Below, piece by piece: positions 1 to 64,000 of a stretch of DNA of 64,000 nt. Made by a program: the position numbers and the translations under genes. Position 1 is the first letter of the stretch; every line of letters begins with the position of its first letter. This stretch comes from Sporosarcina sp. E16_8 (lineage in GTDB: Bacteria > Bacillota > Bacilli > Bacillales_A > Planococcaceae), in contig NZ_JADPRZ010000001.1 in NCBI RefSeq assembly GCF_017347095.1, forward strand, positions 62,001 through 126,000, read 5' to 3'. Under the pieces are notes generated by a model. That model saw only the letters and a program-made list of their open reading frames with translations. It was not told the origin of the DNA and did no database searches.

Positions 1-1579
1 CATAACGTCTTTCCATTTCAGAGACAACTTTCTTCAGCGCCTGAGATGCTTTCCGTGGATCCGTGACGACAGGTGCAAGTAAGTGAGGAACGCCGTTATA
101 GACATTCAGTTCAACCATTTTAGGATCAATCATCATCATTTTCACTTCATGCGGTTTTGCACGCATTAAAATACTGACAATAATGCCGTTGATACATACA
201 CTCTTACCGCTACCTGTTGAACCGGCAATCAAAACGTGCGGCATCTTATTCAATTCTGCTAGCATCGCCTGCCCTGTGACGTCCCGCCCTAGCGAAATCA
301 TTAATTTTGAGTCGGGGCGATTATTCTCTTTTGCTTCAATAACTTCCCGCAGGCTGACAACAGCAACTGAACTGTTCGGAACTTCAATTCCGATTGCAGA
401 CTTCCCTGGAATCGGTGCTTCGATACGAATTCCGCTTGCAGCTAGTGCAAGTGCTATGTCATCAGCAAGGCTCACGATACGGCTTACTTTAACCCCCGTA
501 TCCGGTAACACTTCGTACTTCGTGACAGCCGGTCCAAGATGCACCTCAGTAACCTTCGCTTTCACGCCAAAACTAAGGAAAGTTCGTTCAAGCTTTTGCG
601 CATTCGCCTGAATCGAATTGTACTCTTCCGACTGGTCGATAATTGGCGTTTGTTTCAGTAATGACGGGGGAGGTAAGATGTACGATTCGTTCTCCTCTTC
701 TCCTGTCACACCTGTATAAGCATTAACTTCTACGGGAACTTCCTGTTGTTCCACTACCGCCACCTGCTCATCCTGAACTGGCTTATCTATCCGTTCACTA
801 AACGCCGAAATAATCGGTTGTGATACAACCACTTCGTTTTCTGGTTGGAGTGGCGGCAGATTTTGCACAGATGGTTCATCCTCAGAATTAACTTTCTTCC
901 TCGAGCGGGTCGTTCTTGATTCGCCAGAAGTTTTTTTAACTGCCGGCGCTTTTTTGGGTAATGAATCTTTCATCGACTTAAGCAGTTTCGGGAAATGATC
1001 GGCTACATATGGGACAAGCGCTTTTCCTGTTAATAGAACAACACCAATTAAAAATAATAAAATACCTGCAACCATTGCCCCAGCCGAATCAAACAACGAA
1101 TAGAACATGGCAAATAGAATTGCCCCTGTCATTCCTCCCCCGAGCGCTCCACTTCTCGACGTGATGCCATCATTCGTGATAAGTACTTTCCATGTTTCTT
1201 TAAGCGCTGAACTCGACATAAGAACACGGCTTTCGTAGAGTTCCTTGAACAAATGGACATGGCTAAACAGAACGAAACTAGCCAGAATGAATAAACAGCC
1301 TCCTACAACACGGTTTCTCCATCCGCCCACTTTCTGTTTAATCATGAACATAAGCGCCTGAACAATGAGCAAGAGTGGGATTGCAACATGCCAGTTCCCG
1401 AAAATGAATCTTGACAAGGAAGAAAGGCCTCTCCCAACAATCCCGAATTCAAATATGATGATGATAGCAAAGCCAATCATCACCAAGCCCATCACCTCAT
1501 ATATCAACGGATGCAACTCGGATGACTTCTTTTTTTGCGCGGCCGATTTCTTTTTCTTCTTATTTGATTTCCTAGCCAT
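1..1579 (-). CDS. spoIIIE: DNA translocase SpoIIIE/FtsK, N-terminal 526 residues (cut by window edge)
   Basis: Hexameric, membrane-anchored ATPase that pumps chromosomal DNA through the division or sporulation septum. The start ATG at 1579 has a GGAGGT Shine-Dalgarno at 1596-1591. A lysine-rich N-terminus is followed by about four hydrophobic segments between residues 25 and 185, then a low-complexity acidic linker to about residue 300, then the motor. The Walker A motif GSTGSGKS is at about residues 453-460, and a MMIDPKMVEL segment typical of FtsK/SpoIIIE follows. The reading frame runs off the left edge, so the Walker B end, arginine finger and gamma domain are not visible. It lies downstream of rnjB behind a terminator. 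In B. subtilis tepA sits between the two genes; here only a repeat does. FtsK versus SpoIIIE is decided only by synteny. Confidence 0.95.
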   Translation of the reverse strand, partial: MARKSNKKKKKSAAQKKKSSELHPLIYEVMGLVMIGFAIIIIFEFGIVGRGLSSLSRFIFGNWHVAIPLLLIVQALMFMIKQKVGGWRNRVVGGCLFILASFVLFSHVHLFKELYESRVLMSSSALKETWKVLITNDGITSRSGALGGGMTGAILFAMFYSLFDSAGAMVAGILLFLIGVVLLTGKALVPYVADHFPKLLKSMKDSLPKKAPAVKKTSGESRTTRSRKKVNSEDEPSVQNLPPLQPENEVVVSQPIISAFSERIDKPVQDEQVAVVEQQEVPVEVNAYTGVTGEEENESYILPPPSLLKQTPIIDQSEEYNSIQANAQKLERTFLSFGVKAKVTEVHLGPAVTKYEVLPDTGVKVSRIVSLADDIALALAASGIRIEAPIPGKSAIGIEVPNSSVAVVSLREVIEAKENNRPDSKLMISLGRDVTGQAMLAELNKMPHVLIAGSTGSGKSVCINGIIVSILMRAKPHEVKMMMIDPKMVELNVYNGVPHLLAPVVTDPRKASQALKKVVSEMERRY

Positions 1580-1601
1580 GTATTAATGGTACCTCCTTTT
1601 C

Positions 1602-1644
1602 AAAAAAAGGGTTTCCCGCCGGTCAGACGGCAAGGAAACCCTTT
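1602..1644 (-). terminator. Rho-independent terminator after rnjB
   Basis: An 11-bp stem (1606-1616 with 1634-1644) is followed on the minus strand by a run of seven T. It lies between rnjB plus repeat copy A and the spoIIIE start, so spoIIIE must have its own promoter or depend on readthrough. Confidence 0.85.
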
Positions 1645-1684
1645 GTAGCATTTTTAATAAATTAGAAGCTTACCAACTTAGATC

Positions 1685-1831
1685 CGTGTCAAGACTCCGG
1701 GCGCCAGACGCTCGGGACATAAGTCAGCCCAGCTAGGAAGGATTGGACTGCATCCTTCCCCGGAAAAGTTCGCCGCGCCGCCAGTCCTTCTTATGACTGT
1801 CGCGTCTAAGCGGCACCCTGCACTTTTCTTA
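1685..1831. repeat. Palindromic intergenic repeat, copy A
   Basis: This sequence fills the gap directly behind the rnjB stop codon. It starts GTGTCAAGACTCCGGGCGCC and ends near CACCCTGCACTTTTC, like the copies at 24261, 26241 and 35645. It holds the family hairpin GGAAGG / CCTTCC (1736-1759) around the loop ATTGGACTGCAT. It is not coding and no transposase is nearby. It occupies the place where B. subtilis carries tepA. Confidence 0.7.
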
Positions 1832-1835
1832 TGAA

Positions 1836-3503
1836 TTAGTATTCCATTATTATAGGAATGATCATTGGTCTTCTTTTCGTTTGCTGATACAGATATGAAC
1901 TAAGTGTATCGCGTATCTCTTGTTTAATGTTTGTCCATTCGAACGTCTCTTTATTCACATATTTCTCAACAATTTTTCTGACAAGATTTGCAGACTCTTC
2001 AAGAAGCTCTTCGGATTCACGTACATAGACGAATCCACGAGAGACAATTTCCGGACCTGCAGCGATGCGTTTCTGTTTACGGTTTAGTGTGACAACCACT
2101 GTAAAGATCCCATCCTGTGAAAGTAGTTTACGATCACGGAGTACGATATTTCCAACGTCCCCTACGCCAATACCGTCAATCAGAATATTACCTGCTTGAA
2201 CACGTCCACTCATGCGCATCTTACTATTTTTATATTCGACAATGTCGCCTTTATCTGCAATAAATATTTGTGATTTTTGAAGACCCGTCTCCTGTGCAAG
2301 CTTGGAATGCGCAATAAGCATCCGGTACTCGCCTTGGATTGGGATGAAATAGCTAGGTTGCATTAAGTTCAGCATCAGTTTCAAATCTTCCGAACTACCA
2401 TGCCCTGATACGTGGACATTCTTACTTGACGTAAGAACATTCGCACCCGCTTTTGCAAGATCATTCATCGTCTGGAACATCGAAACTTCCATCCCTGGAG
2501 ATGGTGTAAACGTGATAAGAACTGTATCTGTTTCTTTGATACGTAAGTCTCTATGCTGTTTACGAACAATTTTTTCTAACGCGTCAAGTGGCTCGCCTTG
2601 GTTACCAGTCACGATAATGACAACTCGGTCATCGTCATACTTCTCGATTTCTTTGACCGGAATGACAATGTCATCGTCAACCGTTAAATAACCGAGTTTC
2701 AAGCCGACTTCGAAGTAACTTTCTAGACTTTTTCCAACGACTGCCACTTTTTTACCTGTTTCCAATGCCGTATCGAATACTTGCTGAATACGGATAAAAT
2801 TCGACGCATAAAGTGCGACAAGAATTCTACCTTCTGCTCCGTGGAACGTTTTAGATAGACTTTTTTCAATAACCGACTCAGATGTCGTATAACCCGGACG
2901 CTCGGCCTCGGATGAATCCGACATAAGGATGAAGACACCTTCTTCACCAAGTGCCGCCATTTTCGCAATGTCGGGGCGGTACTTACCTTTAGCAGACTGA
3001 TCGAATTTAAATTCTCCTGTATGGACAATTGCCCCTTCACTTGTATGGAATACGATTCCAAGTGAATCTGGTATGCTGTGTGTCGTATGGAAGAATGTTA
3101 CGTACGTGCCTTTGAAATTCATGCGACTTTTGTTCGTCACTTCAAAAAACTTAACATTCGGGGGTGCCGGCATTTCTTTCAAATGTTCTTTTGCCAGTGC
3201 AATTGTCAACTTAGAACCATAGACAGGTGCCTGTACTTTTTGCAGAAGATAGGAAATCGAACCGATTGCATCTTCATGACCATGTGTCAGGAAGATTCCT
3301 TTTACGCGGTCTTTATTTTCTTCGATATAACTTATATCTGGAATGACGATGTCAATTCCAAGCATTTCTCCTTCAGGGAACATAAGCCCCGCGTCAACGA
3401 TGAACAGTTCGTCATCAACTTCGACCACATACATTGCTTTACCGATTTCTCCAACTCCACCGAGTGGAATGATTCTAATTAGTTCATTTTTTGTTTTTGT
3501 CAC
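1836..3503 (-). CDS. rnjB: Ribonuclease J2 (RnjB), 555 aa
   Basis: Metallo-beta-lactamase / beta-CASP exo- and endoribonuclease that partners RNase J1 in mRNA decay and 5' trimming. The start chosen is GTG at 3503, with AGGAGG at 3516-3511 and a 7-nt spacer; an upstream ATG would add 16 residues without a site. The N-terminal IIPLGGVGEIGK and the beta-CASP segments fit the family, and length matches RNase J proteins (about 555 aa). The metal motif reads THGHEDAIG: the second histidine of HxHxDH is replaced, as in J2 paralogs with weak catalysis. J1 therefore presumably lies elsewhere. It is transcribed from its own promoter behind the dapA terminator. Confidence 0.93.
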   Translation of the reverse strand: MTKTKNELIRIIPLGGVGEIGKAMYVVEVDDELFIVDAGLMFPEGEMLGIDIVIPDISYIEENKDRVKGIFLTHGHEDAIGSISYLLQKVQAPVYGSKLTIALAKEHLKEMPAPPNVKFFEVTNKSRMNFKGTYVTFFHTTHSIPDSLGIVFHTSEGAIVHTGEFKFDQSAKGKYRPDIAKMAALGEEGVFILMSDSSEAERPGYTTSESVIEKSLSKTFHGAEGRILVALYASNFIRIQQVFDTALETGKKVAVVGKSLESYFEVGLKLGYLTVDDDIVIPVKEIEKYDDDRVVIIVTGNQGEPLDALEKIVRKQHRDLRIKETDTVLITFTPSPGMEVSMFQTMNDLAKAGANVLTSSKNVHVSGHGSSEDLKLMLNLMQPSYFIPIQGEYRMLIAHSKLAQETGLQKSQIFIADKGDIVEYKNSKMRMSGRVQAGNILIDGIGVGDVGNIVLRDRKLLSQDGIFTVVVTLNRKQKRIAAGPEIVSRGFVYVRESEELLEESANLVRKIVEKYVNKETFEWTNIKQEIRDTLSSYLYQQTKRRPMIIPIIMEY

Positions 3504-3549
3504 TTTGTTTCCTCCTATTAATAATTCCCGTCCATAACGACTATATTTC

Positions 3550-3578
3550 ATTATACGGGACTAGAGCTATCTGTACAA
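3550..3578 (-). promoter_or_regulatory. SigA-type promoter for rnjB
   Basis: Minus strand: TTGTAC (3578-3573), 17-bp spacer, TATAAT (3555-3550). The -35 box overlaps the T-tract of the dapA terminator, so termination of dapA and initiation of rnjB are packed together. Confidence 0.75.
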
Positions 3579-3579
3579 A

Positions 3580-3607
3580 CAAAAAAAGCCGGTATTTGAT
3601 ACCGGCT
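3580..3607 (-). terminator. Rho-independent terminator after dapA
   Basis: A perfect 9-bp stem AGCCGGTAT / ATACCGGCT with loop CAA on the transcribed strand is followed by seven T. It begins 4 nt after the dapA stop codon. Confidence 0.92.
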
Positions 3608-3611
3608 CCGT

Positions 3612-4502
3612 TTAATTAAAAATATGAAGGTTTTTTCTATAGTTTTCCCAGACTTTATCAAAGGCTTCATCATTACCTTCAAGCCCTACCAGCGGCAGTC
3701 TGACTCCCCCAGTTTCGACACCCAGTTTTTCTAGCGCGTATTTCACCATTACAGGGTTGGGTGCAGTAAAAATTGCCCGGTATAAAGGAAGCAACGCCCT
3801 ATGCATCGCACCCGCTTGTTCTGTCCGCCCCTCTTTGAAGGCAGCAATCATCTGTTGCATTTCATTACCCGCGACGTGTGAGGCGACCGATACGATACCT
3901 TTTCCGCCTATTGCCAGGGTCGGTAACGCCAATGAGTCGTCCCCGCTATAGACTGAAAACCCATCATCCGTCCCTGTAATAATATCAACCATCTGATCCA
4001 AACTTCCACTTGCTTCTTTTACCGCCCGGATATTTTTTATTTTTGATAAAGCGATAAGCGTTTCAGGAAGCATATTGACAGCCGAACGCCCCGGAATATT
4101 ATACAACATCACCGGCAGACTGGTTTCCCCTGCAACTAGTGAGAAGTGAGCGTACATTCCTTTTTGGTCAGGTTTATTGTAATAAGGCGCGACGAGCATA
4201 ATACCGTCAGCCCCTACTCGTTCCGCCATCCGTGTCAGCTTGATGGTTTCTTTTGTAGAAAATGTCCCCGTTCCCGCGATGACTGGTATGCGCTTATTTA
4301 CTGCTTTTATCGCGAACGTAAAAAGTGCTTCCTTCTCTTCTACGGAAAGTGTAGGAGATTCGCCAGTCGTACCGCATACAACCAATGAATCACTTCCATT
4401 CGCAATCAGGTGCTCAATCAGTTTTCCGGTTTTGTCGTAGTCAATGTCTCCCGTTGCTGAAAAAGGTGTGACCATTGCCGTCGATACGCGTCCAAGTTCC
4501 AT
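3612..4502 (-). CDS. dapA: 4-hydroxy-tetrahydrodipicolinate synthase DapA, 296 aa
   Basis: Condenses pyruvate with aspartate semialdehyde, the first committed step toward diaminopimelate, lysine and dipicolinate. The TIM-barrel signature is complete: GTTGES at residues 44-49, the catalytic Tyr in LYNIPGR (Y134) and the Schiff-base lysine in VKEASG (K162). Length is normal. It lies 26 nt downstream of asd and ends at a strong terminator. In B. subtilis the aspartokinase gene dapG lies between asd and dapA; it is absent here. The product supplies both cell-wall DAP and, with SpoVFAB, spore dipicolinic acid. Confidence 0.97.
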   Translation of the reverse strand: MELGRVSTAMVTPFSATGDIDYDKTGKLIEHLIANGSDSLVVCGTTGESPTLSVEEKEALFTFAIKAVNKRIPVIAGTGTFSTKETIKLTRMAERVGADGIMLVAPYYNKPDQKGMYAHFSLVAGETSLPVMLYNIPGRSAVNMLPETLIALSKIKNIRAVKEASGSLDQMVDIITGTDDGFSVYSGDDSLALPTLAIGGKGIVSVASHVAGNEMQQMIAAFKEGRTEQAGAMHRALLPLYRAIFTAPNPVMVKYALEKLGVETGGVRLPLVGLEGNDEAFDKVWENYRKNLHIFN

Positions 4503-4528
4503 AATTATCAGCCCTTTACTTTTGTTTG

Positions 4529-5554
4529 TTAATTAAGCAGAGTTTCTGCGATTTGCACAGAATTTAGTGCTGCCCCTTTTAGGAGATTGTCCGATACAAT
4601 CCACAGATGGAATCCTGCTGGGTGTTCTGGATCTTTTCGAATACGGCCTACAAACACTTCGTCCTTACCTTCTGCAAATAGTGGCATCGGATACAATTGT
4701 TTAGATGGATCGTCTTGGACGACGACGCCTGGTGCATTTTCAAGTAGAGCATGAAGTTCTTCTACAGAAACTCCTTCTTTACCAATTTCAATATAAACCG
4801 ACTCAGAATGCCCCGTTACGACAGGAAGACGTACACATGTCGCTGACACGGACAATTTCTGATCACCAAATATTTTTTTTGTTTCATTCATCATTTTAAG
4901 TTCCTCAAGTGTGTAGCCTGAAGGATCGAAAGCATCAATTTGAGGTATCGCATTGAATGCGATTGGATAATGCCGTTCTGCTGAAGCAGATGGTAAAATA
5001 GTTGCTTCTGTTTTCGAGCGGTTTTCAAACTGCAAACTCTGACTTTCCAATTCATCAATTGCTTCAGAACCAGCACCTGATACTGCCTGATACGTTGAAA
5101 CAATGATTCGATCCAGTCCAAACTTCTCACGAATCGGTTGCAACGCAGTCACCATTTGAATCGTCGAACAGTTTGGGTTGGCAATGATTCCTGTATGTCC
5201 GCTTAAAGCTCCAGCGTTCACTTCAGGAACTACTAACGGAATGTCTTCTATCATTCGGAATGCGCTCGTATTATCAATGACGACCGCTCCTCTTTTTACA
5301 GCTTCATGTGCAAACTTTTCTGAAATAGATCCACCCGCACTAAAAAATGCGATGTCAATGCCTTCGAATGATTCTGGAACCGTTTCTTCAACAATATAGT
5401 TATGGCCACCTGCAATGATTTCTGCACCTGCAGATCGCTTGGAGGCTAGCAGCTTAATTGATTGGACTGGAAAATTACGTTCAAGTAATTTTTCAAGAAT
5501 TTTTGTACCAACAGCTCCCGTAGCACCGACTATTGCAACATTAACCTTTTTCAT
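4529..5554 (-). CDS. asd: Aspartate-semialdehyde dehydrogenase, 341 aa
   Basis: NADPH-dependent reduction of aspartyl phosphate to aspartate semialdehyde, the branch point to lysine/DAP, threonine and methionine. A Rossmann GATGAVG lies at residues 10-16 and the catalytic cysteine in NPNCS at C129. The start ATG at 5554 follows AAAGGGAGA at good spacing. It heads the asd-dapA unit, about 140 nt downstream of an extended -10 promoter, and follows spoVFB, as in the B. subtilis spoVF-asd-dap cluster. Confidence 0.97.
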   Translation of the reverse strand: MKKVNVAIVGATGAVGTKILEKLLERNFPVQSIKLLASKRSAGAEIIAGGHNYIVEETVPESFEGIDIAFFSAGGSISEKFAHEAVKRGAVVIDNTSAFRMIEDIPLVVPEVNAGALSGHTGIIANPNCSTIQMVTALQPIREKFGLDRIIVSTYQAVSGAGSEAIDELESQSLQFENRSKTEATILPSASAERHYPIAFNAIPQIDAFDPSGYTLEELKMMNETKKIFGDQKLSVSATCVRLPVVTGHSESVYIEIGKEGVSVEELHALLENAPGVVVQDDPSKQLYPMPLFAEGKDEVFVGRIRKDPEHPAGFHLWIVSDNLLKGAALNSVQIAETLLN

Positions 5555-5695
5555 CTCTATCTCCCTTTCAGCTTATACGGATGCATAAATAATCAGGGCA
5601 TGCATGTTTTATACTGTTTTCCAAATTGCTGCAAAAAACAGCATGAATAGCATAAATACTTCTGTCCCTTACATCGTTAGCAGTTCATTGGAGGA

Positions 5696-5704
5696 ATTAT
5701 ATCA
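5696..5704 (-). promoter_or_regulatory. Extended -10 promoter for asd-dapA
   Basis: TGATATAAT reads 5704-5696 on the minus strand, a perfect TGnTATAAT extended -10; no good -35 is seen. The roughly 135-nt leader to asd has a small GCTG/CAGC hairpin. It shows no T-box GGGTGGNACC motif and no recognisable lysine riboswitch core. Confidence 0.6.
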
Positions 5705-5731
5705 TATATCCGATTATTCTGCCCTGTATTT

Positions 5732-6322
5732 TTATATTTTGTCGTGAATAATTAATAACGGTTGAAGTTGTCTTTTTTCGAGGGCAGCAGCTGCCGCAGG
5801 TACCATGAGTGTGAAATCGGAGATAAGTGAGTTTGGTTTTTTCAACGGATCGTCCTGTCCGAACGGGATAAAAAAGACGTTTTTCATATTGAGCAGTTTC
5901 ATAAGATTCATTGCATTTAGACCAAGTGCATCGTTTGTTGAAATACCGATGAGCACTGGGCTTTCATTTCGTAGCGTGGCTTTGGCAGCCATTAAGACAG
6001 GTGAATCTGTTGCCGCATTAGCAAATCTACTCATAGAATTCCCAGTCATCGGTGCAATAATCATACAATCGACAGGCGTTTTAGGACCGAATGGCTCAGC
6101 TCCAACAATTGTAGCTATTACTTTTTCACCAGTTGCAGCTTCAATTCGTGCAATCCATTCTTCCCCTGTTCCGAAACGCGTTGCCGCTGTCAAAACAGAG
6201 TGAGTGATAACGGGTACAACGGTTGCTCCCGCGTCTTTTAGTGCATCAATAGTCGGTATGATTGCCTCATACGTACAATGTGACGCTGTAATCCCAAGGC
6301 CTATCCTCTTTCCCTTTAGCAT
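5732..6322 (-). CDS. spoVFB: Dipicolinate synthase subunit B (SpoVFB), 196 aa
   Basis: Flavoprotein-like subunit of dipicolinic acid synthase, active in the mother cell during sporulation; dipicolinate loads the spore core. The N-terminal KRIGLGITASHC and the APMTGNSMSRFANA segment are typical of this branch of the flavoprotein/Dfp fold. Length matches the roughly 200 aa of B. subtilis SpoVFB. It lies 12 nt behind spoVFA. Its presence is direct evidence for an endospore former. Confidence 0.93.
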   Translation of the reverse strand: MLKGKRIGLGITASHCTYEAIIPTIDALKDAGATVVPVITHSVLTAATRFGTGEEWIARIEAATGEKVIATIVGAEPFGPKTPVDCMIIAPMTGNSMSRFANAATDSPVLMAAKATLRNESPVLIGISTNDALGLNAMNLMKLLNMKNVFFIPFGQDDPLKKPNSLISDFTLMVPAAAAALEKRQLQPLLIIHDKI

Positions 6323-6334
6323 CGTGTTCCCCTT

Positions 6335-7108
6335 TCATCTTCTATACATTCTCTCGAGCGCATCCGCCAAAGCGACTGCTGCATCTACAGGAAAGTGCTT
6401 TCCCGGTAATCCGAGGAGTACTGTATAGTATTCAGATGAAAGCTGAGCCTTTAGGCAGCCCGGGGCTGATGCAAGGTCATAAATGTGCAGACTAGGGTTC
6501 TGAGGTGCAGCAAGCCACTTTACGGGAATCGTATTGATTAAAATCCCTTTTTTCATTGACCAATCATCCGTTAATCGCTCAGTCTTATATCCGTGATAAC
6601 AGGCTTCACCGAGCTGATCATTCGACCTGGCAACAACCGTCACAACTGCCCCCAAAGACGCCAATGCATGCGCTGTCGCCTTACCAACCTTGCCGAAACC
6701 CGCCACCGAGAAATGAGTCCCTGAGATGCATCGTTTTGTGCGTGCATAGTATTCATGGATAAATCCCTCGGCAGTCAGCTTCGCATTTTGCCAGATGAAT
6801 GGCTCTTCTTGAAGATAACAATGGAGTGACAATCCTACCTCTCTTAAGGGCTTCAGCCACTCTTCAGACGCTTTTCCCGTATAGAGCTCCATTCCCTCAT
6901 CTAGTAATGAGGGAGGGATTGGATCTTTCATTTGCACAATCGGGAAAACAATTTGCCTGGGCGAATAGTTCGTGATTTCTTCACCAAGTTCATCCGAATA
7001 ATGATTGGTTCCAATGTGGTGAGTGGCAAATCCTCTTTCAAACATTATGTCGCTACAGGCCGCCAATCTGCTGTCCGTTCCAATGAAGAGCCAGTTATTA
7101 TCTTTCAT
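6335..7108 (-). CDS. spoVFA: Dipicolinate synthase subunit A (SpoVFA), about 257 aa
   Basis: NAD(P)-binding subunit of dipicolinate synthase. The Rossmann segment VAGFGKVGKATAHALASLGA lies near residues 130-150, and a C-terminal LLGLPGKHFP block resembles the family LAPGLPGIVAP. It is shorter than B. subtilis SpoVFA (about 297 aa). The start is uncertain: ATG at 7108 gives MKDNNWLFIG and overlaps the ylmC stop by 11 nt, while ATG at 7123 or TTG at 7165 would lengthen the N-terminus. I prefer 7108 because the Rossmann-like LFIGTDSR then sits at the N-terminus. It is cotranscribed with ylmC and spoVFB. Confidence 0.85.
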   Translation of the reverse strand: MKDNNWLFIGTDSRLAACSDIMFERGFATHHIGTNHYSDELGEEITNYSPRQIVFPIVQMKDPIPPSLLDEGMELYTGKASEEWLKPLREVGLSLHCYLQEEPFIWQNAKLTAEGFIHEYYARTKRCISGTHFSVAGFGKVGKATAHALASLGAVVTVVARSNDQLGEACYHGYKTERLTDDWSMKKGILINTIPVKWLAAPQNPSLHIYDLASAPGCLKAQLSSEYYTVLLGLPGKHFPVDAAVALADALERMYRR

Positions 7109-7373
7109 CGCTGGCCAACTCATCCATACTATGCGTTTTTCCAAATAAAATACGATCTTCTCCAATTAGGACAATTTCATGCCAAGGTATGAATTCATCC
7201 GAAGCTTCTTGACGGTTCTTGAATGAAAAACGACCGAACTTCTTCTTTATTTCAAATCCGATAATATCCCCTGTTCTTCCGTTAAAAATAAGGTCGGTAT
7301 CCGCCAAGAAACCATAGCGGACCCCGTCCTCGACTTGAATAAGCTCTTTCTGAGCAAGTTCTGAAAGTAGCAT
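7098..7373 (-). CDS. ymxH: YlmC/YmxH family PRC-barrel sporulation protein, 91 aa
   Basis: Small PRC-barrel protein of the YlmC/YmxH family, found in spore formers; its molecular role is not established. The sequence starts MLLSELAQKELIQVEDG and carries the family LADTDLIFNGRTGDIIGFEI block. The ATG at 7373 is placed 7 nt after AAAGGGG; an in-frame ATG two codons upstream would touch the Shine-Dalgarno. It overlaps spoVFA and matches the position of B. subtilis ymxH between mlpA and spoVFA. Confidence 0.85.
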   Translation of the reverse strand: MLLSELAQKELIQVEDGVRYGFLADTDLIFNGRTGDIIGFEIKKKFGRFSFKNRQEASDEFIPWHEIVLIGEDRILFGKTHSMDELASDER

Positions 7374-7402
7374 CGTCATTCCCCTTTCCTTCGTCTCCAT
7401 CC

Positions 7403-7410
7403 ATCATATG
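7403..7410 (-). promoter_or_regulatory. Possible mother-cell (SigE/SigK-like) -10 for ymxH-spoVFAB
   Basis: CATATGAT on the minus strand fits the CATAnnnT -10 shared by SigE and SigK promoters and lies 29 nt before the ymxH start. No convincing -35 was found. The main support is that spoVF is mother-cell expressed in B. subtilis. Confidence 0.3.
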
Positions 7411-7439
7411 AAATGAACACGGGAAAACTGACTAACGCT

Positions 7440-7590
7440 ATAAAGTTAATCTTAAACAGTGGGGGGCTTTATCCCCCACTGTCTATTAGTTTAATCATTC
7501 GGGCTTTTACGAGCAGTTGCCCCCCACTTATTCTACTTGTGTCCTCGAAGACTTGGAGTGGGGGCTTACTGCCCGTTAATGCGGGAGCAA
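7440..7590. repeat. Structured intergenic repeat, second family, long copy
   Basis: Shares ATAAAGTTAATCTT, CCCCCACTGT, TATTAGTTTAA, CATTCGGGCTTTTAC and TGCCCGTTAATGC, in the same order, with 61080-61169. An 8-bp stem AGTGGGGG / CCCCCACT lies at 7458-7480. Compared with the other copy it carries 59 extra bases (7511-7569) bounded by TTAC on both sides. It abuts the mlpA stop codon. No ORF or transposase is present. Confidence 0.7.
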
Positions 7591-8838
7591 TCAACTAGTA
7601 AATTCTTTTAGAACATCCTTTGGCGCAATGATGGATGTTGCCCGTTGCCCACTAAAGATGTCGTTAGCCATTCTATAAACCTGACTTAATTCGACATTGT
7701 CGATAAGAGCTACGACTTCATCAACTGATTTATGCTCCTCTAAAATGAGTTCATTTTTACCATTGCGGTGCATCCTTGCTTCTGAGCTTTCAAGACCTAG
7801 CAGGAAACCACCTTTTAACTGCTCTTTCGCATTAAGTAATTCGTTTTCTGTAACGCCTTCCGTCAATATCGACTGAATTACTTCATCAATTGTATCGGAT
7901 AATTCCCTTAGATTCTCAGGGGAAGTTCCGCCGTATATCATGAATGCGCCCGTTGTTTTATACGCAGAGAAATAGGAATGAATTGAGTAGGCTAAACCAC
8001 GTTCTTCACGGACTTCCTGAAATAGACGCGAAGACATCGAGCCACCTATTATACTATCCAATACAACCAACTCAGGGATTCGTTTATCGTCCACTGTAAG
8101 TCCTGTAAAACCAAGACAGATATGGGCTTGTTCAATGTCTTTTTCTTTTAGCGTACTACCACCGTGAAACTCAGGTAACGCTAGTGGTGTCGCCTGTTCA
8201 ATTTCCTTTTCCTGTTTGAATGAACCAAATTGAACTTCGATTAGCTGTATTAATCGATCATCATAGTTGCCCGCCACGGAAATAACAATCTTGTCCGGCG
8301 TGTACTTGCGCCCCATGAAGTCATCGATCATTTTGCGGTCGAACGTTTTAATTGTCGAGTCATCACCAAGTACCGGTTTACCAATTGGTTGATCGGGATA
8401 CATAACGCTCCACAACCGTTCATCTACATCGTCATCCGGTGCATCTTCGACCGCCGCAATTTCATCTAGGACAATCGACTTTTCTTTTGCTATTTCTGCT
8501 TCATCAAACGTCGAGTTGAAAAACATATCCGTTAAAATTGACAGCGCGCGAGGCGCCTGGTGTCCGAGTACTGTCGTGTAATAACAAGTCATCTCTTTCG
8601 ATGTGAAGGCGTTAACGTCTCCCCCAATCCGGTCAAATTCCTCTGCTATCATGCGCGCACTTCGCGACGGTGTTCCTTTAAAGAGCATATGTTCAATGAA
8701 ATGAGCGATTCCTGCTTCTGATTCCATCTCGTCTCCCGAGCCTGCACCAACCCATATCCCCAATGCTACCGAGCGTACATGCGGCATTTTTTCATGGACG
8801 ATTCTGACGCCATTTCGGCATACATGTGTTTCTATCAT
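7591..8838 (-). CDS. mlpA: M16-family zinc metalloprotease MlpA (YmxG), 415 aa
   Basis: Insulinase/processing-peptidase type protease. The inverted zinc motif HFIEH lies at residues 46-50, followed by MLFKGT and a downstream LDEIA glutamate, as in M16B enzymes; a C-terminal M16 half-domain is also present. The start ATG at 8838 has GGGGGATTCGAGGA upstream. It lies between pnpA and ymxH as in B. subtilis, but the polysaccharide deacetylase gene ylxY found between pnpA and mlpA there is missing. The B. subtilis homolog has been linked to regulation of extracellular protease production; the substrate here is unknown. Confidence 0.93.
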   Translation of the reverse strand: MIETHVCRNGVRIVHEKMPHVRSVALGIWVGAGSGDEMESEAGIAHFIEHMLFKGTPSRSARMIAEEFDRIGGDVNAFTSKEMTCYYTTVLGHQAPRALSILTDMFFNSTFDEAEIAKEKSIVLDEIAAVEDAPDDDVDERLWSVMYPDQPIGKPVLGDDSTIKTFDRKMIDDFMGRKYTPDKIVISVAGNYDDRLIQLIEVQFGSFKQEKEIEQATPLALPEFHGGSTLKEKDIEQAHICLGFTGLTVDDKRIPELVVLDSIIGGSMSSRLFQEVREERGLAYSIHSYFSAYKTTGAFMIYGGTSPENLRELSDTIDEVIQSILTEGVTENELLNAKEQLKGGFLLGLESSEARMHRNGKNELILEEHKSVDEVVALIDNVELSQVYRMANDIFSGQRATSIIAPKDVLKEFTS

Positions 8839-8890
8839 TCCTCGAATCCCCCTTTTAAACTCTATTCTATTTTATTTATTATATTTGATA

Positions 8891-8931
8891 AAAGAAGAAA
8901 AAGCCCTCATCTTCACTTGAAGAGGGGCTTT
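8891..8931 (-). terminator. Rho-independent terminator after pnpA
   Basis: Minus-strand stem AAGCCCCTCTTCA / TGAAGATGAGGGCTT with one bulge, followed by TTTTTCTTC. It begins about 23 nt after the pnpA stop. Confidence 0.88.
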
Positions 8932-8954
8932 CCATTCTAGTGCTGTATGTCGAT

Positions 8955-11072
8955 TTAGCTTTTCGCTTTTTCAGCTGCTTCTTTTTCTTCAAGAATGACA
9001 GCTTTTCTAGACAGGTTAACGCGTCCTTGGTTATCAACTTCAGTTACTTTTACGAACATTTCATCGCCCATTTTCAAGACATCTTCAACGACTTTCGTCC
9101 GCTCTTCTGAAATTTCAGAAACGTGGAGAAGTCCATCTTTACCTGGGAATAGTTCAAGGAAAGCACCGAATTTCTCAATGCGTTTCACTTTCGCCATATA
9201 GTATTCGCCAACTTTCGCTTCGCGGACAATATTCTCAATCATCGCTTTCGCTTTGGCATTCATTTCATTATTTGGAGAAGAGATATAAATCGTACCATCT
9301 TGTTCCGTATCGATTTTAACACTCGTCTCTTCGATAATTTTGTTAATCACTTTTCCGCCAGGCCCAATTACGTCACGAATCTTGTCTGGATTGATTTTGA
9401 TGACGATAATTTTCGGAGCATATTCAGAAAGCTGCTCACGCGGTCCTGAAATTGCTGTGATCATATGGTTTAAAATTTTCAAGCGACCTACTTTTGCTTG
9501 TGTCAATGCTTCTTCCAAGATTTCACGTGAAAGACCATCGATTTTAATATCCATTTGAAGCGCAGTAATTCCTTTTGAAGTTCCTGCTACTTTAAAGTCC
9601 ATATCGCCAAGATGATCTTCCATCCCTTGGATATCGGAAAGGACTGAATAGTTGTCCCCTTTTTTCACAAGACCCATTGCGATACCAGCAACCGGAGCTT
9701 TAAGTGGAACACCTGCATCTAACATAGCCATTGTTGACGCACAGATTGATGCTTGTGAAGATGAACCATTCGACTCGAGCACTTCAGCTACAAGACGAAT
9801 TGTGTACGGGAAATCAGTATCATTCGGGATAACTGCCGAAAGTGCGCGTTCCCCTAGTGCACCGTGCCCAATTTCACGACGGCCCGGTCCACGGATTGGA
9901 CCTGTTTCACCGACACTGAAGTTCGGGAAGTTATAATGGTGCATGAAACGTTTTGTTTCTTCAAGACCAAGACCATCGATAATTTGTACTTCACCGAGTG
10001 CTCCAAGTGTACAAACACTAAGTGCTTGCGTTTGTCCGCGTGTAAAGAGACCCGAACCGTGTGTACGTGGCAAGATGCCTACTTCAGATGCAAGAGGACG
10101 AATTTCGTCAAGGCCACGGCCATCAGGGCGGATTTTTTCATCCGTAATCAAGCGACGGACTTCTTCTTTAACCATTTGATCCAAAACGCCTTTTACCTGT
10201 TTCATCGTCGCATCGTCCGCTTCGTTTTCTTTGTAGCGTTCGATTACTCCGTTTTTCACTGCATTGATAGCATCTTCACGCGCATGCTTCTCAACGGTTT
10301 GGATTGCATTAACAAGATCGGATTCACAGCTATTTTTAATATCGGACATGATTGTTTCATCCAAAGTGAATAGCGCAACTTCCGTTTTCGCTTTGCCGAC
10401 TTCAGCAATAATTTTTTCTTGGAATTCAATCAGTTTAATGATTTCACCGTGTCCGAACATAATTGCTTCAAGAATGATATCTTCCGCAACTTCTTGTGCG
10501 CCTGCTTCAACCATGTTGATCGCATCTTTCGTACCAGCGACAACAAGGTCAAGCTCACTCTTCTCTAATTGTGCCGGTGTTGGGTTAACGATGAATTTCC
10601 CGTCGATTAGTCCAATTTGAATACCAGCAATCGGTCCTTCGAATGGAATGTCAGAAATCGACAATGCTAGTGAAGAACCGAGCATTGCTGCCATTTCAGA
10701 TGAACAATCATGATCAACAGACATAACAAGTGAGATAACTTGTACATCATTACGGAATCCGTCTGCAAATAAAGGACGAATCGGACGGTCAATCAGACGG
10801 CTCGTTAACACAGCCTTATCAGATGGACGTCCTTCACGTTTAAGGAAGCCACCTGGAATTTTTCCAACTGCATACATACGCTCTTCATAGTTCACCGTAA
10901 GTGGGAAGAAATCTAACCCCCGTGAATTTTTTGAAGCCGTTGCTGTCGAAAGTACTGTTGTTTCCCCGTAGCGTACAAGTACTGCCCCGTTAGCCTGTTT
11001 AGCAAGTTGCCCCGTTTCAATTGTCAACGGTCGTCCTGCCCAATCAAGTGTATAAACTTTTTTCTCGGTCAT
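8955..11072 (-). CDS. pnpA: Polyribonucleotide nucleotidyltransferase (PNPase), 705 aa
   Basis: Phosphorolytic 3'-5' exoribonuclease, the main mRNA-decay exonuclease of Bacillales. Two RNase PH-like domains flank a helical linker. A KH domain with [13 protein letters not shown] and an S1 domain beginning near [20 protein letters not shown] close the protein. The start ATG at 11072 ([11 protein letters not shown]) follows GGAGAGGGG; an in-frame ATG 38 codons upstream lies in leader sequence and lacks family similarity. Length matches B. subtilis PnpA (705 aa). Confidence 0.97.
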
Positions 11073-11199
11073 AATTGAACCCCTCTCCATATCCCAGCCT
11101 CGACTGTATACGTGTATGTACTTAGTAGTAGTGTAAGTGATAGCGCTCAGTGAACACAAGTTTTTATCATCAATAACCGTCATCATGGCACATTTGTAT

Positions 11200-11208
11200 A
11201 GTATACCA
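11200..11208 (-). promoter_or_regulatory. Extended -10 promoter for pnpA
   Basis: TGGTATACT reads 11208-11200 on the minus strand, matching TGnTATAAT with one change. The -35 is weak. It would give a leader of about 120 nt. The gene-free stretch 11073-11703 holds this promoter, a short repeat (11437), a tandem array (11515) and the rpsO terminator. The rest of it (about 11210-11430) holds only a small inverted repeat, AACATCC / GGATGTT, near 11398. Confidence 0.45.
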
Positions 11209-11436
11209 CTTTAATGTAGTTTCTAATATAGAACGGGTGAAAATAGTGGTGTTATGAATTTTTTGTAGGAATTGAAACTCCGGTGTGGACAGATGATTAT
11301 AAAACTGCAAATTAATGCGCTGTACCATTTACCGACACCATTCGTTCCTTTGGAATTGTGGCAGTAGCTGGAATAGTGATTAGAAAAGGCGACACCAAAC
11401 ATCCCCCAAAAGGATGTTAGACGTAAAGATTCCACT

Positions 11437-11484
11437 CGATACCGCTTCGGCTACCCCTGTAAGGCGCCTTCGCTAGTTTATATA
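11437..11484. repeat. Short intergenic repeat, third family, copy 1
   Basis: Shares GCTTCGGCTACCC, AAGGC, CTTCGCT and TTTATATA, in order, with 33924-33970. It is about 45 bp, non-coding, and upstream of the pnpA promoter. Confidence 0.5.
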
Positions 11485-11514
11485 CAGTATTCGATACATC
11501 TAAGAGGTAGAGTC

Positions 11515-11638
11515 ATGTGGCGGTCATAATAAGGCTCATGCCGGTCATAATCGGAGCCGTGGCGAGCATAACAGGTCCCATGCCGGTCATAACCGCACCC
11601 GTGGCGAGCATAACGAGCCCCATGGCGGTCATAACGAG
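11515..11638. repeat. 21-bp tandem repeat array, about 5.8 units
   Basis: Two alternating 21-bp unit types are seen on the plus strand, CATGCCGGTCATAA plus 7 nt and CGTGGCGAGCATAA plus 7 nt, giving a 42-bp higher-order period. The array lies just beyond the rpsO terminator. It could be read as a YDRHG/YARHG repeat on the minus strand, but that frame has no ribosome binding site and runs into rpsO. Confidence 0.85.
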
Positions 11639-11659
11639 AAAACACAACCAAAAAAAAAC

Positions 11660-11690
11660 GCAAAAAAAAGCGGGCACAAGGCCCACTTTC
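11660..11690 (-). terminator. Rho-independent terminator after rpsO
   Basis: Minus strand GTGGGC, loop CTTGT, GCCCGC, followed by eight T and, after GCG, a second T-run. It lies 14 nt behind the rpsO stop. Confidence 0.9.
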
Positions 11691-11703
11691 TGTAGTCATC
11701 TTA

Positions 11704-11973
11704 TTAACGGCGAAGGCCGAGTTTAGCAATAAGATCACGGTAACGCTGAACTTCATTGTCTCGTAAGTATCTCAAAAGTCTTTTACGAGTTCCGATCATT
11801 TTGTAAAGACCACGACGTGAGTGGTTGTCTTTCTTATGAAGACGGAAATGTTCTGTCAGGTTATTGATCTCTTCTGTAAGAACAGCGATTTGTACATCTG
11901 CTGATCCAGTATCAGTATCATGAATTTTGTATTCACTGATCAATTCATTTTTACGTTCTTGTGTGATAGCCAT
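11704..11973 (-). CDS. rpsO: 30S ribosomal protein S15, 89 aa
   Basis: Primary 16S rRNA-binding protein of the 30S platform. [20 protein letters not shown] and the C-terminal [17 protein letters not shown] are the family signature, and length is exactly typical. The start ATG at 11973 has GGAGGTGAAGAAG before it; an upstream ATG at 12063 lies in the leader. It has its own promoter just behind ribF and its own terminator. As in B. subtilis, pnpA follows. Confidence 0.98.
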
Positions 11974-12064
11974 CTTCTTCACCTCCAATAGTAAGATATC
12001 CCCGGTTCCCGAGCAAGCGTTGGTGATTCGCGATGCCAAGGAATGGTTTGTGCACATTGGCACG
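11974..12064 (-). promoter_or_regulatory. rpsO 5' leader, candidate S15 autoregulatory site
   Basis: A leader of about 90 nt separates the promoter from the rpsO start. TGCCAA and TTGGCA can pair across it, with further pairing possible near the Shine-Dalgarno. S15 represses its own mRNA through leader structures in several bacteria; whether this leader does so is inferred. Confidence 0.4.
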
Positions 12065-12069
12065 TATTT

Positions 12070-12098
12070 ATAGTACCATGCCTATTTTCGAAATGCAA
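12070..12098 (-). promoter_or_regulatory. SigA-type promoter for rpsO
   Basis: Minus strand: TTGCAT (12098-12093), 17-bp spacer ending in TGG, TACTAT (12075-12070). It starts 4 nt after the ribF stop. Confidence 0.75.
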
Positions 12099-12101
12099 CA
12101 A

Positions 12102-13049
12102 TCATTGGCATGCTTCTAAAATCTCTTGTGCGCTCTTTTTGTCTTTGGCGATTTGTTCGACAAGCAGATCGATAGAACCGAATTTTTGCTCATCGCGGAT
12201 ATGTCCAACCCAGTCTACAAATGCTTCTTTACCATAAAGATCTCCGTCAAAATCGAGGACATGCACCTCAACGACGGCCTGCCTATCACTTGGGTCATGG
12301 AACGTCGGTTTAATGCCAACATTGCACACACCTTCAAATGTTTGTCCATCTACAGTAAAACGCACTGCATAGACACCATTTGCGGGCAACACTGTGTTAC
12401 TCTCCGGCATAACGTTGGCAGTTGGGAATCCGAGCAATCTTCCCCTCTTCTCGCCGTCAACGACTATGCCCACCGTCCGAAAAGGTCTGCCGAGAAGCAA
12501 TTCCGTCTCTTCAACATTACCTTCAGACAAAAGCTTACGAATCCGTGTTGATGAAATCTTTTGCTCGTTATCAGTCACTTTTTTGATAACAGTTGTACCG
12601 AATGCTCCGCCCGACAAAGCAGCCATCTGTTCCATGGTGCCTGCACCCTTCGAACCGAATGTGAAGTCAAATCCTGCAGTGACATGCAAAACATGTAGTT
12701 CCTTCAAGAATATATCGACGAATTGCTTAGGCGAAAGCGAAGCAAGTGCCCAGTCAAACGTTACGATGAACAAAGCATCGACACCCATAGCACTAAGTAG
12801 CCTATTTTTTTCCTTATACTGCGTAATATAACCTACCTTATTTTCACCATCACCAAATAGATGAGAGGGATGCGGATCAAATGTCATAACAGCCGAACGG
12901 ATACCAAGTTCATCGGCCTTTCTTTTCGCTTCGTTAATCACCGTCTGATGACCTTTATGCAAGCCGTCAAAGAAACCGATTGCAAGGGAATAATGCGAGT
13001 CGTTGTCAATCGTAATTGTTCCTGGATAATGCAATTTGTAGATGTCCAC
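12102..13049 (-). CDS. ribF: Bifunctional riboflavin kinase / FAD synthetase, 315 aa
   Basis: Converts riboflavin to FMN and then FAD. The N-terminal adenylyltransferase domain shows IGFFDGLHKGHQ at about residues 26-37 and a SSTRIRK segment near 165; the C-terminal kinase domain shows GRLLGFPTANV and GVCNVGIKPTF. Length is normal. It lies 13 nt behind truB at the distal end of the rimP-nusA-infB operon. This is the B. subtilis gene called ribC. Confidence 0.96.
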   Translation of the reverse strand: MDIYKLHYPGTITIDNDSHYSLAIGFFDGLHKGHQTVINEAKRKADELGIRSAVMTFDPHPSHLFGDGENKVGYITQYKEKNRLLSAMGVDALFIVTFDWALASLSPKQFVDIFLKELHVLHVTAGFDFTFGSKGAGTMEQMAALSGGAFGTTVIKKVTDNEQKISSTRIRKLLSEGNVEETELLLGRPFRTVGIVVDGEKRGRLLGFPTANVMPESNTVLPANGVYAVRFTVDGQTFEGVCNVGIKPTFHDPSDRQAVVEVHVLDFDGDLYGKEAFVDWVGHIRDEQKFGSIDLLVEQIAKDKKSAQEILEACQ

Positions 13050-13062
13050 TGTAATCGCCCCC

Positions 13063-13974
13063 TTACCTGTTCAACGGAAACATCTTTTCAGGCTTCATGA
13101 GACCAAGCTTGGTAGGATGCTTCCTGTATACCGCAAGTGCCTTGCCTTCATTCATAAATACGATTGCCTCTTCACTTTCGAGCAGTGGATGCTCAGGCAA
13201 CACTTGTCCATTTTCTACTTTCTCAAGAAGCTCTTCAGTGACTTTAATGGCAGCAAAATCACTTAGTGCATCTTCAAGCGGACGAAGTATCGTGGCGATT
13301 TCCCCTTCTTCCTGAAGTGCCCTTACTTCATCCAACGTACGGCAATCGGTCTGCACGTACGTTCCTGACGATGTACGGACGAGTGCCGCCATATGCGCCG
13401 GGAAACCCAGTAGCTCCCCTATTTGGACAGCAAGCGTGCGGATGTACGTTCCTTTGCCGCAAGCAACTCGGATTCGGAATGAAACTGTTTCACCTTCATA
13501 CCATTGTACAGGATCCAACAATTCGATTTCATGAATGAACACTTTCCGTTCAGGCCTTTCAACTTCAATCCCTTTTCGAGCGTATTCATATAACTTTCTA
13601 CCATTCACTTTTACAGCAGAATACATCGGTGGAATTTGGACAATTTCGCCTGTCAATTTAGCGAGAACTGCTTCAATTTCCGTTCGAGTAATCTGTTTTG
13701 GTGATAAATCCGAAGCTACAACTGCTCCATCCGCATCTTCCGTTTCAGTCGCAGTCCCAATGGACACAACTGCTATATACTCCTTGCCGGAATCTGTTAC
13801 ATATTCAGCGACCTTCGTTGCCTGCCCTATACAAATAGGCAATACGCCCTCTACACTTGGGTCAAGTGTACCGGTATGTCCCACTTTTTTCGTACCGAGA
13901 ATCTTCCGCAATTTAAATACACAATCATGCGAAGTCATTCCTTTTTCCTTCCACAAAGGAAGTATTCCATTCAT
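13063..13974 (-). CDS. truB: tRNA pseudouridine-55 synthase TruB, 303 aa
   Basis: Makes pseudouridine 55 in the T-loop of tRNAs. The catalytic aspartate is in GHTGTLDP (D38). The N-terminal MNGILPLWKEKGMTSHD is typical, and a PUA-like C-terminal part is present. ATG at 13974 is chosen because an upstream in-frame start would add 29 residues unlike the family. Shine-Dalgarno-like AGGCGGTGG precedes it. It follows rbfA after 91 nt. Confidence 0.96.
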   Translation of the reverse strand: MNGILPLWKEKGMTSHDCVFKLRKILGTKKVGHTGTLDPSVEGVLPICIGQATKVAEYVTDSGKEYIAVVSIGTATETEDADGAVVASDLSPKQITRTEIEAVLAKLTGEIVQIPPMYSAVKVNGRKLYEYARKGIEVERPERKVFIHEIELLDPVQWYEGETVSFRIRVACGKGTYIRTLAVQIGELLGFPAHMAALVRTSSGTYVQTDCRTLDEVRALQEEGEIATILRPLEDALSDFAAIKVTEELLEKVENGQVLPEHPLLESEEAIVFMNEGKALAVYRKHPTKLGLMKPEKMFPLNR

Positions 13975-14065
13975 ACACGCCACCGCCTTCACAATTGTCG
14001 CTATATGTAAAAAGAAGAAGCCGGAAAGTCCTTGTGGACACCGACTTCCTCCTTTCTTCACTCAT

Positions 14066-14422
14066 TTATTCTTTGACTTCTTCTTCGTTTTTCACCTGTT
14101 TAAGAAGTGATTCGATCCGAGTTCCGTATGCAACGGAACTATCGAATTCGAACTTAATTTCGGGTGTTATTCGAAGCCTGATCCGCTTGCCAATTTCAGT
14201 ACGAATATATCCTTTCGCCTGATTCAGCCCTCTCAGCGTATCTTTCTTTTCCGATTCTTTTCCAAGAACAGAAATGTAAATTGTGGCATGCTGAAGATCA
14301 CCAGTCACCTCGACATCGGTTACTGTAACAAAACCGATACGTGGATCTTTAATTTTTTGACCGATGATTTCACCAAGCTCTTTTTTCATCTGCTCTGCAA
14401 CACGATTAGCGCGCATTGTCAT
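14066..14422 (-). CDS. rbfA: Ribosome-binding factor A, 118 aa
   Basis: KH-type protein that assists late maturation of the 30S subunit and 16S rRNA 5' processing. [19 protein letters not shown] and [15 protein letters not shown] match RbfA, and length is typical. The first ATG at 14422 follows GGGGTGA. It lies between ylxP and truB in the rimP operon. Confidence 0.95.
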
Positions 14423-14444
14423 GGATGGTCACCCCAATCCCGTT

Positions 14445-14723
14445 TTAATAATAGTCGAGCGTCAGATTGGACAATTCCCACTCTGGATTTGACTCCAAAA
14501 GTCGGATCGCCCGCCTAACTTCACGCTCAGCTGCATCTTTTGATGAGGCAACAGCAACAAGAGCGATTGTTGTCCGTTGCCACAGATCCTGATGATCTAG
14601 TTCTGAGATGGAGACATTATAGTCATTTTTGACTCTGTCCGTCATCCGTTTTAAAACAGACCGCTTCTCTTTCAATGAAGCCGCCTCCGGAATGAAGAAT
14701 GAACATTCCGCGTAGACAATCAT
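14445..14723 (-). CDS. ylxP: DUF503 family protein YlxP, 92 aa
   Basis: Small conserved protein of unknown biochemical role, always near infB and rbfA in Bacillales. It starts [22 protein letters not shown] and carries the family segment [14 protein letters not shown]. Its ATG overlaps the infB stop by 4 nt (ATGA), which implies translational coupling. Confidence 0.9.
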
Positions 14724-17227
14724 ACTCGTTTAATTTCTTCCATGATGAAGGCTTCGATAACGTCGTCTACATGTATATCATCAAAGTTTTTGATTGTAAT
14801 TCCACATTCATAACCTTTTGCTACTTCTTTTGCATCGTCTTTAAAGCGTTTCAATGTATCTATTTCGCCTTCGAAGATGACGATGTTGTCGCGAACGATA
14901 CGAACGCTTGAATCACGCGTAATTTTACCGCTTGTTACATAGCTTCCCGCAATCGTTCCGATTTTAGACACTTTAATTGTTTCGCGTACTTCAACTTGTC
15001 CGATAACTTTTTCTTCGTATTCCGGATCAAGCATACCTTTCATTGCCAATTCGATTTCTTCAATCACTTTATAGATGACACGGTGTTGTCTGATTTCAAC
15101 GCCTTCTTCTTCCGCCGCGCGTTTCGCGTTGACGTCCGGACGAACGTTGAATCCAATAACAATAGCATTTGATGCGGCAGCAAGTGAAATATCGGATTCA
15201 TTAATCGCACCAGCACCCGTGTGGATGATTTTAACGTTGACGCCCTCAACTTCAATTTTCATAAGTGAAGATGCCATCGCTTCAACCGTACCTTGTACGT
15301 CTGCTTTTACGATTAAGTTCAATTCTTTGATTTCGCCTTGTTTCATATGATCAAACAAGTTATCAAGTGTTACACGTGTTTTCTCAACGCGTTGATCTTG
15401 CAGCGCTTCACCGGCTCTAGTTTCCCCGATTTGGCGTGCTGTTTTCTCATCTTCAAAGACAACAAAACGATCTCCGGCTTGTGGTACATCGCTTAACCCT
15501 GTAATTTCAATCGGTGTAGATGGGCCAGCTTCTTTCACGCGGCGTCCAATGTCGCTTACCATTGCACGTACACGACCATAAGTGTTACCAACTACGATTG
15601 GATCACCTACACGAAGCGTTCCGTCTTGAACAAGAAGCGTCGCAACAGCACCGCGGCCTTTATCAAGAGAAGCTTCAATGACACTTCCGCGTGCGCGGAT
15701 GTTCGGATCAGCTTTCAGTTCAGCGACCTCAGCGACAAGAAGAACCATTTCAATTAACTGGTCAATTCCTTCGCCTTTTAATGCTGAGATTGGTACGAAA
15801 ATTGCATCTCCGCCCCATGCTTCAGCAACAAGTCCTTGGTCTGTTAATTCTTGCATAACACGATCTGGATTTGCAGAAGGCTTATCCATTTTATTCACTG
15901 CAACGATAATCGGAACATCAGCCGCTTTTGCATGGTTGATGGCTTCGATTGTTTGTGGCATAACACCATCATCCGCTGCAACAACAAGAATCGTAATATC
16001 AGTCACTTTCGCACCGCGTGCACGCATCGTTGTAAACGCCGCGTGACCTGGTGTATCAAGGAATGTTATTTTCTTGCCTTTTTCTTCGATTTGGTAAGCA
16101 CCAATATGCTGAGTGATACCGCCCGCTTCGCCTTGTGTAACTTTCGTATTACGAATCGAGTCTAGAAGTGTCGTTTTACCGTGGTCAACATGCCCCATGA
16201 TTGTAACGACAGGAGGACGTTCAATTGAAGCAATAGCTGTTTCTTCATGCTCCTCAAAGTACGTTTCAAGATCAGTTACGTCGATACGAATTTCTTCTTC
16301 TACTTCAACTTCATAATCTGCGCAGATGAGTTCAATCGCATCTTTGTCCAATTCTTGGTTGATTGTAGCCATGATACCAAGCATGAAGAGTTTTTTGATG
16401 ATTCCAGACGGTTCACGGCCTAGTTTGTTTGCTAGTTCAGCAACTGACAGTGATTCGTAAAAAGTAATTTTTTCCGGTAACGGTTTTTCCACTTTTGGAA
16501 TCGGGTTCGCTGGACGATATCTTCTGCGTCCTTGGTTTATACCGCGTGCCGGTGGACGTCCACCGCGACCGCCACCTGGACGACCTCCTGGACCTCCGCC
16601 ACTAGGACGACCGCCTTGTCCGCTTGGTGCACCTTGTGCTGGACGGTTGCCACCTGTTGTTGAACCTTGTGCTGGGCGATTGCCGCCTGTTGAACCTTGT
16701 GCTGGGCGATTGCCGCCTGTTGATCCTTGTGCAGGACGGTTGCCGCCTGTTGATCCTTGTGCAGGACGATTGCTGCCTGTTGAACTTTGTGCCGGGCGAT
16801 TGCCGCCTGTTGAACTTTGTGCAGGACGATTGCCGCCTGTTGATCCTTGTGCTGGGCGATTGCCACCTGTTGATCCTTGTGCCGGGCGATTGCCGCCTGT
16901 TGATCCTTGTGATGGGCGATTGCCGCCTGTTGATCCTTGCGCTGGGCGATTGCCGCCTGTCGAACCTTGTGATGGGCGATTGCCGCCTGTTGAGCCTTGT
17001 GATGAATTTGGAGCCATTTTTTGTTCAGCACCCTTCGTTTCTACTTTTGGCGCACTTTGTTTAGTGACATTGCCACTGAATTTAGTATTCAGTTTTGTAA
17101 TCGAATCAGTATCCAATGTTGACATATGATTTGTAACACTTACATTTATCTTTCCAAGCTCATCAATAACTTCTTTACTCGTCCGATTCACTTGTTTCGC
17201 GTATTCGTGTACCCGTATTTTCGTCAT
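14720..17227 (-). CDS. infB: Translation initiation factor IF-2, 835 aa
   Basis: GTPase that places initiator fMet-tRNA on the ribosome. The N-terminal [19 protein letters not shown] fold is followed by a glycine/asparagine/proline-rich disordered linker (about residues 60-250), a second N-domain, the G domain with MGHVDHGKT near 343, then the OB and C-terminal tRNA-binding domains. The start ATG at 17227 has GGGGGTGG upstream and lies 53 nt inside ylxQ. The linker holds 12 tandem decapeptides. It is longer than B. subtilis IF-2 (716 aa), mainly because of this linker. Confidence 0.96.
16637..16999 (-). repeat. In-frame 30-bp repeat array in infB, 12 units
   Basis: Residues 77-197 of IF-2 consist of [10 protein letters not shown] decapeptides, with S/A, G/S and one inserted T as variants. 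At DNA level the unit is 30 bp with third-position differences between units. It is prone to slippage in multiples of 30 bp, which keeps the frame. Confidence 0.95.
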
Positions 17228-17552
17228 TAGTCCACCCCCGGTTATATTCGTTGAGCAGCCCGGACACTTTTTTAGCAAAACCATTGTCCGTTAGCGCAAG
17301 TACGACCCGCGACTCTTTTCCTACTGCATGTCCAAGCTCTTCTCGATTCCCAAAAACATGCTTCTCAACGTTGTAAAACGTACTTTTATCAGTTAATTTT
17401 TTCATCGTATTTTTAGAGGCGTCCTCTGAAATAATCACAAGACGCGCTTTGCCGGCACGAATCTCCCGAACAACCAAATCTTCACCCATAATAAGCATTC
17501 TTGCCCGCGCCGCCATGCCAAGCATTTGATAAATCTTTTTCGGATCTGTCAT
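17175..17552 (-). CDS. ylxQ: L7Ae-type ribosomal/RNA-binding protein YlxQ, 125 aa
   Basis: L7Ae/L30e/Gadd45-fold protein, a likely RNA K-turn binder, always between ylxR and inf[16 protein letters not shown] and the central [12 protein letters not shown] support the family. It is about 25 residues longer than B. subtilis YlxQ (100 aa); the extra charged tail overlaps the first 17 codons of infB in another frame. Its ATG overlaps the rnpM stop (ATGA). Confidence 0.9.
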
Positions 17553-17827
17553 TTTAATGCCTCCCGGCGGATCGCGTGGAGAAGATCCTCGAATACCTGT
17601 TCAGGTACGGCCGTCCCGAGTTGACTTTCAATCGATCTGTTACGGCGCGCGGATTCAACTGCTTCTTCGGATTTTGACACATATGTCCCTCGGCCTGACT
17701 TCTTGCCAGTGAGATCAACTGAAACTTCCCCTTCTTTCGGGCGAACAATGCGTATCATTTCCTTTTTAGGGAACATATTGCCTGTCGCCGCACATTTACG
17801 CAGAGGAATTTTTTTCATGTTTGTCAT
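17549..17827 (-). CDS. rnpM: RNase P modulator RnpM (YlxR, DUF448), 92 aa
   Basis: Small RNA-binding protein; the B. subtilis homolog binds RNase P RNA and modulates its activity. IPLRKCAATGNMFPKKEMIR and SGRGTYVSKSEE are the DUF448 signature. Shine-Dalgarno AGGAAGGATG lies upstream; the start could also be the ATG three codons later. It lies between nusA and ylxQ. Confidence 0.9.
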   Translation of the reverse strand: MTNMKKIPLRKCAATGNMFPKKEMIRIVRPKEGEVSVDLTGKKSGRGTYVSKSEEAVESARRNRSIESQLGTAVPEQVFEDLLHAIRREALK

Positions 17828-17845
17828 GTGTATTCATCCTTCCTC

Positions 17846-19042
17846 TCAGTCTTCGTTTTCCGTATCCGTATACAGATCAATTGCTTCAGTTCCAACATCT
17901 TCTGTCACTTCATCTTCAACGAAGTATGGATCGCTTTCGTTAGCGTCTTCATCCAAATTGACTTGTTCTATGATTAACGCACTAGTAGCTGACGGATAAA
18001 TTCCAAGTTCACGTGCATCCGTTTCACTCTTAATGTCGATTTTCCATCCCGTCATCTTGGCAGCAAGTCTAGCGTTCTGACCACGTTTCCCGATAGCAAG
18101 TGACAATTGATAGTCTGGTACTACAACCGTTGTTGAACGGTCTTCTTCATTTACCTGAACGTCAATTACTTTTGACGGACTTAGTGCATTTGCTACAAAT
18201 ATAGCTGGATCCTCTGACCATTCGACGATATCGATTTTCTCGCCATTCAGTTCATTTGATATCGATTGAACGCGGGCACCTCTTGCACCTACACATGAAC
18301 CGACCGGATCGACTGCATCATTATTCGTATGAACTGAAATTTTAGAACGATCTCCGGCTTCTCGTGCAATCGACTTGATTTCAACGATGCCTTCAAAGAT
18401 TTCAGGAACCTCAACTTCAAACAACCTGCGGAGAAGTCCAGGATGTGTTCTAGAAACAAACACTTGCGGACCACGTGATGTACGTTCAACTTTTGTAATA
18501 TATACTTTGATACGATCATGGGGTTTATACGTTTCTGTCGGAATCTGTTCTCCTACTGGTAAAACCGCTTCCACTTTTCCAAGACCGACATACAAGTTTC
18601 GTGCGTCAAGACGTTCAACAATACCGTTGACGATATCATCTTCCCTGTCGACGTACTCTTCATAGATGATGCCACGTTCCGCTTCCCTCACACGCTGCGT
18701 AACAACTTGCTTCGCGGTTTGTGCTGCAACACGACCAAAATCGCGTGGCGTCACTTCTTCTTCAACAACATCCTCAAGTTCATAAGATGGATTGATTTTA
18801 TGTGCATCTTCAAGACTAATTTGTAGACGCTCATCTTCGACTTCTTCGACAACGTCTTTTCTTGAATACACTTTCATCGTTCCTTTATCAAGGTTCAAAT
18901 CAACGCGCACGTTTTGTGCCTGATTAAAATTGCGTTTATATGCGGTAACAAGTGCCGCTTCGATTGCTTCTACTAATACGTCCCTGGAAATACCTTTTTG
19001 TTTTTCTAGGGCTGTCAATGCATCGAGTAGATCACTACTCAT
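17846..19042 (-). CDS. nusA: Transcription termination/antitermination factor NusA, 398 aa
   Basis: Binds RNA polymerase and stimulates pausing and intrinsic termination. The N-terminal domain begins MSSDLLDALTALEKQKGIS, followed by S1, KH1 (VGARGARVQSISNEL) and KH2 (AIGKRGQNARLAA) domains and an acidic C-terminal tail of about 40 residues. ATG at 19042 sits 7 nt after AGGAGT; an in-frame ATG three codons upstream overlaps the Shine-Dalgarno spacing. It is second in the operon after rimP. A promoter-proximal terminator in the leader suggests NusA autoregulation. Confidence 0.96.
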   Translation of the reverse strand: MSSDLLDALTALEKQKGISRDVLVEAIEAALVTAYKRNFNQAQNVRVDLNLDKGTMKVYSRKDVVEEVEDERLQISLEDAHKINPSYELEDVVEEEVTPRDFGRVAAQTAKQVVTQRVREAERGIIYEEYVDREDDIVNGIVERLDARNLYVGLGKVEAVLPVGEQIPTETYKPHDRIKVYITKVERTSRGPQVFVSRTHPGLLRRLFEVEVPEIFEGIVEIKSIAREAGDRSKISVHTNNDAVDPVGSCVGARGARVQSISNELNGEKIDIVEWSEDPAIFVANALSPSKVIDVQVNEEDRSTTVVVPDYQLSLAIGKRGQNARLAAKMTGWKIDIKSETDARELGIYPSATSALIIEQVNLDEDANESDPYFVEDEVTEDVGTEAIDLYTDTENED

Positions 19043-19064
19043 GTTAATCACTCCTACTATTCAA

Positions 19065-19541
19065 TTATGCGGAAAAGTCGATTGCCAAACGGGCAAGTGC
19101 AATTTTATCCTGGTCGATTACAACCGTTAATTTTCTCGTCTTAATGCGCATTTCAACTTCTGCGCCCTCGGGACCATATGCCAACAAATAACCTTCGAAC
19201 TCTTTCATATCATTAATGGCTTCGTACGTTTTAATGAATACGAACTGTCCAATTGCTTTTTGAAAATCTTCTTCCTTCTTCAACGGACGCTCTGCACCTG
19301 GTGAAGACACTTCAAGAAAATAGTTTTGCGGAATTGGATCAGTACGGTCAAGCTCTTCACTTAACTTTTCACTAACTTGAGAGCACTGATCAATATCGAT
19401 GCTTCCGTTAGGTGTATCAATATAGACCCGTAAAAACCAATCTCTTCCTTCTTTAACGAACTCTACATCGACAAGTTCCAATTCTAGTTCCTCTACAATT
19501 GGGCTGGCGATTTTTGCGACTTCTTCCGTAATATTACTCAT
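19065..19541 (-). CDS. rimP: Ribosome maturation factor RimP, 158 aa
   Basis: Assists assembly of the 30S subunit. IASPIVEELELELVDVEFVKEG and the central FLEVSSPGAERPL motif identify it, and length is typical. It is the first gene of the nusA-infB operon. Its ATG follows GGGAGGGG and has a long leader of about 230 nt, which holds a terminator and, 23 nt before the start codon, a structured repeat also found before flhA. Confidence 0.95.
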   Translation of the reverse strand: MSNITEEVAKIASPIVEELELELVDVEFVKEGRDWFLRVYIDTPNGSIDIDQCSQVSEKLSEELDRTDPIPQNYFLEVSSPGAERPLKKEEDFQKAIGQFVFIKTYEAINDMKEFEGYLLAYGPEGAEVEMRIKTRKLTVVIDQDKIALARLAIDFSA

Positions 19542-19564
19542 CTTACCCCTCCCGAAATATTAAT

Positions 19565-19649
19565 CAAATACGCCTCGGCGTATTTGCGTCCAGATTTTGT
19601 ATCGTGCTTGCACGATAAACTACACTACAAAATCTGTGACATCCGCCGG
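19565..19649 (-). repeat. Structured element upstream of rimP (pairs with the one before flhA)
   Basis: Minus-strand order: CCGGCGGATGTCA, CAGATTTTG, an inner hairpin ATCGTG/CACGAT, CAAAATCTG, GACG, then a 10-bp hairpin CAAATACGCC / GGCGTATTTG. The same order occurs at 44888-44750. It lies wholly within the transcribed leader of rimP. Confidence 0.75.
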
Positions 19650-19712
19650 AGGCTTTAACCAACTTCAGTATGCGTTTGGACACAGCACTGAAATTGGTTA
19701 AAAAACAGTACA

Positions 19713-19743
19713 GAACAACAGAAAAGAGCGGGAAATCCCACTC
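19713..19743 (-). terminator. Promoter-proximal leader terminator (attenuator) of the rimP-nusA operon
   Basis: Minus strand GAGTGGG, loop ATTT, CCCGCTC (7 bp with one G-U), then an interrupted T-tract TTTTCTGTTGTTC. It lies about 30 nt behind the predicted start site of the operon promoter and about 180 nt before rimP. A short stem with an imperfect T-tract is the type of terminator helped by NusA. Confidence 0.65.
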
Positions 19744-19776
19744 TTTTTGCGCAAGACTATTACAAAAGTTGTTCCC

Positions 19777-19805
19777 ATCATACCATACGATATTTGCTGG
19801 TGCAA
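19777..19805 (-). promoter_or_regulatory. SigA promoter of the rimP-nusA-infB operon
   Basis: Minus strand: TTGCAC (19805-19800), 17-bp spacer ending TGG (extended -10), TATGAT (19782-19777). Confidence 0.8.
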
Positions 19806-19869
19806 ACAAACCGAACAAGAAGCGTTTGGTTTGTTTGTATAATTCCCTCTCACTTTGCGGGGATTATAC
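19803..19869. other. Two consecutive hairpins between polC and the rimP promoter
   Basis: The first is a perfect 10-bp stem CAAACAAACC / GGTTTGTTTG (19803-19837) whose arm overlaps the -35 box of the rimP promoter. The second is GTATAATTCCC / GGGGATTATAC (19837-19869) with one wobble. They may end polC transcripts; the T-tract is weak. The gap 19542-19922 contains nothing else beyond the items listed. Confidence 0.55.
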
Positions 19870-19922
19870 AATAGATGCCCAACAATACCCTTTATTGCAA
19901 ATGAAAAAACGTAGTGCAAATA

Positions 19923-22900
19923 CTAGAAGAGGGACAACTGATTCGCTTCAGGCATGCCTTCCAAACAACCTAAGGCGTCCAAATACTCGACAATTGTCTT
20001 CGAAACACGGCCGCGCTGCTGTAAATCTTCTTTCGAAAGAAACTCTCCATCTTTCCTTGCTTCAACAATTGAATTCGCAACGTTCGTCCCAAGAGACGGA
20101 ACTGAATTAAATGGCGGAATTAGTATATTGCCTTCAATTAGGAATGTTGTGGCGTCAGATTTATACAAATCCGGTCTTGCCAATGAAATACCGCGTTCCC
20201 ACATTTCCAGTGCAATTTCAAGTACGGTGAGCAAACTCTTCTCTTTCGGCGTTGCATCTAGCCCTTTTGCATTAATTTCTTTAACTTGTGCCCGTATCGA
20301 CGCCGATCCCTTCGTCATGGTCAGTAGATCAAAGTCAGTTGCCCGTATTGTGAAGTATGTTGCATAGTACAAAATTGGGTGATGCACTTTGAAGTATGCG
20401 ATGCGCAGCGCCATCAATACATAGGCAGCCGCATGCGCTTTCGGGAACATGTACTTTATCTTTTTACATGATTCGATATACCAGTTAGGCACGCTTTGAG
20501 CTTTCATTTCCGCTTCAAACTCCGGTGTCAATCCACGGCCTTTACGGACAAATTCCATAATCTGAAAAGCCATTGATGGATCTAATCCTTGATAGATTAA
20601 ATACACCATAATATCATCACGACAACCGATAACATCTTTCAGTTCGCATGTTTTGTTCTGGATCAATTCCTGTGCATTGCCGAGCCAAACGTCCGTACCA
20701 TGAGATAATCCCGAAATTTGAATCAGTTCCGAAAACGTCGATGGCTTCGTCTCTTCAAGCATCTGCCGAACAAACCTTGTCCCAAACTCAGGTACACCGA
20801 GCGTCCCCGTCTTACACCCTATTTGCTCCGGAGTGACGCCTAGTGAAGATGTACCGCTGAATAATTCCATGACGCCTTTATCATCCGGTGGAATCGTCAG
20901 TGGATCAATTCCGGATAAATCCTGCAACATTTTAATCATCGTCGGATCATCATGACCGAGAATATCGAGTTTCAGCAAGTTATTGTCAATGGAATGGAAG
21001 TCGAAATGAGTCGTCTTCCAGCTCGAATTCAAATCATTCGCCGGAAACTGAATGGGTGTAAAATCGAATATATCCATATCATCGGGAACAACAATTATTC
21101 CGCCGGGATGCTGCCCTGTATTCCGTTTAACGCCAGAACACCCTTGTACAAGGCGATCAATTTCAGCGCCGCGGAAGTTCAAATTATTATCATTCATATA
21201 GCCGCGTACATAGCCATAAGCCGTCTTCTCAGCGACTGTTCCGATTGTCCCCGCACGGTAAACAAAATCTTCACCGAACAGTTCCTTGGTATAATTATGG
21301 GCATGCGCTTGATAATCGCCGCTAAAGTTAAGGTCAATATCTGGCACTTTATCCCCATTAAATCCAAGGAAAGTTTCAAATGGGATATCCTGACCGTCTT
21401 TTTTGAACGGCGTTTCACATATTGGGCACATTTTGTCAGGTAGATCGTAGCCAGAGCTGACAGATCCATCATCGAAAAACTCGGATTTCTTACAGGTCGG
21501 ACAAATGTAATGTGGCGGCATCGGATTGACTTCTGTGATTTCCATCATTGTAGCGACAAGCGACGAACCGACAGACCCCCGAGACCCAACCAAATACCCC
21601 TCATCCAGCGATTTCTTCACAAGCTTGTGTGAGATAAGGTAGATAACTGCAAAGCCGTGACCAATAATTGATTTTAATTCTTTTTCAATGCGCGCTTCGA
21701 TGTTTTCCGGCAATTGCTCACCATAAATTCCGTGTGCCATCGAATACGTCAATTCGCGCACATCTTCGTCCGCCCCTTCGATTGTAGGGGTATAAAGATC
21801 ATCCTTGATTGGTTTTACGTTCCCGATTCTAGCTAAAATTGCATGCGGGTTGTCAATGACAATTTCCTCAGCAACTTCTTGACCGAGAAACGCAAATTCC
21901 TCCAGCATTTCATCCGTCGTTCGGAATTGAACTGCCGGTAGGGAATGCCTGTTCATCGGATTGGCTCCACCTTGTGATCGGACAAGTACTTGGCGGAATA
22001 CCGCATCCGTTTCATCAATGTAATGGACATTTCCTGTTGCACAAACCGGTAGACCAACCTTTTTACCAAGCTTGATCAGTTTGCGCATAATGTCTTCCAT
22101 ATTCCACTCATCGCGAATCAATTCAAGTTCAAGCAGATGCGAATAAACCGGTTTTGGATGTACCTCCAGGTAATCGTAAAACTTCGCAATCTCCTCTACT
22201 TCTTCGATAGGTTTCTGCATAAGCCCTTCGAACACTTCACCTTTATCACAACCAGAGCCGACAAGCAGCCCTTTGCGGTATTTAACAAGCAATGAACGTG
22301 GTATCCGCGGAATACGGTAAAAATAATTCATATGTGAGTAAGAAACGAGTTTGAACAGGTTTTTCAATCCTTCATCATCAACCGCTAAAAGCGTACAATG
22401 CGATGGCCGAGACCGTTTGTAGACGTCACCTTCACCTATATGGCGATTAAAGTCATCCAAGTATTCGATACCTTTGCCTTCCGCATCTTTCAACAAACGG
22501 AGGAACAGATGTGCAGTCGCTTCGGTATCATAGATCGCTCGGTGAGCCTGAGTCAGTTCGATTCCGAACTTTTTAGCTAGCGTACCTAGCCGGTGATTCC
22601 CCATTTCTGGGTACAAGAAGCGTGCTAGTTCGAGCGTATCGATAACTGGGTAGGCCGCGGCTTCCAAGTCTGCCTTTTTACATGCTTGATAAAAGAAACC
22701 CATATCGAACTTCGCATTATGGGCTACAAGAATCGAATCGCCTATAAACTCTATAAAGTCCTTCGTGACATCCTCAATTTCCGGTGCATTTTTCACCATA
22801 TCATCGGTAATTCCCGTCAGCCTGGTCGTTGTAGAAGATAATGGGTGATGCGGATTTGAGAACCTTTCGAACGTCTCTATAATCTCACCATTCTTCACCC

Positions 22901-24233
22901 TAACTGCAGCTAGCTCGATGATTCTGTCATACACCGCTGAAAGTCCTGTCGTCTCAACGTCAAATACAACAAATGAATCGTCTTCAAGTTTTCTATGCTG
23001 TTCTTCAAAAACGATAGGTACTCCGTCATCCACCAAATTTGCCTCTAGGCCAAAAATGACTTTCACACCATGTTTTTTCCCTGCGTTATAGGCCTCCGGA
23101 AATGATTGAACGTTCGCGTGATCTGTAATTGCGATAGCGGGGTGTCCCCATTTCGCTGCTTGTTCCACAAGTGCAGATGCTGATACAACGGCATCCATCT
23201 GACTCATCGTCGTGTGCGCATGCAATTCAATCCGTTTTCGATCCTTCGGCGCCTTGTCTTGCCTGATAATAGGCGACACTTCCATAACGTCTTGCGCCAT
23301 CATAATAAGATCACGTACGAACGTATCGTTTTGAATTCCACCGCGAGCACGAATCCATGCCCCTTTTTTCAACGTCTTCATCATTTCTGCATCTTCGTTA
23401 TCACGCGAGAACATTTTCACAAGAATCGAATCCGTGTAATCCGTCACTTTAATCGTCAACAGTGAGCGTCCACTACGAAGTTCCCGAACATCCGTGTCAA
23501 ATACATAGCCTTCTATCGTCACGCGACGTTCCTCGTCTTGGATATTCTGAATTTCAAGCATTGGCTCATCAGGTTTGATTGGCGTTCCGAGACGAAATGG
23601 CCCAGATACATTGCCATTTTCTTTCTTGGACGTTTCCCTTGTTTTCAAATCATCAAGCGCTTTTTGACCGAGTGCTTCTTCTTCCGCTAGCCGTTGTGCC
23701 ATAAACGCTTCACGGGCAGCTTCGGCTCCGCTATCTTCCTCTGTCAATTTGAAATCGACGACAGGCCGCGGAAAACCAAATGATGTATAGACATCCGCGA
23801 TGAGTTCTGCATATTTGCCTTTCATCATTTGAAGTTCCAAATCACTTGTACAAGAAAGCGTCATTTTTCCACCGGTCATGACCGGTTTTTGCCCAATAAG
23901 ACGCTCTCTGATTGGCGGAGACATATCCCTCAACTCTTCGATGATAAACGGCCAATAATCCGTTAGTAATTGCCCATCTACTTCCTGATTTTTGGATGTA
24001 ATATGAAGCTTCACCGTTGCAATGGCCGCAAATGTTTTATTCACACGCTGTGAAAATACTGTATAGACATTTGCAGGTAACGGCTTTTCGAGCGTTAAAT
24101 TAAATTGCCACACTCTCGATTTCCGGTGAATGTTCACGCGGTTAAGTTCCGCATGTTCAAAGTGAATGGCATATTGATCATCTGTCATTTCGATTTGCTG
24201 CAGCAAGATATATAATTTATTTATAGCGTCCAT
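19923..24233 (-). CDS. polC: DNA polymerase III alpha subunit, PolC type, 1436 aa
   Basis: Main replicative polymerase of low-GC Gram-positives with built-in proofreading. In order: N-terminal and OB regions (to about 330), first part of the PHP domain ([14 protein letters not shown]), inserted DEDD exonuclease with FDVETTGL near 421, rest of PHP, a zinc module (CPTC near 911, CPIC near 936), palm with [10 protein letters not shown] near 963, fingers and the C-terminal beta-binding region ending in QLSLF. Length matches PolC (1437 aa in B. subtilis). It lies downstream of proS and is separated from it by a terminator and repeat copy B. Confidence 0.98.
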
Positions 24234-24260
24234 AAGCCTCTCCTATCCCTCATTATTAAG

Positions 24261-24420
24261 AAATGCACAAGGCGCCACAAGAGGAGTAAGGCAGTCTAAA
24301 GTCGCCGCATCCTGCTGGCCTTGGCTACAGGAGGGATGTAGTTCAATCCCTCCCAACTGCATGACCTACATCCTGTAGGCCTCCGAGCGGTTGGCGCCTG
24401 GAGCTAGACACTGTTCTAGT
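24261..24420. repeat. Palindromic intergenic repeat, copy B
   Basis: Reads on the minus strand from GTCTAGCTCCAGGCGCC to GGCGCCTTGTGCATTT, with family hairpin GGAGGG / CCCTCC (24330-24353) and loop ATTGAACTACAT on that strand. It lies between the proS terminator and polC, in opposite orientation to copy C on the other side of proS. The polC promoter was not identified; it may lie inside this repeat. Confidence 0.75.
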
Positions 24421-24451
24421 ACAAAAAACGTATTCTTTCTTAGTCTTTCGA

Positions 24452-24484
24452 ACAAAAAGGGAAGTACCGACGCGCGGCCTTCCC
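24452..24484 (-). terminator. Rho-independent terminator after proS
   Basis: Minus-strand stem GGGAAG / CTTCCC with a G+C-rich inner CCG/CGG pairing, followed by TTTTTG. It lies 10 nt behind the proS stop. Confidence 0.85.
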
Positions 24485-24494
24485 TTCTCGATAG

Positions 24495-26201
24495 TTATTC
24501 AGCTATGAAAAACGCTTGTAACTTTTCAGTTAGTTCTTCTTTTTGCCATTCAGCAGTTTCTCCGGTTTGTCTAAATTTAATTTCGACAATTCCTTCTGAA
24601 GCTCTTTTTCCGACTGTAATTCGAACTGGCAAGCCAATTAAATCCGAATCGGCGAATTTAACACCTGCCCGTTCAGGACGATCATCATAGAGAACATCGT
24701 ATCTATAAGATTTTAGAACACTATATAATTCGTCAGCCAATTCTTTTTGACTTTCATCTTTAAGATTAACAGCAATAAGATGGATATCAAATGGCGCAAT
24801 CTTCTTCGGCCATTTCAAGCCGTACTCATCATTGTACTGTTCTGCAACAGCTGCAAGTATACGGGAAACCCCAATGCCATAACAGCCCATGATATATGGT
24901 TTCGATCTACCGTTTTCATCTAGGAAAGTTCCACCCATTGGCTCGCTATATGTCGTGCCTAATTTGAATACATGTCCAAGTTCAATTCCTCTAGCAAACT
25001 TAATCGTACCGTTGCCATCCGGAGATGCATCTCCTTCGAGGATGAAACGAAGATCTTCATAGCGATCCACAGCAAAATCACGTTCTGGATTGACATTCGT
25101 CAAATGGAAACCATCTTCGTTCGCTCCGCATACACCATTTACGATTGATGCGATTGAGTGATCTGCAATCACTTTGAGATCAAGAGGAAGTTTAAGAGGC
25201 CCAATGGAACCTACCCCACAAGAAAGAAGTTCAGTAACATCACCTTCAGCAGCGAATTCAACTTCTGATGCACCCAGTACATTTTTCAGCTTAATATCAT
25301 TGATTTCATGATCACCACGACAAAGAACTGCAATTAGCTCATCATCTGCCTTGAAGATAAGTGTCTTAATAAGACGAGTTTCATCAACATTAAGGAATGA
25401 AGCGACTTCGCTGATTGTTTTTTGATCAGGCGTTGCAACTTTCTCCACTTCCTGTAACGGTTCATCAAGTTTTTCATAGTTCACATTCACTTCGGCCATT
25501 TCAATATTAGCAGCATATGACGAAGAGTCACTATATGCGATTGTGTCTTCACCAATATCAGATAGCGCCATGAATTCATGCGTATCTGTACCACCGATTG
25601 AGCCACCATCTGCCAGAACCGCACGGAAATCAAGTCCAAGCCTTGTAAAGATGTTCGAATAGGCTTGCATCATTTCCTGGTATTTCTCATCAAGGCTTTC
25701 TTCCGTCGCGTGGAAGGAATACGCATCTTTCATGATGAATTCGCGTCCTCGAAGAAGTCCGAAACGTGGACGCTGTTCATCCCTGAACTTCGTCTGGATT
25801 TGGAACATTGTCAGTGGTAACTTCTTATACGATTTTACTTCATCGCGGACAAGAGAAGTAATTACTTCTTCATGAGTCGCACCGAGAGCAAATTCCCTTT
25901 TATGCCGATCAGTCATTCTGAATAGTTCAGGACCATATGAGTACCATCTTCCGGTTTCCTGCCATAGTTCCGCTTGTTGCATAGCAGGCATAAATACTTC
26001 TACCGCTTCGATTGCTTCCATTTCTTCACGGATAATTGTCTCGACTTTTTGAAGTACTTTCTTTCCTAAAGGTAGGAATGAATAAATTCCGCTTGTGTTT
26101 TGTCGGATAAAACCTGCACGCAAAAGCAATTGATGTGATTTTACATCGGCATCAGAAGGCACTTCACGCATCGTAGGTATGAATGTTCGCGATTGTTTCA
26201 T
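24495..26201 (-). CDS. proS: Prolyl-tRNA synthetase, 568 aa
   Basis: Class II synthetase charging tRNA-Pro. The bacterial-type architecture is visible: N-terminal catalytic part with [11 protein letters not shown] and [18 protein letters not shown] (motif 2), an inserted cis-editing domain (about residues 220-400, with a GDHEIND segment), catalytic motif 3 GCYGIGVSR, and an anticodon-binding C-terminus. Length is typical (564-572 aa). Shine-Dalgarno AAGGTGGG precedes ATG 26201. It follows rseP after repeat copy C and precedes polC, as in B. subtilis. Confidence 0.97.
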
Positions 26202-26240
26202 CTATGTTCCCACCTTAAGTAATGTTTTTGGAGATTCCAT

Positions 26241-26398
26241 TCTATTGTCTAGACTCCAGGCGCCAACCCCTCGAGTCGCTTCTGACCTGCCGATAAAGGC
26301 AAAGAACGCCTTTTCCGACAGGCCCTACAGCAGGGCGGGATTGAACTTCATCCCTCCTACTTGTCGGGGTTAAACGGCGCCTTGCGCTATTCTAGTCT
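26241..26398. repeat. Palindromic intergenic repeat, copy C
   Basis: Plus-strand order GTCTAGACTCCAGGCGCC to GGCGCCTTGCGC, with family hairpin at 26334-26357 (GGCGGG / CCCTCC, loop ATTGAACTTCAT). Its end overlaps the TAG stop of rseP. It is inverted relative to copy B, so proS is bracketed by inverted copies. Confidence 0.75.
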
Positions 26399-27656
26399 AG
26401 AAAAAAAAGCGCTGTATATCATTCCAGGTTACTATCAGCATAAGTAACATCAGCAAAACAATCCCTACAAAATGGACCATTCCTTCTTTTTGTTTAGCGA
26501 TTGGCTTCCCACGAATTGCTTCAAACAGGAAGAACAAAAGCCTTCCGCCGTCAAGTGCTGGTAATGGTAACAAGTTCATAATCCCCAGGTTAATGCTTAA
26601 AATTGCCGCCCAGTTCATGAGGCTATATATTCCGTGCTGTGCCACTTCCCCAGTAGCTTGGTAAATACCTACCGGGCCTGATAAGGCGTCGAATGACAAT
26701 TGACCTGTTACGAGCATCCCGAGTAATTCGGCTATTCTCTTAAACCATACAATTGTTTCTTCTACCCCATACTGTACTGCTTTTAGCGGCCCTTTCACTA
26801 CTGGGCTTGTATACTTCACGCCAATCTGGCCATATTCTTTTCCTTTTTCTTCAACTGTCTTCGGTACAACATCCATTATCACCGAATCACCGTTTCGATC
26901 CAACTCAAGCTGGAGCAGTACACCGGGACTATTTTGAATGATTTCGGCAAACTCCTGCCATGTGCCAATGGGTTTACCATCGACCCCTGTAACGTAGTCT
27001 CCATCTTCCATCCCCGCAACCTGTGCAGGATCACCGCTAACCACGCTTGTAATAATCGGCTCATACGTCGGAACACCTTGTAACAATCCGATCGCAAGGA
27101 ATATGAAAAACGCCAGGATAAAGTTAAACAATGGACCTGCAAAGATGGCCATTGCTCGACTGCCAAGGGGTTTCGATTCGAATTGGCGATCATATGGAGC
27201 AATAAGCGTTTTCTGCCCCTTCTCATAGATAACCGCTTGTCTAGATACGTTGTAACGGACAAGCTGTCCCTCTTCATCATAACCTTCGATGAACAGTTCC
27301 TTTTCTAAATCGGATGATTCTGTTTCAAGGAACAAAACATCAGGATTCGCAACATTACGGTTCAAATAAATCTTTTCAACTTCATCGGCCGCATTAATCA
27401 ATAGACCTACACGATAACCAGCCTGTAATTCAACCGTGTCAAAGTCTTCTCCTGCCATCCGAACATAACCGCCAAGCGGCAAAAGTCGGACTGTATATAA
27501 CGTTTCGCCTTTTTGAATACCAATAATTTTAGGGCCGAATCCAATTGCGAATTCACGCACCATAATTCCAGCCTTTTTCGCAAACAAGAAATGTCCTAGT
27601 TCATGAAAAAAGACCAAAGTACCGAATACAATTATAAACGAAATAACGGTTTCCAT
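26397..27656 (-). CDS. rseP: Site-2 protease RseP/RasP, 419 aa
   Basis: Intramembrane zinc metalloprotease that cleaves anti-sigma factors and signal-peptide remnants. HELGH at residues 18-22 lies in the first membrane helix and ALDGGRLLFF in the last third supplies the other zinc ligand. A PDZ domain with VAGMEDGDYVTGVDG lies in the middle. Four hydrophobic segments are visible. Length matches B. subtilis RasP (422 aa). It lies between dxr and proS as in relatives. Confidence 0.95.
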   Translation of the reverse strand: METVISFIIVFGTLVFFHELGHFLFAKKAGIMVREFAIGFGPKIIGIQKGETLYTVRLLPLGGYVRMAGEDFDTVELQAGYRVGLLINAADEVEKIYLNRNVANPDVLFLETESSDLEKELFIEGYDEEGQLVRYNVSRQAVIYEKGQKTLIAPYDRQFESKPLGSRAMAIFAGPLFNFILAFFIFLAIGLLQGVPTYEPIITSVVSGDPAQVAGMEDGDYVTGVDGKPIGTWQEFAEIIQNSPGVLLQLELDRNGDSVIMDVVPKTVEEKGKEYGQIGVKYTSPVVKGPLKAVQYGVEETIVWFKRIAELLGMLVTGQLSFDALSGPVGIYQATGEVAQHGIYSLMNWAAILSINLGIMNLLPLPALDGGRLLFFLFEAIRGKPIAKQKEGMVHFVGIVLLMLLMLIVTWNDIQRFFF

Positions 27657-27699
27657 GAAAAACCACCTTCACTGACCTCTTAGGCCGTTTCTAAAAAAC

Positions 27700-28848
27700 T
27701 CATTCTACCATAGCATACACCATTTTTCGAGTAAGAGAATCTGTTTCTAAAATTGCTTCAAGATTCGGAGTTGAAATTGTTCGATGCGCCTCCATTACTC
27801 GTTCAATGACGTCTTCGATTTGTAAAAATGGAATGCGACCATTCATAAACAACGCTACAGCCACTTCATTTGCAGCATTCATGGCAGCTGGCATTGTACC
27901 GCCTTCTCTACCAGCAGCATATGCAAGTCCTAGCGCCTTAAAGCGTATAAGATCCATTTTCTCGAAATGCAACATTCCAATTTCTTCGAGACGAAGCGGT
28001 TTCGCGTTTTGCATTGGAATCCGATCAGGATAGGTCAAAGCGTATTGGATCGGTACCCTCATATCAGGTGAGCCTAGTTGTGCCATGACACTTGTGTCTT
28101 CGAACTCGATCATCGAATGGATGATACTTTCTTTGTGAAGCAAACAATCGATTTTATCATAAGGCATTGCAAAAAGATGATGCGCCTCAATCACTTCGAG
28201 TCCCTTGTTCAACATTGTCGCCGAGTCGATTGTTAATTTATTACCCATCGACCAATTAGGATGCGCAAGAGCCTGCTCGAGCGTTACGTTGGAAAGTTCT
28301 GCTCGGGTAAGATCCCTAAAACTTCCGCCTGAAGCGGTCAAAATAAGCCTAGAAATACGTTTCGGATCTTCTCCGTTCAAGGCTTGGAAAAGTGCTGAAT
28401 GCTCACTGTCCACAGGTAAAATTGGAACACCGTATTTACGGGCTTCACTCATAACGATATCTCCTGCGGCGACAAGTGTTTCCTTATTGGCAATAGCGAT
28501 GGTTATCCCTGCGCGAATTGCTTCAAGTGTTGGATTAAGCCCAACACTGCCGCTTACGGCGTTGAGCAATATATCAGCACCCGTACGTGCCGCGATTTCA
28601 ACAAGGCCTTCATCACCGTAAACAAATTCGATAGCGGGGAATTCCATTTTCAGCATCTTGGCGTCTTCACGTCTAATTACAGATACCATTTGTGGATGAT
28701 ACACGGAAGCAATTTCCCTTACACTATCGATATTCAAACCAGCCGAAAAAGATACGAGCTTAAATTTATCTGGGTTGGAACCAATGATATCCAGTGTCTG
28801 CATACCGATGGAGCCTGTAGCACCCAGCAGACTTATTTTCTTAATCAT
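27700..28848 (-). CDS. dxr: 1-deoxy-D-xylulose 5-phosphate reductoisomerase, 382 aa
   Basis: Second step of the MEP isoprenoid pathway, NADPH dependent. GATGSIG at residues 9-15 binds [15 protein letters not shown] and [10 protein letters not shown] are conserved active-site segments. Length is typical. It is followed by rseP (43 nt) and preceded by cdsA (16 nt); isoprenoid supply thus sits next to uppS, which uses it. Confidence 0.97.
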
Positions 28849-28864
28849 ATAGACACCCTTTCCG

Positions 28865-29659
28865 TTATCCTACAAAGTGTAGAAAATGAAGTAATGGCAA
28901 TACAAAAAGGAGACTATCGAACCTGTCTAGAATCCCGCCATGGCCTGGCAGGAGCTTTCCTGAATCCTTGACTTCATAGTGCCTTTTTAATGCCGATTCG
29001 ACAAGATCGCCCAACTGCCCGACAATCGAAGCAATAATCGTCACAACAATAAGTATGATATATGTAGAAGCAATCGGGAAGTAGAACTGGAAGATGCAAG
29101 CAAAAACAACTGCTGACAATACACCGCCTACAAAACCTTCAACTGTCTTATTTGGAGATATTTCCGGCCACAGCTTGCGCTTGCCAATTTTCTTCCCTAT
29201 GAAATAAGCACCAGAGTCGGTCGTCCAGATTACCAGCAAAGCATACACGACGTATTCGATTCCAAACAATCTCGTTTCAATTAAATAATAAAATCCGATT
29301 CCGACATATAATGCAGCCAAAACAGAAAAAGCGGCATGGTCGAACGTAAATCGGTTTTTCACAACAACTGTATAAATTAATAGCATAAGGACAATAGCGA
29401 ATGTCATTTCGATTTTTGTATAACCAACCACTTCAAAGACGTTACCACTCCAACCGGCAGGCATAAGTAAAATTGCAAGTGCTAACCATGTCAAAATACC
29501 TTCGATTGAAAATAGTTGGATGTCCCTCATCCGTAGTAGTTCATATAACCCAATTGTTGCAATTGCATAAACTGCAATCGTGAAGGGTATCCCACCTATT
29601 ACAACTAGCGGAACGAAAAAGATAAGCGCAACGATTGCCGTTAGGATCCTCTGTTTCAA
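28865..29659 (-). CDS. cdsA: Phosphatidate cytidylyltransferase CdsA, 264 aa
   Basis: Membrane enzyme making CDP-diacylglycerol for phospholipid synthesis. About eight hydrophobic helices are visible, and the C-terminal family signature includes [20 protein letters not shown] followed by [13 protein letters not shown]. Its ATG overlaps the uppS stop by 4 nt. Confidence 0.96.
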
Positions 29660-30450
29660 ACGTCCCCATTCCCTTCTACACTTCCAAAACGTCTATTTCG
29701 CAATTGGAAATCTTCAATTGCATTAAGCATGCATATTTCATCAAAATCTGGCCACAACACGTCTGTGAAAGAAAACTCGGCATATGCGAGCTGCCATAGC
29801 ATGAAATTGGACAACCTGACTTCACCACTTGTACGGATCAGTAAATCCGGTTCAGGTAAATGAGCGGTCATTAAATGAGATCCAATGAGTGACTCATCAA
29901 TATCTTCAGGATTAATTGAACCATCCGCTATGAGTGTCGCAATTTCTTTAACAGATTCGACAAGTTCTAGCCTGCTACCGTAATTCATAGCAAAGTTTAA
30001 TGTTAAACCGTCATTGTGCTTTGTTTCATCCATTGCTTTACTAATCGCTTTTTTTGTATGATCTGGCAACATATCAAAGTTTCCAATCATTTCAACCTTC
30101 ACGTTTTGCTCGATTAATTCGGGGAGGTGAGTGCTAAGAAACTCTCCAGGAAGTTTCATTAAGAAATCTATTTCGAGTTTCGGTCGTTTCCAGTTTTCCG
30201 TGGAGAAGGCGTAAAGTGTAAGAACTTTTACACCAAGGTCATTTGCGATGCGTGTTATTACACGGACCTTTTTCATCCCTTCATGATGGCCTGCAATTCT
30301 CGGTAAATTACGCTGTTTCGCCCATCTACCGTTGCCATCCATAATAATCGCCACGTGGGCAGGGATATGCTTGCTTTTAACAGTAACAATTCGGTCCAAA
30401 ATTGAACTAGCTGCCACCACAGTTTTTTTCCCAAATATTTTTTCCAGCAT
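29656..30450 (-). CDS. uppS: Undecaprenyl diphosphate synthase UppS, 264 aa
   Basis: cis-Prenyltransferase that makes the C55 lipid carrier for peptidoglycan. The conserved IIMDGNGRWA holds catalytic D38; further signatures are YAFSTENWKRP and LLIRTSGEVRLSNF. Start ATG 30450 has GGAGGAAACGAT before it. It begins the uppS-cdsA-dxr-rseP run, about 200 nt behind the frr terminator. Confidence 0.97.
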   Translation of the reverse strand: MLEKIFGKKTVVAASSILDRIVTVKSKHIPAHVAIIMDGNGRWAKQRNLPRIAGHHEGMKKVRVITRIANDLGVKVLTLYAFSTENWKRPKLEIDFLMKLPGEFLSTHLPELIEQNVKVEMIGNFDMLPDHTKKAISKAMDETKHNDGLTLNFAMNYGSRLELVESVKEIATLIADGSINPEDIDESLIGSHLMTAHLPEPDLLIRTSGEVRLSNFMLWQLAYAEFSFTDVLWPDFDEICMLNAIEDFQLRNRRFGSVEGNGDV

Positions 30451-30537
30451 ATCGTTTCCTCCACTCAGCTACTATCAGAGCAAGTACATACTCTATCGTA
30501 ACAAATTAGACGGTTAATTTCATTTTTTATTGCCGTT

Positions 30538-30575
30538 CAAAAGAACAAAAACGGAAACGCCTGATCAGGGGCGTT
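30538..30575 (-). terminator. Terminator-like hairpin in the frr-uppS gap
   Basis: Minus strand AACGCC, an 8-nt loop around TGATCA, GGCGTT, then TCCGTTTTTG. It comes about 70 nt after the frr terminator and about 90 nt before uppS. It may be a backup terminator or, if a promoter lies in between, an attenuator in the uppS leader. I found no clear promoter. Confidence 0.5.
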
Positions 30576-30645
30576 GGAATCTCGACTTGGAATAGCTCCC
30601 ATCATAGGTTATCCACAAGCCAAGATCTTTATAATTTCCTAAGCA

Positions 30646-30676
30646 AAGAAAAAGACGTCCTGAAATTAGGACGTCT
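30646..30676 (-). terminator. Rho-independent terminator after frr
   Basis: Perfect 8-bp stem AGACGTCC / GGACGTCT on the minus strand, followed by TTTTTCTTT, 23 nt after the frr stop. Confidence 0.92.
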
Positions 30677-30698
30677 AGAAATATAGAAAGTTCTTCTA

Positions 30699-31256
30699 TC
30701 AGATTTCCATGATTTCATTTTCTTTAACTTTTGCAATTTCATCGATTCTCAGGATTTGCGAATCCGTCAACTTTTGGATTTCCTCACCATAGCGGCGTAA
30801 CTCATCCTCAGTAATATCGCTACTTTTTTCGAGTTTCTTGAAATCTTCATTCGCATCACGGCGAACATTACGAATACCGATTTTTGCTTCTTCTGCTTCT
30901 TTTTTCACAGATTTCACAAGTTCTTTTCGACGCTCCTCCGTCAATGCCGGAACAGCAAGACGGATGATGCTACCGTCATTCGAAGGTGTAATTCCGATAT
31001 CTGATTTCATGATTGCCTTTTCAATATCAGCGAGTATTGTCTTGTCATAGGGTTGAATGACAAGCAGACGCGCCTCAGGTACTGAAATTCCAGCCATCTG
31101 TGATATCGGAGTTGGAGCTCCGTAATACTCAACAGTTAATCTGTCCAGCATTGCAGCACTTGCACGTCCTGCACGAATAGACGATAGTTCTCTTGTATAT
31201 CCACCAATTGCTTTTTCCATACGATCTTTCGCTTGATCCATTACTTCATTAGCCAT
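30699..31256 (-). CDS. frr: Ribosome recycling factor, 185 aa
   Basis: Splits post-termination ribosomes with EF-G. The sequence is typical throughout: MDRAxxxM-like N-terminus, [21 protein letters not shown], and [21 protein letters not shown]; length is standard (185 aa). Its ATG overlaps the pyrH stop by one base (TAATG), implying coupling. Confidence 0.98.
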
Positions 31257-31981
31257 TACAAATTCCTCCTGACGACCGTCCCGATCGATTCACCTAAGAC
31301 AGCTCTCTTAATATTTCCATTTTCCATAATAGAGAATACTACGAGTGGGATATCGTTGTCCATACATAGAGTAGAAGCCGTGGAATCCATAACTTCAAGC
31401 CCTTGGTTAATGACATCCAAAAACGATAGTTCTAAGTATTTGACTGCATTCTTATCTTTAGCTGGATCAGCGGAATAAACGCCATCCACATTATTTTTCG
31501 CCATAAGGATAACATCCGCTTCAATTTCAGCTGCACGGAGTGCTGCTGTCGTATCAGTTGAGAAATAAGGATTTCCCGTACCTGCTGCGAAAATAACGAC
31601 CCGTTTCTTTTCAAGGTGGCGGATTGCTTTGCGGCGTATGTAAGGTTCCGCAACTTGTCTCATTTCAATTGATGAAGAGACACGTGTTTCAACACCGATT
31701 TTCTCGAGTGAATCTTGTAGAGCAAGAGAATTCATTACCGTCGCAAGCATGCCCATGTAATCTGCTGTCGCACGATCCATTCCCATTTCACTGCCGACTT
31801 TACCGCGCCAAATATTTCCGCCTCCAACAACAACGGCAACTTCGACATCTAGGTCAACAACTTCTTTCACTTGTTCTGCAACATTTTTAATAACTTCTGG
31901 CGATAGACCGAAACCTTGATCACCTGCAAGTGCTTCTCCGCTTAATTTCAAGACGATACGTTTATATTTTGGGTTGCTCAT
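31256..31981 (-). CDS. pyrH: UMP kinase PyrH, 241 aa
   Basis: Amino-acid-kinase-fold enzyme phosphorylating UMP to [27 protein letters not shown] and [19 protein letters not shown] are family signatures. The start ATG at 31981 has GATGGAGG upstream; a longer frame upstream crosses the tsf terminator and is not used. Position between tsf and frr is conserved. Confidence 0.97.
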
Positions 31982-32009
31982 TTGTATCCTCCATCTACTC
32001 GTATTCTTG

Positions 32010-32038
32010 AAAAACAGGGAACACACGCATGTGTTCCC
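32010..32038 (-). terminator. Terminator between tsf and pyrH
   Basis: Perfect 9-bp stem GGGAACACA / TGTGTTCCC with loop TGCG on the minus strand, then TGTTTTTC. It separates the ribosomal tsf from pyrH-frr, which need readthrough or an unseen promoter. Confidence 0.82.
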
Positions 32039-32059
32039 CATTTGTTAGTCTATAACGGC

Positions 32060-32944
32060 TTAGTTACCTTTAACTTGGCTCATAACTTCGTCTGCGAAGT
32101 TATCTTCAGGTTTTTCAATTCCTTCACCAACTGCATAACGGATAAACTCTTTCAATGTGCCACCAGTCGACTTCACGAAGTCACCAACTTTTTGATCGGA
32201 ATTTTTAACAAATGCCTGATCAAGTACACAAATATCTTCGAAGTATTTACCGATACGGCCTTCAACCATTTTCGCAACGATGTTTTCTGGTTTACCTTCG
32301 TTAAGTGCTTGTTCTGTAAGGATTTTACGTTCGTGCTCAACCTCTTCAGCAGAAACTTGGTCACGTGAAACGTATTTCGGATTCAATGCTGCAATGTGCA
32401 TTGCAACGTCTTTTGCTGCATCTGAATCTGTCGAACCTTCAACAATAGTAAGGACACTGATTCGTCCACCCATGTGCAAGTATGGACCGAATGCATCATT
32501 ATCCGTTTTCGTGCGAATTTCATAACGGCGAAGTGTGATTTTCTCACCAATTTTTGCAACAGTGTTCGAAATATGATCCGCTACTGATAATCCGTTTGGC
32601 AGTATAGATGCAACTGCTTCTTCGACTGTAGCAGGTTTTGTAGCAAGAAGATGTACAGAAAGGTCGCTAACAAGCGTTTGGAAACCTTCATTTTTAGCCA
32701 CGAAATCAGTTTCTGCGTTCACTTCAAGAATAATTGCTTCGTTACCATCAACGTAAATAGACGTTGTACCGTCTGCAGCAATACGATCCGCTTTCTTAGC
32801 AGAACTAGAAAGACCTTTTTCACGTAGGAAATCAATTGCAGCTTCCATATCACCGTTTGTTTCTGTTAACGCTTTTTTACAGTCCATCATACCTGTACCT
32901 GTTTTTTCTCGTAATTCCTTAACCATTTGCGCTGTAATTTTCAT
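32060..32944 (-). CDS. tsf: Elongation factor Ts, 294 aa
   Basis: Nucleotide exchange factor for EF-Tu. [20 protein letters not shown] with [22 protein letters not shown], then [10 protein letters not shown], are diagnostic. ATG at 32944 is 10 nt behind AGGAGG; an in-frame ATG three codons earlier is only 1 nt from it. It follows rpsB. Confidence 0.98.
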
Positions 32945-32978
32945 TTTTTCCATTCCTCCTATTTATGCCATCAATTCC

Positions 32979-33014
32979 GAAAAAAGACGATAAGGGTATA
33001 AGCCGCTTATCGTC
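32979..33014 (-). terminator. Terminator between rpsB and tsf
   Basis: 9-bp stem GACGATAAG / CTTATCGTC on the minus strand followed by six T. It should lower tsf expression relative to rpsB. Confidence 0.85.
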
Positions 33015-33030
33015 TTTTCATTTACTGGAT

Positions 33031-33756
33031 TTACTCTGCAGCTACAGTTTCTTCTTGAGTCGCTTCTTCGTCTTCGCCTTGTCTTGCTTCAAGCAAAGCA
33101 TCAGCCATTTTGCTAGTCAATAGACGTACTGCGCGAATTGCATCATCATTCGCAGGAATGATGTAGTCAATTTCGTCTGGATCACAGTTCGTGTCAACGA
33201 TTCCAACTAGTGGAATGTTTAATTTGATTGCTTCAGCAACCGCGATGCGTTCTTTGCGTGGGTCAACAACGAACATAACATCCGGAATTGCTTTCATATC
33301 ACGGATTCCGCCAAGGAATTTAACAAGACGTTCGTGTTGTTTCTTAAGTTGTCCAACTTCTTTTTTAGGAAGTACGTCAAATGTACCGTCTTCTTCCATT
33401 TTCTCGATTTGCTTCATACGTGCAACACGTTTTTGGATTGTACCAAAGTTTGTAAGTGTTCCACCAAGCCAGCGTTGGTTAATATAATACATTCCAGCGC
33501 GTTCAGCTTCTTCTTTAATTGCATCTTGTGCTTGTTTTTTAGTACCGACGAATAGAACTTTACCGCCATCAGCACCAACTTGACGCATGAACGCGTAAGC
33601 TTCTTCAAGTTTTTTCACCGTTTTTTGAAGATCGATGATGTAGATTCCGTTACGTTCCACGAAGATGAATTTCTTCATTTTCGGGTTCCAGCGGCGTGTT
33701 TGGTGACCGAAGTGTACTCCGGCTTCAAGCAGTTGTTTCATTGAGATAACTGACAT
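33031..33756 (-). CDS. rpsB: 30S ribosomal protein S2, 241 aa
   Basis: Late-assembly protein of the 30S head/body junction. [20 protein letters not shown] and [11 protein letters not shown] begin the protein, and [14 protein letters not shown] and [10 protein letters not shown] are conserved; a short acidic tail ends it. ATG at 33756 has AGGAGG upstream; the longer in-frame reading covers the leader and promoter. The leader is about 100 nt and probably structured. Confidence 0.98.
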
Positions 33757-33866
33757 TTTATATTCCTCCTGTTTTGGTTTAATTCCCTCCGTGTACCTCA
33801 TCCGCCAAAACGACCTCTCGGCACCATTCCTGACGTCCGTCCACGTGTGTAGTAATACCATTCGAT

Positions 33867-33895
33867 AATATACCATATGATTATCTTTTTTGCAA
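33867..33895 (-). promoter_or_regulatory. SigA promoter of rpsB
   Basis: Minus strand: TTGCAA (33895-33890), 17-bp spacer ending TGG, TATATT (33872-33867). Confidence 0.8.
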
Positions 33896-33923
33896 CCTAT
33901 ATAAGATGAAATAGAGAATACCA

Positions 33924-33970
33924 TCGAAACTGCTTCGGCTACCCTATTAAGGCATCTTCGCTTTTATATA
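33924..33970. repeat. Short intergenic repeat, third family, copy 2
   Basis: Counterpart of 11437-11484: GCTTCGGCTACCC, AAGGC, CTTCGCT and TTTATATA in the same order. It lies between swrB and the rpsB promoter. Confidence 0.5.
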
Positions 33971-33997
33971 GGTATTAATTTGCTCAACATATATATA

Positions 33998-34504
33998 TCA
34001 TCTGAATTTCAAGATTAACTCTATCTCTGTGCGTCCCTTGCCAAGTTGCTTAGCAATTCCTTCTATGGACTGTCCCGCGTCATGCAGTCTAATCACCTGT
34101 GTTCGTTCATCCTCGGCTTCTACCGGTGCCACAGTCTCCTCAGAGGCCTGTCCTGCTGCCTTATATGACTTGAGAGCAAGATTAACTGGCATTTTAGGTA
34201 TACTGGCACGTATTTCGGGCCGACTTTCTGTTACTGCCACAGATTCTTGTGATGCACTTACAGTTTTCTTCGGGAGAGCAGGTTGTTGGACATGGACTGT
34301 AAGCTGTTCAATTAAGCGCTCATTCTCATCTTTCAACTCCGATAAGTATGCGCCAATCGAATTATCCATTTCAGTCATTAGCTTGCGCTGTTTTTTTTCG
34401 AGATCATCAAACTTCGTAACTTTAGTATAAAGCAAAGCAAGGAAGTAAAAACTAATTATTTGTATGATGAATAAAAACATTAATAAAATCGTTGTCATCG
34501 TCAT
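33998..34504 (-). CDS. swrB: SwrB-like membrane protein, 168 aa
   Basis: Single N-terminal membrane helix (about residues 5-25), a coiled-coil-prone stretch (30-70), a proline/alanine/glutamate-rich linker, and a C-terminal helix-turn-helix-like block with VIRLHDAGQSIEGIAKQLG. This layout and the position between sigD and rpsB match B. subtilis SwrB, which promotes flagellar export-gate/basal-body maturation and swarming. The call rests on position and architecture rather than clear sequence identity. It overlaps the preceding small gene by one base. Confidence 0.7.
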   Translation of the reverse strand: MTMTTILLMFLFIIQIISFYFLALLYTKVTKFDDLEKKQRKLMTEMDNSIGAYLSELKDENERLIEQLTVHVQQPALPKKTVSASQESVAVTESRPEIRASIPKMPVNLALKSYKAAGQASEETVAPVEAEDERTQVIRLHDAGQSIEGIAKQLGKGRTEIELILKFR

Positions 34505-34806
34505 TAGCCTGTAAAGTCAACAAACGCACCTTTGTATGGGTGTACCGTCTTCTTTTCCTCTTCATTTTGTTGGTGGTCTCCGTTTTGCAATTCACCTTGT
34601 TCTTGTTCCCGTGGGTGTCCATTTGCCGCCTTCGCTGCCTCTTCCGATTCCAAGACAGTTTCTTTGGCTTTTAACGCTTGCCGTTCCATAAGGGAATTTG
34701 CATGATCTAGGTTTAATTGGGTCTGTTGGTGCTTTTGTTCTGCAATTTTTCCCGCCTCGAAAGTCTTGGGGATGGCAATTTGCAGTTCAATCCCTTTCAG
34801 ACTCAT
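34504..34806 (-). CDS. Small uncharacterised protein between sigD and swrB, 100 aa
   Basis: I do not recognise a characterised family. The sequence is hydrophilic with an N-terminal MSLKGIELQIAIPKTFEAGK, a glutamine/glutamate-rich middle and a C-terminal HPYKGAFVDFTG. Small proteins with a terminal (H/D)PYKG motif occur near the motility sigma gene in other Firmicutes (recollection, not checked). The start overlaps the sigD stop (ATGA), and the end overlaps the swrB start, so it is translated as part of the sigD unit. No B. subtilis counterpart at this place. Confidence 0.75.
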   Translation of the reverse strand: MSLKGIELQIAIPKTFEAGKIAEQKHQQTQLNLDHANSLMERQALKAKETVLESEEAAKAANGHPREQEQGELQNGDHQQNEEEKKTVHPYKGAFVDFTG

Positions 34807-35585
34807 AAGACGCCTCCGTCAACAATTTCAGCTGCTAATAGTTTGCGAAGTTTGAATAGCGCCTTCGAGTGAATTTGAGAAATCCGCGAAGTAGATAAAC
34901 CTAAAATTTCACCAATATCTGTAAGAGTCATTTCTTCTGTATAAAAAAAGCTTAATACAAGCTGTTCATTTTTATTAAGTTCCTTGATTTTAGTGATCAA
35001 GTCACCAATCAATTCAGTCATCATGGTCTGCTGTTCAGGTGTTTTTACACCTTCATCCTTTATGATAAAAGACTTTTGCCCTTCTTCGTCATCATCATTG
35101 ACTTTTTCATCAATAGAAAGAACGTTTGAAAAATAATGTTCATGGACAGTCTGATATACCTGATCTACACTTATTCCCATATGCTCTGCAATTTCTTCAG
35201 GTGTCGCATGACGTTGCAGCTTTTGCTCAAGCTTCATAATTTCTTCTTCTTGTTTCTTGGATTTCTCCCTAGAAGAACGCGGTAGCCAATCTTCTTTCCG
35301 CAAACCATCAATAATTGTGCCACGGATTCGAAAAGATGCATACGTATCAAATTTCAAATCCCTGCCCGGATCGAATTTAGTCAACGCGTCAAATAGACCG
35401 TGAAGCCCAAGACTCATTATATCGTCACGCGAAACGTTACGGGGCAGTCCAGAGCTAATCCGTTGCACATGATAGCTGACAAGCGGCGTGTATTTACGGA
35501 CAAGTATGTCTCCTGCTTCGGGATCACGATTACGAATCCACAGGTCCCAACATACGGCTTCCTCCATCAAATCCTGTTTCGACAT
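34803..35585 (-). CDS. sigD: RNA polymerase sigma-28 factor SigD (FliA/WhiG type), 260 aa
   Basis: Directs transcription of late flagellar, chemotaxis and autolysin genes. Region 2 includes GLHGLFDALTKFDP and FDTYASFRIRGTIIDGLR; region 3 DWLPRSSREKSKK; region 4 TLTDIGEILGLSTSRISQI. The ATG at 35585 follows GTGAGGG; an upstream ATG adds 11 residues. In B. subtilis sigD is the penultimate gene of the fla/che operon. Here a terminator, a repeat and a separate promoter lie between cheD and sigD. Confidence 0.96.
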   Translation of the reverse strand: MSKQDLMEEAVCWDLWIRNRDPEAGDILVRKYTPLVSYHVQRISSGLPRNVSRDDIMSLGLHGLFDALTKFDPGRDLKFDTYASFRIRGTIIDGLRKEDWLPRSSREKSKKQEEEIMKLEQKLQRHATPEEIAEHMGISVDQVYQTVHEHYFSNVLSIDEKVNDDDEEGQKSFIIKDEGVKTPEQQTMMTELIGDLITKIKELNKNEQLVLSFFYTEEMTLTDIGEILGLSTSRISQIHSKALFKLRKLLAAEIVDGGVL

Positions 35586-35628
35586 CGAATCCCTCACTTT
35601 CCATGATGATTCCGTCATAGTTACTCAT

Positions 35629-35637
35629 ATTATAGCA
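35629..35637 (-). promoter_or_regulatory. Extended -10 promoter for sigD
   Basis: TGCTATAAT on the minus strand is a perfect TGnTATAAT, about 45 nt before the sigD ATG and just beyond repeat copy D. A TTGCGC lies 19 bp upstream, inside the repeat end. Confidence 0.65.
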
Positions 35638-35644
35638 AAGAAAC

Positions 35645-35840
35645 GTAAGAAAAGCGCAAGGCGTCCTGTCGCAACGAGGAGGGATGTAATTCAATCCTTC
35701 CTAGCTGGATCACTTTCAAGGAACATAGCCTAAGTAGACAATGTCCTGCGGCAATAAGGAGGGATGCAGTTTCTAATCACTGCCGGCTACTTGATCCACA
35801 TCCTGTGAGCGGCTGGCGCCTGGAGTCTTGACACCGATCG
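35645..35840. repeat. Palindromic intergenic repeat, copy D
   Basis: Minus-strand order GTCAAGACTCCAGGCGCC to GCCTTGCGCTTTTCTTAC. It holds the family hairpin (35678-35701, loop ATTGAATTACAT on the minus strand) and a second degenerate one near 35751, so two units may be fused. The gap 35586-35935 contains this repeat, the sigD promoter and the cheD terminator. Confidence 0.7.
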
Positions 35841-35866
35841 AAGGAGATAAAACGTATACTTTCATT

Positions 35867-35897
35867 CGAAAAAAGGCGACTGAACTAATCAGCCACC
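35867..35897 (-). terminator. Rho-independent terminator after cheD (end of fla/che operon)
   Basis: 9-bp stem GGTGGCTGA / TCAGTCGCC with G-U pairs on the minus strand, followed by six T. Confidence 0.82.
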
Positions 35898-35935
35898 ATA
35901 CTTAACTTTCAGCGACCGAATTCATCCACCCTACT

Positions 35936-36430
35936 TCAGATTTCCTTCGTCCCTAAGTTTACTGTACGAATGTTAAGCATTGATTCTGTGGGATTGAATT
36001 CAATTGTGCGGCCGCTCGATCCACCTGTATCTTCAGCAATAATTGGGATAGACAACCGTTTCAATTCTTGTTTAACGGCTTCAACGTTTCGCGGGCCGAT
36101 GCGAATCGTGTCGCTAGAACCGAATTGAAACATTTGTGAACCACCCGCAATTTTCGCCTTCAAAGCCATCGGTCTGACACCTTCCGCTTTTAGCAATTCC
36201 ATCAACGCATAAATACCGGTATCTGCAAACTTAGCGACATTAATACGATCCGATTTACCAAGACTGGAATCCGGAAGCATAATATGTACCATACCCGCAA
36301 TCTTCTTGCGCTCATCGTAGAGAACAATTCCGACGCATGAACCAAGTCCTGAGGTTCTAATTGTCATCGGTTCCTTTACGATATTCATATCCGCAATTCC
36401 TACCCGAATTACCTCATTCAAAATCCCCAT
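35936..36430 (-). CDS. cheD: Chemoreceptor glutamine deamidase CheD, 164 aa
   Basis: Deamidates receptor glutamines and, with CheC, sets adaptation. The papain-like catalytic set is visible: T26, C32 in GLGSCVG and H49 in MVHIMLPDS, the same spacing as in characterised CheD. It lies 1 nt behind cheC. Confidence 0.95.
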   Translation of the reverse strand: MGILNEVIRVGIADMNIVKEPMTIRTSGLGSCVGIVLYDERKKIAGMVHIMLPDSSLGKSDRINVAKFADTGIYALMELLKAEGVRPMALKAKIAGGSQMFQFGSSDTIRIGPRNVEAVKQELKRLSIPIIAEDTGGSSGRTIEFNPTESMLNIRTVNLGTKEI

Positions 36431-36431
36431 A

Positions 36432-37064
36432 TCACATTACACCTAGTGAACGGAAAATTGTAACGTATGATGAAGGGTCCGGAAGCAGGAAAAAGTGACC
36501 GTTCACACTTGAAATTCCTTCCTCACTTTCCTCACGAATCTGCGTGTCAATAACGATGACTTCATCGCTATAATGAGATACTTCAATCAGCCCGAAACTG
36601 ACGATTGCACCAACCATGTCGACACTTAACGAAGGTACTGTAGGATAAATTTTCAAGCCCGTAAAGTCGGACAGAGCGGACAAGTAAGAACCCGAAAGAA
36701 TATTGCCTAGCTCTTGCATTGCGGATACACCTATTTCAGGTAGATTGGGAGAGGAAAAATCGAATGTCTCGTCCCCAATCAATCTTCTAATGAAGTGATT
36801 TGCCGATTCCACGGGAAGAACGAAAAACATGCTGCCGGACAAATCCCCCTTAATTCGGAGGAATATTCCAGCAACTATTTTTTCGGCACCACCAGCAAGG
36901 TCAAACATCTCATCGAATGACACTAGTTTGACATTCGGAACATACATATCGATTTTACGATTAAGCAGTTGTGACAATGAAGTCGCCGCGTGTGCAGCAC
37001 CAATATTCCCAACCTCTTTCAATACATCAAGATGCATGTCCGTAATCTTGTTGTCAGAATCCAT
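36432..37064 (-). CDS. cheC: CheY-P phosphatase CheC, 210 aa
   Basis: CheC/CheX/FliY-family phosphatase that partners CheD. Two active-site helices are visible: EVGNIGAAHAATSLSQLL near residue 16 and ELGNILSGSYLSALSDF near 115, each with the E-x-x-N pattern. Length is typical. It overlaps cheW by 11 nt. Confidence 0.94.
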   Translation of the reverse strand: MDSDNKITDMHLDVLKEVGNIGAAHAATSLSQLLNRKIDMYVPNVKLVSFDEMFDLAGGAEKIVAGIFLRIKGDLSGSMFFVLPVESANHFIRRLIGDETFDFSSPNLPEIGVSAMQELGNILSGSYLSALSDFTGLKIYPTVPSLSVDMVGAIVSFGLIEVSHYSDEVIVIDTQIREESEEGISSVNGHFFLLPDPSSYVTIFRSLGVM

Positions 37065-37521
37065 CTGATGTCACCCGCTTCACGGGCTCGAGAATTTTAT
37101 CTAGATTCAGCATAACAAGAAGATGTTTCCCCACTTTAGCGACACCGGATACGAAGTCTGATTCGATGGAACCGACGACTGCCGGTTGTGGTTCGATTGC
37201 ATTCACTGGAATGTCGAGTACATCATTCGCAGCATCTACAATCAGCCCTACATCATATTCATCCAGCGTAACAATAATTATTCTAGTACTGTCATCCATC
37301 TCTTTTGGAGTAAGACCAAACCGCTCACGTAGGTCGACAATTGGTGTAACGATTCCTCTTAGGTTAATGACCCCCTTAACATAAGCTGGTGTTTTGGGAA
37401 CCCGAGTAATCGAAAGCACTTTTTCGATTGACTGAACGGTATCTACACTTATAGCATATTCCATATCTAGCAATTGAAAAACGATTACTTTCACTTCTTT
37501 TTGATTGAGTTTATCAGTCAT
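37054..37521 (-). CDS. cheW: Chemotaxis coupling protein CheW, 155 aa
   Basis: Links receptors to CheA. CheW-fold motifs include VIVFQLLDMEYAI and VKGVINLRGIVTPIVDLRERFG. ATG at 37521 (MTDKLNQ) follows GGGGGTGAAGAAT; a GTG three codons upstream is part of that site. It lies 15 nt after cheA. Confidence 0.95.
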   Translation of the reverse strand: MTDKLNQKEVKVIVFQLLDMEYAISVDTVQSIEKVLSITRVPKTPAYVKGVINLRGIVTPIVDLRERFGLTPKEMDDSTRIIIVTLDEYDVGLIVDAANDVLDIPVNAIEPQPAVVGSIESDFVSGVAKVGKHLLVMLNLDKILEPVKRVTSDGF

Positions 37522-37536
37522 ATTCTTCACCCCCGC

Positions 37537-39558
37537 TTACTTAATCAATGCGTTGCAATCGACAATGAGTGCAACTTGTCCATTTCCAAGAATCGTTGCA
37601 CCCGATATTGCGAATACACTTTGTAAATAATTACCGAGCGATTTCAAAACAATTTCCTGTTGCCCAATGAATGAATCGACAACAAGTCCTGCTAATCTTT
37701 CACCTTTACGGACGATAACTACCGACTGATAACCATCCGACTCACTATTTTGTTCTGGTATTTCGAAAATTTCCGTCAAATTTAACAGTGGTATGATATT
37801 GCCACGGAAATCAATGACTTGCTGATTATGCGCATTCATAATATCTGAAGTCTGAATGATAGCTGTCTCAATGATTGAGGACAACGGAATCGCAAACACT
37901 TCTTTTTTCAATTCTACTAGCATAACTGAAATGATAGATAGTGTTAATGGTAGTTGAACTTGGAACAATGAACCTTGTCCTTCTTTCGATTCAATAGACA
38001 TAAAACCACCGAGCGATTCAATGGTATTTTTCACGACATCTAGCCCAACGCCCCGCCCAGATACATCGGAAATTTTTTCAGCTGTCGAAAAACCTGATGC
38101 TAGGATGAGTTCAGCTACTTGACGGTCCGTCAGTGTTTCAGCTGTCTCTTTTGTAACAATGCCACTTTTAATTGCTTTTGCAAGGACACGTTCACGATTG
38201 ACACCAGCTCCATCGTCTTCAAGTTCTATAAATACATGATTACCCGAATGATATGCACGAAGAGTTACAGTGCCTTCCTCAGGCTTGCCTTTCGCAACTC
38301 GCTCTGCTGGACTTTCTACACCATGATCCAGTGCATTACGAATCAAGTGAACAAGCGGATCTCCGATTTCGTCGATAACTGTTCGATCAAGTTCAGTTTC
38401 AGCTCCAATGATTTCGAGTTCAACTTTCTTGTTAAGATCACGCGCCAATTGCCTTACCATTTTAGGGAAACGATTGAATACTGTCTCAACCGGTATCATG
38501 CGCATGTTCAAGATGATGTTTTGCAAATCACCAGATACACGCGTAATCCGTTCGACCGTTTCATTCAACTCTGGGTTATGGATTTCACTTGCAATTGATT
38601 GAAGTCTACCCCGATCAATAATCAACTCTTCAAACAGATTCATAAGTACATCAAGTCTATCAATGTTCACACGAATTGTTTTATTACCTGATTGCACGCC
38701 TGAGTTGCGTTTTCCTTTTTTAGCATCTTCTTCGATAATAGTAGGCGTAATCGACTCTGTTTCTTCAGCAGATTCTTCACTTGTATCACGCATCAAATAA
38801 TCAGTTGTAACAGGTATGACAGACACGCTTTCAATTTCGGACACTTTCAATACTTTGGCTTTCAAGACATCCGCATCTTCTTTTGTAATAAGTGCCACTG
38901 TAAACGTTTCGTTAAAGTCTTCATTTTCAAGCCGCTCTACTTTGGGTTCAGATTTAACGATTTCGCCGGATTTTTCCAGTATTTCAAATACCATATACAC
39001 CCTTGCTGCTTTTAATAAACAATCGTCTCGTAGTTTCACATTAATTTCAAATGTGCTGAAGCCTTGATCAAACGATTGACTAATGACAGTCATTTCGTAA
39101 CCATCATAACTAAGTGAATCTTTAAGGCTACCTTTATCTTCGAGTACAACAGCTGCCGCAGTTTCAGCTACTACCGCCCCACCTACTTCAATCCTATTCA
39201 ATGATTCTACAAGTTTGGTAACGTCTTTTTTACCTGACCCACCTGAGGCGATATCCATAACCATCTCTTCAAGGTAATCGACAGCTTGCAAAACGACGTC
39301 CAAAATTTCAGATGTAACACGAATCTTTGAATTACGGATTGCGTCCAATACATTTTCCATCATATGTGTAAGATCGGCGATGTCTTCATACCCCATTGTT
39401 GCAGACATCCCTTTCAACGTATGAGCGGACCGGAATACTTCATTTACAATGGCAAGATCTAGCGGGTTTTTCTCGAGTTCCAACAGATGCTCGTTGCAAG
39501 CTTGTAGATGCTCCTTACTCTCATCTATAAACATTTCCAAGTATTGATTTGTATCCAT
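37537..39558 (-). CDS. cheA: Chemotaxis sensor kinase CheA, 673 aa
   Basis: Histidine kinase of the chemotaxis pathway. The P1 Hpt domain has the phospho-acceptor H46 in RSAHTLKGM; a CheY-binding P2 region follows (about 160-270). Dimerisation P3, the ATP-binding P4 with HLIRNALDHGVESP and GRGVGLDVVK, and the CheW-like P5 end the protein. Length matches B. subtilis CheA (672 aa). It follows cheB after 13 nt. Confidence 0.97.
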   Translation of the reverse strand: MDTNQYLEMFIDESKEHLQACNEHLLELEKNPLDLAIVNEVFRSAHTLKGMSATMGYEDIADLTHMMENVLDAIRNSKIRVTSEILDVVLQAVDYLEEMVMDIASGGSGKKDVTKLVESLNRIEVGGAVVAETAAAVVLEDKGSLKDSLSYDGYEMTVISQSFDQGFSTFEINVKLRDDCLLKAARVYMVFEILEKSGEIVKSEPKVERLENEDFNETFTVALITKEDADVLKAKVLKVSEIESVSVIPVTTDYLMRDTSEESAEETESITPTIIEEDAKKGKRNSGVQSGNKTIRVNIDRLDVLMNLFEELIIDRGRLQSIASEIHNPELNETVERITRVSGDLQNIILNMRMIPVETVFNRFPKMVRQLARDLNKKVELEIIGAETELDRTVIDEIGDPLVHLIRNALDHGVESPAERVAKGKPEEGTVTLRAYHSGNHVFIELEDDGAGVNRERVLAKAIKSGIVTKETAETLTDRQVAELILASGFSTAEKISDVSGRGVGLDVVKNTIESLGGFMSIESKEGQGSLFQVQLPLTLSIISVMLVELKKEVFAIPLSSIIETAIIQTSDIMNAHNQQVIDFRGNIIPLLNLTEIFEIPEQNSESDGYQSVVIVRKGERLAGLVVDSFIGQQEIVLKSLGNYLQSVFAISGATILGNGQVALIVDCNALIK

Positions 39559-39571
39559 CGTGACGCCTCCT

Positions 39572-40741
39572 TTAAGACTTTATAATACCTATTATCGATT
39601 CTGATATATCGTGTAAGTCCACGACCTCATCAGCAAAGCCAGCTTCTTTTATTGCTTTTGGCATGCCATATACGACTGATGTCTTTGCCGATTCAGCAAT
39701 CGTAATTGTTTTCCCGTTTTTCCGTAACACTTCCATACCGTTTTTCCCGTCATAGCCCATTCCTGTCATAATAACTGTCAAAAAGTTCAACTCTCTGTTC
39801 TCGGCAGCTGACTCGAGAAGAACATCAACGGATGGTCGATGTCCCGCACGCGGGGGATCCACCGCGTCTAGTCGGACATAGTAGGACATGCCTCTTTTTG
39901 TCATTTTAAGATGTTGGCCGCCCGGTGCAATATAGGCTGTACCATTTTCAAGTAACTCGCCATCTTCTGCTTCTTTTACTTGAATATCACAAAGTCCATT
40001 CAGTCTATCAGCAAGAGATTTTGTAAAACCTGGAGGCATATGTTGAACAATAAGTATTGGAACACCTATTGAAGCGGGTAAGCCCGTCAGTACCTCTTGT
40101 AGTGCCCGAGGACCCCCTGTCGATGTGCCTATTATAACAAATGTTTTACCTGTTTTGGGAATCTTATTTTTAGTCACATTCGTTATCTGACTCCGATTAG
40201 GGATAAATCTAGGTATTTCAACAGCTTTATCAACCGGCTTAGTAGCTGATTTCAAACTAATTGGTTGCGTCAAACGTCGCCCCGTAATCTCTCTTGTCAA
40301 CGTAGACAGCCGTACCCCCGAAGCAGCAATGACTTTCCCTATTATTTCTTCCTTCACCTCGTGAAGATTTAAAGATATAGCCCCACCCGGCTTCGCGACG
40401 AAGTCAACTGCACCGTATTCCATAGCGAGCATGGTATTTTCCGCTCCAATTTTTGTTGTGCTCGACAACATGACAATTGGCACTGGCTGGCTCGACATAA
40501 TTTCTTGCAACGCTTCAAGACCATCCATAATTGGCATTTCAATATCCATGGTCACAACATCCGGTTTCAACATTTCCACTTTTTCTACGGCCTCTTTACC
40601 ATTGCGTGCAGTCCCAATTACTTCAATATCAGGATGGCCCGACAGAAAATCGGATATGAGCTTACGCATAAATGCCGAATCATCCACAACAAGCGCTTTC
40701 TTGCGATTGCCTGTATTCAAATCATCCACGCCCTTTCGCAA
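39572..40741 (-). CDS. cheB: Chemotaxis-specific methylesterase CheB, 389 aa
   Basis: Removes methyl groups from receptors when phosphorylated. A receiver domain (ALVVDDSAFMR, phospho-acceptor D66 in TMDIEMP) is joined by a linker of about 60 residues to the esterase domain with GTSTGGPRALQEVL, VQHMPPGFT and MTGMGYDGKNG. The start used is TTG at 40741, 6 nt behind AGGAG at 40752-40748; it overlaps flhG by 20 nt. An internal TTG at 40720 is an alternative. Confidence 0.93.
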   Translation of the reverse strand: MRKGVDDLNTGNRKKALVVDDSAFMRKLISDFLSGHPDIEVIGTARNGKEAVEKVEMLKPDVVTMDIEMPIMDGLEALQEIMSSQPVPIVMLSSTTKIGAENTMLAMEYGAVDFVAKPGGAISLNLHEVKEEIIGKVIAASGVRLSTLTREITGRRLTQPISLKSATKPVDKAVEIPRFIPNRSQITNVTKNKIPKTGKTFVIIGTSTGGPRALQEVLTGLPASIGVPILIVQHMPPGFTKSLADRLNGLCDIQVKEAEDGELLENGTAYIAPGGQHLKMTKRGMSYYVRLDAVDPPRAGHRPSVDVLLESAAENRELNFLTVIMTGMGYDGKNGMEVLRKNGKTITIAESAKTSVVYGMPKAIKEAGFADEVVDLHDISESIIGIIKS

Positions 40742-41591
40742 AGATACTCCTCATTTTGCCGAGGAATCCTTCTCCTTGTTTGAAATCCTCTTCAGAACTA
40801 GGGCTGACAAAGGTCTCTGCAATCGCCATCATCCTTTTGGATATAGGAGCATTTGGATATAGCACTAAAAATGGTTCCTGTGCAAGCACAGCCTTATGAA
40901 CTACTGGGTCTTCAGGCAGGAAGCCAAGAATCTTTGTCTCTTTCCCTAGGAACTTACGCATAGCATATTGAAGTCTCGTTACAGCATCATTACCATCATC
41001 ACCCTTTGAAACACGGTTACTGACAATGCTAAATTCCTTATCGGGATCTTGCAAACATATGAATTTCATCATCGAATAGGCGTCTGTGATGGATGTTGGT
41101 TCAGTTGTTGAAATAACAATAATTTCATCAACCGCGACAATCAAGTCGATTGAACGTTGCGTTGCCCCCGCTCCCATATCAAACAAGATGAAATCATATC
41201 TTTGTTGTAACTGTTCAAACGCTTGGATTAGCCTTTCGAACATAGCGGCTGACCATTCCATAACCGTATCGAGCCCAGAACCTCCGGATATGAAAGACAA
41301 ACCTCCAGGTGCTTCATTTACTGCCTCATCTAAATCTACCTTATTAAGTAAATAGTCTGTCAAACTGTTCCGTGGAGTCATACCAAGAAGAATATGAATG
41401 TTGCCCATTCCAACATCCATATCAATGATAATTACTTTCTTACCTTTAGATAAAATGGCATGGGCAAAATTTGTGGAGAAATTCGATTTCCCAACACCAC
41501 CTTTACCACTGACGATGGCAATCGAGTTTGACAGTTTACCTTGAGACTTCAGCATCTTTAACCTAAGTGTTTCAGCCTGATCACGCATCAT
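40722..41591 (-). CDS. flhG: FlhG (YlxH), MinD-like ATPase for flagellar number/placement, 289 aa
   Basis: ParA/MinD-family ATPase that works with FlhF. The deviant Walker A SGKGGVGKS is at about residues 28-36, and IIDMDVGMGNIHILLG and FDMGAG follow. A short N-terminal DQAETLRLKML helix corresponds to the FlhF-activating segment. The start is either ATG at 41591 or the next codon; both follow AAAGGG. It overlaps the flhF 3' end. Confidence 0.92.
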   Translation of the reverse strand: MMRDQAETLRLKMLKSQGKLSNSIAIVSGKGGVGKSNFSTNFAHAILSKGKKVIIIDMDVGMGNIHILLGMTPRNSLTDYLLNKVDLDEAVNEAPGGLSFISGGSGLDTVMEWSAAMFERLIQAFEQLQQRYDFILFDMGAGATQRSIDLIVAVDEIIVISTTEPTSITDAYSMMKFICLQDPDKEFSIVSNRVSKGDDGNDAVTRLQYAMRKFLGKETKILGFLPEDPVVHKAVLAQEPFLVLYPNAPISKRMMAIAETFVSPSSEEDFKQGEGFLGKMRSIFAKGRG

Positions 41592-42693
41592 AAGCACCCT
41601 TTACTAACAAGGAAATCAGCTTCATGCTGTCTGCCTCGGTAATATCTTCCGGCACTTCCTGACCATCCGTGTAATACGCAGTTCCGATACCATAGTCCTT
41701 CATCAGATTAAACATCGGACCGATCGAGCCGGTTTCATCCATTTTTGTGAAAATGAACTTTTCAACCGAAAATGATTTGAACTGTTCTATGATTACCCGC
41801 ATGTCTTCTTCTTTAGACGTCATTGAAAGGACAAGATACGATTCCATATCTAGCGAAAAATCAATTAGTCGCGTTAAATCTTCTACGAATTTAGCCTCTT
41901 TGTAATTTCGACCTGCCGTATCAATAAATATCAGATCACGATCAGCCAATTTCTCGATTGCTTGTTCGAAATCCTTGCTGTTATATGCAATTTCTACTGG
42001 AGCCTGCAACAAGTTCGCATATGTACGAAGCTGTTCAATCGCTGCAATTCGGTACGTATCAGTGGTGATAAAGCCGATTTTCTTCTTATTTTCAAGAAGT
42101 GCACGTGCAGCAATTTTGGCTATGGTTGTAGTTTTTCCAACTCCAGTTGGTCCAAGAACATTAATGAATTTTTTATTGAAAGAAATGCCCCCGAATGGCA
42201 AATCACCGATTTCCCGCTCTAGAAATTGTTTTACAATGACAAGTTGCTCTTCATTTGTGAAATCTTTTTTCTCCACTTTCATCCTATCGTAAAGATTCTC
42301 GCCCAACTCAGTGATGAAATTTGTGGACAAACCCTGTTTTTTAAGATGAGTAAGTAACGGTTTTACTTCATCCGGAAAACGTGAATGGGTAGCGGCTTGC
42401 TGCATATCCTTCAACATTTTTTTCATTTCGGTCATTTCTTTTTTGAATTCTTCGGTCGTATCGTTGCCTCTTTCAATCTGCACAGAAATAGGTGGGGGAA
42501 CTGCTTCTTCGATTTTTGATACCGGTTCATCAAAACCCGCAACAACTTCTACAGATTTCTTTTTATATAAACCGAGGAATCCTTTAGATTTAACAACGGT
42601 TGAACTAAGGATAATCGCTTCATCACCAAAGTCCATACGAACTTTTTTCATGGCTTCTACCATTGTTTCCGCTGTATACTTTTTCATTTTCAT
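41581..42693 (-). CDS. flhF: Flagellar SRP-type GTPase FlhF, 370 aa
   Basis: SRP-family GTPase governing flagellar placement. An N-terminal basic B region (MKMKKYTAETMVEAMKKV), then the NG domain with GPTGVGKTTTIAKIAAR near residue 183, TTDTYRIAAIEQL, IDTAGRNY and TKMDETGSIG. Length agrees with B. subtilis FlhF (366 aa). Its ATG overlaps the flhA stop by one base (TAATG). Confidence 0.96.
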   Translation of the reverse strand: MKMKKYTAETMVEAMKKVRMDFGDEAIILSSTVVKSKGFLGLYKKKSVEVVAGFDEPVSKIEEAVPPPISVQIERGNDTTEEFKKEMTEMKKMLKDMQQAATHSRFPDEVKPLLTHLKKQGLSTNFITELGENLYDRMKVEKKDFTNEEQLVIVKQFLEREIGDLPFGGISFNKKFINVLGPTGVGKTTTIAKIAARALLENKKKIGFITTDTYRIAAIEQLRTYANLLQAPVEIAYNSKDFEQAIEKLADRDLIFIDTAGRNYKEAKFVEDLTRLIDFSLDMESYLVLSMTSKEEDMRVIIEQFKSFSVEKFIFTKMDETGSIGPMFNLMKDYGIGTAYYTDGQEVPEDITEADSMKLISLLVKGAYDA

Positions 42694-44723
42694 TAAATAT
42701 CCACCACCCCAACACTTTGGACTTCAATTGAAGCTTCAAGTTCATTGTATGATAATACTGGAATTTGAGGGAAGTATCGTTCCGTTATTTGCCTCAAATA
42801 CATGCGTATTGCTGGCGTACAGAGAACGACCGGCGATTGATCCATCAAAGCGACACGTTCCACTTCCCCCGCAATCGACTCTAGAATTTCCTGAGAATGT
42901 TGTGGATCCAGTGATAAATAATTACCTTGTTCGGTTTGTTGGATACTATCCGCAATCATTTTCTCAACTTTTCCAGAGACGGTCAGTACTTTGAGCGATT
43001 GACCAGTCGGCGCATACTGATTTGTAATTTGTCTTGCAAGAGCCTGTCTAACATATTCTGTTAGGACATCGACATCTGATGTATATTTGGAGTAATCTGC
43101 AAGCGTTTCAAAGATGATTGGCAAGTTTCGTACCGAAACATGCTCGTTCAGTAACTTCGCAAGTACTTTTTGAATTTCACCAATCGATAAAGGGGTTGGT
43201 GTGAGCTCGTCGACAAGAATCGGGAATGTTTCACGCACATGATCGACCAGTTGCTTGGTTTCCTGACGGCCAATCAGGTCCGCAGCATTTGCACGAATCA
43301 CTTCTGTCAGATGCGTCGAAACAACACTTGGTGGGTCGACAACCGTATATCCAAGAATCTCTGCATCTTCTTTGACATCCTCCGTTATCCATTTAGCCGG
43401 AAGTCCAAATGATGGCTCAATTGTATCAATCCCTTCAATCGAATCATCCCCGCCCGGACTCATCGCTAGGTAATGATCAAGAAGTAGTTCCCCTCTTGCT
43501 AATTCACTTCCCTTAATCTTAATTCTATACTCATTTGGCTGTAACTGGATATTATCCCTAATACGAACAACCGGGATAACGAGACCTAGCTCAATTGCCA
43601 GCTGCCTACGAATCATGACAACTCGGTCGAGTAAATCCCCACCTTGCGTCGCATCTACTAGTGGAATAAGCCCATATCCAAACTCAAATTCAATTGGATC
43701 TATATTAAGCAGATTGACGACATTTTCCGGACTTTTCAAACCTTCCGTTTCAAGGTCTTCTTCCATCTCTAACAGTTCCTTAGGATCTTCTATGACCTTC
43801 TTAGACATTATATAGGCCCCGAGTGCAAGTGTAATTGCAACCGGAATTGTAAGAATGTCGTTAATAGGTGTAGCAAGACCGAGTAATAATACCGTTGCAG
43901 CTGCGATGTAAAGTAATTTGGCTTGTCCGAAAAGCTGGCTGATAATATCGGTACCTAGATTGCCCTTAGACGCGGCACGTGTGACAACAATACCTGTTGC
44001 AGTTGAAATAAGCAGCGCTGGTATTTGTGAAACGATACCATCTCCGACTGTCAATTGTGAAAAGAGCAAAGCAGCTTCCGCGAATGGTAGCCCCATTTGA
44101 ACCACCCCAATGATCATCCCAACAAGCAGGTTGATAATGACGATAATGATACCGGCGATTGCGTCTCCTTTAACGAACTTTGTTGCCCCGTCCATGGCTC
44201 CGTAAAAGTCGGCTTCATTACTGACTTTTTCACGCCTCATACGCGCTTCTGTTTCAGAAATCATACCGGCGTTCAAGTCAGCATCTATACTCATCTGTTT
44301 TCCGGGCATTGCATCAAGCGTAAAACGGGCCGCTACTTCAGATACCCGCTCCGCACCTTTTGTAATGACGATAAACTGTATAATGACAAGTATGACGAAG
44401 ATAACGAGACCGACAACAATATTTCCTCCTGTAACAAAGGTACCGAACGTTTCAACAACTCCACCCGCATCTCCGTTTGACAAAATTGCCCGAGTCGTTG
44501 AAACGTTAAGGCCCAAACGGAAAAGTGTAAGCAATAGTAATAAGGTAGGGAAAATTGAAAACTGTAACGCTTCCTGCATGTTCATGGCTGTTAAAAGAAC
44601 TAAAAGTCCGAGTGTAATATTTATAATTATCAAGAAACTCAAGAGCCATGGTGGAAGCGGGATGACAAGCATCGCAACAATCATAATTACCGCCGCGAGT
44701 ACTCCTATATCTCTGAATTTCAT
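42693..44723 (-). CDS. flhA: Flagellar export gate protein FlhA, 676 aa
   Basis: Integral membrane component of the type III export gate. The first 310 residues hold about eight hydrophobic helices with the FHIPEP-type loop (ARFTLDAMPGKQMSIDADLNAG, residues about 145-165). The cytosolic C-terminal domain binds export chaperones. Length agrees with B. subtilis (677 aa). It is separated from flhB by 276 nt filled with structured repeats, one ending 26 nt before the start. Confidence 0.97.
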   Translation of the reverse strand: MKFRDIGVLAAVIMIVAMLVIPLPPWLLSFLIIINITLGLLVLLTAMNMQEALQFSIFPTLLLLLTLFRLGLNVSTTRAILSNGDAGGVVETFGTFVTGGNIVVGLVIFVILVIIQFIVITKGAERVSEVAARFTLDAMPGKQMSIDADLNAGMISETEARMRREKVSNEADFYGAMDGATKFVKGDAIAGIIIVIINLLVGMIIGVVQMGLPFAEAALLFSQLTVGDGIVSQIPALLISTATGIVVTRAASKGNLGTDIISQLFGQAKLLYIAAATVLLLGLATPINDILTIPVAITLALGAYIMSKKVIEDPKELLEMEEDLETEGLKSPENVVNLLNIDPIEFEFGYGLIPLVDATQGGDLLDRVVMIRRQLAIELGLVIPVVRIRDNIQLQPNEYRIKIKGSELARGELLLDHYLAMSPGGDDSIEGIDTIEPSFGLPAKWITEDVKEDAEILGYTVVDPPSVVSTHLTEVIRANAADLIGRQETKQLVDHVRETFPILVDELTPTPLSIGEIQKVLAKLLNEHVSVRNLPIIFETLADYSKYTSDVDVLTEYVRQALARQITNQYAPTGQSLKVLTVSGKVEKMIADSIQQTEQGNYLSLDPQHSQEILESIAGEVERVALMDQSPVVLCTPAIRMYLRQITERYFPQIPVLSYNELEASIEVQSVGVVDI

Positions 44724-44749
44724 GTCATCCCTACTTTCTAGTATTTAAT

Positions 44750-44888
44750 CAAACACATCCCGGAGTGTTTGCGTCCAGATTTTGAATTGAGCTTGTGCCT
44801 GCAGGACGCAGGTATTCAGCCTTTGCCGCAGGATGCGGCGAACTAAGGTTGCCTATTCACTCAATTCAAAATCTGTGACATCCGCCGG
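44750..44888 (-). repeat. Structured element upstream of flhA (pairs with the one before rimP)
   Basis: Minus-strand order: CCGGCGGATGTCA, a 16-bp stem CAGATTTTGAATTGAG / CTCAATTCAAAATCTG around a variable centre, GACG, then hairpin CAAACAC / GTGTTTG. It matches 19649-19565 in order and sequence outside the variable centre. In the terminal hairpin a T-A pair in the rimP copy is C-G here. Confidence 0.75.
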
Positions 44889-44998
44889 CCGACTAAGGGA
44901 GCCGCGTCCTGCGGCAACGTCGACACTAGTACGTCCTGTACGTCGCAGGCTTTTGGACATCAAGGAAGGATTGAACTACACCCTTCCTTGATGTCCAA
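44889..44998. repeat. Palindromic repeat module E with an 18-bp hairpin behind flhB
   Basis: A perfect 18-bp stem (44952-44969 with 44982-44999) encloses the loop ATTGAACTACAC, the same loop as in repeat copies A-D. It begins right at the flhB stop codon. Between it and the flhA element are GC-rich inverted segments such as CCGCGTCCTGCGG. It may act as a 3' stabiliser or partial terminator; the T-run after it is short. Confidence 0.7.
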
Positions 44999-44999
44999 A

Positions 45000-46082
45000 T
45001 CAAATTTTACGTTGAATTCTGTATACATACGCAAGTATTTCAGCTATTGCTTTGAAGAACTCTTCAGGAATCCTTCCCCCAATTTCAACATCGTCATAGA
45101 GCGCTCTGGCCAGTGGTCGGTTTTCTACCATGACAATGTTGTTTTCAGTCGCAATCAATTTAATCTTTTGAGCGACGAAATCGACACCTTTTGCGACAAC
45201 GATGGGTGCATCCATATCCCCGTCCTTATACTTCAGTGCAATCGCATAATGAGTCGGGTTCGTGATAACGACATCTGCATTAGGCACTTCCTGCATCATG
45301 CGTCGCATCGCCATTTCACGTTGGCGCTGCTTAATCTTGGATTTTATAAGCGGATCCCCTTCGGAGTTTTTATATTCATCCTTAATATCCTGTTTGGACA
45401 TCCGAAGATTTTTTTCATAGTCATATTTTTGATACATAAAGTCCAAAATGGATATGAATAACAAGACAAATGCTGCTGTTATTCCCATCAATGCGGCAAG
45501 TTGCCCGATTGTCGTTAATACGTCCCAGGGGCTTTTAAATGCCAGCCCTAGTACTTTATCAATATTCGCCATAAGAATAAGCGTTGTAGTTGTTCCAATA
45601 AATGAAATTTTCAATATGGACTTCATTAATTCAATAATGGCACGGATCGAAAAAATCCGCTTAAGCCCTTTGATTGGATCTATTTTCTTCAAATCCATTT
45701 TCAGCGGTTCAGCGGTAAGAAGCAAACCGAATTGAAATATATTCCCAGCCACTCCAGCAACAACCGCAATTAGCATGACAGGCAATAGAAGAAATGCCAT
45801 TTGAATTAAGACATCTCCATAAATGAGCATTGCCTGATCCTCATCTAGATTGGATATAGGAATATATTCAGTGAATGCCTGATGAAAAAACACGAAAAAG
45901 CGGTCCCTCATAAATCCTGCAGCAAAAAACAGGAAAAGGAACACGGAAAGTAGCAGGATTGCACTTGTAACGTCCTGACTTTTTAAAACCTGACCTTTTT
46001 TCCTGGAATCTTGACGTTTTTTCTGAGTGGCTTTTTCGGTCTTTTCCCCTGCGAAGAATTGCAGATCAAGCCGCAACATCAT
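45000..46082 (-). CDS. flhB: Flagellar export switch protein FlhB, 360 aa
   Basis: Membrane protein that switches export specificity from hook to filament. It starts MMLRLDLQFFAGEKTEKAT; four hydrophobic helices lie between residues 30 and 210; the cytosolic part has the autocleavage motif NPTH in ITNPTHYAIALKY. ATG at 46082 follows GGAGGTG and is just behind the fliR stop. Length matches B. subtilis (360 aa). Confidence 0.96.
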   Translation of the reverse strand: MMLRLDLQFFAGEKTEKATQKKRQDSRKKGQVLKSQDVTSAILLLSVFLFLFFAAGFMRDRFFVFFHQAFTEYIPISNLDEDQAMLIYGDVLIQMAFLLLPVMLIAVVAGVAGNIFQFGLLLTAEPLKMDLKKIDPIKGLKRIFSIRAIIELMKSILKISFIGTTTTLILMANIDKVLGLAFKSPWDVLTTIGQLAALMGITAAFVLLFISILDFMYQKYDYEKNLRMSKQDIKDEYKNSEGDPLIKSKIKQRQREMAMRRMMQEVPNADVVITNPTHYAIALKYKDGDMDAPIVVAKGVDFVAQKIKLIATENNIVMVENRPLARALYDDVEIGGRIPEEFFKAIAEILAYVYRIQRKI

Positions 46083-46083
46083 A

Positions 46084-46860
46084 TTAGCCACCTCCAAGAA
46101 GTAACATCAAGTCCCTCATACTGATCATAATCACTTCAAACAATTTCTTCATCATTTGGACCATAACACCCATCATAATAAACAGAACAATGAAACTAAC
46201 CCCAATCTTGATTGGGAATCCTACAACGAAAATATTTAATTGCGGCACTGCTCTTGCAGTGATTCCAAGTGCTAAATCGACGAGGAATAATGTCGCAACG
46301 ATTGGAATTGACATTTGGAAAGCGATTGCAAATGAGGTTGCAAATGTCCGAATGACGAAATCGACTACCCCTTCTTTCCCAAAGGCCGGCCACAGTTGGT
46401 CTGCCGGGAGAAATTGATAGCTATAAAAAATACCATCTAAGAGCATATGATGGCCGTTTAGTGCCAGTAGTAACAGAATGGCCAACGTGTTAAAGAATTG
46501 ACCTAATAGAGGAGATTGTGCCCCAGTCTGCGGATCAATTACGTTTGCAATCGCAAAACCCATTTGAAAATCGATAAAACCACCTGCAACTTGAATAGCA
46601 GACATAACGATGAATGCGATGATTCCAATGAATAATCCTGTCATTGCCTCTTTTACGACTAACAACAGATAGGCCCCATTAATCTCAAGCTCGGGCATGT
46701 CGACTGTATAGACCATCGCCCACGCAAGCAAAGCACCAAAAATGATGCGCTGAGTAGTAGGTATTGCACGGTAAGAAAATAGTGGCAGTGTAACAAAAAA
46801 AGCAGTGACTCGGGTCAGAATAAGCAAGTATGCGGCTAATGAAGGGACTAATTCTTCCAT
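46084..46860 (-). CDS. fliR: Flagellar export gate protein FliR, 258 aa
   Basis: Hydrophobic core component of the export gate with FliP and FliQ. About six hydrophobic segments are visible, with family-typical LILTRVTAFFVTLPLF near the N-terminus and MGFAIANVIDPQTG in the middle. It lies 4 nt after fliQ; flhB starts right at its end. Confidence 0.95.
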   Translation of the reverse strand: MEELVPSLAAYLLILTRVTAFFVTLPLFSYRAIPTTQRIIFGALLAWAMVYTVDMPELEINGAYLLLVVKEAMTGLFIGIIAFIVMSAIQVAGGFIDFQMGFAIANVIDPQTGAQSPLLGQFFNTLAILLLLALNGHHMLLDGIFYSYQFLPADQLWPAFGKEGVVDFVIRTFATSFAIAFQMSIPIVATLFLVDLALGITARAVPQLNIFVVGFPIKIGVSFIVLFIMMGVMVQMMKKLFEVIMISMRDLMLLLGGG

Positions 46861-46864
46861 TTAA

Positions 46865-47134
46865 TCATCCGATATACCGTCCCAGATTCTCAAAAATATC
46901 AGCCGCAAACGTTGTAACCCTTGCTAGCATCCATGGGCCGAAAACGACAACCCCTACTAACACAGAAACAATTTTAGGCACGAATGCCAGTGTCTGTTCC
47001 TGAATCTGAGTGGTTGCCTGGAAAATACTCACGGAAAGCCCTGTCACAAGTGCAAGAATAAGGAGTGGGCCTGAAGTCAAAAGAATGACCCAGATTGCAC
47101 GCTCAGCTATCTCTATGACTAATTCCTGTGTCAT
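46865..47134 (-). CDS. fliQ: Flagellar export gate protein FliQ, 89 aa
   Basis: Two-helix membrane protein of the export gate. Two hydrophobic hairpins flank the conserved FQATTQIQEQTLAFVPKI. Length is standard (89 aa). It lies 12 nt after fliP. Confidence 0.96.
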   Translation of the reverse strand: MTQELVIEIAERAIWVILLTSGPLLILALVTGLSVSIFQATTQIQEQTLAFVPKIVSVLVGVVVFGPWMLARVTTFAADIFENLGRYIG

Positions 47135-47146
47135 TCAAAACCCCTC

Positions 47147-47812
47147 CTAAAAACTTTGCAACAATGATTTGATAATGAGATACCATCCATCAACTAGGAC
47201 GAACAGCAATATTTTAAAAGGTAACGAGATCATAACTGGTGGTAACATCATCATCCCCATCGACATAAGGATACTCGCTACAATCATGTCAATAACTAAA
47301 AATGGTATGAAAATCATAAAACCCATTTGAAATGCAGTCTTAATTTCACTCAGTGCGAATGCAGGAACTAACATCGTCAGTGAAACGTCTTCAAGTGAGT
47401 CAGGTCGATCCGCTTTATTATAGCGAAGGAATAACTCCAAATCCTTCTGCCGAGTATGTTTACTCATAAACTCTTTAAGCGGGATACTTGCCTGTTCATA
47501 TGCTTCGTCGAGTGAAATCTCATCGGCAAATAATGGTGTAAGAGCCTTATCATTCACTTGCTGAAACGTTGGAGCCATGATAAAAAATGTTAAAAAGAGT
47601 GCCAGACCGACAAGTACTTGGTTCGGAGGCATCTGCTGTGTTGCAAGTGCAGTTCTGACGAATGACAGAACGATGATAATCCTCGCAAAAGATGTCATTA
47701 AAATTAGAATAGCCGGAGCTAGAGACAAGACAGTCAGAAGCAACATCATTTTGATAGATGTTGATACATTTGCGGGATCACTATCTGAGAAAAACTGGGC
47801 AAAATCATTCAT
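47147..47812 (-). CDS. fliP: Flagellar export gate protein FliP, 221 aa
   Basis: Central pore component of the export gate. Conserved RIIIVLSFVRTALATQQMPPNQVL and PFLVIDMIVASILMSMGMMMLPP are present, with four hydrophobic helices. There is no clear cleavable signal peptide. It overlaps fliO by 8 nt. Confidence 0.96.
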   Translation of the reverse strand: MNDFAQFFSDSDPANVSTSIKMMLLLTVLSLAPAILILMTSFARIIIVLSFVRTALATQQMPPNQVLVGLALFLTFFIMAPTFQQVNDKALTPLFADEISLDEAYEQASIPLKEFMSKHTRQKDLELFLRYNKADRPDSLEDVSLTMLVPAFALSEIKTAFQMGFMIFIPFLVIDMIVASILMSMGMMMLPPVMISLPFKILLFVLVDGWYLIIKSLLQSF

Positions 47813-48512
47813 CTCGGTTGCGCTCCTTTTCTGTCAACCGGCTGATATGCCGTTTTCTCTCTTCTTTCATCTCCTCAAGCCTTGATTGAAAAACAGTACT
47901 GAAATCGGGTGACTCTTCCGTTTTCACATTCGAATGACTTTTCGATTTACCCGCTACTTTAGCAAGTATCCGATTCAGCATCCCGGATGCCACCTCCGTA
48001 CTATCACCCGCGTAGAATTCAACTAATTTGTCAATTTCATCGAGATCCGTGATTTCTTTTAACAATCGGATATCGTCTCCAACCCCGATAAGGTAATAGG
48101 ATTCGCCTATGACGACCAGTTGAATCGATTTATGTTGTCCGAGCGAAATACCACCCATATTTTTCATAAATCGATTTTTATCGTAAAGTCGATTTTTCCG
48201 ATTAACAAACTTCAAGAGACCAAAAAGTATTCCGAGGACGAACACTAAAGCAAATAACGTTTTTATGTAGTCCCCCGCCGAGGAACCCACGTCTTTCTTG
48301 TCCGTAGTAAGATCTTCAGCGAGTGGTGGTAACGTGTCCTTATCAGTATCCGTACTGACATCCGTTTCCGAGTCTTTGTTAAACAAATCGGACACCGGTT
48401 TATTCGGATCAGCAATGGTGTCTGCATGGACGAATGCGTATGGCAATTGGGTTCCTAGGAAGATGATTAGAATGAAAGCTGATAAGTACTTTTGTACAAT
48501 CGTTGATCTCAT
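47805..48512 (-). CDS. fliO: Flagellar biosynthesis protein FliO (FliZ), 235 aa
   Basis: Membrane protein that helps assemble the FliP complex. An N-terminal signal-like helix (residues 8-28, ending in AFVHA) is followed by an acidic D/T-rich extracytoplasmic stretch, a second helix (about 87-105, FALVFVLGILFGLLKFV) and a cytosolic FliO domain with GGISLGQHKSIQLVVIGESY. This long form is typical of Bacillales, where the gene is also called fliZ. It lies between cheY and fliP. Confidence 0.9.
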   Translation of the reverse strand: MRSTIVQKYLSAFILIIFLGTQLPYAFVHADTIADPNKPVSDLFNKDSETDVSTDTDKDTLPPLAEDLTTDKKDVGSSAGDYIKTLFALVFVLGILFGLLKFVNRKNRLYDKNRFMKNMGGISLGQHKSIQLVVIGESYYLIGVGDDIRLLKEITDLDEIDKLVEFYAGDSTEVASGMLNRILAKVAGKSKSHSNVKTEESPDFSTVFQSRLEEMKEERKRHISRLTEKERNRDE

Positions 48513-48519
48513 TCTTCGG

Positions 48520-48882
48520 TTATCCTAGTGCTTTTTCGATTGCTTCAACAACACGATCTGCCTGGAATGGTTTGACGATAAAGTCTTTCGCACCAGCTTG
48601 AATCGCATCGATTACCATTGCCTGTTGTCCCATTGCTGAACACATGATGATCTTCGCCGCAGGGTCTTTTTCTTTAATTGCTTTTAAAGCTGCAATACCA
48701 TCCATTTCTGGCATTGTAATATCCATTGTGACAAGATCAGGTTTTAATTCAAAATACTTTTCAATAGCTTGTAAACCGTCTGCCGCCTCGCCAACCACTT
48801 CGAAATTATTTTTTGTCAAAATATCTTTTATCATCATCCGCATGAAAGCTGCATCGTCTACTATTAATATACGTCTACTCAT
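48520..48882 (-). CDS. cheY: Chemotaxis response regulator CheY, 120 aa
   Basis: Single receiver domain that binds the motor switch when phosphorylated. ILIVDDAAFMR gives the acidic pocket, TMDITMPEMDG has the phospho-acceptor D54, and the lysine of DFIVKPF is present. ATG at 48882 lies 7 nt after GGGGGT; an ATG two codons earlier overlaps it. It sits between fliY and fliO as in B. subtilis. Confidence 0.96.
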   Translation of the reverse strand: MSRRILIVDDAAFMRMMIKDILTKNNFEVVGEAADGLQAIEKYFELKPDLVTMDITMPEMDGIAALKAIKEKDPAAKIIMCSAMGQQAMVIDAIQAGAKDFIVKPFQADRVVEAIEKALG

Positions 48883-48901
48883 TGTCATTACCCCCGTTAT
48901 A

Positions 48902-50131
48902 TTATCTTAAATTATTTATACGTTCTGTTTGGCTTAAAATATCTGTAATTCGTACTCCGAAGTTTTCGTCGATAACGACCACTTCTCCTTTTGCGATATG
49001 ACGGTTGTTTACTAATATATCAACCGGTTCTCCCGCAAGTTTGTCCAGTTCAATAATAGAGCCACTCGACATTTCCAATATCTCCTTGACCGAACGCTTA
49101 GTTCTGCCAAGTTCGACCGTGACTTGTAATGGAATATCAAGGAGCATATTTAAGTTATTGGACTCGGACTTGTTTAAAGATAGACTTTCAAAGTTAGCAA
49201 ACTGTGCCTGCTGAACTTGTACCTGCGGTTGTTGCGGACGCATTTGCATCTGCGGTTGTGGTGCTGGTTGTCCGTATTGTGTGTCATAAGTTGGTTGCTG
49301 CATCCCTTGGCCATGACCATTTTGTTCGTACGACTGCTGTTGCACTTGTTGTTGCTGTGCTGGCTGTTGGACTGGAGTGGATTGCTGTTCTATTGGTCGA
49401 TTCATCTCGGCAACTGCCGCAGTTTCTTCTTCTGCGTCACCGCCCATGAGAGAGGCAACTAATTTTTTGCCAAATCCTAGTGGAAGTAATTGCATAATGT
49501 TTGAATCAATCAGGTCCCCTACTTTAAGCGTAAACGATACTTTTATCAATAGGTCATCACCCGGAATAAGATCCCGACCTCGGTCTTCAAGGACATCCAT
49601 CAAATCGATTGTTGGTGGTGAAATATCGACTTTTCTATTGAACAAAGTTGACATCGAAGTAGCCGCGGAACCCATCATTTGATTCATTGCTTCTTGGACA
49701 GCACTTAAATGAATTTCACCAAGGTCCATATTCGGATGTAGACCATCTCCGCCTAACATAAGATCCGCAATAATTGCAGCGTCACTTTGTTTTATTACGA
49801 GCAAGTTCATACCACTAAGGCCTACTGTATAGTCAACCTTAATGGCAACGTATGGATGGATAAATTCTTCTTCCAAAACTGCCTTATCGACAACCGAGAT
49901 AGTAGGCGTCGTTATGTCAACTTTTTGTCCGAGCAATGCAGATAATGCTGTTGCTGAACTGCCGAATGAGATATTACCAATTTCACCAAGTGCATCTCTT
50001 TCCATATCATCCAAGTAATCTGCGGTTAGTATTTCTTTTGTGGTGGAGTCCTCAGGCTCATCGATCGACAAAGGTTCTCCACGTAGTAGTGCTTCAATTT
50101 CTTCCTGCGAAAGGATATTATCACTCATCAT
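48902..50131 (-). CDS. fliY: Flagellar motor switch phosphatase FliY, about 409 aa
   Basis: Switch protein with CheY-P phosphatase activity, a fusion of CheC-like and FliN-like parts. The N-terminal DNILSQEEIEALL is a CheY-P-binding segment like that of FliM. Two CheC-type helices (EIGNISFGSSATALSALL and EAMNQMMGSAATSMSTLF) follow, then a glutamine/proline-rich linker (about 255-320) and a C-terminal SpoA/FliN domain. Start ATG 50131 follows GGAGGGG; the next codon is also ATG. It overlaps fliM by 11 nt. Confidence 0.95.
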   Translation of the reverse strand: MMSDNILSQEEIEALLRGEPLSIDEPEDSTTKEILTADYLDDMERDALGEIGNISFGSSATALSALLGQKVDITTPTISVVDKAVLEEEFIHPYVAIKVDYTVGLSGMNLLVIKQSDAAIIADLMLGGDGLHPNMDLGEIHLSAVQEAMNQMMGSAATSMSTLFNRKVDISPPTIDLMDVLEDRGRDLIPGDDLLIKVSFTLKVGDLIDSNIMQLLPLGFGKKLVASLMGGDAEEETAAVAEMNRPIEQQSTPVQQPAQQQQVQQQSYEQNGHGQGMQQPTYDTQYGQPAPQPQMQMRPQQPQVQVQQAQFANFESLSLNKSESNNLNMLLDIPLQVTVELGRTKRSVKEILEMSSGSIIELDKLAGEPVDILVNNRHIAKGEVVVIDENFGVRITDILSQTERINNLR

Positions 50132-51119
50132 CTTCTTCCCCTCCGATCTTTGTATCAATTATTTGAACAGCCATCTTGTTTTTCAAATGCCCCGGCTGTG
50201 CCGTAAATTTAGGTATATCACCAATTTTTATAACGAGTGGATCGTCAATTTTACGGTCTAATTTTACGACATCCCCCACTTGAAGGTAGAGAAAATCTTC
50301 AATTGTCATATTTCCAGTACCGAGTTCAGCAATGACAGACAAAGGAGCTTTTTTTAATCGTTTTTCAATAACCATACTTTGCTCTGTCGTAGGTTCTTTC
50401 TTGTTAGTCTGCATCCAATAACGGACCGATAAGTTTGGTACGATTGGTTCAAGAACGACGTGCGGGATGCAGATATTGATCATTCCGCTTGATTCTCCGA
50501 TGATAATATTAAACGATATCACAACGACTGTTTCATTTGGCGATATCATTTGAAGGAATTGAGGATTTACTTCAATCTCCGTCAGGAATGGATCGATATC
50601 GATGATTCCTGACCATGCTTCGCGTAAATTATCAAAAGAACGTTCGAATAAATTTGTCATGATTTTTAATTCAATTTCAGTTAAGTTATCAACTTTACCT
50701 GGAATTTCTCCAACTCCACCCATCATGCGATCGAGCATCGTATAGGCAATGTTCGGGTTCACTTCCATCAGGATATTGCCGTCTAATGGTGGAACTTCAA
50801 AAATATTAATTAAGGTCATATTTGGAATAGAACGTATAAATTCCTCGAAAGGAATCTGATCAACCGATGCTACACTGATTTGGACATACGTTCGCAGCTG
50901 TGCTGAAAAATATGTCGTTAATAATCTTGCGAAATTCTCATGAATCCTGGTCAAACTTCGAATCTGATCTTTAGAAAAACGAAGGGCGCGTTTAAAATCA
51001 TACACTTTTACTTTCCGAGTCTCGTCTTCTTTTTTCATGTCTTCTGCAGACATTTCCCCAGTTGAAATCGCAGATAATAATGCGTCGATCTCACTTTGGG
51101 ATAATATATCCCCGGCCAT
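50121..51119 (-). CDS. fliM: Flagellar motor switch protein FliM, 332 aa
   Basis: C-ring protein that binds CheY-P and couples to FliG. N-terminal GDILSQSEIDALL, the RxLTRIHENFARLL segment and MTIEDFLYLQVGDVV in the C-terminal SpoA domain are typical; length equals B. subtilis FliM (332 aa). Start ATG 51119 follows GGGAGGTG. A gap of 115 AT-rich nt separates it from fliL. Confidence 0.97.
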   Translation of the reverse strand: MAGDILSQSEIDALLSAISTGEMSAEDMKKEDETRKVKVYDFKRALRFSKDQIRSLTRIHENFARLLTTYFSAQLRTYVQISVASVDQIPFEEFIRSIPNMTLINIFEVPPLDGNILMEVNPNIAYTMLDRMMGGVGEIPGKVDNLTEIELKIMTNLFERSFDNLREAWSGIIDIDPFLTEIEVNPQFLQMISPNETVVVISFNIIIGESSGMINICIPHVVLEPIVPNLSVRYWMQTNKKEPTTEQSMVIEKRLKKAPLSVIAELGTGNMTIEDFLYLQVGDVVKLDRKIDDPLVIKIGDIPKFTAQPGHLKNKMAVQIIDTKIGGEEDDE

Positions 51120-51161
51120 ATATGGTCACCTCCCACTATCTGACTCTAGTGCAAATGCTTA

Positions 51162-51170
51162 ACTATATCA
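51162..51170 (-). promoter_or_regulatory. Possible internal extended -10 before fliM
   Basis: TGATATAGT on the minus strand in the 115-nt fliL-fliM gap matches TGnTATAAT with one change; the -35 (TAGCAA) is poor. It would allow an internal start in the fla/che operon. Confidence 0.3.
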
Positions 51171-51234
51171 GTATTTCATTAAATTTGCTACGGTGCTCTG
51201 TTTATATAAATATTCAATTGTTCAATATATATGG

Positions 51235-51669
51235 TTATTGAATAATATAAGAAACGATATAGACCTTTTGTATTTCCCCACTTTGCATAAGAGGGTTAAG
51301 ATGTGCTATCAAAGCATCCTCGAAGGCCTTTTTGCCAGTTTTTCCTTCAAGGTCTTTCGCCGTCATTTCGGAAAGTTCCTGGATAACGATATTTTTCACT
51401 TGAAAATCCCTTTTTGCAAGTTCTTCTCCAGCTAACTTATTATCTGTTTGGATTTTCAAGGTAATGCGGATAAATTGTCGGTCTCCAAGGTTCGTCGTAA
51501 TTTCGTCGATATCAACCGAAGACTCGATAATTTCATCAATTGTTGGCTCTTTTGCTTCATCATCTTTATTCAGTTGCATAACAAGAATGAGTCCAACTGC
51601 GCCGATCAGCGTAATACAAACTAGTATAATAAGCGATACCGTCAGTACTTTATTCTTCATCTTCTTCAC
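51235..51669 (-). CDS. fliL: Flagellar basal body-associated protein FliL, 144 aa
   Basis: Single-span membrane protein around the stator-motor interface. One N-terminal helix (residues 8-31), an acidic linker, then the conserved FliL domain with FIRITLKIQTD. Length is typical (B. subtilis 140 aa). It overlaps swrD by 20 nt. Confidence 0.92.
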   Translation of the reverse strand: MKKMKNKVLTVSLIILVCITLIGAVGLILVMQLNKDDEAKEPTIDEIIESSVDIDEITTNLGDRQFIRITLKIQTDNKLAGEELAKRDFQVKNIVIQELSEMTAKDLEGKTGKKAFEDALIAHLNPLMQSGEIQKVYIVSYIIQ

Positions 51670-51871
51670 CTCGTATATGCGGATTTGATAATAACTGGAC
51701 CGCCTTATAAAATTCGATGATGCGGCTGTTCACCTCTTCAACAGTATCAAAGACAACATATTTAGTTCCTGTCGTAAGGGTAATCGTCGTGTCAGGAAAT
51801 GACTCGACTTTCTCAATGTATAGCGCGTTCAATGTGAATTCGGTTTTGTTTAGACGCGTAACTCGTATCAT
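51650..51871 (-). CDS. swrD: SwrD/FlbD family protein, 73 aa
   Basis: Small protein that in B. subtilis raises flagellar motor power for swarming. MIRVTRLNKTEFTLNALYIEKVE and the ITLTTGTKYVV segment match the FlbD family. The ATG at 51871 matches the family start, but no Shine-Dalgarno is near it. A good AGGAGG lies 32 nt upstream, with a 7-bp all-GC hairpin in between. A GTG six codons upstream falls within that hairpin. Position between flgE and fliL is conserved. Confidence 0.9.
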   Translation of the reverse strand: MIRVTRLNKTEFTLNALYIEKVESFPDTTITLTTGTKYVVFDTVEEVNSRIIEFYKAVQLLSNPHIRGEEDEE

Positions 51872-51878
51872 ATGTAAG

Positions 51879-51909
51879 GGGCCGGGCACAGAGCCGGCCC
51901 GACCCTCCT
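51879..51909 (-). promoter_or_regulatory. Hairpin between the swrD Shine-Dalgarno and its start codon
   Basis: AGGAGG at 51909-51904 is followed by GTC, a hairpin GGGCCGG / CCGGCCC with an 8-nt loop (51900-51879), CTTACAT and the ATG. If the hairpin forms, the effective spacing falls from 32 to about 10 nt. Confidence 0.55.
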
Positions 51910-51951
51910 TTTCTAGTGAAGCTATGTTAGATTACCTGCGTTGTCGATTAG

Positions 51952-52740
51952 TTATCGTTTCAAGTTAACAAGTTCTTGCAGGATTTCATCTGATGTTGTG
52001 ATGATACGCGTGTTTGCTTGGAATCCACGTTGCGCGACGATCATTTCTGTGAATTCTTCAGCAAGGTCGACGTTGGACATTTCTAGGGAACCGGATTTGA
52101 TAGCTCCGTGACCTCCTGCCCCCTGGGGATCGCCAGGTACGGGATCACCAGAGTTCGGTGATACTTGGAAGTAGTTCCCTCCCACTTTTTCAAGTCCACC
52201 GGGATTTGGAAACCTAGCCAACTGAAGTTGCCCTGCCTCTACCAAGTTACTATCTTGTACATATGTCACTTTACCATCTTGGGCAATAGACATGTTTGTA
52301 GCATTTGAAGGAATGTTGATAGGACTAGTTAGACCTTGAAGATAACTACCATCGCCGTCCACAAGATCCCCTGCATTATCCAAATAGAAATTTCCCGCTC
52401 TTGTATAGAACATATCGTCCCCAGTTCCAACCATGAAGAAACCATCCCCCTCAATTGCAAGGTCTAATGTGTTTCCAGTGAATTGTGTAGAACCAGGTGC
52501 ATGGATTGTATCTATTGCTGATAATTGTGAACCTAGCCCAACTTGTTTCGCGTTAACCCCACCACGATTTTCGCCAGGTGCTGAAGCTCCCGCAACTGTT
52601 TGTGAAAACTGATCCTTAAAAATTGTACGTCCTTTTTTAAATCCGTACGTATTGACGTTTGCAATATTATTACCAATTACATCCAACTTTGTTTGGAAGT
52701 TTCTTAGACCTGAAATCCCTGAATACATTGAGCGTATCAT
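51952..52740 (-). CDS. flgE: Flagellar hook protein FlgE (short Bacillus type, formerly flgG), 262 aa
   Basis: Structural subunit of the hook. N-terminal RSMYSGISGLRNFQTKLDVI and NNIANVNTYGFKK, with C-terminal SNVDLAEEFTEMIVAQRGFQ and SDEILQELVNLKR, are very close to the 264-aa B. subtilis hook protein. The short length, without the variable D2/D3 insertions, is usual for Bacillus hooks. It lies between the TIGR02530 gene and swrD. Older annotation would call it flgG. Confidence 0.93.
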   Translation of the reverse strand: MIRSMYSGISGLRNFQTKLDVIGNNIANVNTYGFKKGRTIFKDQFSQTVAGASAPGENRGGVNAKQVGLGSQLSAIDTIHAPGSTQFTGNTLDLAIEGDGFFMVGTGDDMFYTRAGNFYLDNAGDLVDGDGSYLQGLTSPINIPSNATNMSIAQDGKVTYVQDSNLVEAGQLQLARFPNPGGLEKVGGNYFQVSPNSGDPVPGDPQGAGGHGAIKSGSLEMSNVDLAEEFTEMIVAQRGFQANTRIITTSDEILQELVNLKR

Positions 52741-52825
52741 TTATATTTTTCCCCTTTCGATTTTAAAAATGTAACCGCATCTATCAGTCAGCGGCTTGAT
52801 GGCATCCATATAGGTCCTGCCAGTT

Positions 52826-53206
52826 TTAGCTAAGCACAATTGTGCCGTCGATATTTGTAAATAATTGATCCTTCGCTTCTGTGCGATCCATCACTGTAAT
52901 GACCGTCGAGTTCTTTGCACTGACTATAAGTGCTGCCTGGTCCATCAGTACCAGCGATTCTTTGATACCCATCTTCTTTGCCTCGTTCACCTTTTCAGTA
53001 ACATTTGCCCATTCAGCATCTGAAATATGGATGTTCCGTTCTATCAAGCGATCGTTTGCGTGTTTGCTGATTTTCAATTCAGTAGGCTGTACTGCTTTAT
53101 TCAGATGTTCGAGAAATGATTGTTTCGTACTTGGTGTCAACTGCAGTGATTTACTTTGACGTATAAGTGGTTGCGACGAAATGCGATGGAGATTTATGTT
53201 GTCCAT
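52826..53206 (-). CDS. Flagellar operon protein, TIGR02530 type, 126 aa
   Basis: Small conserved protein found only in flagellar operons between flgD and the hook gene; molecular role unknown. The core LKISKHANDRLIERNIHI is the family signature, and a C-terminal TVITVMDRTEAKDQLFTNIDG follows. B. subtilis appears to lack it at this position, while many alkaliphilic Bacillus and clostridial flagellar operons have it. It lies 4 nt after flgD. Confidence 0.8.
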   Translation of the reverse strand: MDNINLHRISSQPLIRQSKSLQLTPSTKQSFLEHLNKAVQPTELKISKHANDRLIERNIHISDAEWANVTEKVNEAKKMGIKESLVLMDQAALIVSAKNSTVITVMDRTEAKDQLFTNIDGTIVLS

Positions 53207-53210
53207 ATCA

Positions 53211-53927
53211 TCACCCCGTTGGTTTTTCTGATTTTGGTTGTTCCGTTACCGGTAGTTCTTTATCACTAATTGAAGTGAATTTTTTACCGTCAATTCGTGT
53301 TCCATCTTCTAAAACATATTGAAGTTTTCCATCTTTATTTGAAACGGATACTACTTTACCTGATTTCTCTATCTCACCGTCCAAATAGCCGACAAATTTG
53401 CCGATGAGCATACTCGCTTCAACTAGGCTGTTCGTTCCGCCTGCACTACCCATTACTTCAGATATATTACCTGGCGTCAATTCTTTTCTGTCATCCATAA
53501 TGAAAATAACATTGCCATTATCATACTTGATGGACACAATCTGATTGATTCCTTCATTGACAACAGGTTTTCCATCTTCCCCTATCACCGGCTTTCCATC
53601 TTCACCAACCGCTAGTTCATGCCATTTGATCTCTTTGCCAACAAAACTGTTGTACTGAATCAGTTGTGACTGGTTTTGGGCTTCCGCGAATTTTTCAAAT
53701 GACTTTGCCATGTTCATCGATTGTTCAAGTGCTGCCATTTGGGCCATCTGAGCGATGGTCTCACTTTCTTTCATAGGGTTCGTCGGGTCCTGGTTTTGCA
53801 TTTGGGTGATGAGTAATTTCATGAAATCATCTTTCCCCATCACACTGTTCCCAGTTTGACGTTCTTCCTTTTTTTTGTTAGCTAGATACATGTCAGAATT
53901 TATTGGTTTTTGTCCTTCAATCGTCAT
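53211..53927 (-). CDS. flgD: Flagellar hook assembly protein FlgD, 238 aa
   Basis: Hook-capping scaffold needed for FlgE polymerisation. The N-terminal MGKDDFMKLLITQMQNQDPTNP block is diagnostic, with SETIAQMAQMAALEQ following. A GEDGKPV heptapeptide occurs twice in tandem near residue 110. It lies 3 nt after fliK. The length is longer than B. subtilis FlgD (140 aa) because of a divergent C-terminal half. Confidence 0.92.
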   Translation of the reverse strand: MTIEGQKPINSDMYLANKKKEERQTGNSVMGKDDFMKLLITQMQNQDPTNPMKESETIAQMAQMAALEQSMNMAKSFEKFAEAQNQSQLIQYNSFVGKEIKWHELAVGEDGKPVIGEDGKPVVNEGINQIVSIKYDNGNVIFIMDDRKELTPGNISEVMGSAGGTNSLVEASMLIGKFVGYLDGEIEKSGKVVSVSNKDGKLQYVLEDGTRIDGKKFTSISDKELPVTEQPKSEKPTG

Positions 53928-53930
53928 TTG

Positions 53931-55208
53931 TTATACCCCCAGATCAATCATATATTCTTGGAACGTCATTTCTTCTTCATCTGTTTGTTCCTGTTGCTCG
54001 TCTGCTTCTTGTCCTTCTTTTCTGAAGTGCTGATTAAACGCTTGGTCACGATCGTTTTTCGTTGAATCCTGCAATGTTTGAGAAACATCGATTCGTTCTA
54101 CTTGCAGGTTTTGTTGAAGAAATGCACTTCTAAGCTGATGCAACTGGCTATCGAGCATCTCTTTACCTAGTGCAGTGGATGCCAGAATCCGCGCTGTCAT
54201 TATTCCATTTACCTGTAACAATTCAATTCGAACTTGCCCCAAATGTTCTGGATATAGTTTGATAAGCAGGCGATTCGTTCCACCAGTTTGACCGAAATTA
54301 GAACGTTTAAAAATAGTTTGCATTTCTTTCATTAAGGCTTCATTTCGTGCGTTATTACGATTTTCCACTTCAGTAAGTGTAAGTTCACCTTTAGCCGTTA
54401 CCACAGTACCAAATGCGCTACTGGCAACTTGTTGCGATGCATCTTTGGTAGTTCCATCATCCGTCATTGTTCGCCCTGTTTCTACTGAAACGACAAATCG
54501 CGCGATATTTTTCGACTCCATCAATTGTACCATGACATTCTTCGCAGAGCTGCTGGAATTAAGTACTTTTTCGCAATGTTCACCCGCTGTAGTTAGATAA
54601 TCTTGCAGCGTGAAAACGTGATGTTCCTGCTTCATTAACAAATCGGTTTTTGGCGCGACAAGTTCTGCTGTTTTTAACAACGTCAACAATTCAACCGCCT
54701 GTTGTTTTGGTATTCCGCCTTTTCCTTCAAGCGCATCCGACAATTGAGCGAAAAACTGAGAAGCCACTTTGTCAATGGCATTCAATACCGTCCAAAAGTC
54801 ATTCGTATTAGCTACCGCTAACAGATCCTCTTCGTTAAGACCCGCTTCTTCCAAGAGTTGAAGTACACTTTCAACCAGATGTTTCGGTTCAATATTAAGT
54901 AGATCTGCAAGCTCTTCCAGATTACCTAGATTGGTAATCGATTCTAAATCACCTTCGCCATCTGTTAGGTCTTTAATAGCAGTCTCAAGCTCAACAATAG
55001 AAGTTGCATTAAAAATTGCCATAATCGATTCATCGGTTATCCCGCTGACAGGAAGTTCCTGTATAGGAGCGACAGTTAATGGGATATTTCCAGCGATACT
55101 ACTGAAAATCGATCCAAATGAATTTGTTGTTGGCGGACCTGATTGCATATTATTCGACGAGGTTTTCATGTTCATTCCAGCCATTGCTTGTAATGATGCG
55201 ATGTTCAC
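53931..55208 (-). CDS. fliK: Flagellar hook-length control protein FliK, 425 aa
   Basis: Secreted ruler that stops hook growth and triggers the FlhB switch. The N-terminal two thirds are low-similarity and helical. The C-terminal Flg_hook domain is clear: RLLIKLYPEHLGQVRIELL and HQLRSAFLQQNLQVERIDVS. It follows ylxF after 35 nt. Assignment rests on this domain and position. Confidence 0.9.
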   Translation of the reverse strand: MNIASLQAMAGMNMKTSSNNMQSGPPTTNSFGSIFSSIAGNIPLTVAPIQELPVSGITDESIMAIFNATSIVELETAIKDLTDGEGDLESITNLGNLEELADLLNIEPKHLVESVLQLLEEAGLNEEDLLAVANTNDFWTVLNAIDKVASQFFAQLSDALEGKGGIPKQQAVELLTLLKTAELVAPKTDLLMKQEHHVFTLQDYLTTAGEHCEKVLNSSSSAKNVMVQLMESKNIARFVVSVETGRTMTDDGTTKDASQQVASSAFGTVVTAKGELTLTEVENRNNARNEALMKEMQTIFKRSNFGQTGGTNRLLIKLYPEHLGQVRIELLQVNGIMTARILASTALGKEMLDSQLHQLRSAFLQQNLQVERIDVSQTLQDSTKNDRDQAFNQHFRKEGQEADEQQEQTDEEEMTFQEYMIDLGV

Positions 55209-55243
55209 TTATTCACCTCCCTTCAATAGTAAAGGTAATTTGT

Positions 55244-55849
55244 TTATTGCTTCGTCATCATCGTCATATATTTAGCTGCATCTTCAGGAGTCATTTTTTC
55301 GAGTATCGAAGCGAGAGTAGCAGATTTCAAGCTCGTCAATATCCTTATGGCTTCTGCATCACTCATTTTCGTAATGACAGGTGCGGACGATTTTGCAGAC
55401 ATTTGCTCAAACGTCTTTACGATTTCATTGAAATCTTGTTTGGAGTTATCTTTATCGCGCATCAGCACTGCAATTTCATCAAGGAGCTTTTCTTGTTCAA
55501 TCAGCAATTTTTCATTTGCTATAGCTGATTTATCGAAATCTTGTTGGACCTTGAATAGTTGAGCTTCTTTCTCTTGAATTTCCGCCTGCATCGTTACAAC
55601 ACGCTCTTCAAGAACTAGATCACCAACAATTGGATCCTCTTCTTTTTTTTCAGTGACGAATGGCAAACTACCAGTCAACTCTTTCGCCTTGTCAAATACG
55701 TTGACATCTGCAAATTTCGCAATAATTAGAACGAGCGCCGTAGTGAATAACAACGGAATCAGTACCCAAAGCAAAAGTTTTTGGAATGTACCGCTTTTCT
55801 CCTCTTGTTCTACGTTAGATAGTTGTTCTGTTTGTTTAGTTTTTTTCAC
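55244..55849 (-). CDS. ylxF: YlxF/MotE-like flagellar operon protein, 201 aa
   Basis: One N-terminal membrane helix (about residues 26-46), a long coiled coil (about 80-150) and a C-terminal helical MgtE N-domain-like block with LKSATLASILEKMTPEDAAKYM. This architecture and the place between fliJ and fliK match B. subtilis YlxF, a relative of the stator chaperone MotE. The exact role in Bacillales is not settled. Confidence 0.85.
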   Translation of the reverse strand: MKKTKQTEQLSNVEQEEKSGTFQKLLLWVLIPLLFTTALVLIIAKFADVNVFDKAKELTGSLPFVTEKKEEDPIVGDLVLEERVVTMQAEIQEKEAQLFKVQQDFDKSAIANEKLLIEQEKLLDEIAVLMRDKDNSKQDFNEIVKTFEQMSAKSSAPVITKMSDAEAIRILTSLKSATLASILEKMTPEDAAKYMTMMTKQ

Positions 55850-55856
55850 TAATTTA

Positions 55857-56306
55857 TCACCTATTTTCTCTTCTTCGGAACTTCAGCGTCGACAATTCAT
55901 CGAGCTGAATCGCTTCTAGCTGTTCCATTTCAGTACGATGATGTTCACGATCTTTTTCTTTCATCTTTTCAAACTTTCGAACTTCGAGCGTCTTTTCCAA
56001 AAGCTTATTTTCGTACCAATTCATTTTCGAGCGCGCTTGCATGACTTGCTGTTGCACTTCTGCAATTCTTTTCTCTAAGCTGCCGATGAAGCGCGAATAA
56101 TAATGAATTTCATTAACCGAAAAACCGACCGCCATCTTGACCTGCTGTTCGGTAAGCGTATCTTCTTTCTTTTTCAACAACTCATACAGTTTAGTAGCCA
56201 CTGTTTCGAATGCCTCAACTGATCCTTTAAATTCCACTTCAGTTGCGGTTTTTTCTTGTTCGCGAAATGTCAGTACTTTTTCAAAGCGGTAATTATAAGG
56301 TTTCAT
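55857..56306 (-). CDS. fliJ: Flagellar export chaperone FliJ, 149 aa
   Basis: Coiled-coil stalk-like protein of the export ATPase. It begins KPYNYRFEKVLTFREQEKT and is almost entirely charged alpha helix, as expected. The ATG overlaps the fliI stop (ATGA). The family is weakly conserved, so position counts. Confidence 0.88.
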   Translation of the reverse strand: MKPYNYRFEKVLTFREQEKTATEVEFKGSVEAFETVATKLYELLKKKEDTLTEQQVKMAVGFSVNEIHYYSRFIGSLEKRIAEVQQQVMQARSKMNWYENKLLEKTLEVRKFEKMKEKDREHHRTEMEQLEAIQLDELSTLKFRRRENR

Positions 56307-57640
56307 GCGCTACCGCCTCCTGCACCAAGTGACACCAGCTCAGCTATACTGTCTTCAATTAAAATATTATCTTTAAAGCCTTGTTTTAAAAAATTGGTAA
56401 TGAGTGGTTCAAATTCAATTGCTTGATCAATTTCTTTAGACGTCCCGCGTTTATAAGCACCGATATTAATAAGGTCTTCGGATTTATTGTAGGTGTAATA
56501 AAGTTCGCGTAATCTTTCGGCTGCTTTTACATGCACTGGATCTGCAATGTGATTCATAAGCCGACTAACGCTTTTCAAAACGTTGATTGCGGGATATTGT
56601 CCTTTGTTCGCAAGTGTTCGATCTAGAACGATGTGACCGTCCAAGATTCCCCTGACCGCATCAGCAATCGGTTCATTCATATCATCACCATCTACAAGAA
56701 CTGTATAAAACGCCGTTATGGATCCGTGCTCGTTGGTGCCTGTCCGCTCTAGCAATTTTGGCAAGATAGCAAAGACTGAAGGTGTATAACCGCGCGTAGC
56801 GGGCGGTTCCCCAACAGCCAGTCCTATTTCCCGCTGTGCCATCGCTACGCGTGTGACAGAGTCCATCATAAGCATGACGTTCATACCTTTGTCTCTGTAA
56901 TACTCTGCGATCGCTGTTGCAGTAAACGCCCCTTTTATACGCATTAGCGCAGGCTGGTCCGATGTTGTAGCTACAACAATGGACCTGCTCATACCTTCGG
57001 GTCCAAGATCACGTTCGATGAATTCACGAACTTCACGGCCACGCTCACCAATCAATGCAATTACATTCAAATCTGCAGTCGTATTACGGGCAATCATCCC
57101 AAGCAATGTACTCTTTCCAACACCAGATCCTGCGAAAATCCCGACACGCTGCCCTTTTCCTACTGTTAACATGCCATCAATCGCCTTGACACCTACTGCA
57201 AGCTTTTCGCTAATTGGTGGCCGAGTCAGTGCATTTGGTGGGTCTTGTTCAATCCTAACAGTCGTCAACCCTCTCGGAAGGATGCTGTTATCGATTGGGT
57301 TTCCCATCGAATCAAGCACTTTCCCTACTAAATTCATACCTACCTTGATTTCAAGCGGTTTTCCCAAACTTTCAACAAGACACCCACTAGATATGTCACG
57401 GATATTCGTATAAGGCATTAGAATGACGATTTCTTCCTTGAATCCGACAACTTCTGCTTTAATAATCGAATCAGCCTTGCCTGTATGATTTAAATGGATA
57501 TGGCAGACATCCCCAATAGAACTTTCAGGTCCTTGTGACTCAATCATTAAACCAACAACGCGGACAACACGCCCTAGCTTTTTGAAAGTTTTCACATTAG
57601 GTATGACCGCAATCAAGTCCTCTGCTTTTTTCATCGTCAA
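56303..57640 (-). CDS. fliI: Flagellum-specific export ATPase FliI, 445 aa
   Basis: F1-beta-like ATPase that energises export. Walker A AGSGVGKST lies near residue 170; ALIGERGREVREFIE and VMLMMDSVTRVAMAQREIGL follow, with an N-terminal beta barrel and C-terminal helices. Length matches the family (about 440 aa). Its ATG overlaps the fliH stop. Confidence 0.97.
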   Translation of the reverse strand: MTMKKAEDLIAVIPNVKTFKKLGRVVRVVGLMIESQGPESSIGDVCHIHLNHTGKADSIIKAEVVGFKEEIVILMPYTNIRDISSGCLVESLGKPLEIKVGMNLVGKVLDSMGNPIDNSILPRGLTTVRIEQDPPNALTRPPISEKLAVGVKAIDGMLTVGKGQRVGIFAGSGVGKSTLLGMIARNTTADLNVIALIGERGREVREFIERDLGPEGMSRSIVVATTSDQPALMRIKGAFTATAIAEYYRDKGMNVMLMMDSVTRVAMAQREIGLAVGEPPATRGYTPSVFAILPKLLERTGTNEHGSITAFYTVLVDGDDMNEPIADAVRGILDGHIVLDRTLANKGQYPAINVLKSVSRLMNHIADPVHVKAAERLRELYYTYNKSEDLINIGAYKRGTSKEIDQAIEFEPLITNFLKQGFKDNILIEDSIAELVSLGAGGGSA

Positions 57641-58407
57641 TCACCACTTTCCATGATACCAATGAGTTTATCCCTTAATTCATTTAACTGTTCGTCAATA
57701 CTGACAACAATCCGTCCATGATTAGTTTCGATATAGCACTCGGTTGATTCGAAATCATCATTTGCAAAAATAAGGAATGGTACATTCGGTGGGAAAATTG
57801 ATGCAAGTTCAGAACGATTATCGGAAACAAGTTCAAAATAATCGAGAGAAACATACAACTTAATCTCTTTCATTTCACGTGTCTCTTTTAATGCTCTTTT
57901 TACAACTGATAAATAAACTTCATCATCGTCTTGGAGCGTTTGTCCAATAATTCGCTCTGTAGAAAGCATTGCAAGATCGAGAATGATGCGTTCCTGGCTT
58001 ACAAGATATTGACGCGCATTTTCATAGGATAATTCCGTCGTTTCATTTGCAGTACTGATAGAAGCCGCCATATCGGATAATGACTTGCTATGCCCCTCTT
58101 CATAACCGACTTGAAACCCTTCATCATAGGCTTGTTGCTGAAGTGCCTTTTTTTCGTTCTGCCAGGCTGCTTGCATCGATAAGATATCTTCAGTAGCAGT
58201 TTGTCTTAGCCTTTCGATTAACTCTTTTTCCTGCTCGTTTATCGTGTTGGCCTCTTTTAACAAGCGGTCTCGTTCAACTAGTATGGAATCTAATGACAAA
58301 ATCACTTCCGTGTCAACTTCCTGAGAAACCGAAAGGCTGCGGATGGAGATTTCTTTCGTTTCTCCTTCTTCCAATATTGTATTGAATGAACGAAATACGT
58401 TAGACAA
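57637..58407 (-). CDS. fliH: Flagellar export regulator FliH, about 256 aa
   Basis: Binds FliI and controls its activity. The middle is a long coiled coil (KELIERLRQTATED) and the C-terminal half resembles the V-type ATPase E subunit, with ILDLAMLSTERIIGQTL. TTG at 58407 lies 9 nt behind GGAGGAG (58423-58417); ATG at 58416 is too close to that site and GTG at 58428 has none. The start overlaps the fliG 3' end. Confidence 0.88.
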   Translation of the reverse strand: MSNVFRSFNTILEEGETKEISIRSLSVSQEVDTEVILSLDSILVERDRLLKEANTINEQEKELIERLRQTATEDILSMQAAWQNEKKALQQQAYDEGFQVGYEEGHSKSLSDMAASISTANETTELSYENARQYLVSQERIILDLAMLSTERIIGQTLQDDDEVYLSVVKRALKETREMKEIKLYVSLDYFELVSDNRSELASIFPPNVPFLIFANDDFESTECYIETNHGRIVVSIDEQLNELRDKLIGIMESGD

Positions 58408-59413
58408 TGATGTCATCTCCTCCACCACGAGCGATTATGATTTCGCCGGCTTCTTCCAATCTACGAATAGTACTTACAATACGGGATTGAGCCTCTTCGA
58501 CGTCTTTCAATCGTACAGGTCCCATGACTTCTATCTCTTCTTGGAACGACTCCGCCATCCGTTGGGACATGTTCCTGAACAAGACTTCTTTCACTTCTTC
58601 ACTAGAAACTTTCAGTGATAGGATTAGATCTTCATTTTCACAATCGCGGATAATACGTTGAATTGAACGGTTGTCCAATGTAACAATATCTTCGAACACG
58701 AACATACGTTTCCGAATTTCTTCCGCGAGTTCCGGATCTTGAATTTCAAGTGCATCAAGAATCGTTTTTTCTGTTGTTCTGTCAACTCCATTTAGCACTT
58801 CGACGACAGCATCGATGCCACCCGTTTCCGTGTGATCTTGCGTTACAGTTGAAGATAGTTTCCGCTCAAGTACCGATTCGATTTCACTGATGACTTCCGG
58901 CGAAGTCGAGTCCATCGTCGCAATTCTTTTCGCGATATCTGCCTGCATTTCCTGGGGCAATGCAGATAAAATCATTCCAGCCTGTTCTGCCTCTAAGTAT
59001 GACAAAATAAGCGCAATTGTTTGAGGATGTTCATTTTGAATGAAATTCAAAATTTGTGATGGATCGGCGCGTCTAGCAAAATCGAAAGGTCGTACTTGTA
59101 AGGATGATGTTAAGCGGTTGATTATTGCTTGCGCATGATCTTTACCAAGCGCTTTTTCAAGTATTGTTTTCGCGTAGCCTATACCACCTTGAGAGATATA
59201 ATCCTGGGCAAGTGCTATGTTATGGAACTCTTCAATAATTTCTTCTTTCACGGATCCCTCAACTTTTTTGACGCCTGAAATTTCAAGAGTTAGACGCTCA
59301 ATTTCGTCTTCATTCAAATGCTTATAAATTGCTGCTGATACTTCCGGACCGAGGGAAATGAGCAGAAGTGCTGCTTTTTGTTTCCCTGTCATCCCTTTTT
59401 GTTTCTTAACCAC
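58400..59413 (-). CDS. fliG: Flagellar motor switch protein FliG, 337 aa
   Basis: Rotor protein that receives torque from the stator. GKQKAALLLISLGPEVSAAIYKH starts the N-terminal domain; EHPQTIALILSYLE carries the middle-domain EHPQ motif; the C-terminal torque helix includes LKVSSEEVKEVLFRNMSQR. Length is typical (338 aa). It lies 14 nt after fliF. Confidence 0.97.
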   Translation of the reverse strand: MVKKQKGMTGKQKAALLLISLGPEVSAAIYKHLNEDEIERLTLEISGVKKVEGSVKEEIIEEFHNIALAQDYISQGGIGYAKTILEKALGKDHAQAIINRLTSSLQVRPFDFARRADPSQILNFIQNEHPQTIALILSYLEAEQAGMILSALPQEMQADIAKRIATMDSTSPEVISEIESVLERKLSSTVTQDHTETGGIDAVVEVLNGVDRTTEKTILDALEIQDPELAEEIRKRMFVFEDIVTLDNRSIQRIIRDCENEDLILSLKVSSEEVKEVLFRNMSQRMAESFQEEIEVMGPVRLKDVEEAQSRIVSTIRRLEEAGEIIIARGGGDDIIV

Positions 59414-59427
59414 AGTTCATCCCTCCG

Positions 59428-61023
59428 TCATTCCTCGGCTATCCATGTACGCAATAGTTTGGCGAATTCTTCTGGTTTGTCTTTCGCCATCTTCTCAAGT
59501 TGTTTCCTACGGACAGTTCCTTCTGTTTCAAGTTCGTTATTAATGTCATCAATATCAAATGTCGCAAGTTGTTCTTCCATAACAAGTTCATCTTCCAACT
59601 CTTCTGCTTTTCGGCGGTTCCTAATGAACATAAATACAAGAATACCGATAATGAGAAGAAGTACCCCACCAATCACGTAAATCCACCATGGGATTACTGT
59701 CTTCGATGCAGAGATGTCAACCACCTTACCATTAAATGGTTGTACTGAAACAGCGATTTTTTCATTCAGTTCCTCCATCGTCAGCGCTCCGGCAGCTTCT
59801 TTATCGATGGATGTACGAATAATTGTCTCAATGATTCGTTGTACATCATCTTGCATTCCCGGTGGCATTGATGTTGGATCATCCGCAATTGGGGGTTCAA
59901 CCATTACCTGAATTCCGATATCACGGATTTTGTAAGGACTTTCGACAATTTCTTTACGGATTTTGTTCACTTCGTTATTTACAGTTTCCTCTATTTTTTC
60001 ATAATCGCCGTTAGAAAACGACCCTTCCACGAAGCCTGTTCTGTTGTCTGTTGGGTCTTCTCCTTCCGGAGTACCACCCGCGGCGCCTGGCCCATTTCCT
60101 GTAAAGGTCTCAGTGAGACGCTGTACACTTAGTGCAATCCCTTCCATACTTTCCTCGTCGACAGGCAATACAAGATTCTCTTCCCTGTTTTCAAGTTGGA
60201 AGTCGATATCTGTTGTGACTGAGACTACAACCTTGTCTTGACCCATCATTGTTCCAAGCATCATCTGTACTTGGCGTTGCAAATCACGTTCAATGGTCTT
60301 TTTAAGCGTCATTTGGTCCGTAATGCTAGGTCCGTAAGCATTATCGGAAGTTTTCAAATCAAAATACTCCGAGTACTGGTTCATGATTTGAATATCATCG
60401 GTCGACAGATTCGGTATGCTTTTTGATATTAGTTTATAAAGTCCAGTAATCTGTGGTTCAGTGAATTGGTGTCCCGCATCAGTTTTCAACATAATTGCCG
60501 CACTTGCCTGTTGTGTAGTCTCATTCAAGAAAACACTCTCTGTAGGCAATGTGATCATCACATCTGCATCTTTCACACCTTCGATTCCTTTAATCAGGTT
60601 CGCAAGTTCAGTTTGCATTGAAGCAAGTTTAATCATATTGAACTCGTTATCCGTCGTTCCAAATCCAGCATTTTCTGCAAAGAACGAGTAATCAATCATT
60701 CCTGAATTCGGATAACCTTCTGCTGCAAGAGACACCAGTAACGAATCTACGTTTTCACGTGGCACCAGTATCGATGTTCCACCTGGCGCAACCTTACTTT
60801 TAACCCCTTGAGCATCAAGTTGTTCCTTAATGCGCCCGATTTCTGCTCGGGATACCTCCGAATAGAGCGGCACATATTCCGTCCTTGATAGAAAGAACGT
60901 CAAGAAAGCGGCAATCAAAATAACGGCTACAGTAGTTCCGATATAAGTACCTTTTTGTTTTTTTGTACGACTTGACCAAAACGTTTGAATATCCGCTTTG
61001 ATTTTCGTCAATCTTTCATTCAT
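59428..61023 (-). CDS. fliF: Flagellar MS-ring protein FliF, 531 aa
   Basis: Forms the membrane ring on which the rotor is built. Hydrophobic segments lie at about residues 27-45 and 444-463, with ring-building motifs between them and a FliG-binding tail at the C-terminus. Conserved PNSGMIDYSFFAEN and YPNSG-type segments are present. Length matches B. subtilis (536 aa). It is separated from fliE by 146 nt holding a repeat. Confidence 0.96.
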   Translation of the reverse strand: MNERLTKIKADIQTFWSSRTKKQKGTYIGTTVAVILIAAFLTFFLSRTEYVPLYSEVSRAEIGRIKEQLDAQGVKSKVAPGGTSILVPRENVDSLLVSLAAEGYPNSGMIDYSFFAENAGFGTTDNEFNMIKLASMQTELANLIKGIEGVKDADVMITLPTESVFLNETTQQASAAIMLKTDAGHQFTEPQITGLYKLISKSIPNLSTDDIQIMNQYSEYFDLKTSDNAYGPSITDQMTLKKTIERDLQRQVQMMLGTMMGQDKVVVSVTTDIDFQLENREENLVLPVDEESMEGIALSVQRLTETFTGNGPGAAGGTPEGEDPTDNRTGFVEGSFSNGDYEKIEETVNNEVNKIRKEIVESPYKIRDIGIQVMVEPPIADDPTSMPPGMQDDVQRIIETIIRTSIDKEAAGALTMEELNEKIAVSVQPFNGKVVDISASKTVIPWWIYVIGGVLLLIIGILVFMFIRNRRKAEELEDELVMEEQLATFDIDDINNELETEGTVRRKQLEKMAKDKPEEFAKLLRTWIAEE

Positions 61024-61079
61024 TGTAATCCCCCGGTCAGCTTACCTAATTCAAAAATGGACAACACAACTATCGCACA

Positions 61080-61169
61080 ATAAAGTTAATCTTCAATCAG
61101 CCGGGGGTCTTAATCCCCCACTGTTTATTAGTTTAACCATTCGGGCTTTTACTGCCCGTTAATGCAAGA
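61080..61169. repeat. Structured intergenic repeat, second family, short copy
   Basis: Short counterpart of 7440-7590, lacking the 59-bp TTAC-bounded segment. It lies inside the fla/che operon between fliE and fliF and abuts the fliE stop codon. A GGGGG/CCCCC stem remains. Confidence 0.7.
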
Positions 61170-61484
61170 TCAAACAGGCATTCTGATGATTTCTTGATAA
61201 GCTTCAATTACTTTATTCCGCACTTCCATCGTTGCATTTAATGCAATCGTCGCCTTTTGGGATGTAATCATAACATCATGAAGTTCGACATCTCCACCAC
61301 GCACTAATTTCTCTGTCATCATATCTGATTCTGATTGTTTATTATTGACTTCTTGAATTGCATCTTTTAAATAGGTTCCGAAACTTTGTTGCGCCTCATA
61401 GGGTGTTGACGTTGGTTTCAGTTGATTTTCCATCTTAAGTACCCCTGCTGATTGTGCAGGATTAAAAATAGAGTGTATTGCCAT
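61170..61484 (-). CDS. fliE: Flagellar hook-basal body protein FliE, 104 aa
   Basis: Adapter between the MS ring/export gate and the rod. The C-terminal helix LHDVMITSQKATIALNATMEVRNKVIEAYQEIIRMPV is diagnostic (split motif: LHDVMI, AYQEI, RMPV). Length is typical. It lies 24 nt after flgC. Confidence 0.95.
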   Translation of the reverse strand: MAIHSIFNPAQSAGVLKMENQLKPTSTPYEAQQSFGTYLKDAIQEVNNKQSESDMMTEKLVRGGDVELHDVMITSQKATIALNATMEVRNKVIEAYQEIIRMPV

Positions 61485-61508
61485 TAAGGTAACCTCCTTC
61501 TATTATTA

Positions 61509-61970
61509 TTATTTACCGATTTCAAGAGCTTTCATAAGCATTGACTTATTGGCATTAATCACAGTTACATTTGCTTCATAAGAACGTGTAGCGGACATCA
61601 GGTCTATCGTTTCCCGTAACGGATCGACATTTGGCATGGAAACATATCCTTCATCATTCGCATCGGGATGAGAAGGGTCAAAGACAAGTTTAAACGGTGT
61701 TTCGGTATCTTCTTTAATCCTAGAAACCGTAACGCCATATCCTGCTGAACCTTTTATTTGTTTACCCATCGAAGCATTTAACATCGATGAGAATTGCCCT
61801 TCTCGCGGTTGGAATGTAACCGATTTACGGCGATAGGCTTGCCATTCGCCATCAACCATTTTCCCGCGCGTTGTATCGATGTTCGCCATATTGGATGAAA
61901 TAACATCCATCCGCATACGTTGCGCAGTCAATGCAGATGCGGACGTATTCAAACTATGGAATATCGTCAA
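61509..61970 (-). CDS. flgC: Flagellar proximal rod protein FlgC, 153 aa
   Basis: Rod subunit. SASALTAQRMRMDVISSNMANIDTT at the N-terminus (rod signature SSNMANIDT) and YVSMPNVDPLRETIDLMSATRSYE at the C-terminus fit FlgC. It lies 2 nt after flgB. Confidence 0.96.
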   Translation of the reverse strand: MTIFHSLNTSASALTAQRMRMDVISSNMANIDTTRGKMVDGEWQAYRRKSVTFQPREGQFSSMLNASMGKQIKGSAGYGVTVSRIKEDTETPFKLVFDPSHPDANDEGYVSMPNVDPLRETIDLMSATRSYEANVTVINANKSMLMKALEIGK

Positions 61971-61972
61971 TG

Positions 61973-62365
61973 TCAGCGACCTCCTTTAATAACATTTTGT
62001 AACGAATTGAACTTTCCATTAATACGGTCGACAACTGCGTTATAGTAAATTTGGTTGGCCGCAAGGTCTGCCTGTTCTTTATCCATATCTACGCCATTTC
62101 CATCTTGCCGATACCGAAGATTTGAGTAATTAAAAACACCGGAATGCGTCGTATTAGTTTTGAAATTGATATGCCGCTCGTCTGTTTTATAAGCTTCAAA
62201 CGACTCCGCTTTAGCATTTGCAAAAACTTCTTTAAAACTGACACTTTTCGCTTTATAATTCGGAGTGTCGATATTTGCTATATTCTGCGAAATCGTTTTA
62301 GCTTTTGTTGCAGAATAATCCAACCCTTGCTCCAATTGCGTTATCGTTGATCCAAATAAATTCAC
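61973..62365 (-). CDS. flgB: Flagellar proximal rod protein FlgB, 130 aa
   Basis: First gene of the fla/che operon. SQNIANIDTPNYKAKSVSF is the rod signature, and NGVDMDKEQADLAANQIYYNA ends the protein. GTG at 62365 is chosen because it lies 6 nt behind AGAGGTG and gives MNLFGSTITQLE, which aligns with other FlgB starts; an ATG seven codons earlier spans the Shine-Dalgarno. Confidence 0.95.
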   Translation of the reverse strand: MNLFGSTITQLEQGLDYSATKAKTISQNIANIDTPNYKAKSVSFKEVFANAKAESFEAYKTDERHINFKTNTTHSGVFNYSNLRYRQDGNGVDMDKEQADLAANQIYYNAVVDRINGKFNSLQNVIKGGR

Positions 62366-62451
62366 TGTTTTCACCTCTTGTTTCATCTATTGGTGAATCA
62401 AAATAGTATTCATTTCGCAGTACTAATCTAGTACTCTTAACACATACTTCT

Positions 62452-62481
62452 ATTGTAGCGGATTTTGGTGAATCTTGTCTA
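62452..62481 (-). promoter_or_regulatory. SigA-type promoter of the fla/che operon
   Basis: Minus strand: TAGACA (62481-62476), 18-bp spacer, TACAAT (62457-62452), about 85 nt before flgB. Upstream lie two inverted repeats: AACCTA/TAGGTT (62513-62527) and an imperfect AGTAG/CTACT (62486-62503). I saw no SigD-type GCCGATAT and no good CodY box. The gap 62366-62694 holds only these and the codY terminator. Confidence 0.65.
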
Positions 62482-62635
62482 TAAGAGTAGGGTAATCTCT
62501 ACTAGTCCGAAACAACCTATTTTAGGTTATTTTAGTTATTTTAATAAATTCTCCAGTTCCAAAGTCACCATTTTTCCATTACTTTTACATAATTCAAAAT
62601 GATGTTAGTTAATTATTTTCGTACCATTATATAGT

Positions 62636-62683
62636 TAACAAAAAAAACACTTCTTTCCAAGTTCGGAAGAAGTGTTTTTTCAT
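62636..62683 (-). terminator. Rho-independent terminator after codY
   Basis: 11-bp stem ACACTTCTTCC / GGAAAGAAGTGT with one bulged base on the minus strand, flanked by A- and T-runs, 12 nt behind the codY stop. Confidence 0.9.
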
Positions 62684-62694
62684 CTATTACATAC

Positions 62695-63471
62695 TTATGA
62701 TTTTTGTTTTTCAAGTTCTTCAAGGAATTTATTGTTAAGGACTTTGATATACGTTCCTTTCATTCCTAGGGAACGAGATTCGATTACGCCAGCACTTTCT
62801 AGTTTACGTAGTGCATTTACGATTACAGAACGTGTAATACCTACACGGTCTGCAATTTTAGATGCTACTAGAAGACCTTCATTGCCGTCAAGTTCATGGA
62901 AAATATGCTCAATCGCTTCGTGTTCACTATAAGAAAGTGAATTGATAGCCATTTGAACAACCGCTTTACTGCGTGCTTCGATTTCAATTTTCTCTGATTT
63001 CTCACGTAAAATTTCCATTCCCACAACAGTTGCACCATATTCCGCAAGAATCAAATCATCATCTTGGAAATCTTCTTTAAGTCTAGCCAAGATTAGTGTA
63101 CCTAGGCGTTCACCGCCACCAACGATTGGAACAATTGTTGTTAAGCCGTCTTTGAAGAGTTCACGATTTTCAACTGGGAAGACCGTGTGTGAACTGTACA
63201 CATCCAGATTCGAAGATGTTTCTCTTACTTCAAACAAACGATGTGTATATTCCTCTGGGAATTTACGATCAACGAACATTTGCTTCATGCGTTCATTTTC
63301 GATTTGATGGTGTATTTCTAAACCAAGTAATTTTCCTTTTCTGCTTACGATAAATGCATTACAGTCGATAACAGAACTAAGCTTCTCAGCCATTTCCTTA
63401 AAGTTTACTGGTTTTCCTGCCGATTCTTGTAGCATTGCGTTAATTTCACGTGTTTTTGATAATAAATTCAT
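62695..63471 (-). CDS. codY: GTP- and branched-chain amino acid-sensing repressor CodY, 258 aa
   Basis: Global nutritional repressor of stationary-phase genes, including motility in B. subtilis. The N-terminal GAF domain begins [19 protein letters not shown]; the C-terminal winged helix has [33 protein letters not shown], the CodY signature (recognition core [14 protein letters not shown]). Length is typical (259 aa). It follows hslU and lies directly upstream of the fla/che operon. Confidence 0.98.
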
Positions 63472-63557
63472 TTGTTTTTTTCCTCCTCATAATAGTTGCT
63501 ATCGTTTAGTGAACATTCTAAAGGTTTTTAATCATTAAATAAACTAAAGCGTTTCAG

Positions 63558-64000
63558 TTAAAGTATAAAATGTGACAAATCTTTATTTTTTGCGATATCT
63601 TTCAGCTTTTCATCGACATACGCGGGTGTTATTTTGATTGTTGCCGGTCCGATATCAGCCGCTTCATACGATAATTCTTCGAGTAATTTCTCTAAAATTG
63701 TATGTAGGCGTCTTGCACCAATATTCTCCGTATCATCATTCACTTCAAATGCAATTTCAGCAAGTCGGCTGATTGCTTCGTCAGTAAAATCCAAAACAAC
63801 ATTTTCCGTATTGAGTAGTTTTTCGTATTGGCGGATAAGAGAAAAATCAGGCTCTTTTAAAATACGTTCAAAATCATTCTTCGTCAGCTTTTCAAGTTCA
63901 ACCCGAATTGGAAAGCGCCCTTGCAGTTCCGGAATAATATCGGAGGGCTTTGACATATGGAACGCCCCTGCCGCAATAAACAAAATGAAATCGGTCTTTA
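63558..64000 (-). CDS. hslU: HslU (ClpY) ATPase subunit, C-terminal part (cut by window edge)
   Basis: Unfoldase of the HslUV (ClpYQ) protease. The visible 147 residues include [20 protein letters not shown] (signature IAAGAFH) and [12 protein letters not shown] with the arginine of sensor 2 in [10 protein letters not shown]. The protein ends in LSHFIL, as HslU does. The start lies beyond the right edge. Order hslU-codY-flgB is that of B. subtilis clpY-codY-flgB. Confidence 0.96.

Follow-up and report, generated by a model that had tools for sequence, protein, structure and literature searches.

Elements of the IS200/IS605 and RAYT types are characterised by hairpins in DNA and by insertion without target duplication; the element described here shares the first trait and apparently also the second but, unlike them, shows no match to a Y1 transposase in a genome that holds 109 copies of it. 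Other small repeats offer partial comparisons as well. For instance, the REP sequences tagged with GTAG or CGTC are, in the account given in PMC3733652, short palindromes, in the CGTC group with stems of 8-9 bp and loops of 4-5 bases, dimensions that the terminal hairpin of our element (P3, with a 9-bp stem and a 4-base loop) fits, and CGTC REPs are without a dedicated transposase, as is the case here. By contrast, the GACG/CGTC beside P3 is paired within a second stem, P2, leaving no unpaired tag (of the 315 cells in which GAC of GACG faces GTC of P2, at pairs 17-308, 18-307 and 19-306, 311 are paired), and the whole is larger, with several hairpins. In the main text of PMC3733652, Bacillus is mentioned twice and neither Firmicutes nor Lysinibacillus is. 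The BOX elements of Streptococcus pneumoniae, as presented in PMC3049150, are modular (boxA, a variable boxB and boxC) and partly co-transcribed, and their mobilisation is proposed there only from a similarity to insertion sequences. The likeness to our element is one of layout only, both being small interspersed modular repeats with a predicted stable fold; the hosts are different, and the inserted unit is here RF01690 (Bacillaceae-1), which lies in the stem or upstream of it and in either orientation. This last family is listed by Weinberg et al. 2010 (PMC2864571) as certainly RNA and probably not cis-regulatory.

The window (the whole stretch of 64,000 nucleotides that was analysed) carries two copies of an element that is quite probably a non-autonomous, dispersed, modular and palindromic DNA repeat, similar to MITEs, REPs or BOX and present in Planococcaceae and some neighbouring Bacillaceae. 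The family is new and ordinary in kind; what is unusual is that its members nest with an Rfam family and are biased towards leaders. As the original prediction described, the two copies (19565-19649 in the rimP leader and 44750-44888 in the flhA leader, both of them minus-strand) carry the same ordered blocks when the sense strand is read directly, namely CCGGCGGATGTCA, CAGATTTTG, a centre, CAAAATCTG, GACG and a terminal hairpin, and they stop 23 nt and 26 nt short of the start codons given by the list of open reading frames at 19541 (rimP) and 44723 (flhA). The compensatory change is present too: at pair four of the terminal hairpin, copy 1 has T-A where copy 2 has C-G. The stem of 16 bp in the flhA copy was likewise confirmed. 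It had also been noted that the centres differ, which they do; the cause, which had been missed, is that the flhA centre is an RF01690 unit (cmscan). Two further features had escaped attention: the second RF01690 unit of the flhA copy, between AAGCCT and CCGGCGG, and the continuation of both copies upstream, through AAGCCT, into an extra hairpin (Table 1). RimP and FlhA, together with the upstream FlhB and PolC, score above the NCBIfam cut-offs.

Table 1. Coordinates, in the window, of the modules of the rimP (copy 1) and flhA (copy 2) leader copies
Feature	Position	Strand	Basis
P3, terminal hairpin, copy 1	19565..19586	-	direct reading; covaries across copies
P2, copy 1: GACG, CAAAATCTG / CAGATTTTG arms and inner hairpin	19587..19636	-	pairs counted
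Conserved AAGCCTCCGGCGGATGTCA block, copy 1	19637..19655	-	direct reading
5′ hairpin module, copy 1, outer stem TTTAACC..GGTTAAA	19654..19702	-	direct reading
P3, terminal hairpin, copy 2	44750..44771	-	direct reading
P2, copy 2, with nested centre and CCGGCGGATGTCA block; 16-bp stem 44776-44791 with 44860-44875	44772..44888	-	
RF01690 (Bacillaceae-1) unit inside P2, copy 2	44798..44865	-	cmscan 41.1 bits, gathering score 35
Second RF01690 unit, copy 2, opposite to core	44877..44942	+	cmscan 46.6 bits, gathering score 35
5′ hairpin module, copy 2, directly 3′ of the flhB stop codon (flhB ORF end 45000)	44951..44999	-	

Read 5′ to 3′ on the sense strand, the element starts with a hairpin of variable sequence and content, whose outer stem is of the type TTTAACTTGATTCAGC..GCTGATTCAAGTTAAA, followed by the conserved block AAGCCTCCGGCGGATGTCA and by P2, in which GTC-A-CAGATTTTG pairs with CAAAATCTG-GAC to enclose an inner hairpin together with a bulge rich in purines. 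P3 is of the type CAAATACGCC-GAGG-CGTATTTG and gives way, mostly after GATT, to the flank. At some Lysinibacillus loci both P2 arms are altered (GGAATCGG with CCGATTCC) and, as judged by eye, the pairing is retained. Similar 5′ hairpin modules lie upstream of many copies in G217 and G219, the two genomes in which most copies were counted (see below), and a scan with two query versions placed the module within 150 nt of a same-strand core in 74 of 90 and 97 of 120 hits, in a set of 366 loci (1.78 Mb) many of which were picked for holding the element. Another small hairpin, of the type GGAGGGATGCAGTTCAATCCCTCC, is repeatedly inserted in or beside hairpins of the element (upstream in L002, L007, L012 and L013, and in the centre in L003). 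ARAGORN, a weak test of a tRNA-like 5′ module, found no tRNA in seven loci. Single-sequence folds pointed to an RNA switch in which P3 would alternate with a long-range helix between GCCTCCGGCG and the P3 loop. This candidate was rejected: in a comparison made by column counts only, one base of the P3 loop is split between G (66 of 111 rows) and A (40 rows), whereas few rows show any variation in the 5′ block, so that such a helix cannot covary.

The element is present in many copies. A search of the 4.38-Mb draft genome for the 22 bases CCGGCGGATGTCACAGATTTTG, with up to three mismatches allowed, gave 16 matches, five of them exact, and these are not due to chance, because a reversed control pattern has none. 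A covariance model built from 12 copies of the same genome recovers 22 there with E below 0.01 (150 of 1592 candidates scored) and, under stricter filters with 11 candidates scored per genome, finds matches in 162 of 261 genomes of the family. A fuller search of six genomes, with 150 candidates scored in each, gave 3, 16, 20, 24, at least 109 (G219) and at least 134 (G217) copies. An exact 19-base scan of GTDB genomes returned at least 119 stretches, and the names among the 80 matches listed are Sporosarcina, Lysinibacillus, Psychrobacillus, Solibacillus, Metasolibacillus, Bacillus, Siminovitchia, Fredinandcohnia and Arthrobacter; the covariance model confirmed the core in all nine loci tested from Bacillus and from the last four names in this list. 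The name Arthrobacter looks wrong for the genome concerned: in the record of Arthrobacter beigongshangensis REN13, five loci (L287, L301, L306, L315 and L323) have a GC content of 41-44%, and one of these, L306, matches L388 of the genus member G167 without a difference over 4.4 kb. Separately, four copies in G210 lie at contig starts (C5, C7, C39 and C50, bases 47-143), which suggests that near-identical recent copies broke the assembly. Literature searches among open-licence PMC papers returned none that describes the repeat in its title or in the opening of its abstract. Rfam gave no match to the core at the gathering score in the window or in four further loci, and with the E limit relaxed to 1 no credible match appeared in seven loci; the two units of copy 2 that exceed the gathering score (Table 1) are the nested RF01690 units and not the core.

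Orthologous sites in relatives are variously filled, eroded or empty. The rimP site is present in 68 genomes, and the 30 loci read by eye comprise nine filled sites (the seven closest genomes plus L099 and L100, which have another centre), three remnants of the 3′ end, 16 empty sites and two unclear ones (L096 and L103). At flhA, the reading of 29 loci gave four filled sites (L381, L382, L388 and L390), five with P3 and little else, four with weaker traces and 16 without the element. As judged by eye, the flhA copy of L388 has no RF01690, while that of our genome holds two units; therefore, nesting varies at one and the same site. One pair of rimP loci is particularly clear, as the empty L082 runs straight from the left flank of the filled L081 into its right flank; this single pair shows no obvious target duplication, the last two or three bases of the ends being ambiguous. 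More generally, no clear terminal inverted repeats or target duplication were seen. In common with MITEs, the copies are dispersed, intergenic and non-coding (2 of 92 contexts were classed inside an ORF), with sites that are present or absent. At rimP and flhA, the element is a mobile or once-mobile repeat.

The search for an enzyme that could mobilise it returned neither an autonomous copy nor a mobilising enzyme, and no long, gene-bearing version was seen in the 366 loci. The Y1 transposase profile (PF01797) had no match in 4 of 15 genomes, including G219 and also G185, with its 24 copies; an IS605 or RAYT mobiliser was consequently rejected, there being no Y1 match where copies abound. Our own genome yielded a single Y1 locus (L017, G000:C5:104896-108180), an IS605-like tnpA-tnpB pair with no BLAST match to the repeat. 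Among 53 Y1 and TnpB loci examined by BLAST, full-length repeat sequence was present only in L250 (G217), the other matches being short or of the RF01690 type. An origin of the element from a TnpB/omega-RNA end, which the 5′ module may resemble, was also rejected, as the BLAST comparison gave the full-length repeat in that one locus.

The stems covary strongly. In an alignment of 106 distinct rows from G217 and G219, which was fitted to the covariance model and so leans towards the structure, 97.2% of the cells are paired, and in 17 of the 27 pairs both sides have changed, in 202 cells altogether. None of 500 shuffles reached the observed covariation, and slid versions were at most 46.7% paired. 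A transition in a Watson-Crick pair gives either G-U or A-C, with equal chance if all else is equal, and selection on RNA tolerates G-U. The mismatches of the element are divided almost evenly, with 34 G-U and 37 A-C in this alignment and 19 and 22 in the 22 copies of our genome. The corresponding figures are 8 and 16 in 42 copies located up to 100 nt upstream of a sense gene, 9 and 7 in those farther upstream, and 7 and 11 where the downstream gene is antisense. When the core was run through the same pipeline as riboswitches drawn from the same genus (MAFFT and RNAalifold, keeping pairs whose commonest type is Watson-Crick), it gave 25 G-U versus 22 A-C (94 sequences), whereas the SAM riboswitch gave 38 versus 1 (26 sequences) and the TPP riboswitch 32 versus 5 (30 sequences), with Fisher p values of 1e-6 and 0.002 for cells that are not independent. 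The core figures exclude the pair at the base of P2, which is T-G in 78 of 94 copies, a point against the DNA reading, and with which they become 103 versus 22. As the element has no excess of G-U over A-C, unlike SAM and TPP, its pairing is probably maintained in DNA and not in the sense RNA, on a comparison with two riboswitch families only.

The original prediction had left the choice between an RNA-level role and a mobile repeat with a fold under selection. The second has gained ground from the dispersed copies, the empty and eroded orthologous sites and the strong covariation, with the qualification that this covariation looks DNA-level; the first has lost it, given the symmetric mismatches, the large G-U excess of the two riboswitch families and downstream proteins with no common theme. 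The prediction was to be refuted by copies at random strand and distance, with no covariation; in fact, covariation is strong and the strand is biased, a bias that may stem from insertion or from selection. If the repeat is mobile, its hairpins would have to form in DNA, either single-stranded or as cruciforms, and be recognised by the mobilising enzyme. Active copies would then keep compensatory pairs, and inserted ones would drift and accumulate G-T and A-C mismatches in about equal numbers. Copies in leaders would be included in the 5′ UTR and may adopt their fold in it, probably as a side effect, and the sense placement of the element before start codons would probably result from an insertion preference together with the loss of harmful insertions.

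This placement was assessed with a simple ORF-based gene call. In our genome, the downstream gene is on the same strand in 20 of the 22 copies, 17 lie within 60 nt of the start codon, and co-directional sites are 16 sense versus 2 antisense (p 0.0013). In G217 and G219, the 46 copies with the highest scores were used from each genome (out of 134 and 109); without the two inside ORFs, 90 contexts remained (+E+ 44, -E- 16, -E+ 21 and +E- 9), giving 44 sense versus 16 antisense (p 0.0004). The sense, pre-start-codon bias is real and is not separated from replication direction. It is possible, if somewhat unlikely, that orientation is set by replication, through insertion into one strand of the fork, and not by genes. 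In the same two genomes, with replication direction deduced solely from skew and gene strand in the loci retrieved, the element points with replication at 41 of the 44 sense sites, and lagging-strand genes have 3 sense and 4 antisense copies; however, these lagging-strand cases are few, 12 of 53 copies at leading-strand genes are antisense, and convergent and divergent sites show an excess of just 18 versus 12. Some copies are located downstream of a riboswitch and before the start codon, where they lengthen a leader that is already regulated, as in L003 (T-box at 1596-1814, core downstream) and L016 (TPP riboswitch at 1241-1344, core from 1495).

It has also to be considered whether a mobile DNA repeat was co-opted at some leaders, where P3, beside the Shine-Dalgarno site, would tune mRNA stability or translation. 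P3 is kept and the rest mostly lost at rimP in two of the three remnants (L091 and L097) and at flhA in L384, L385, L386, L401 and L408, and the sense bias is nominally stronger in the diverged copies of our genome than in the burst genomes G217 and G219, a difference that is not significant (Fisher p 0.22). Such co-option is nevertheless unlikely, as the mismatches of P3 alone are symmetric (16 G-U versus 20 A-C) and its retention may only mean that it is harmful to delete sequence near the start codon. Finally, a cis-acting regulatory RNA, in which a riboswitch-like or protein-binding fold near the start codon would control translation or mRNA stability, would also predict the non-random orientation and would suit the short distance to same-strand genes, the covarying stems and the survival of P3 beside the start codon in several eroded copies, but it is highly improbable, since wobble pairs are not in excess even in sense copies near genes, most relatives have no element at either of the sites examined and the downstream proteins of our copies, as judged by eye, share no theme.

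The preferred reading, that of a mobile DNA repeat, also bears on RF01690, which is nested in or beside the element in several copies, including that of flhA, and yet is a separate repeat. It has 89 matches in our genome, against 22 copies of the core, and 10 to 80 in five relatives. Among the 30 best RF01690 loci of six genomes, the core lies around or directly beside the unit in only 12 (a thirteenth core is more than 1 kb away), so RF01690 was rejected as a fixed part of the element. As judged by eye, 15 of the other 18 loci (all except L443, L449 and L470) place it in a different dispersed repeat with the blocks GAAAAGCG, GACAGGCATAAGACGG and CTTATGACCCGAGCG; this repeat hosts RF01690 in our genome and in relatives (L442, L444, L446, L448, L452, L456 and L461). 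The stems of RF01690 covary, and the named ones give 20 G-U versus 25 A-C (86 sequences); another count, of 50 versus 9, was driven by one loop-side pair with 38 G-T. These counts suggest that RF01690 acts in these genomes as a DNA-level module, transcription aside.

There may thus be, with about an even chance in our estimation, a broader picture in which Planococcaceae carry nestable mobile DNA palindromes (the core, the 5′ hairpin, RF01690 and at least one further repeat) spread by a mechanism that needs DNA hairpins, and in which RF01690, listed as RNA since it covaries, would be a DNA module and not a functional RNA. The element offers a large natural data set, with more than 100 copies in some genomes, on the spread of palindromic repeats with no evident transposase, and the count of G-U versus A-C mismatches is a simple check that may tell covariation at the DNA level from covariation at the RNA level. 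If this picture is correct, covariation alone has probably raised RF01690, and with it at least one mobile hairpin of DNA, to the rank of an RNA family.
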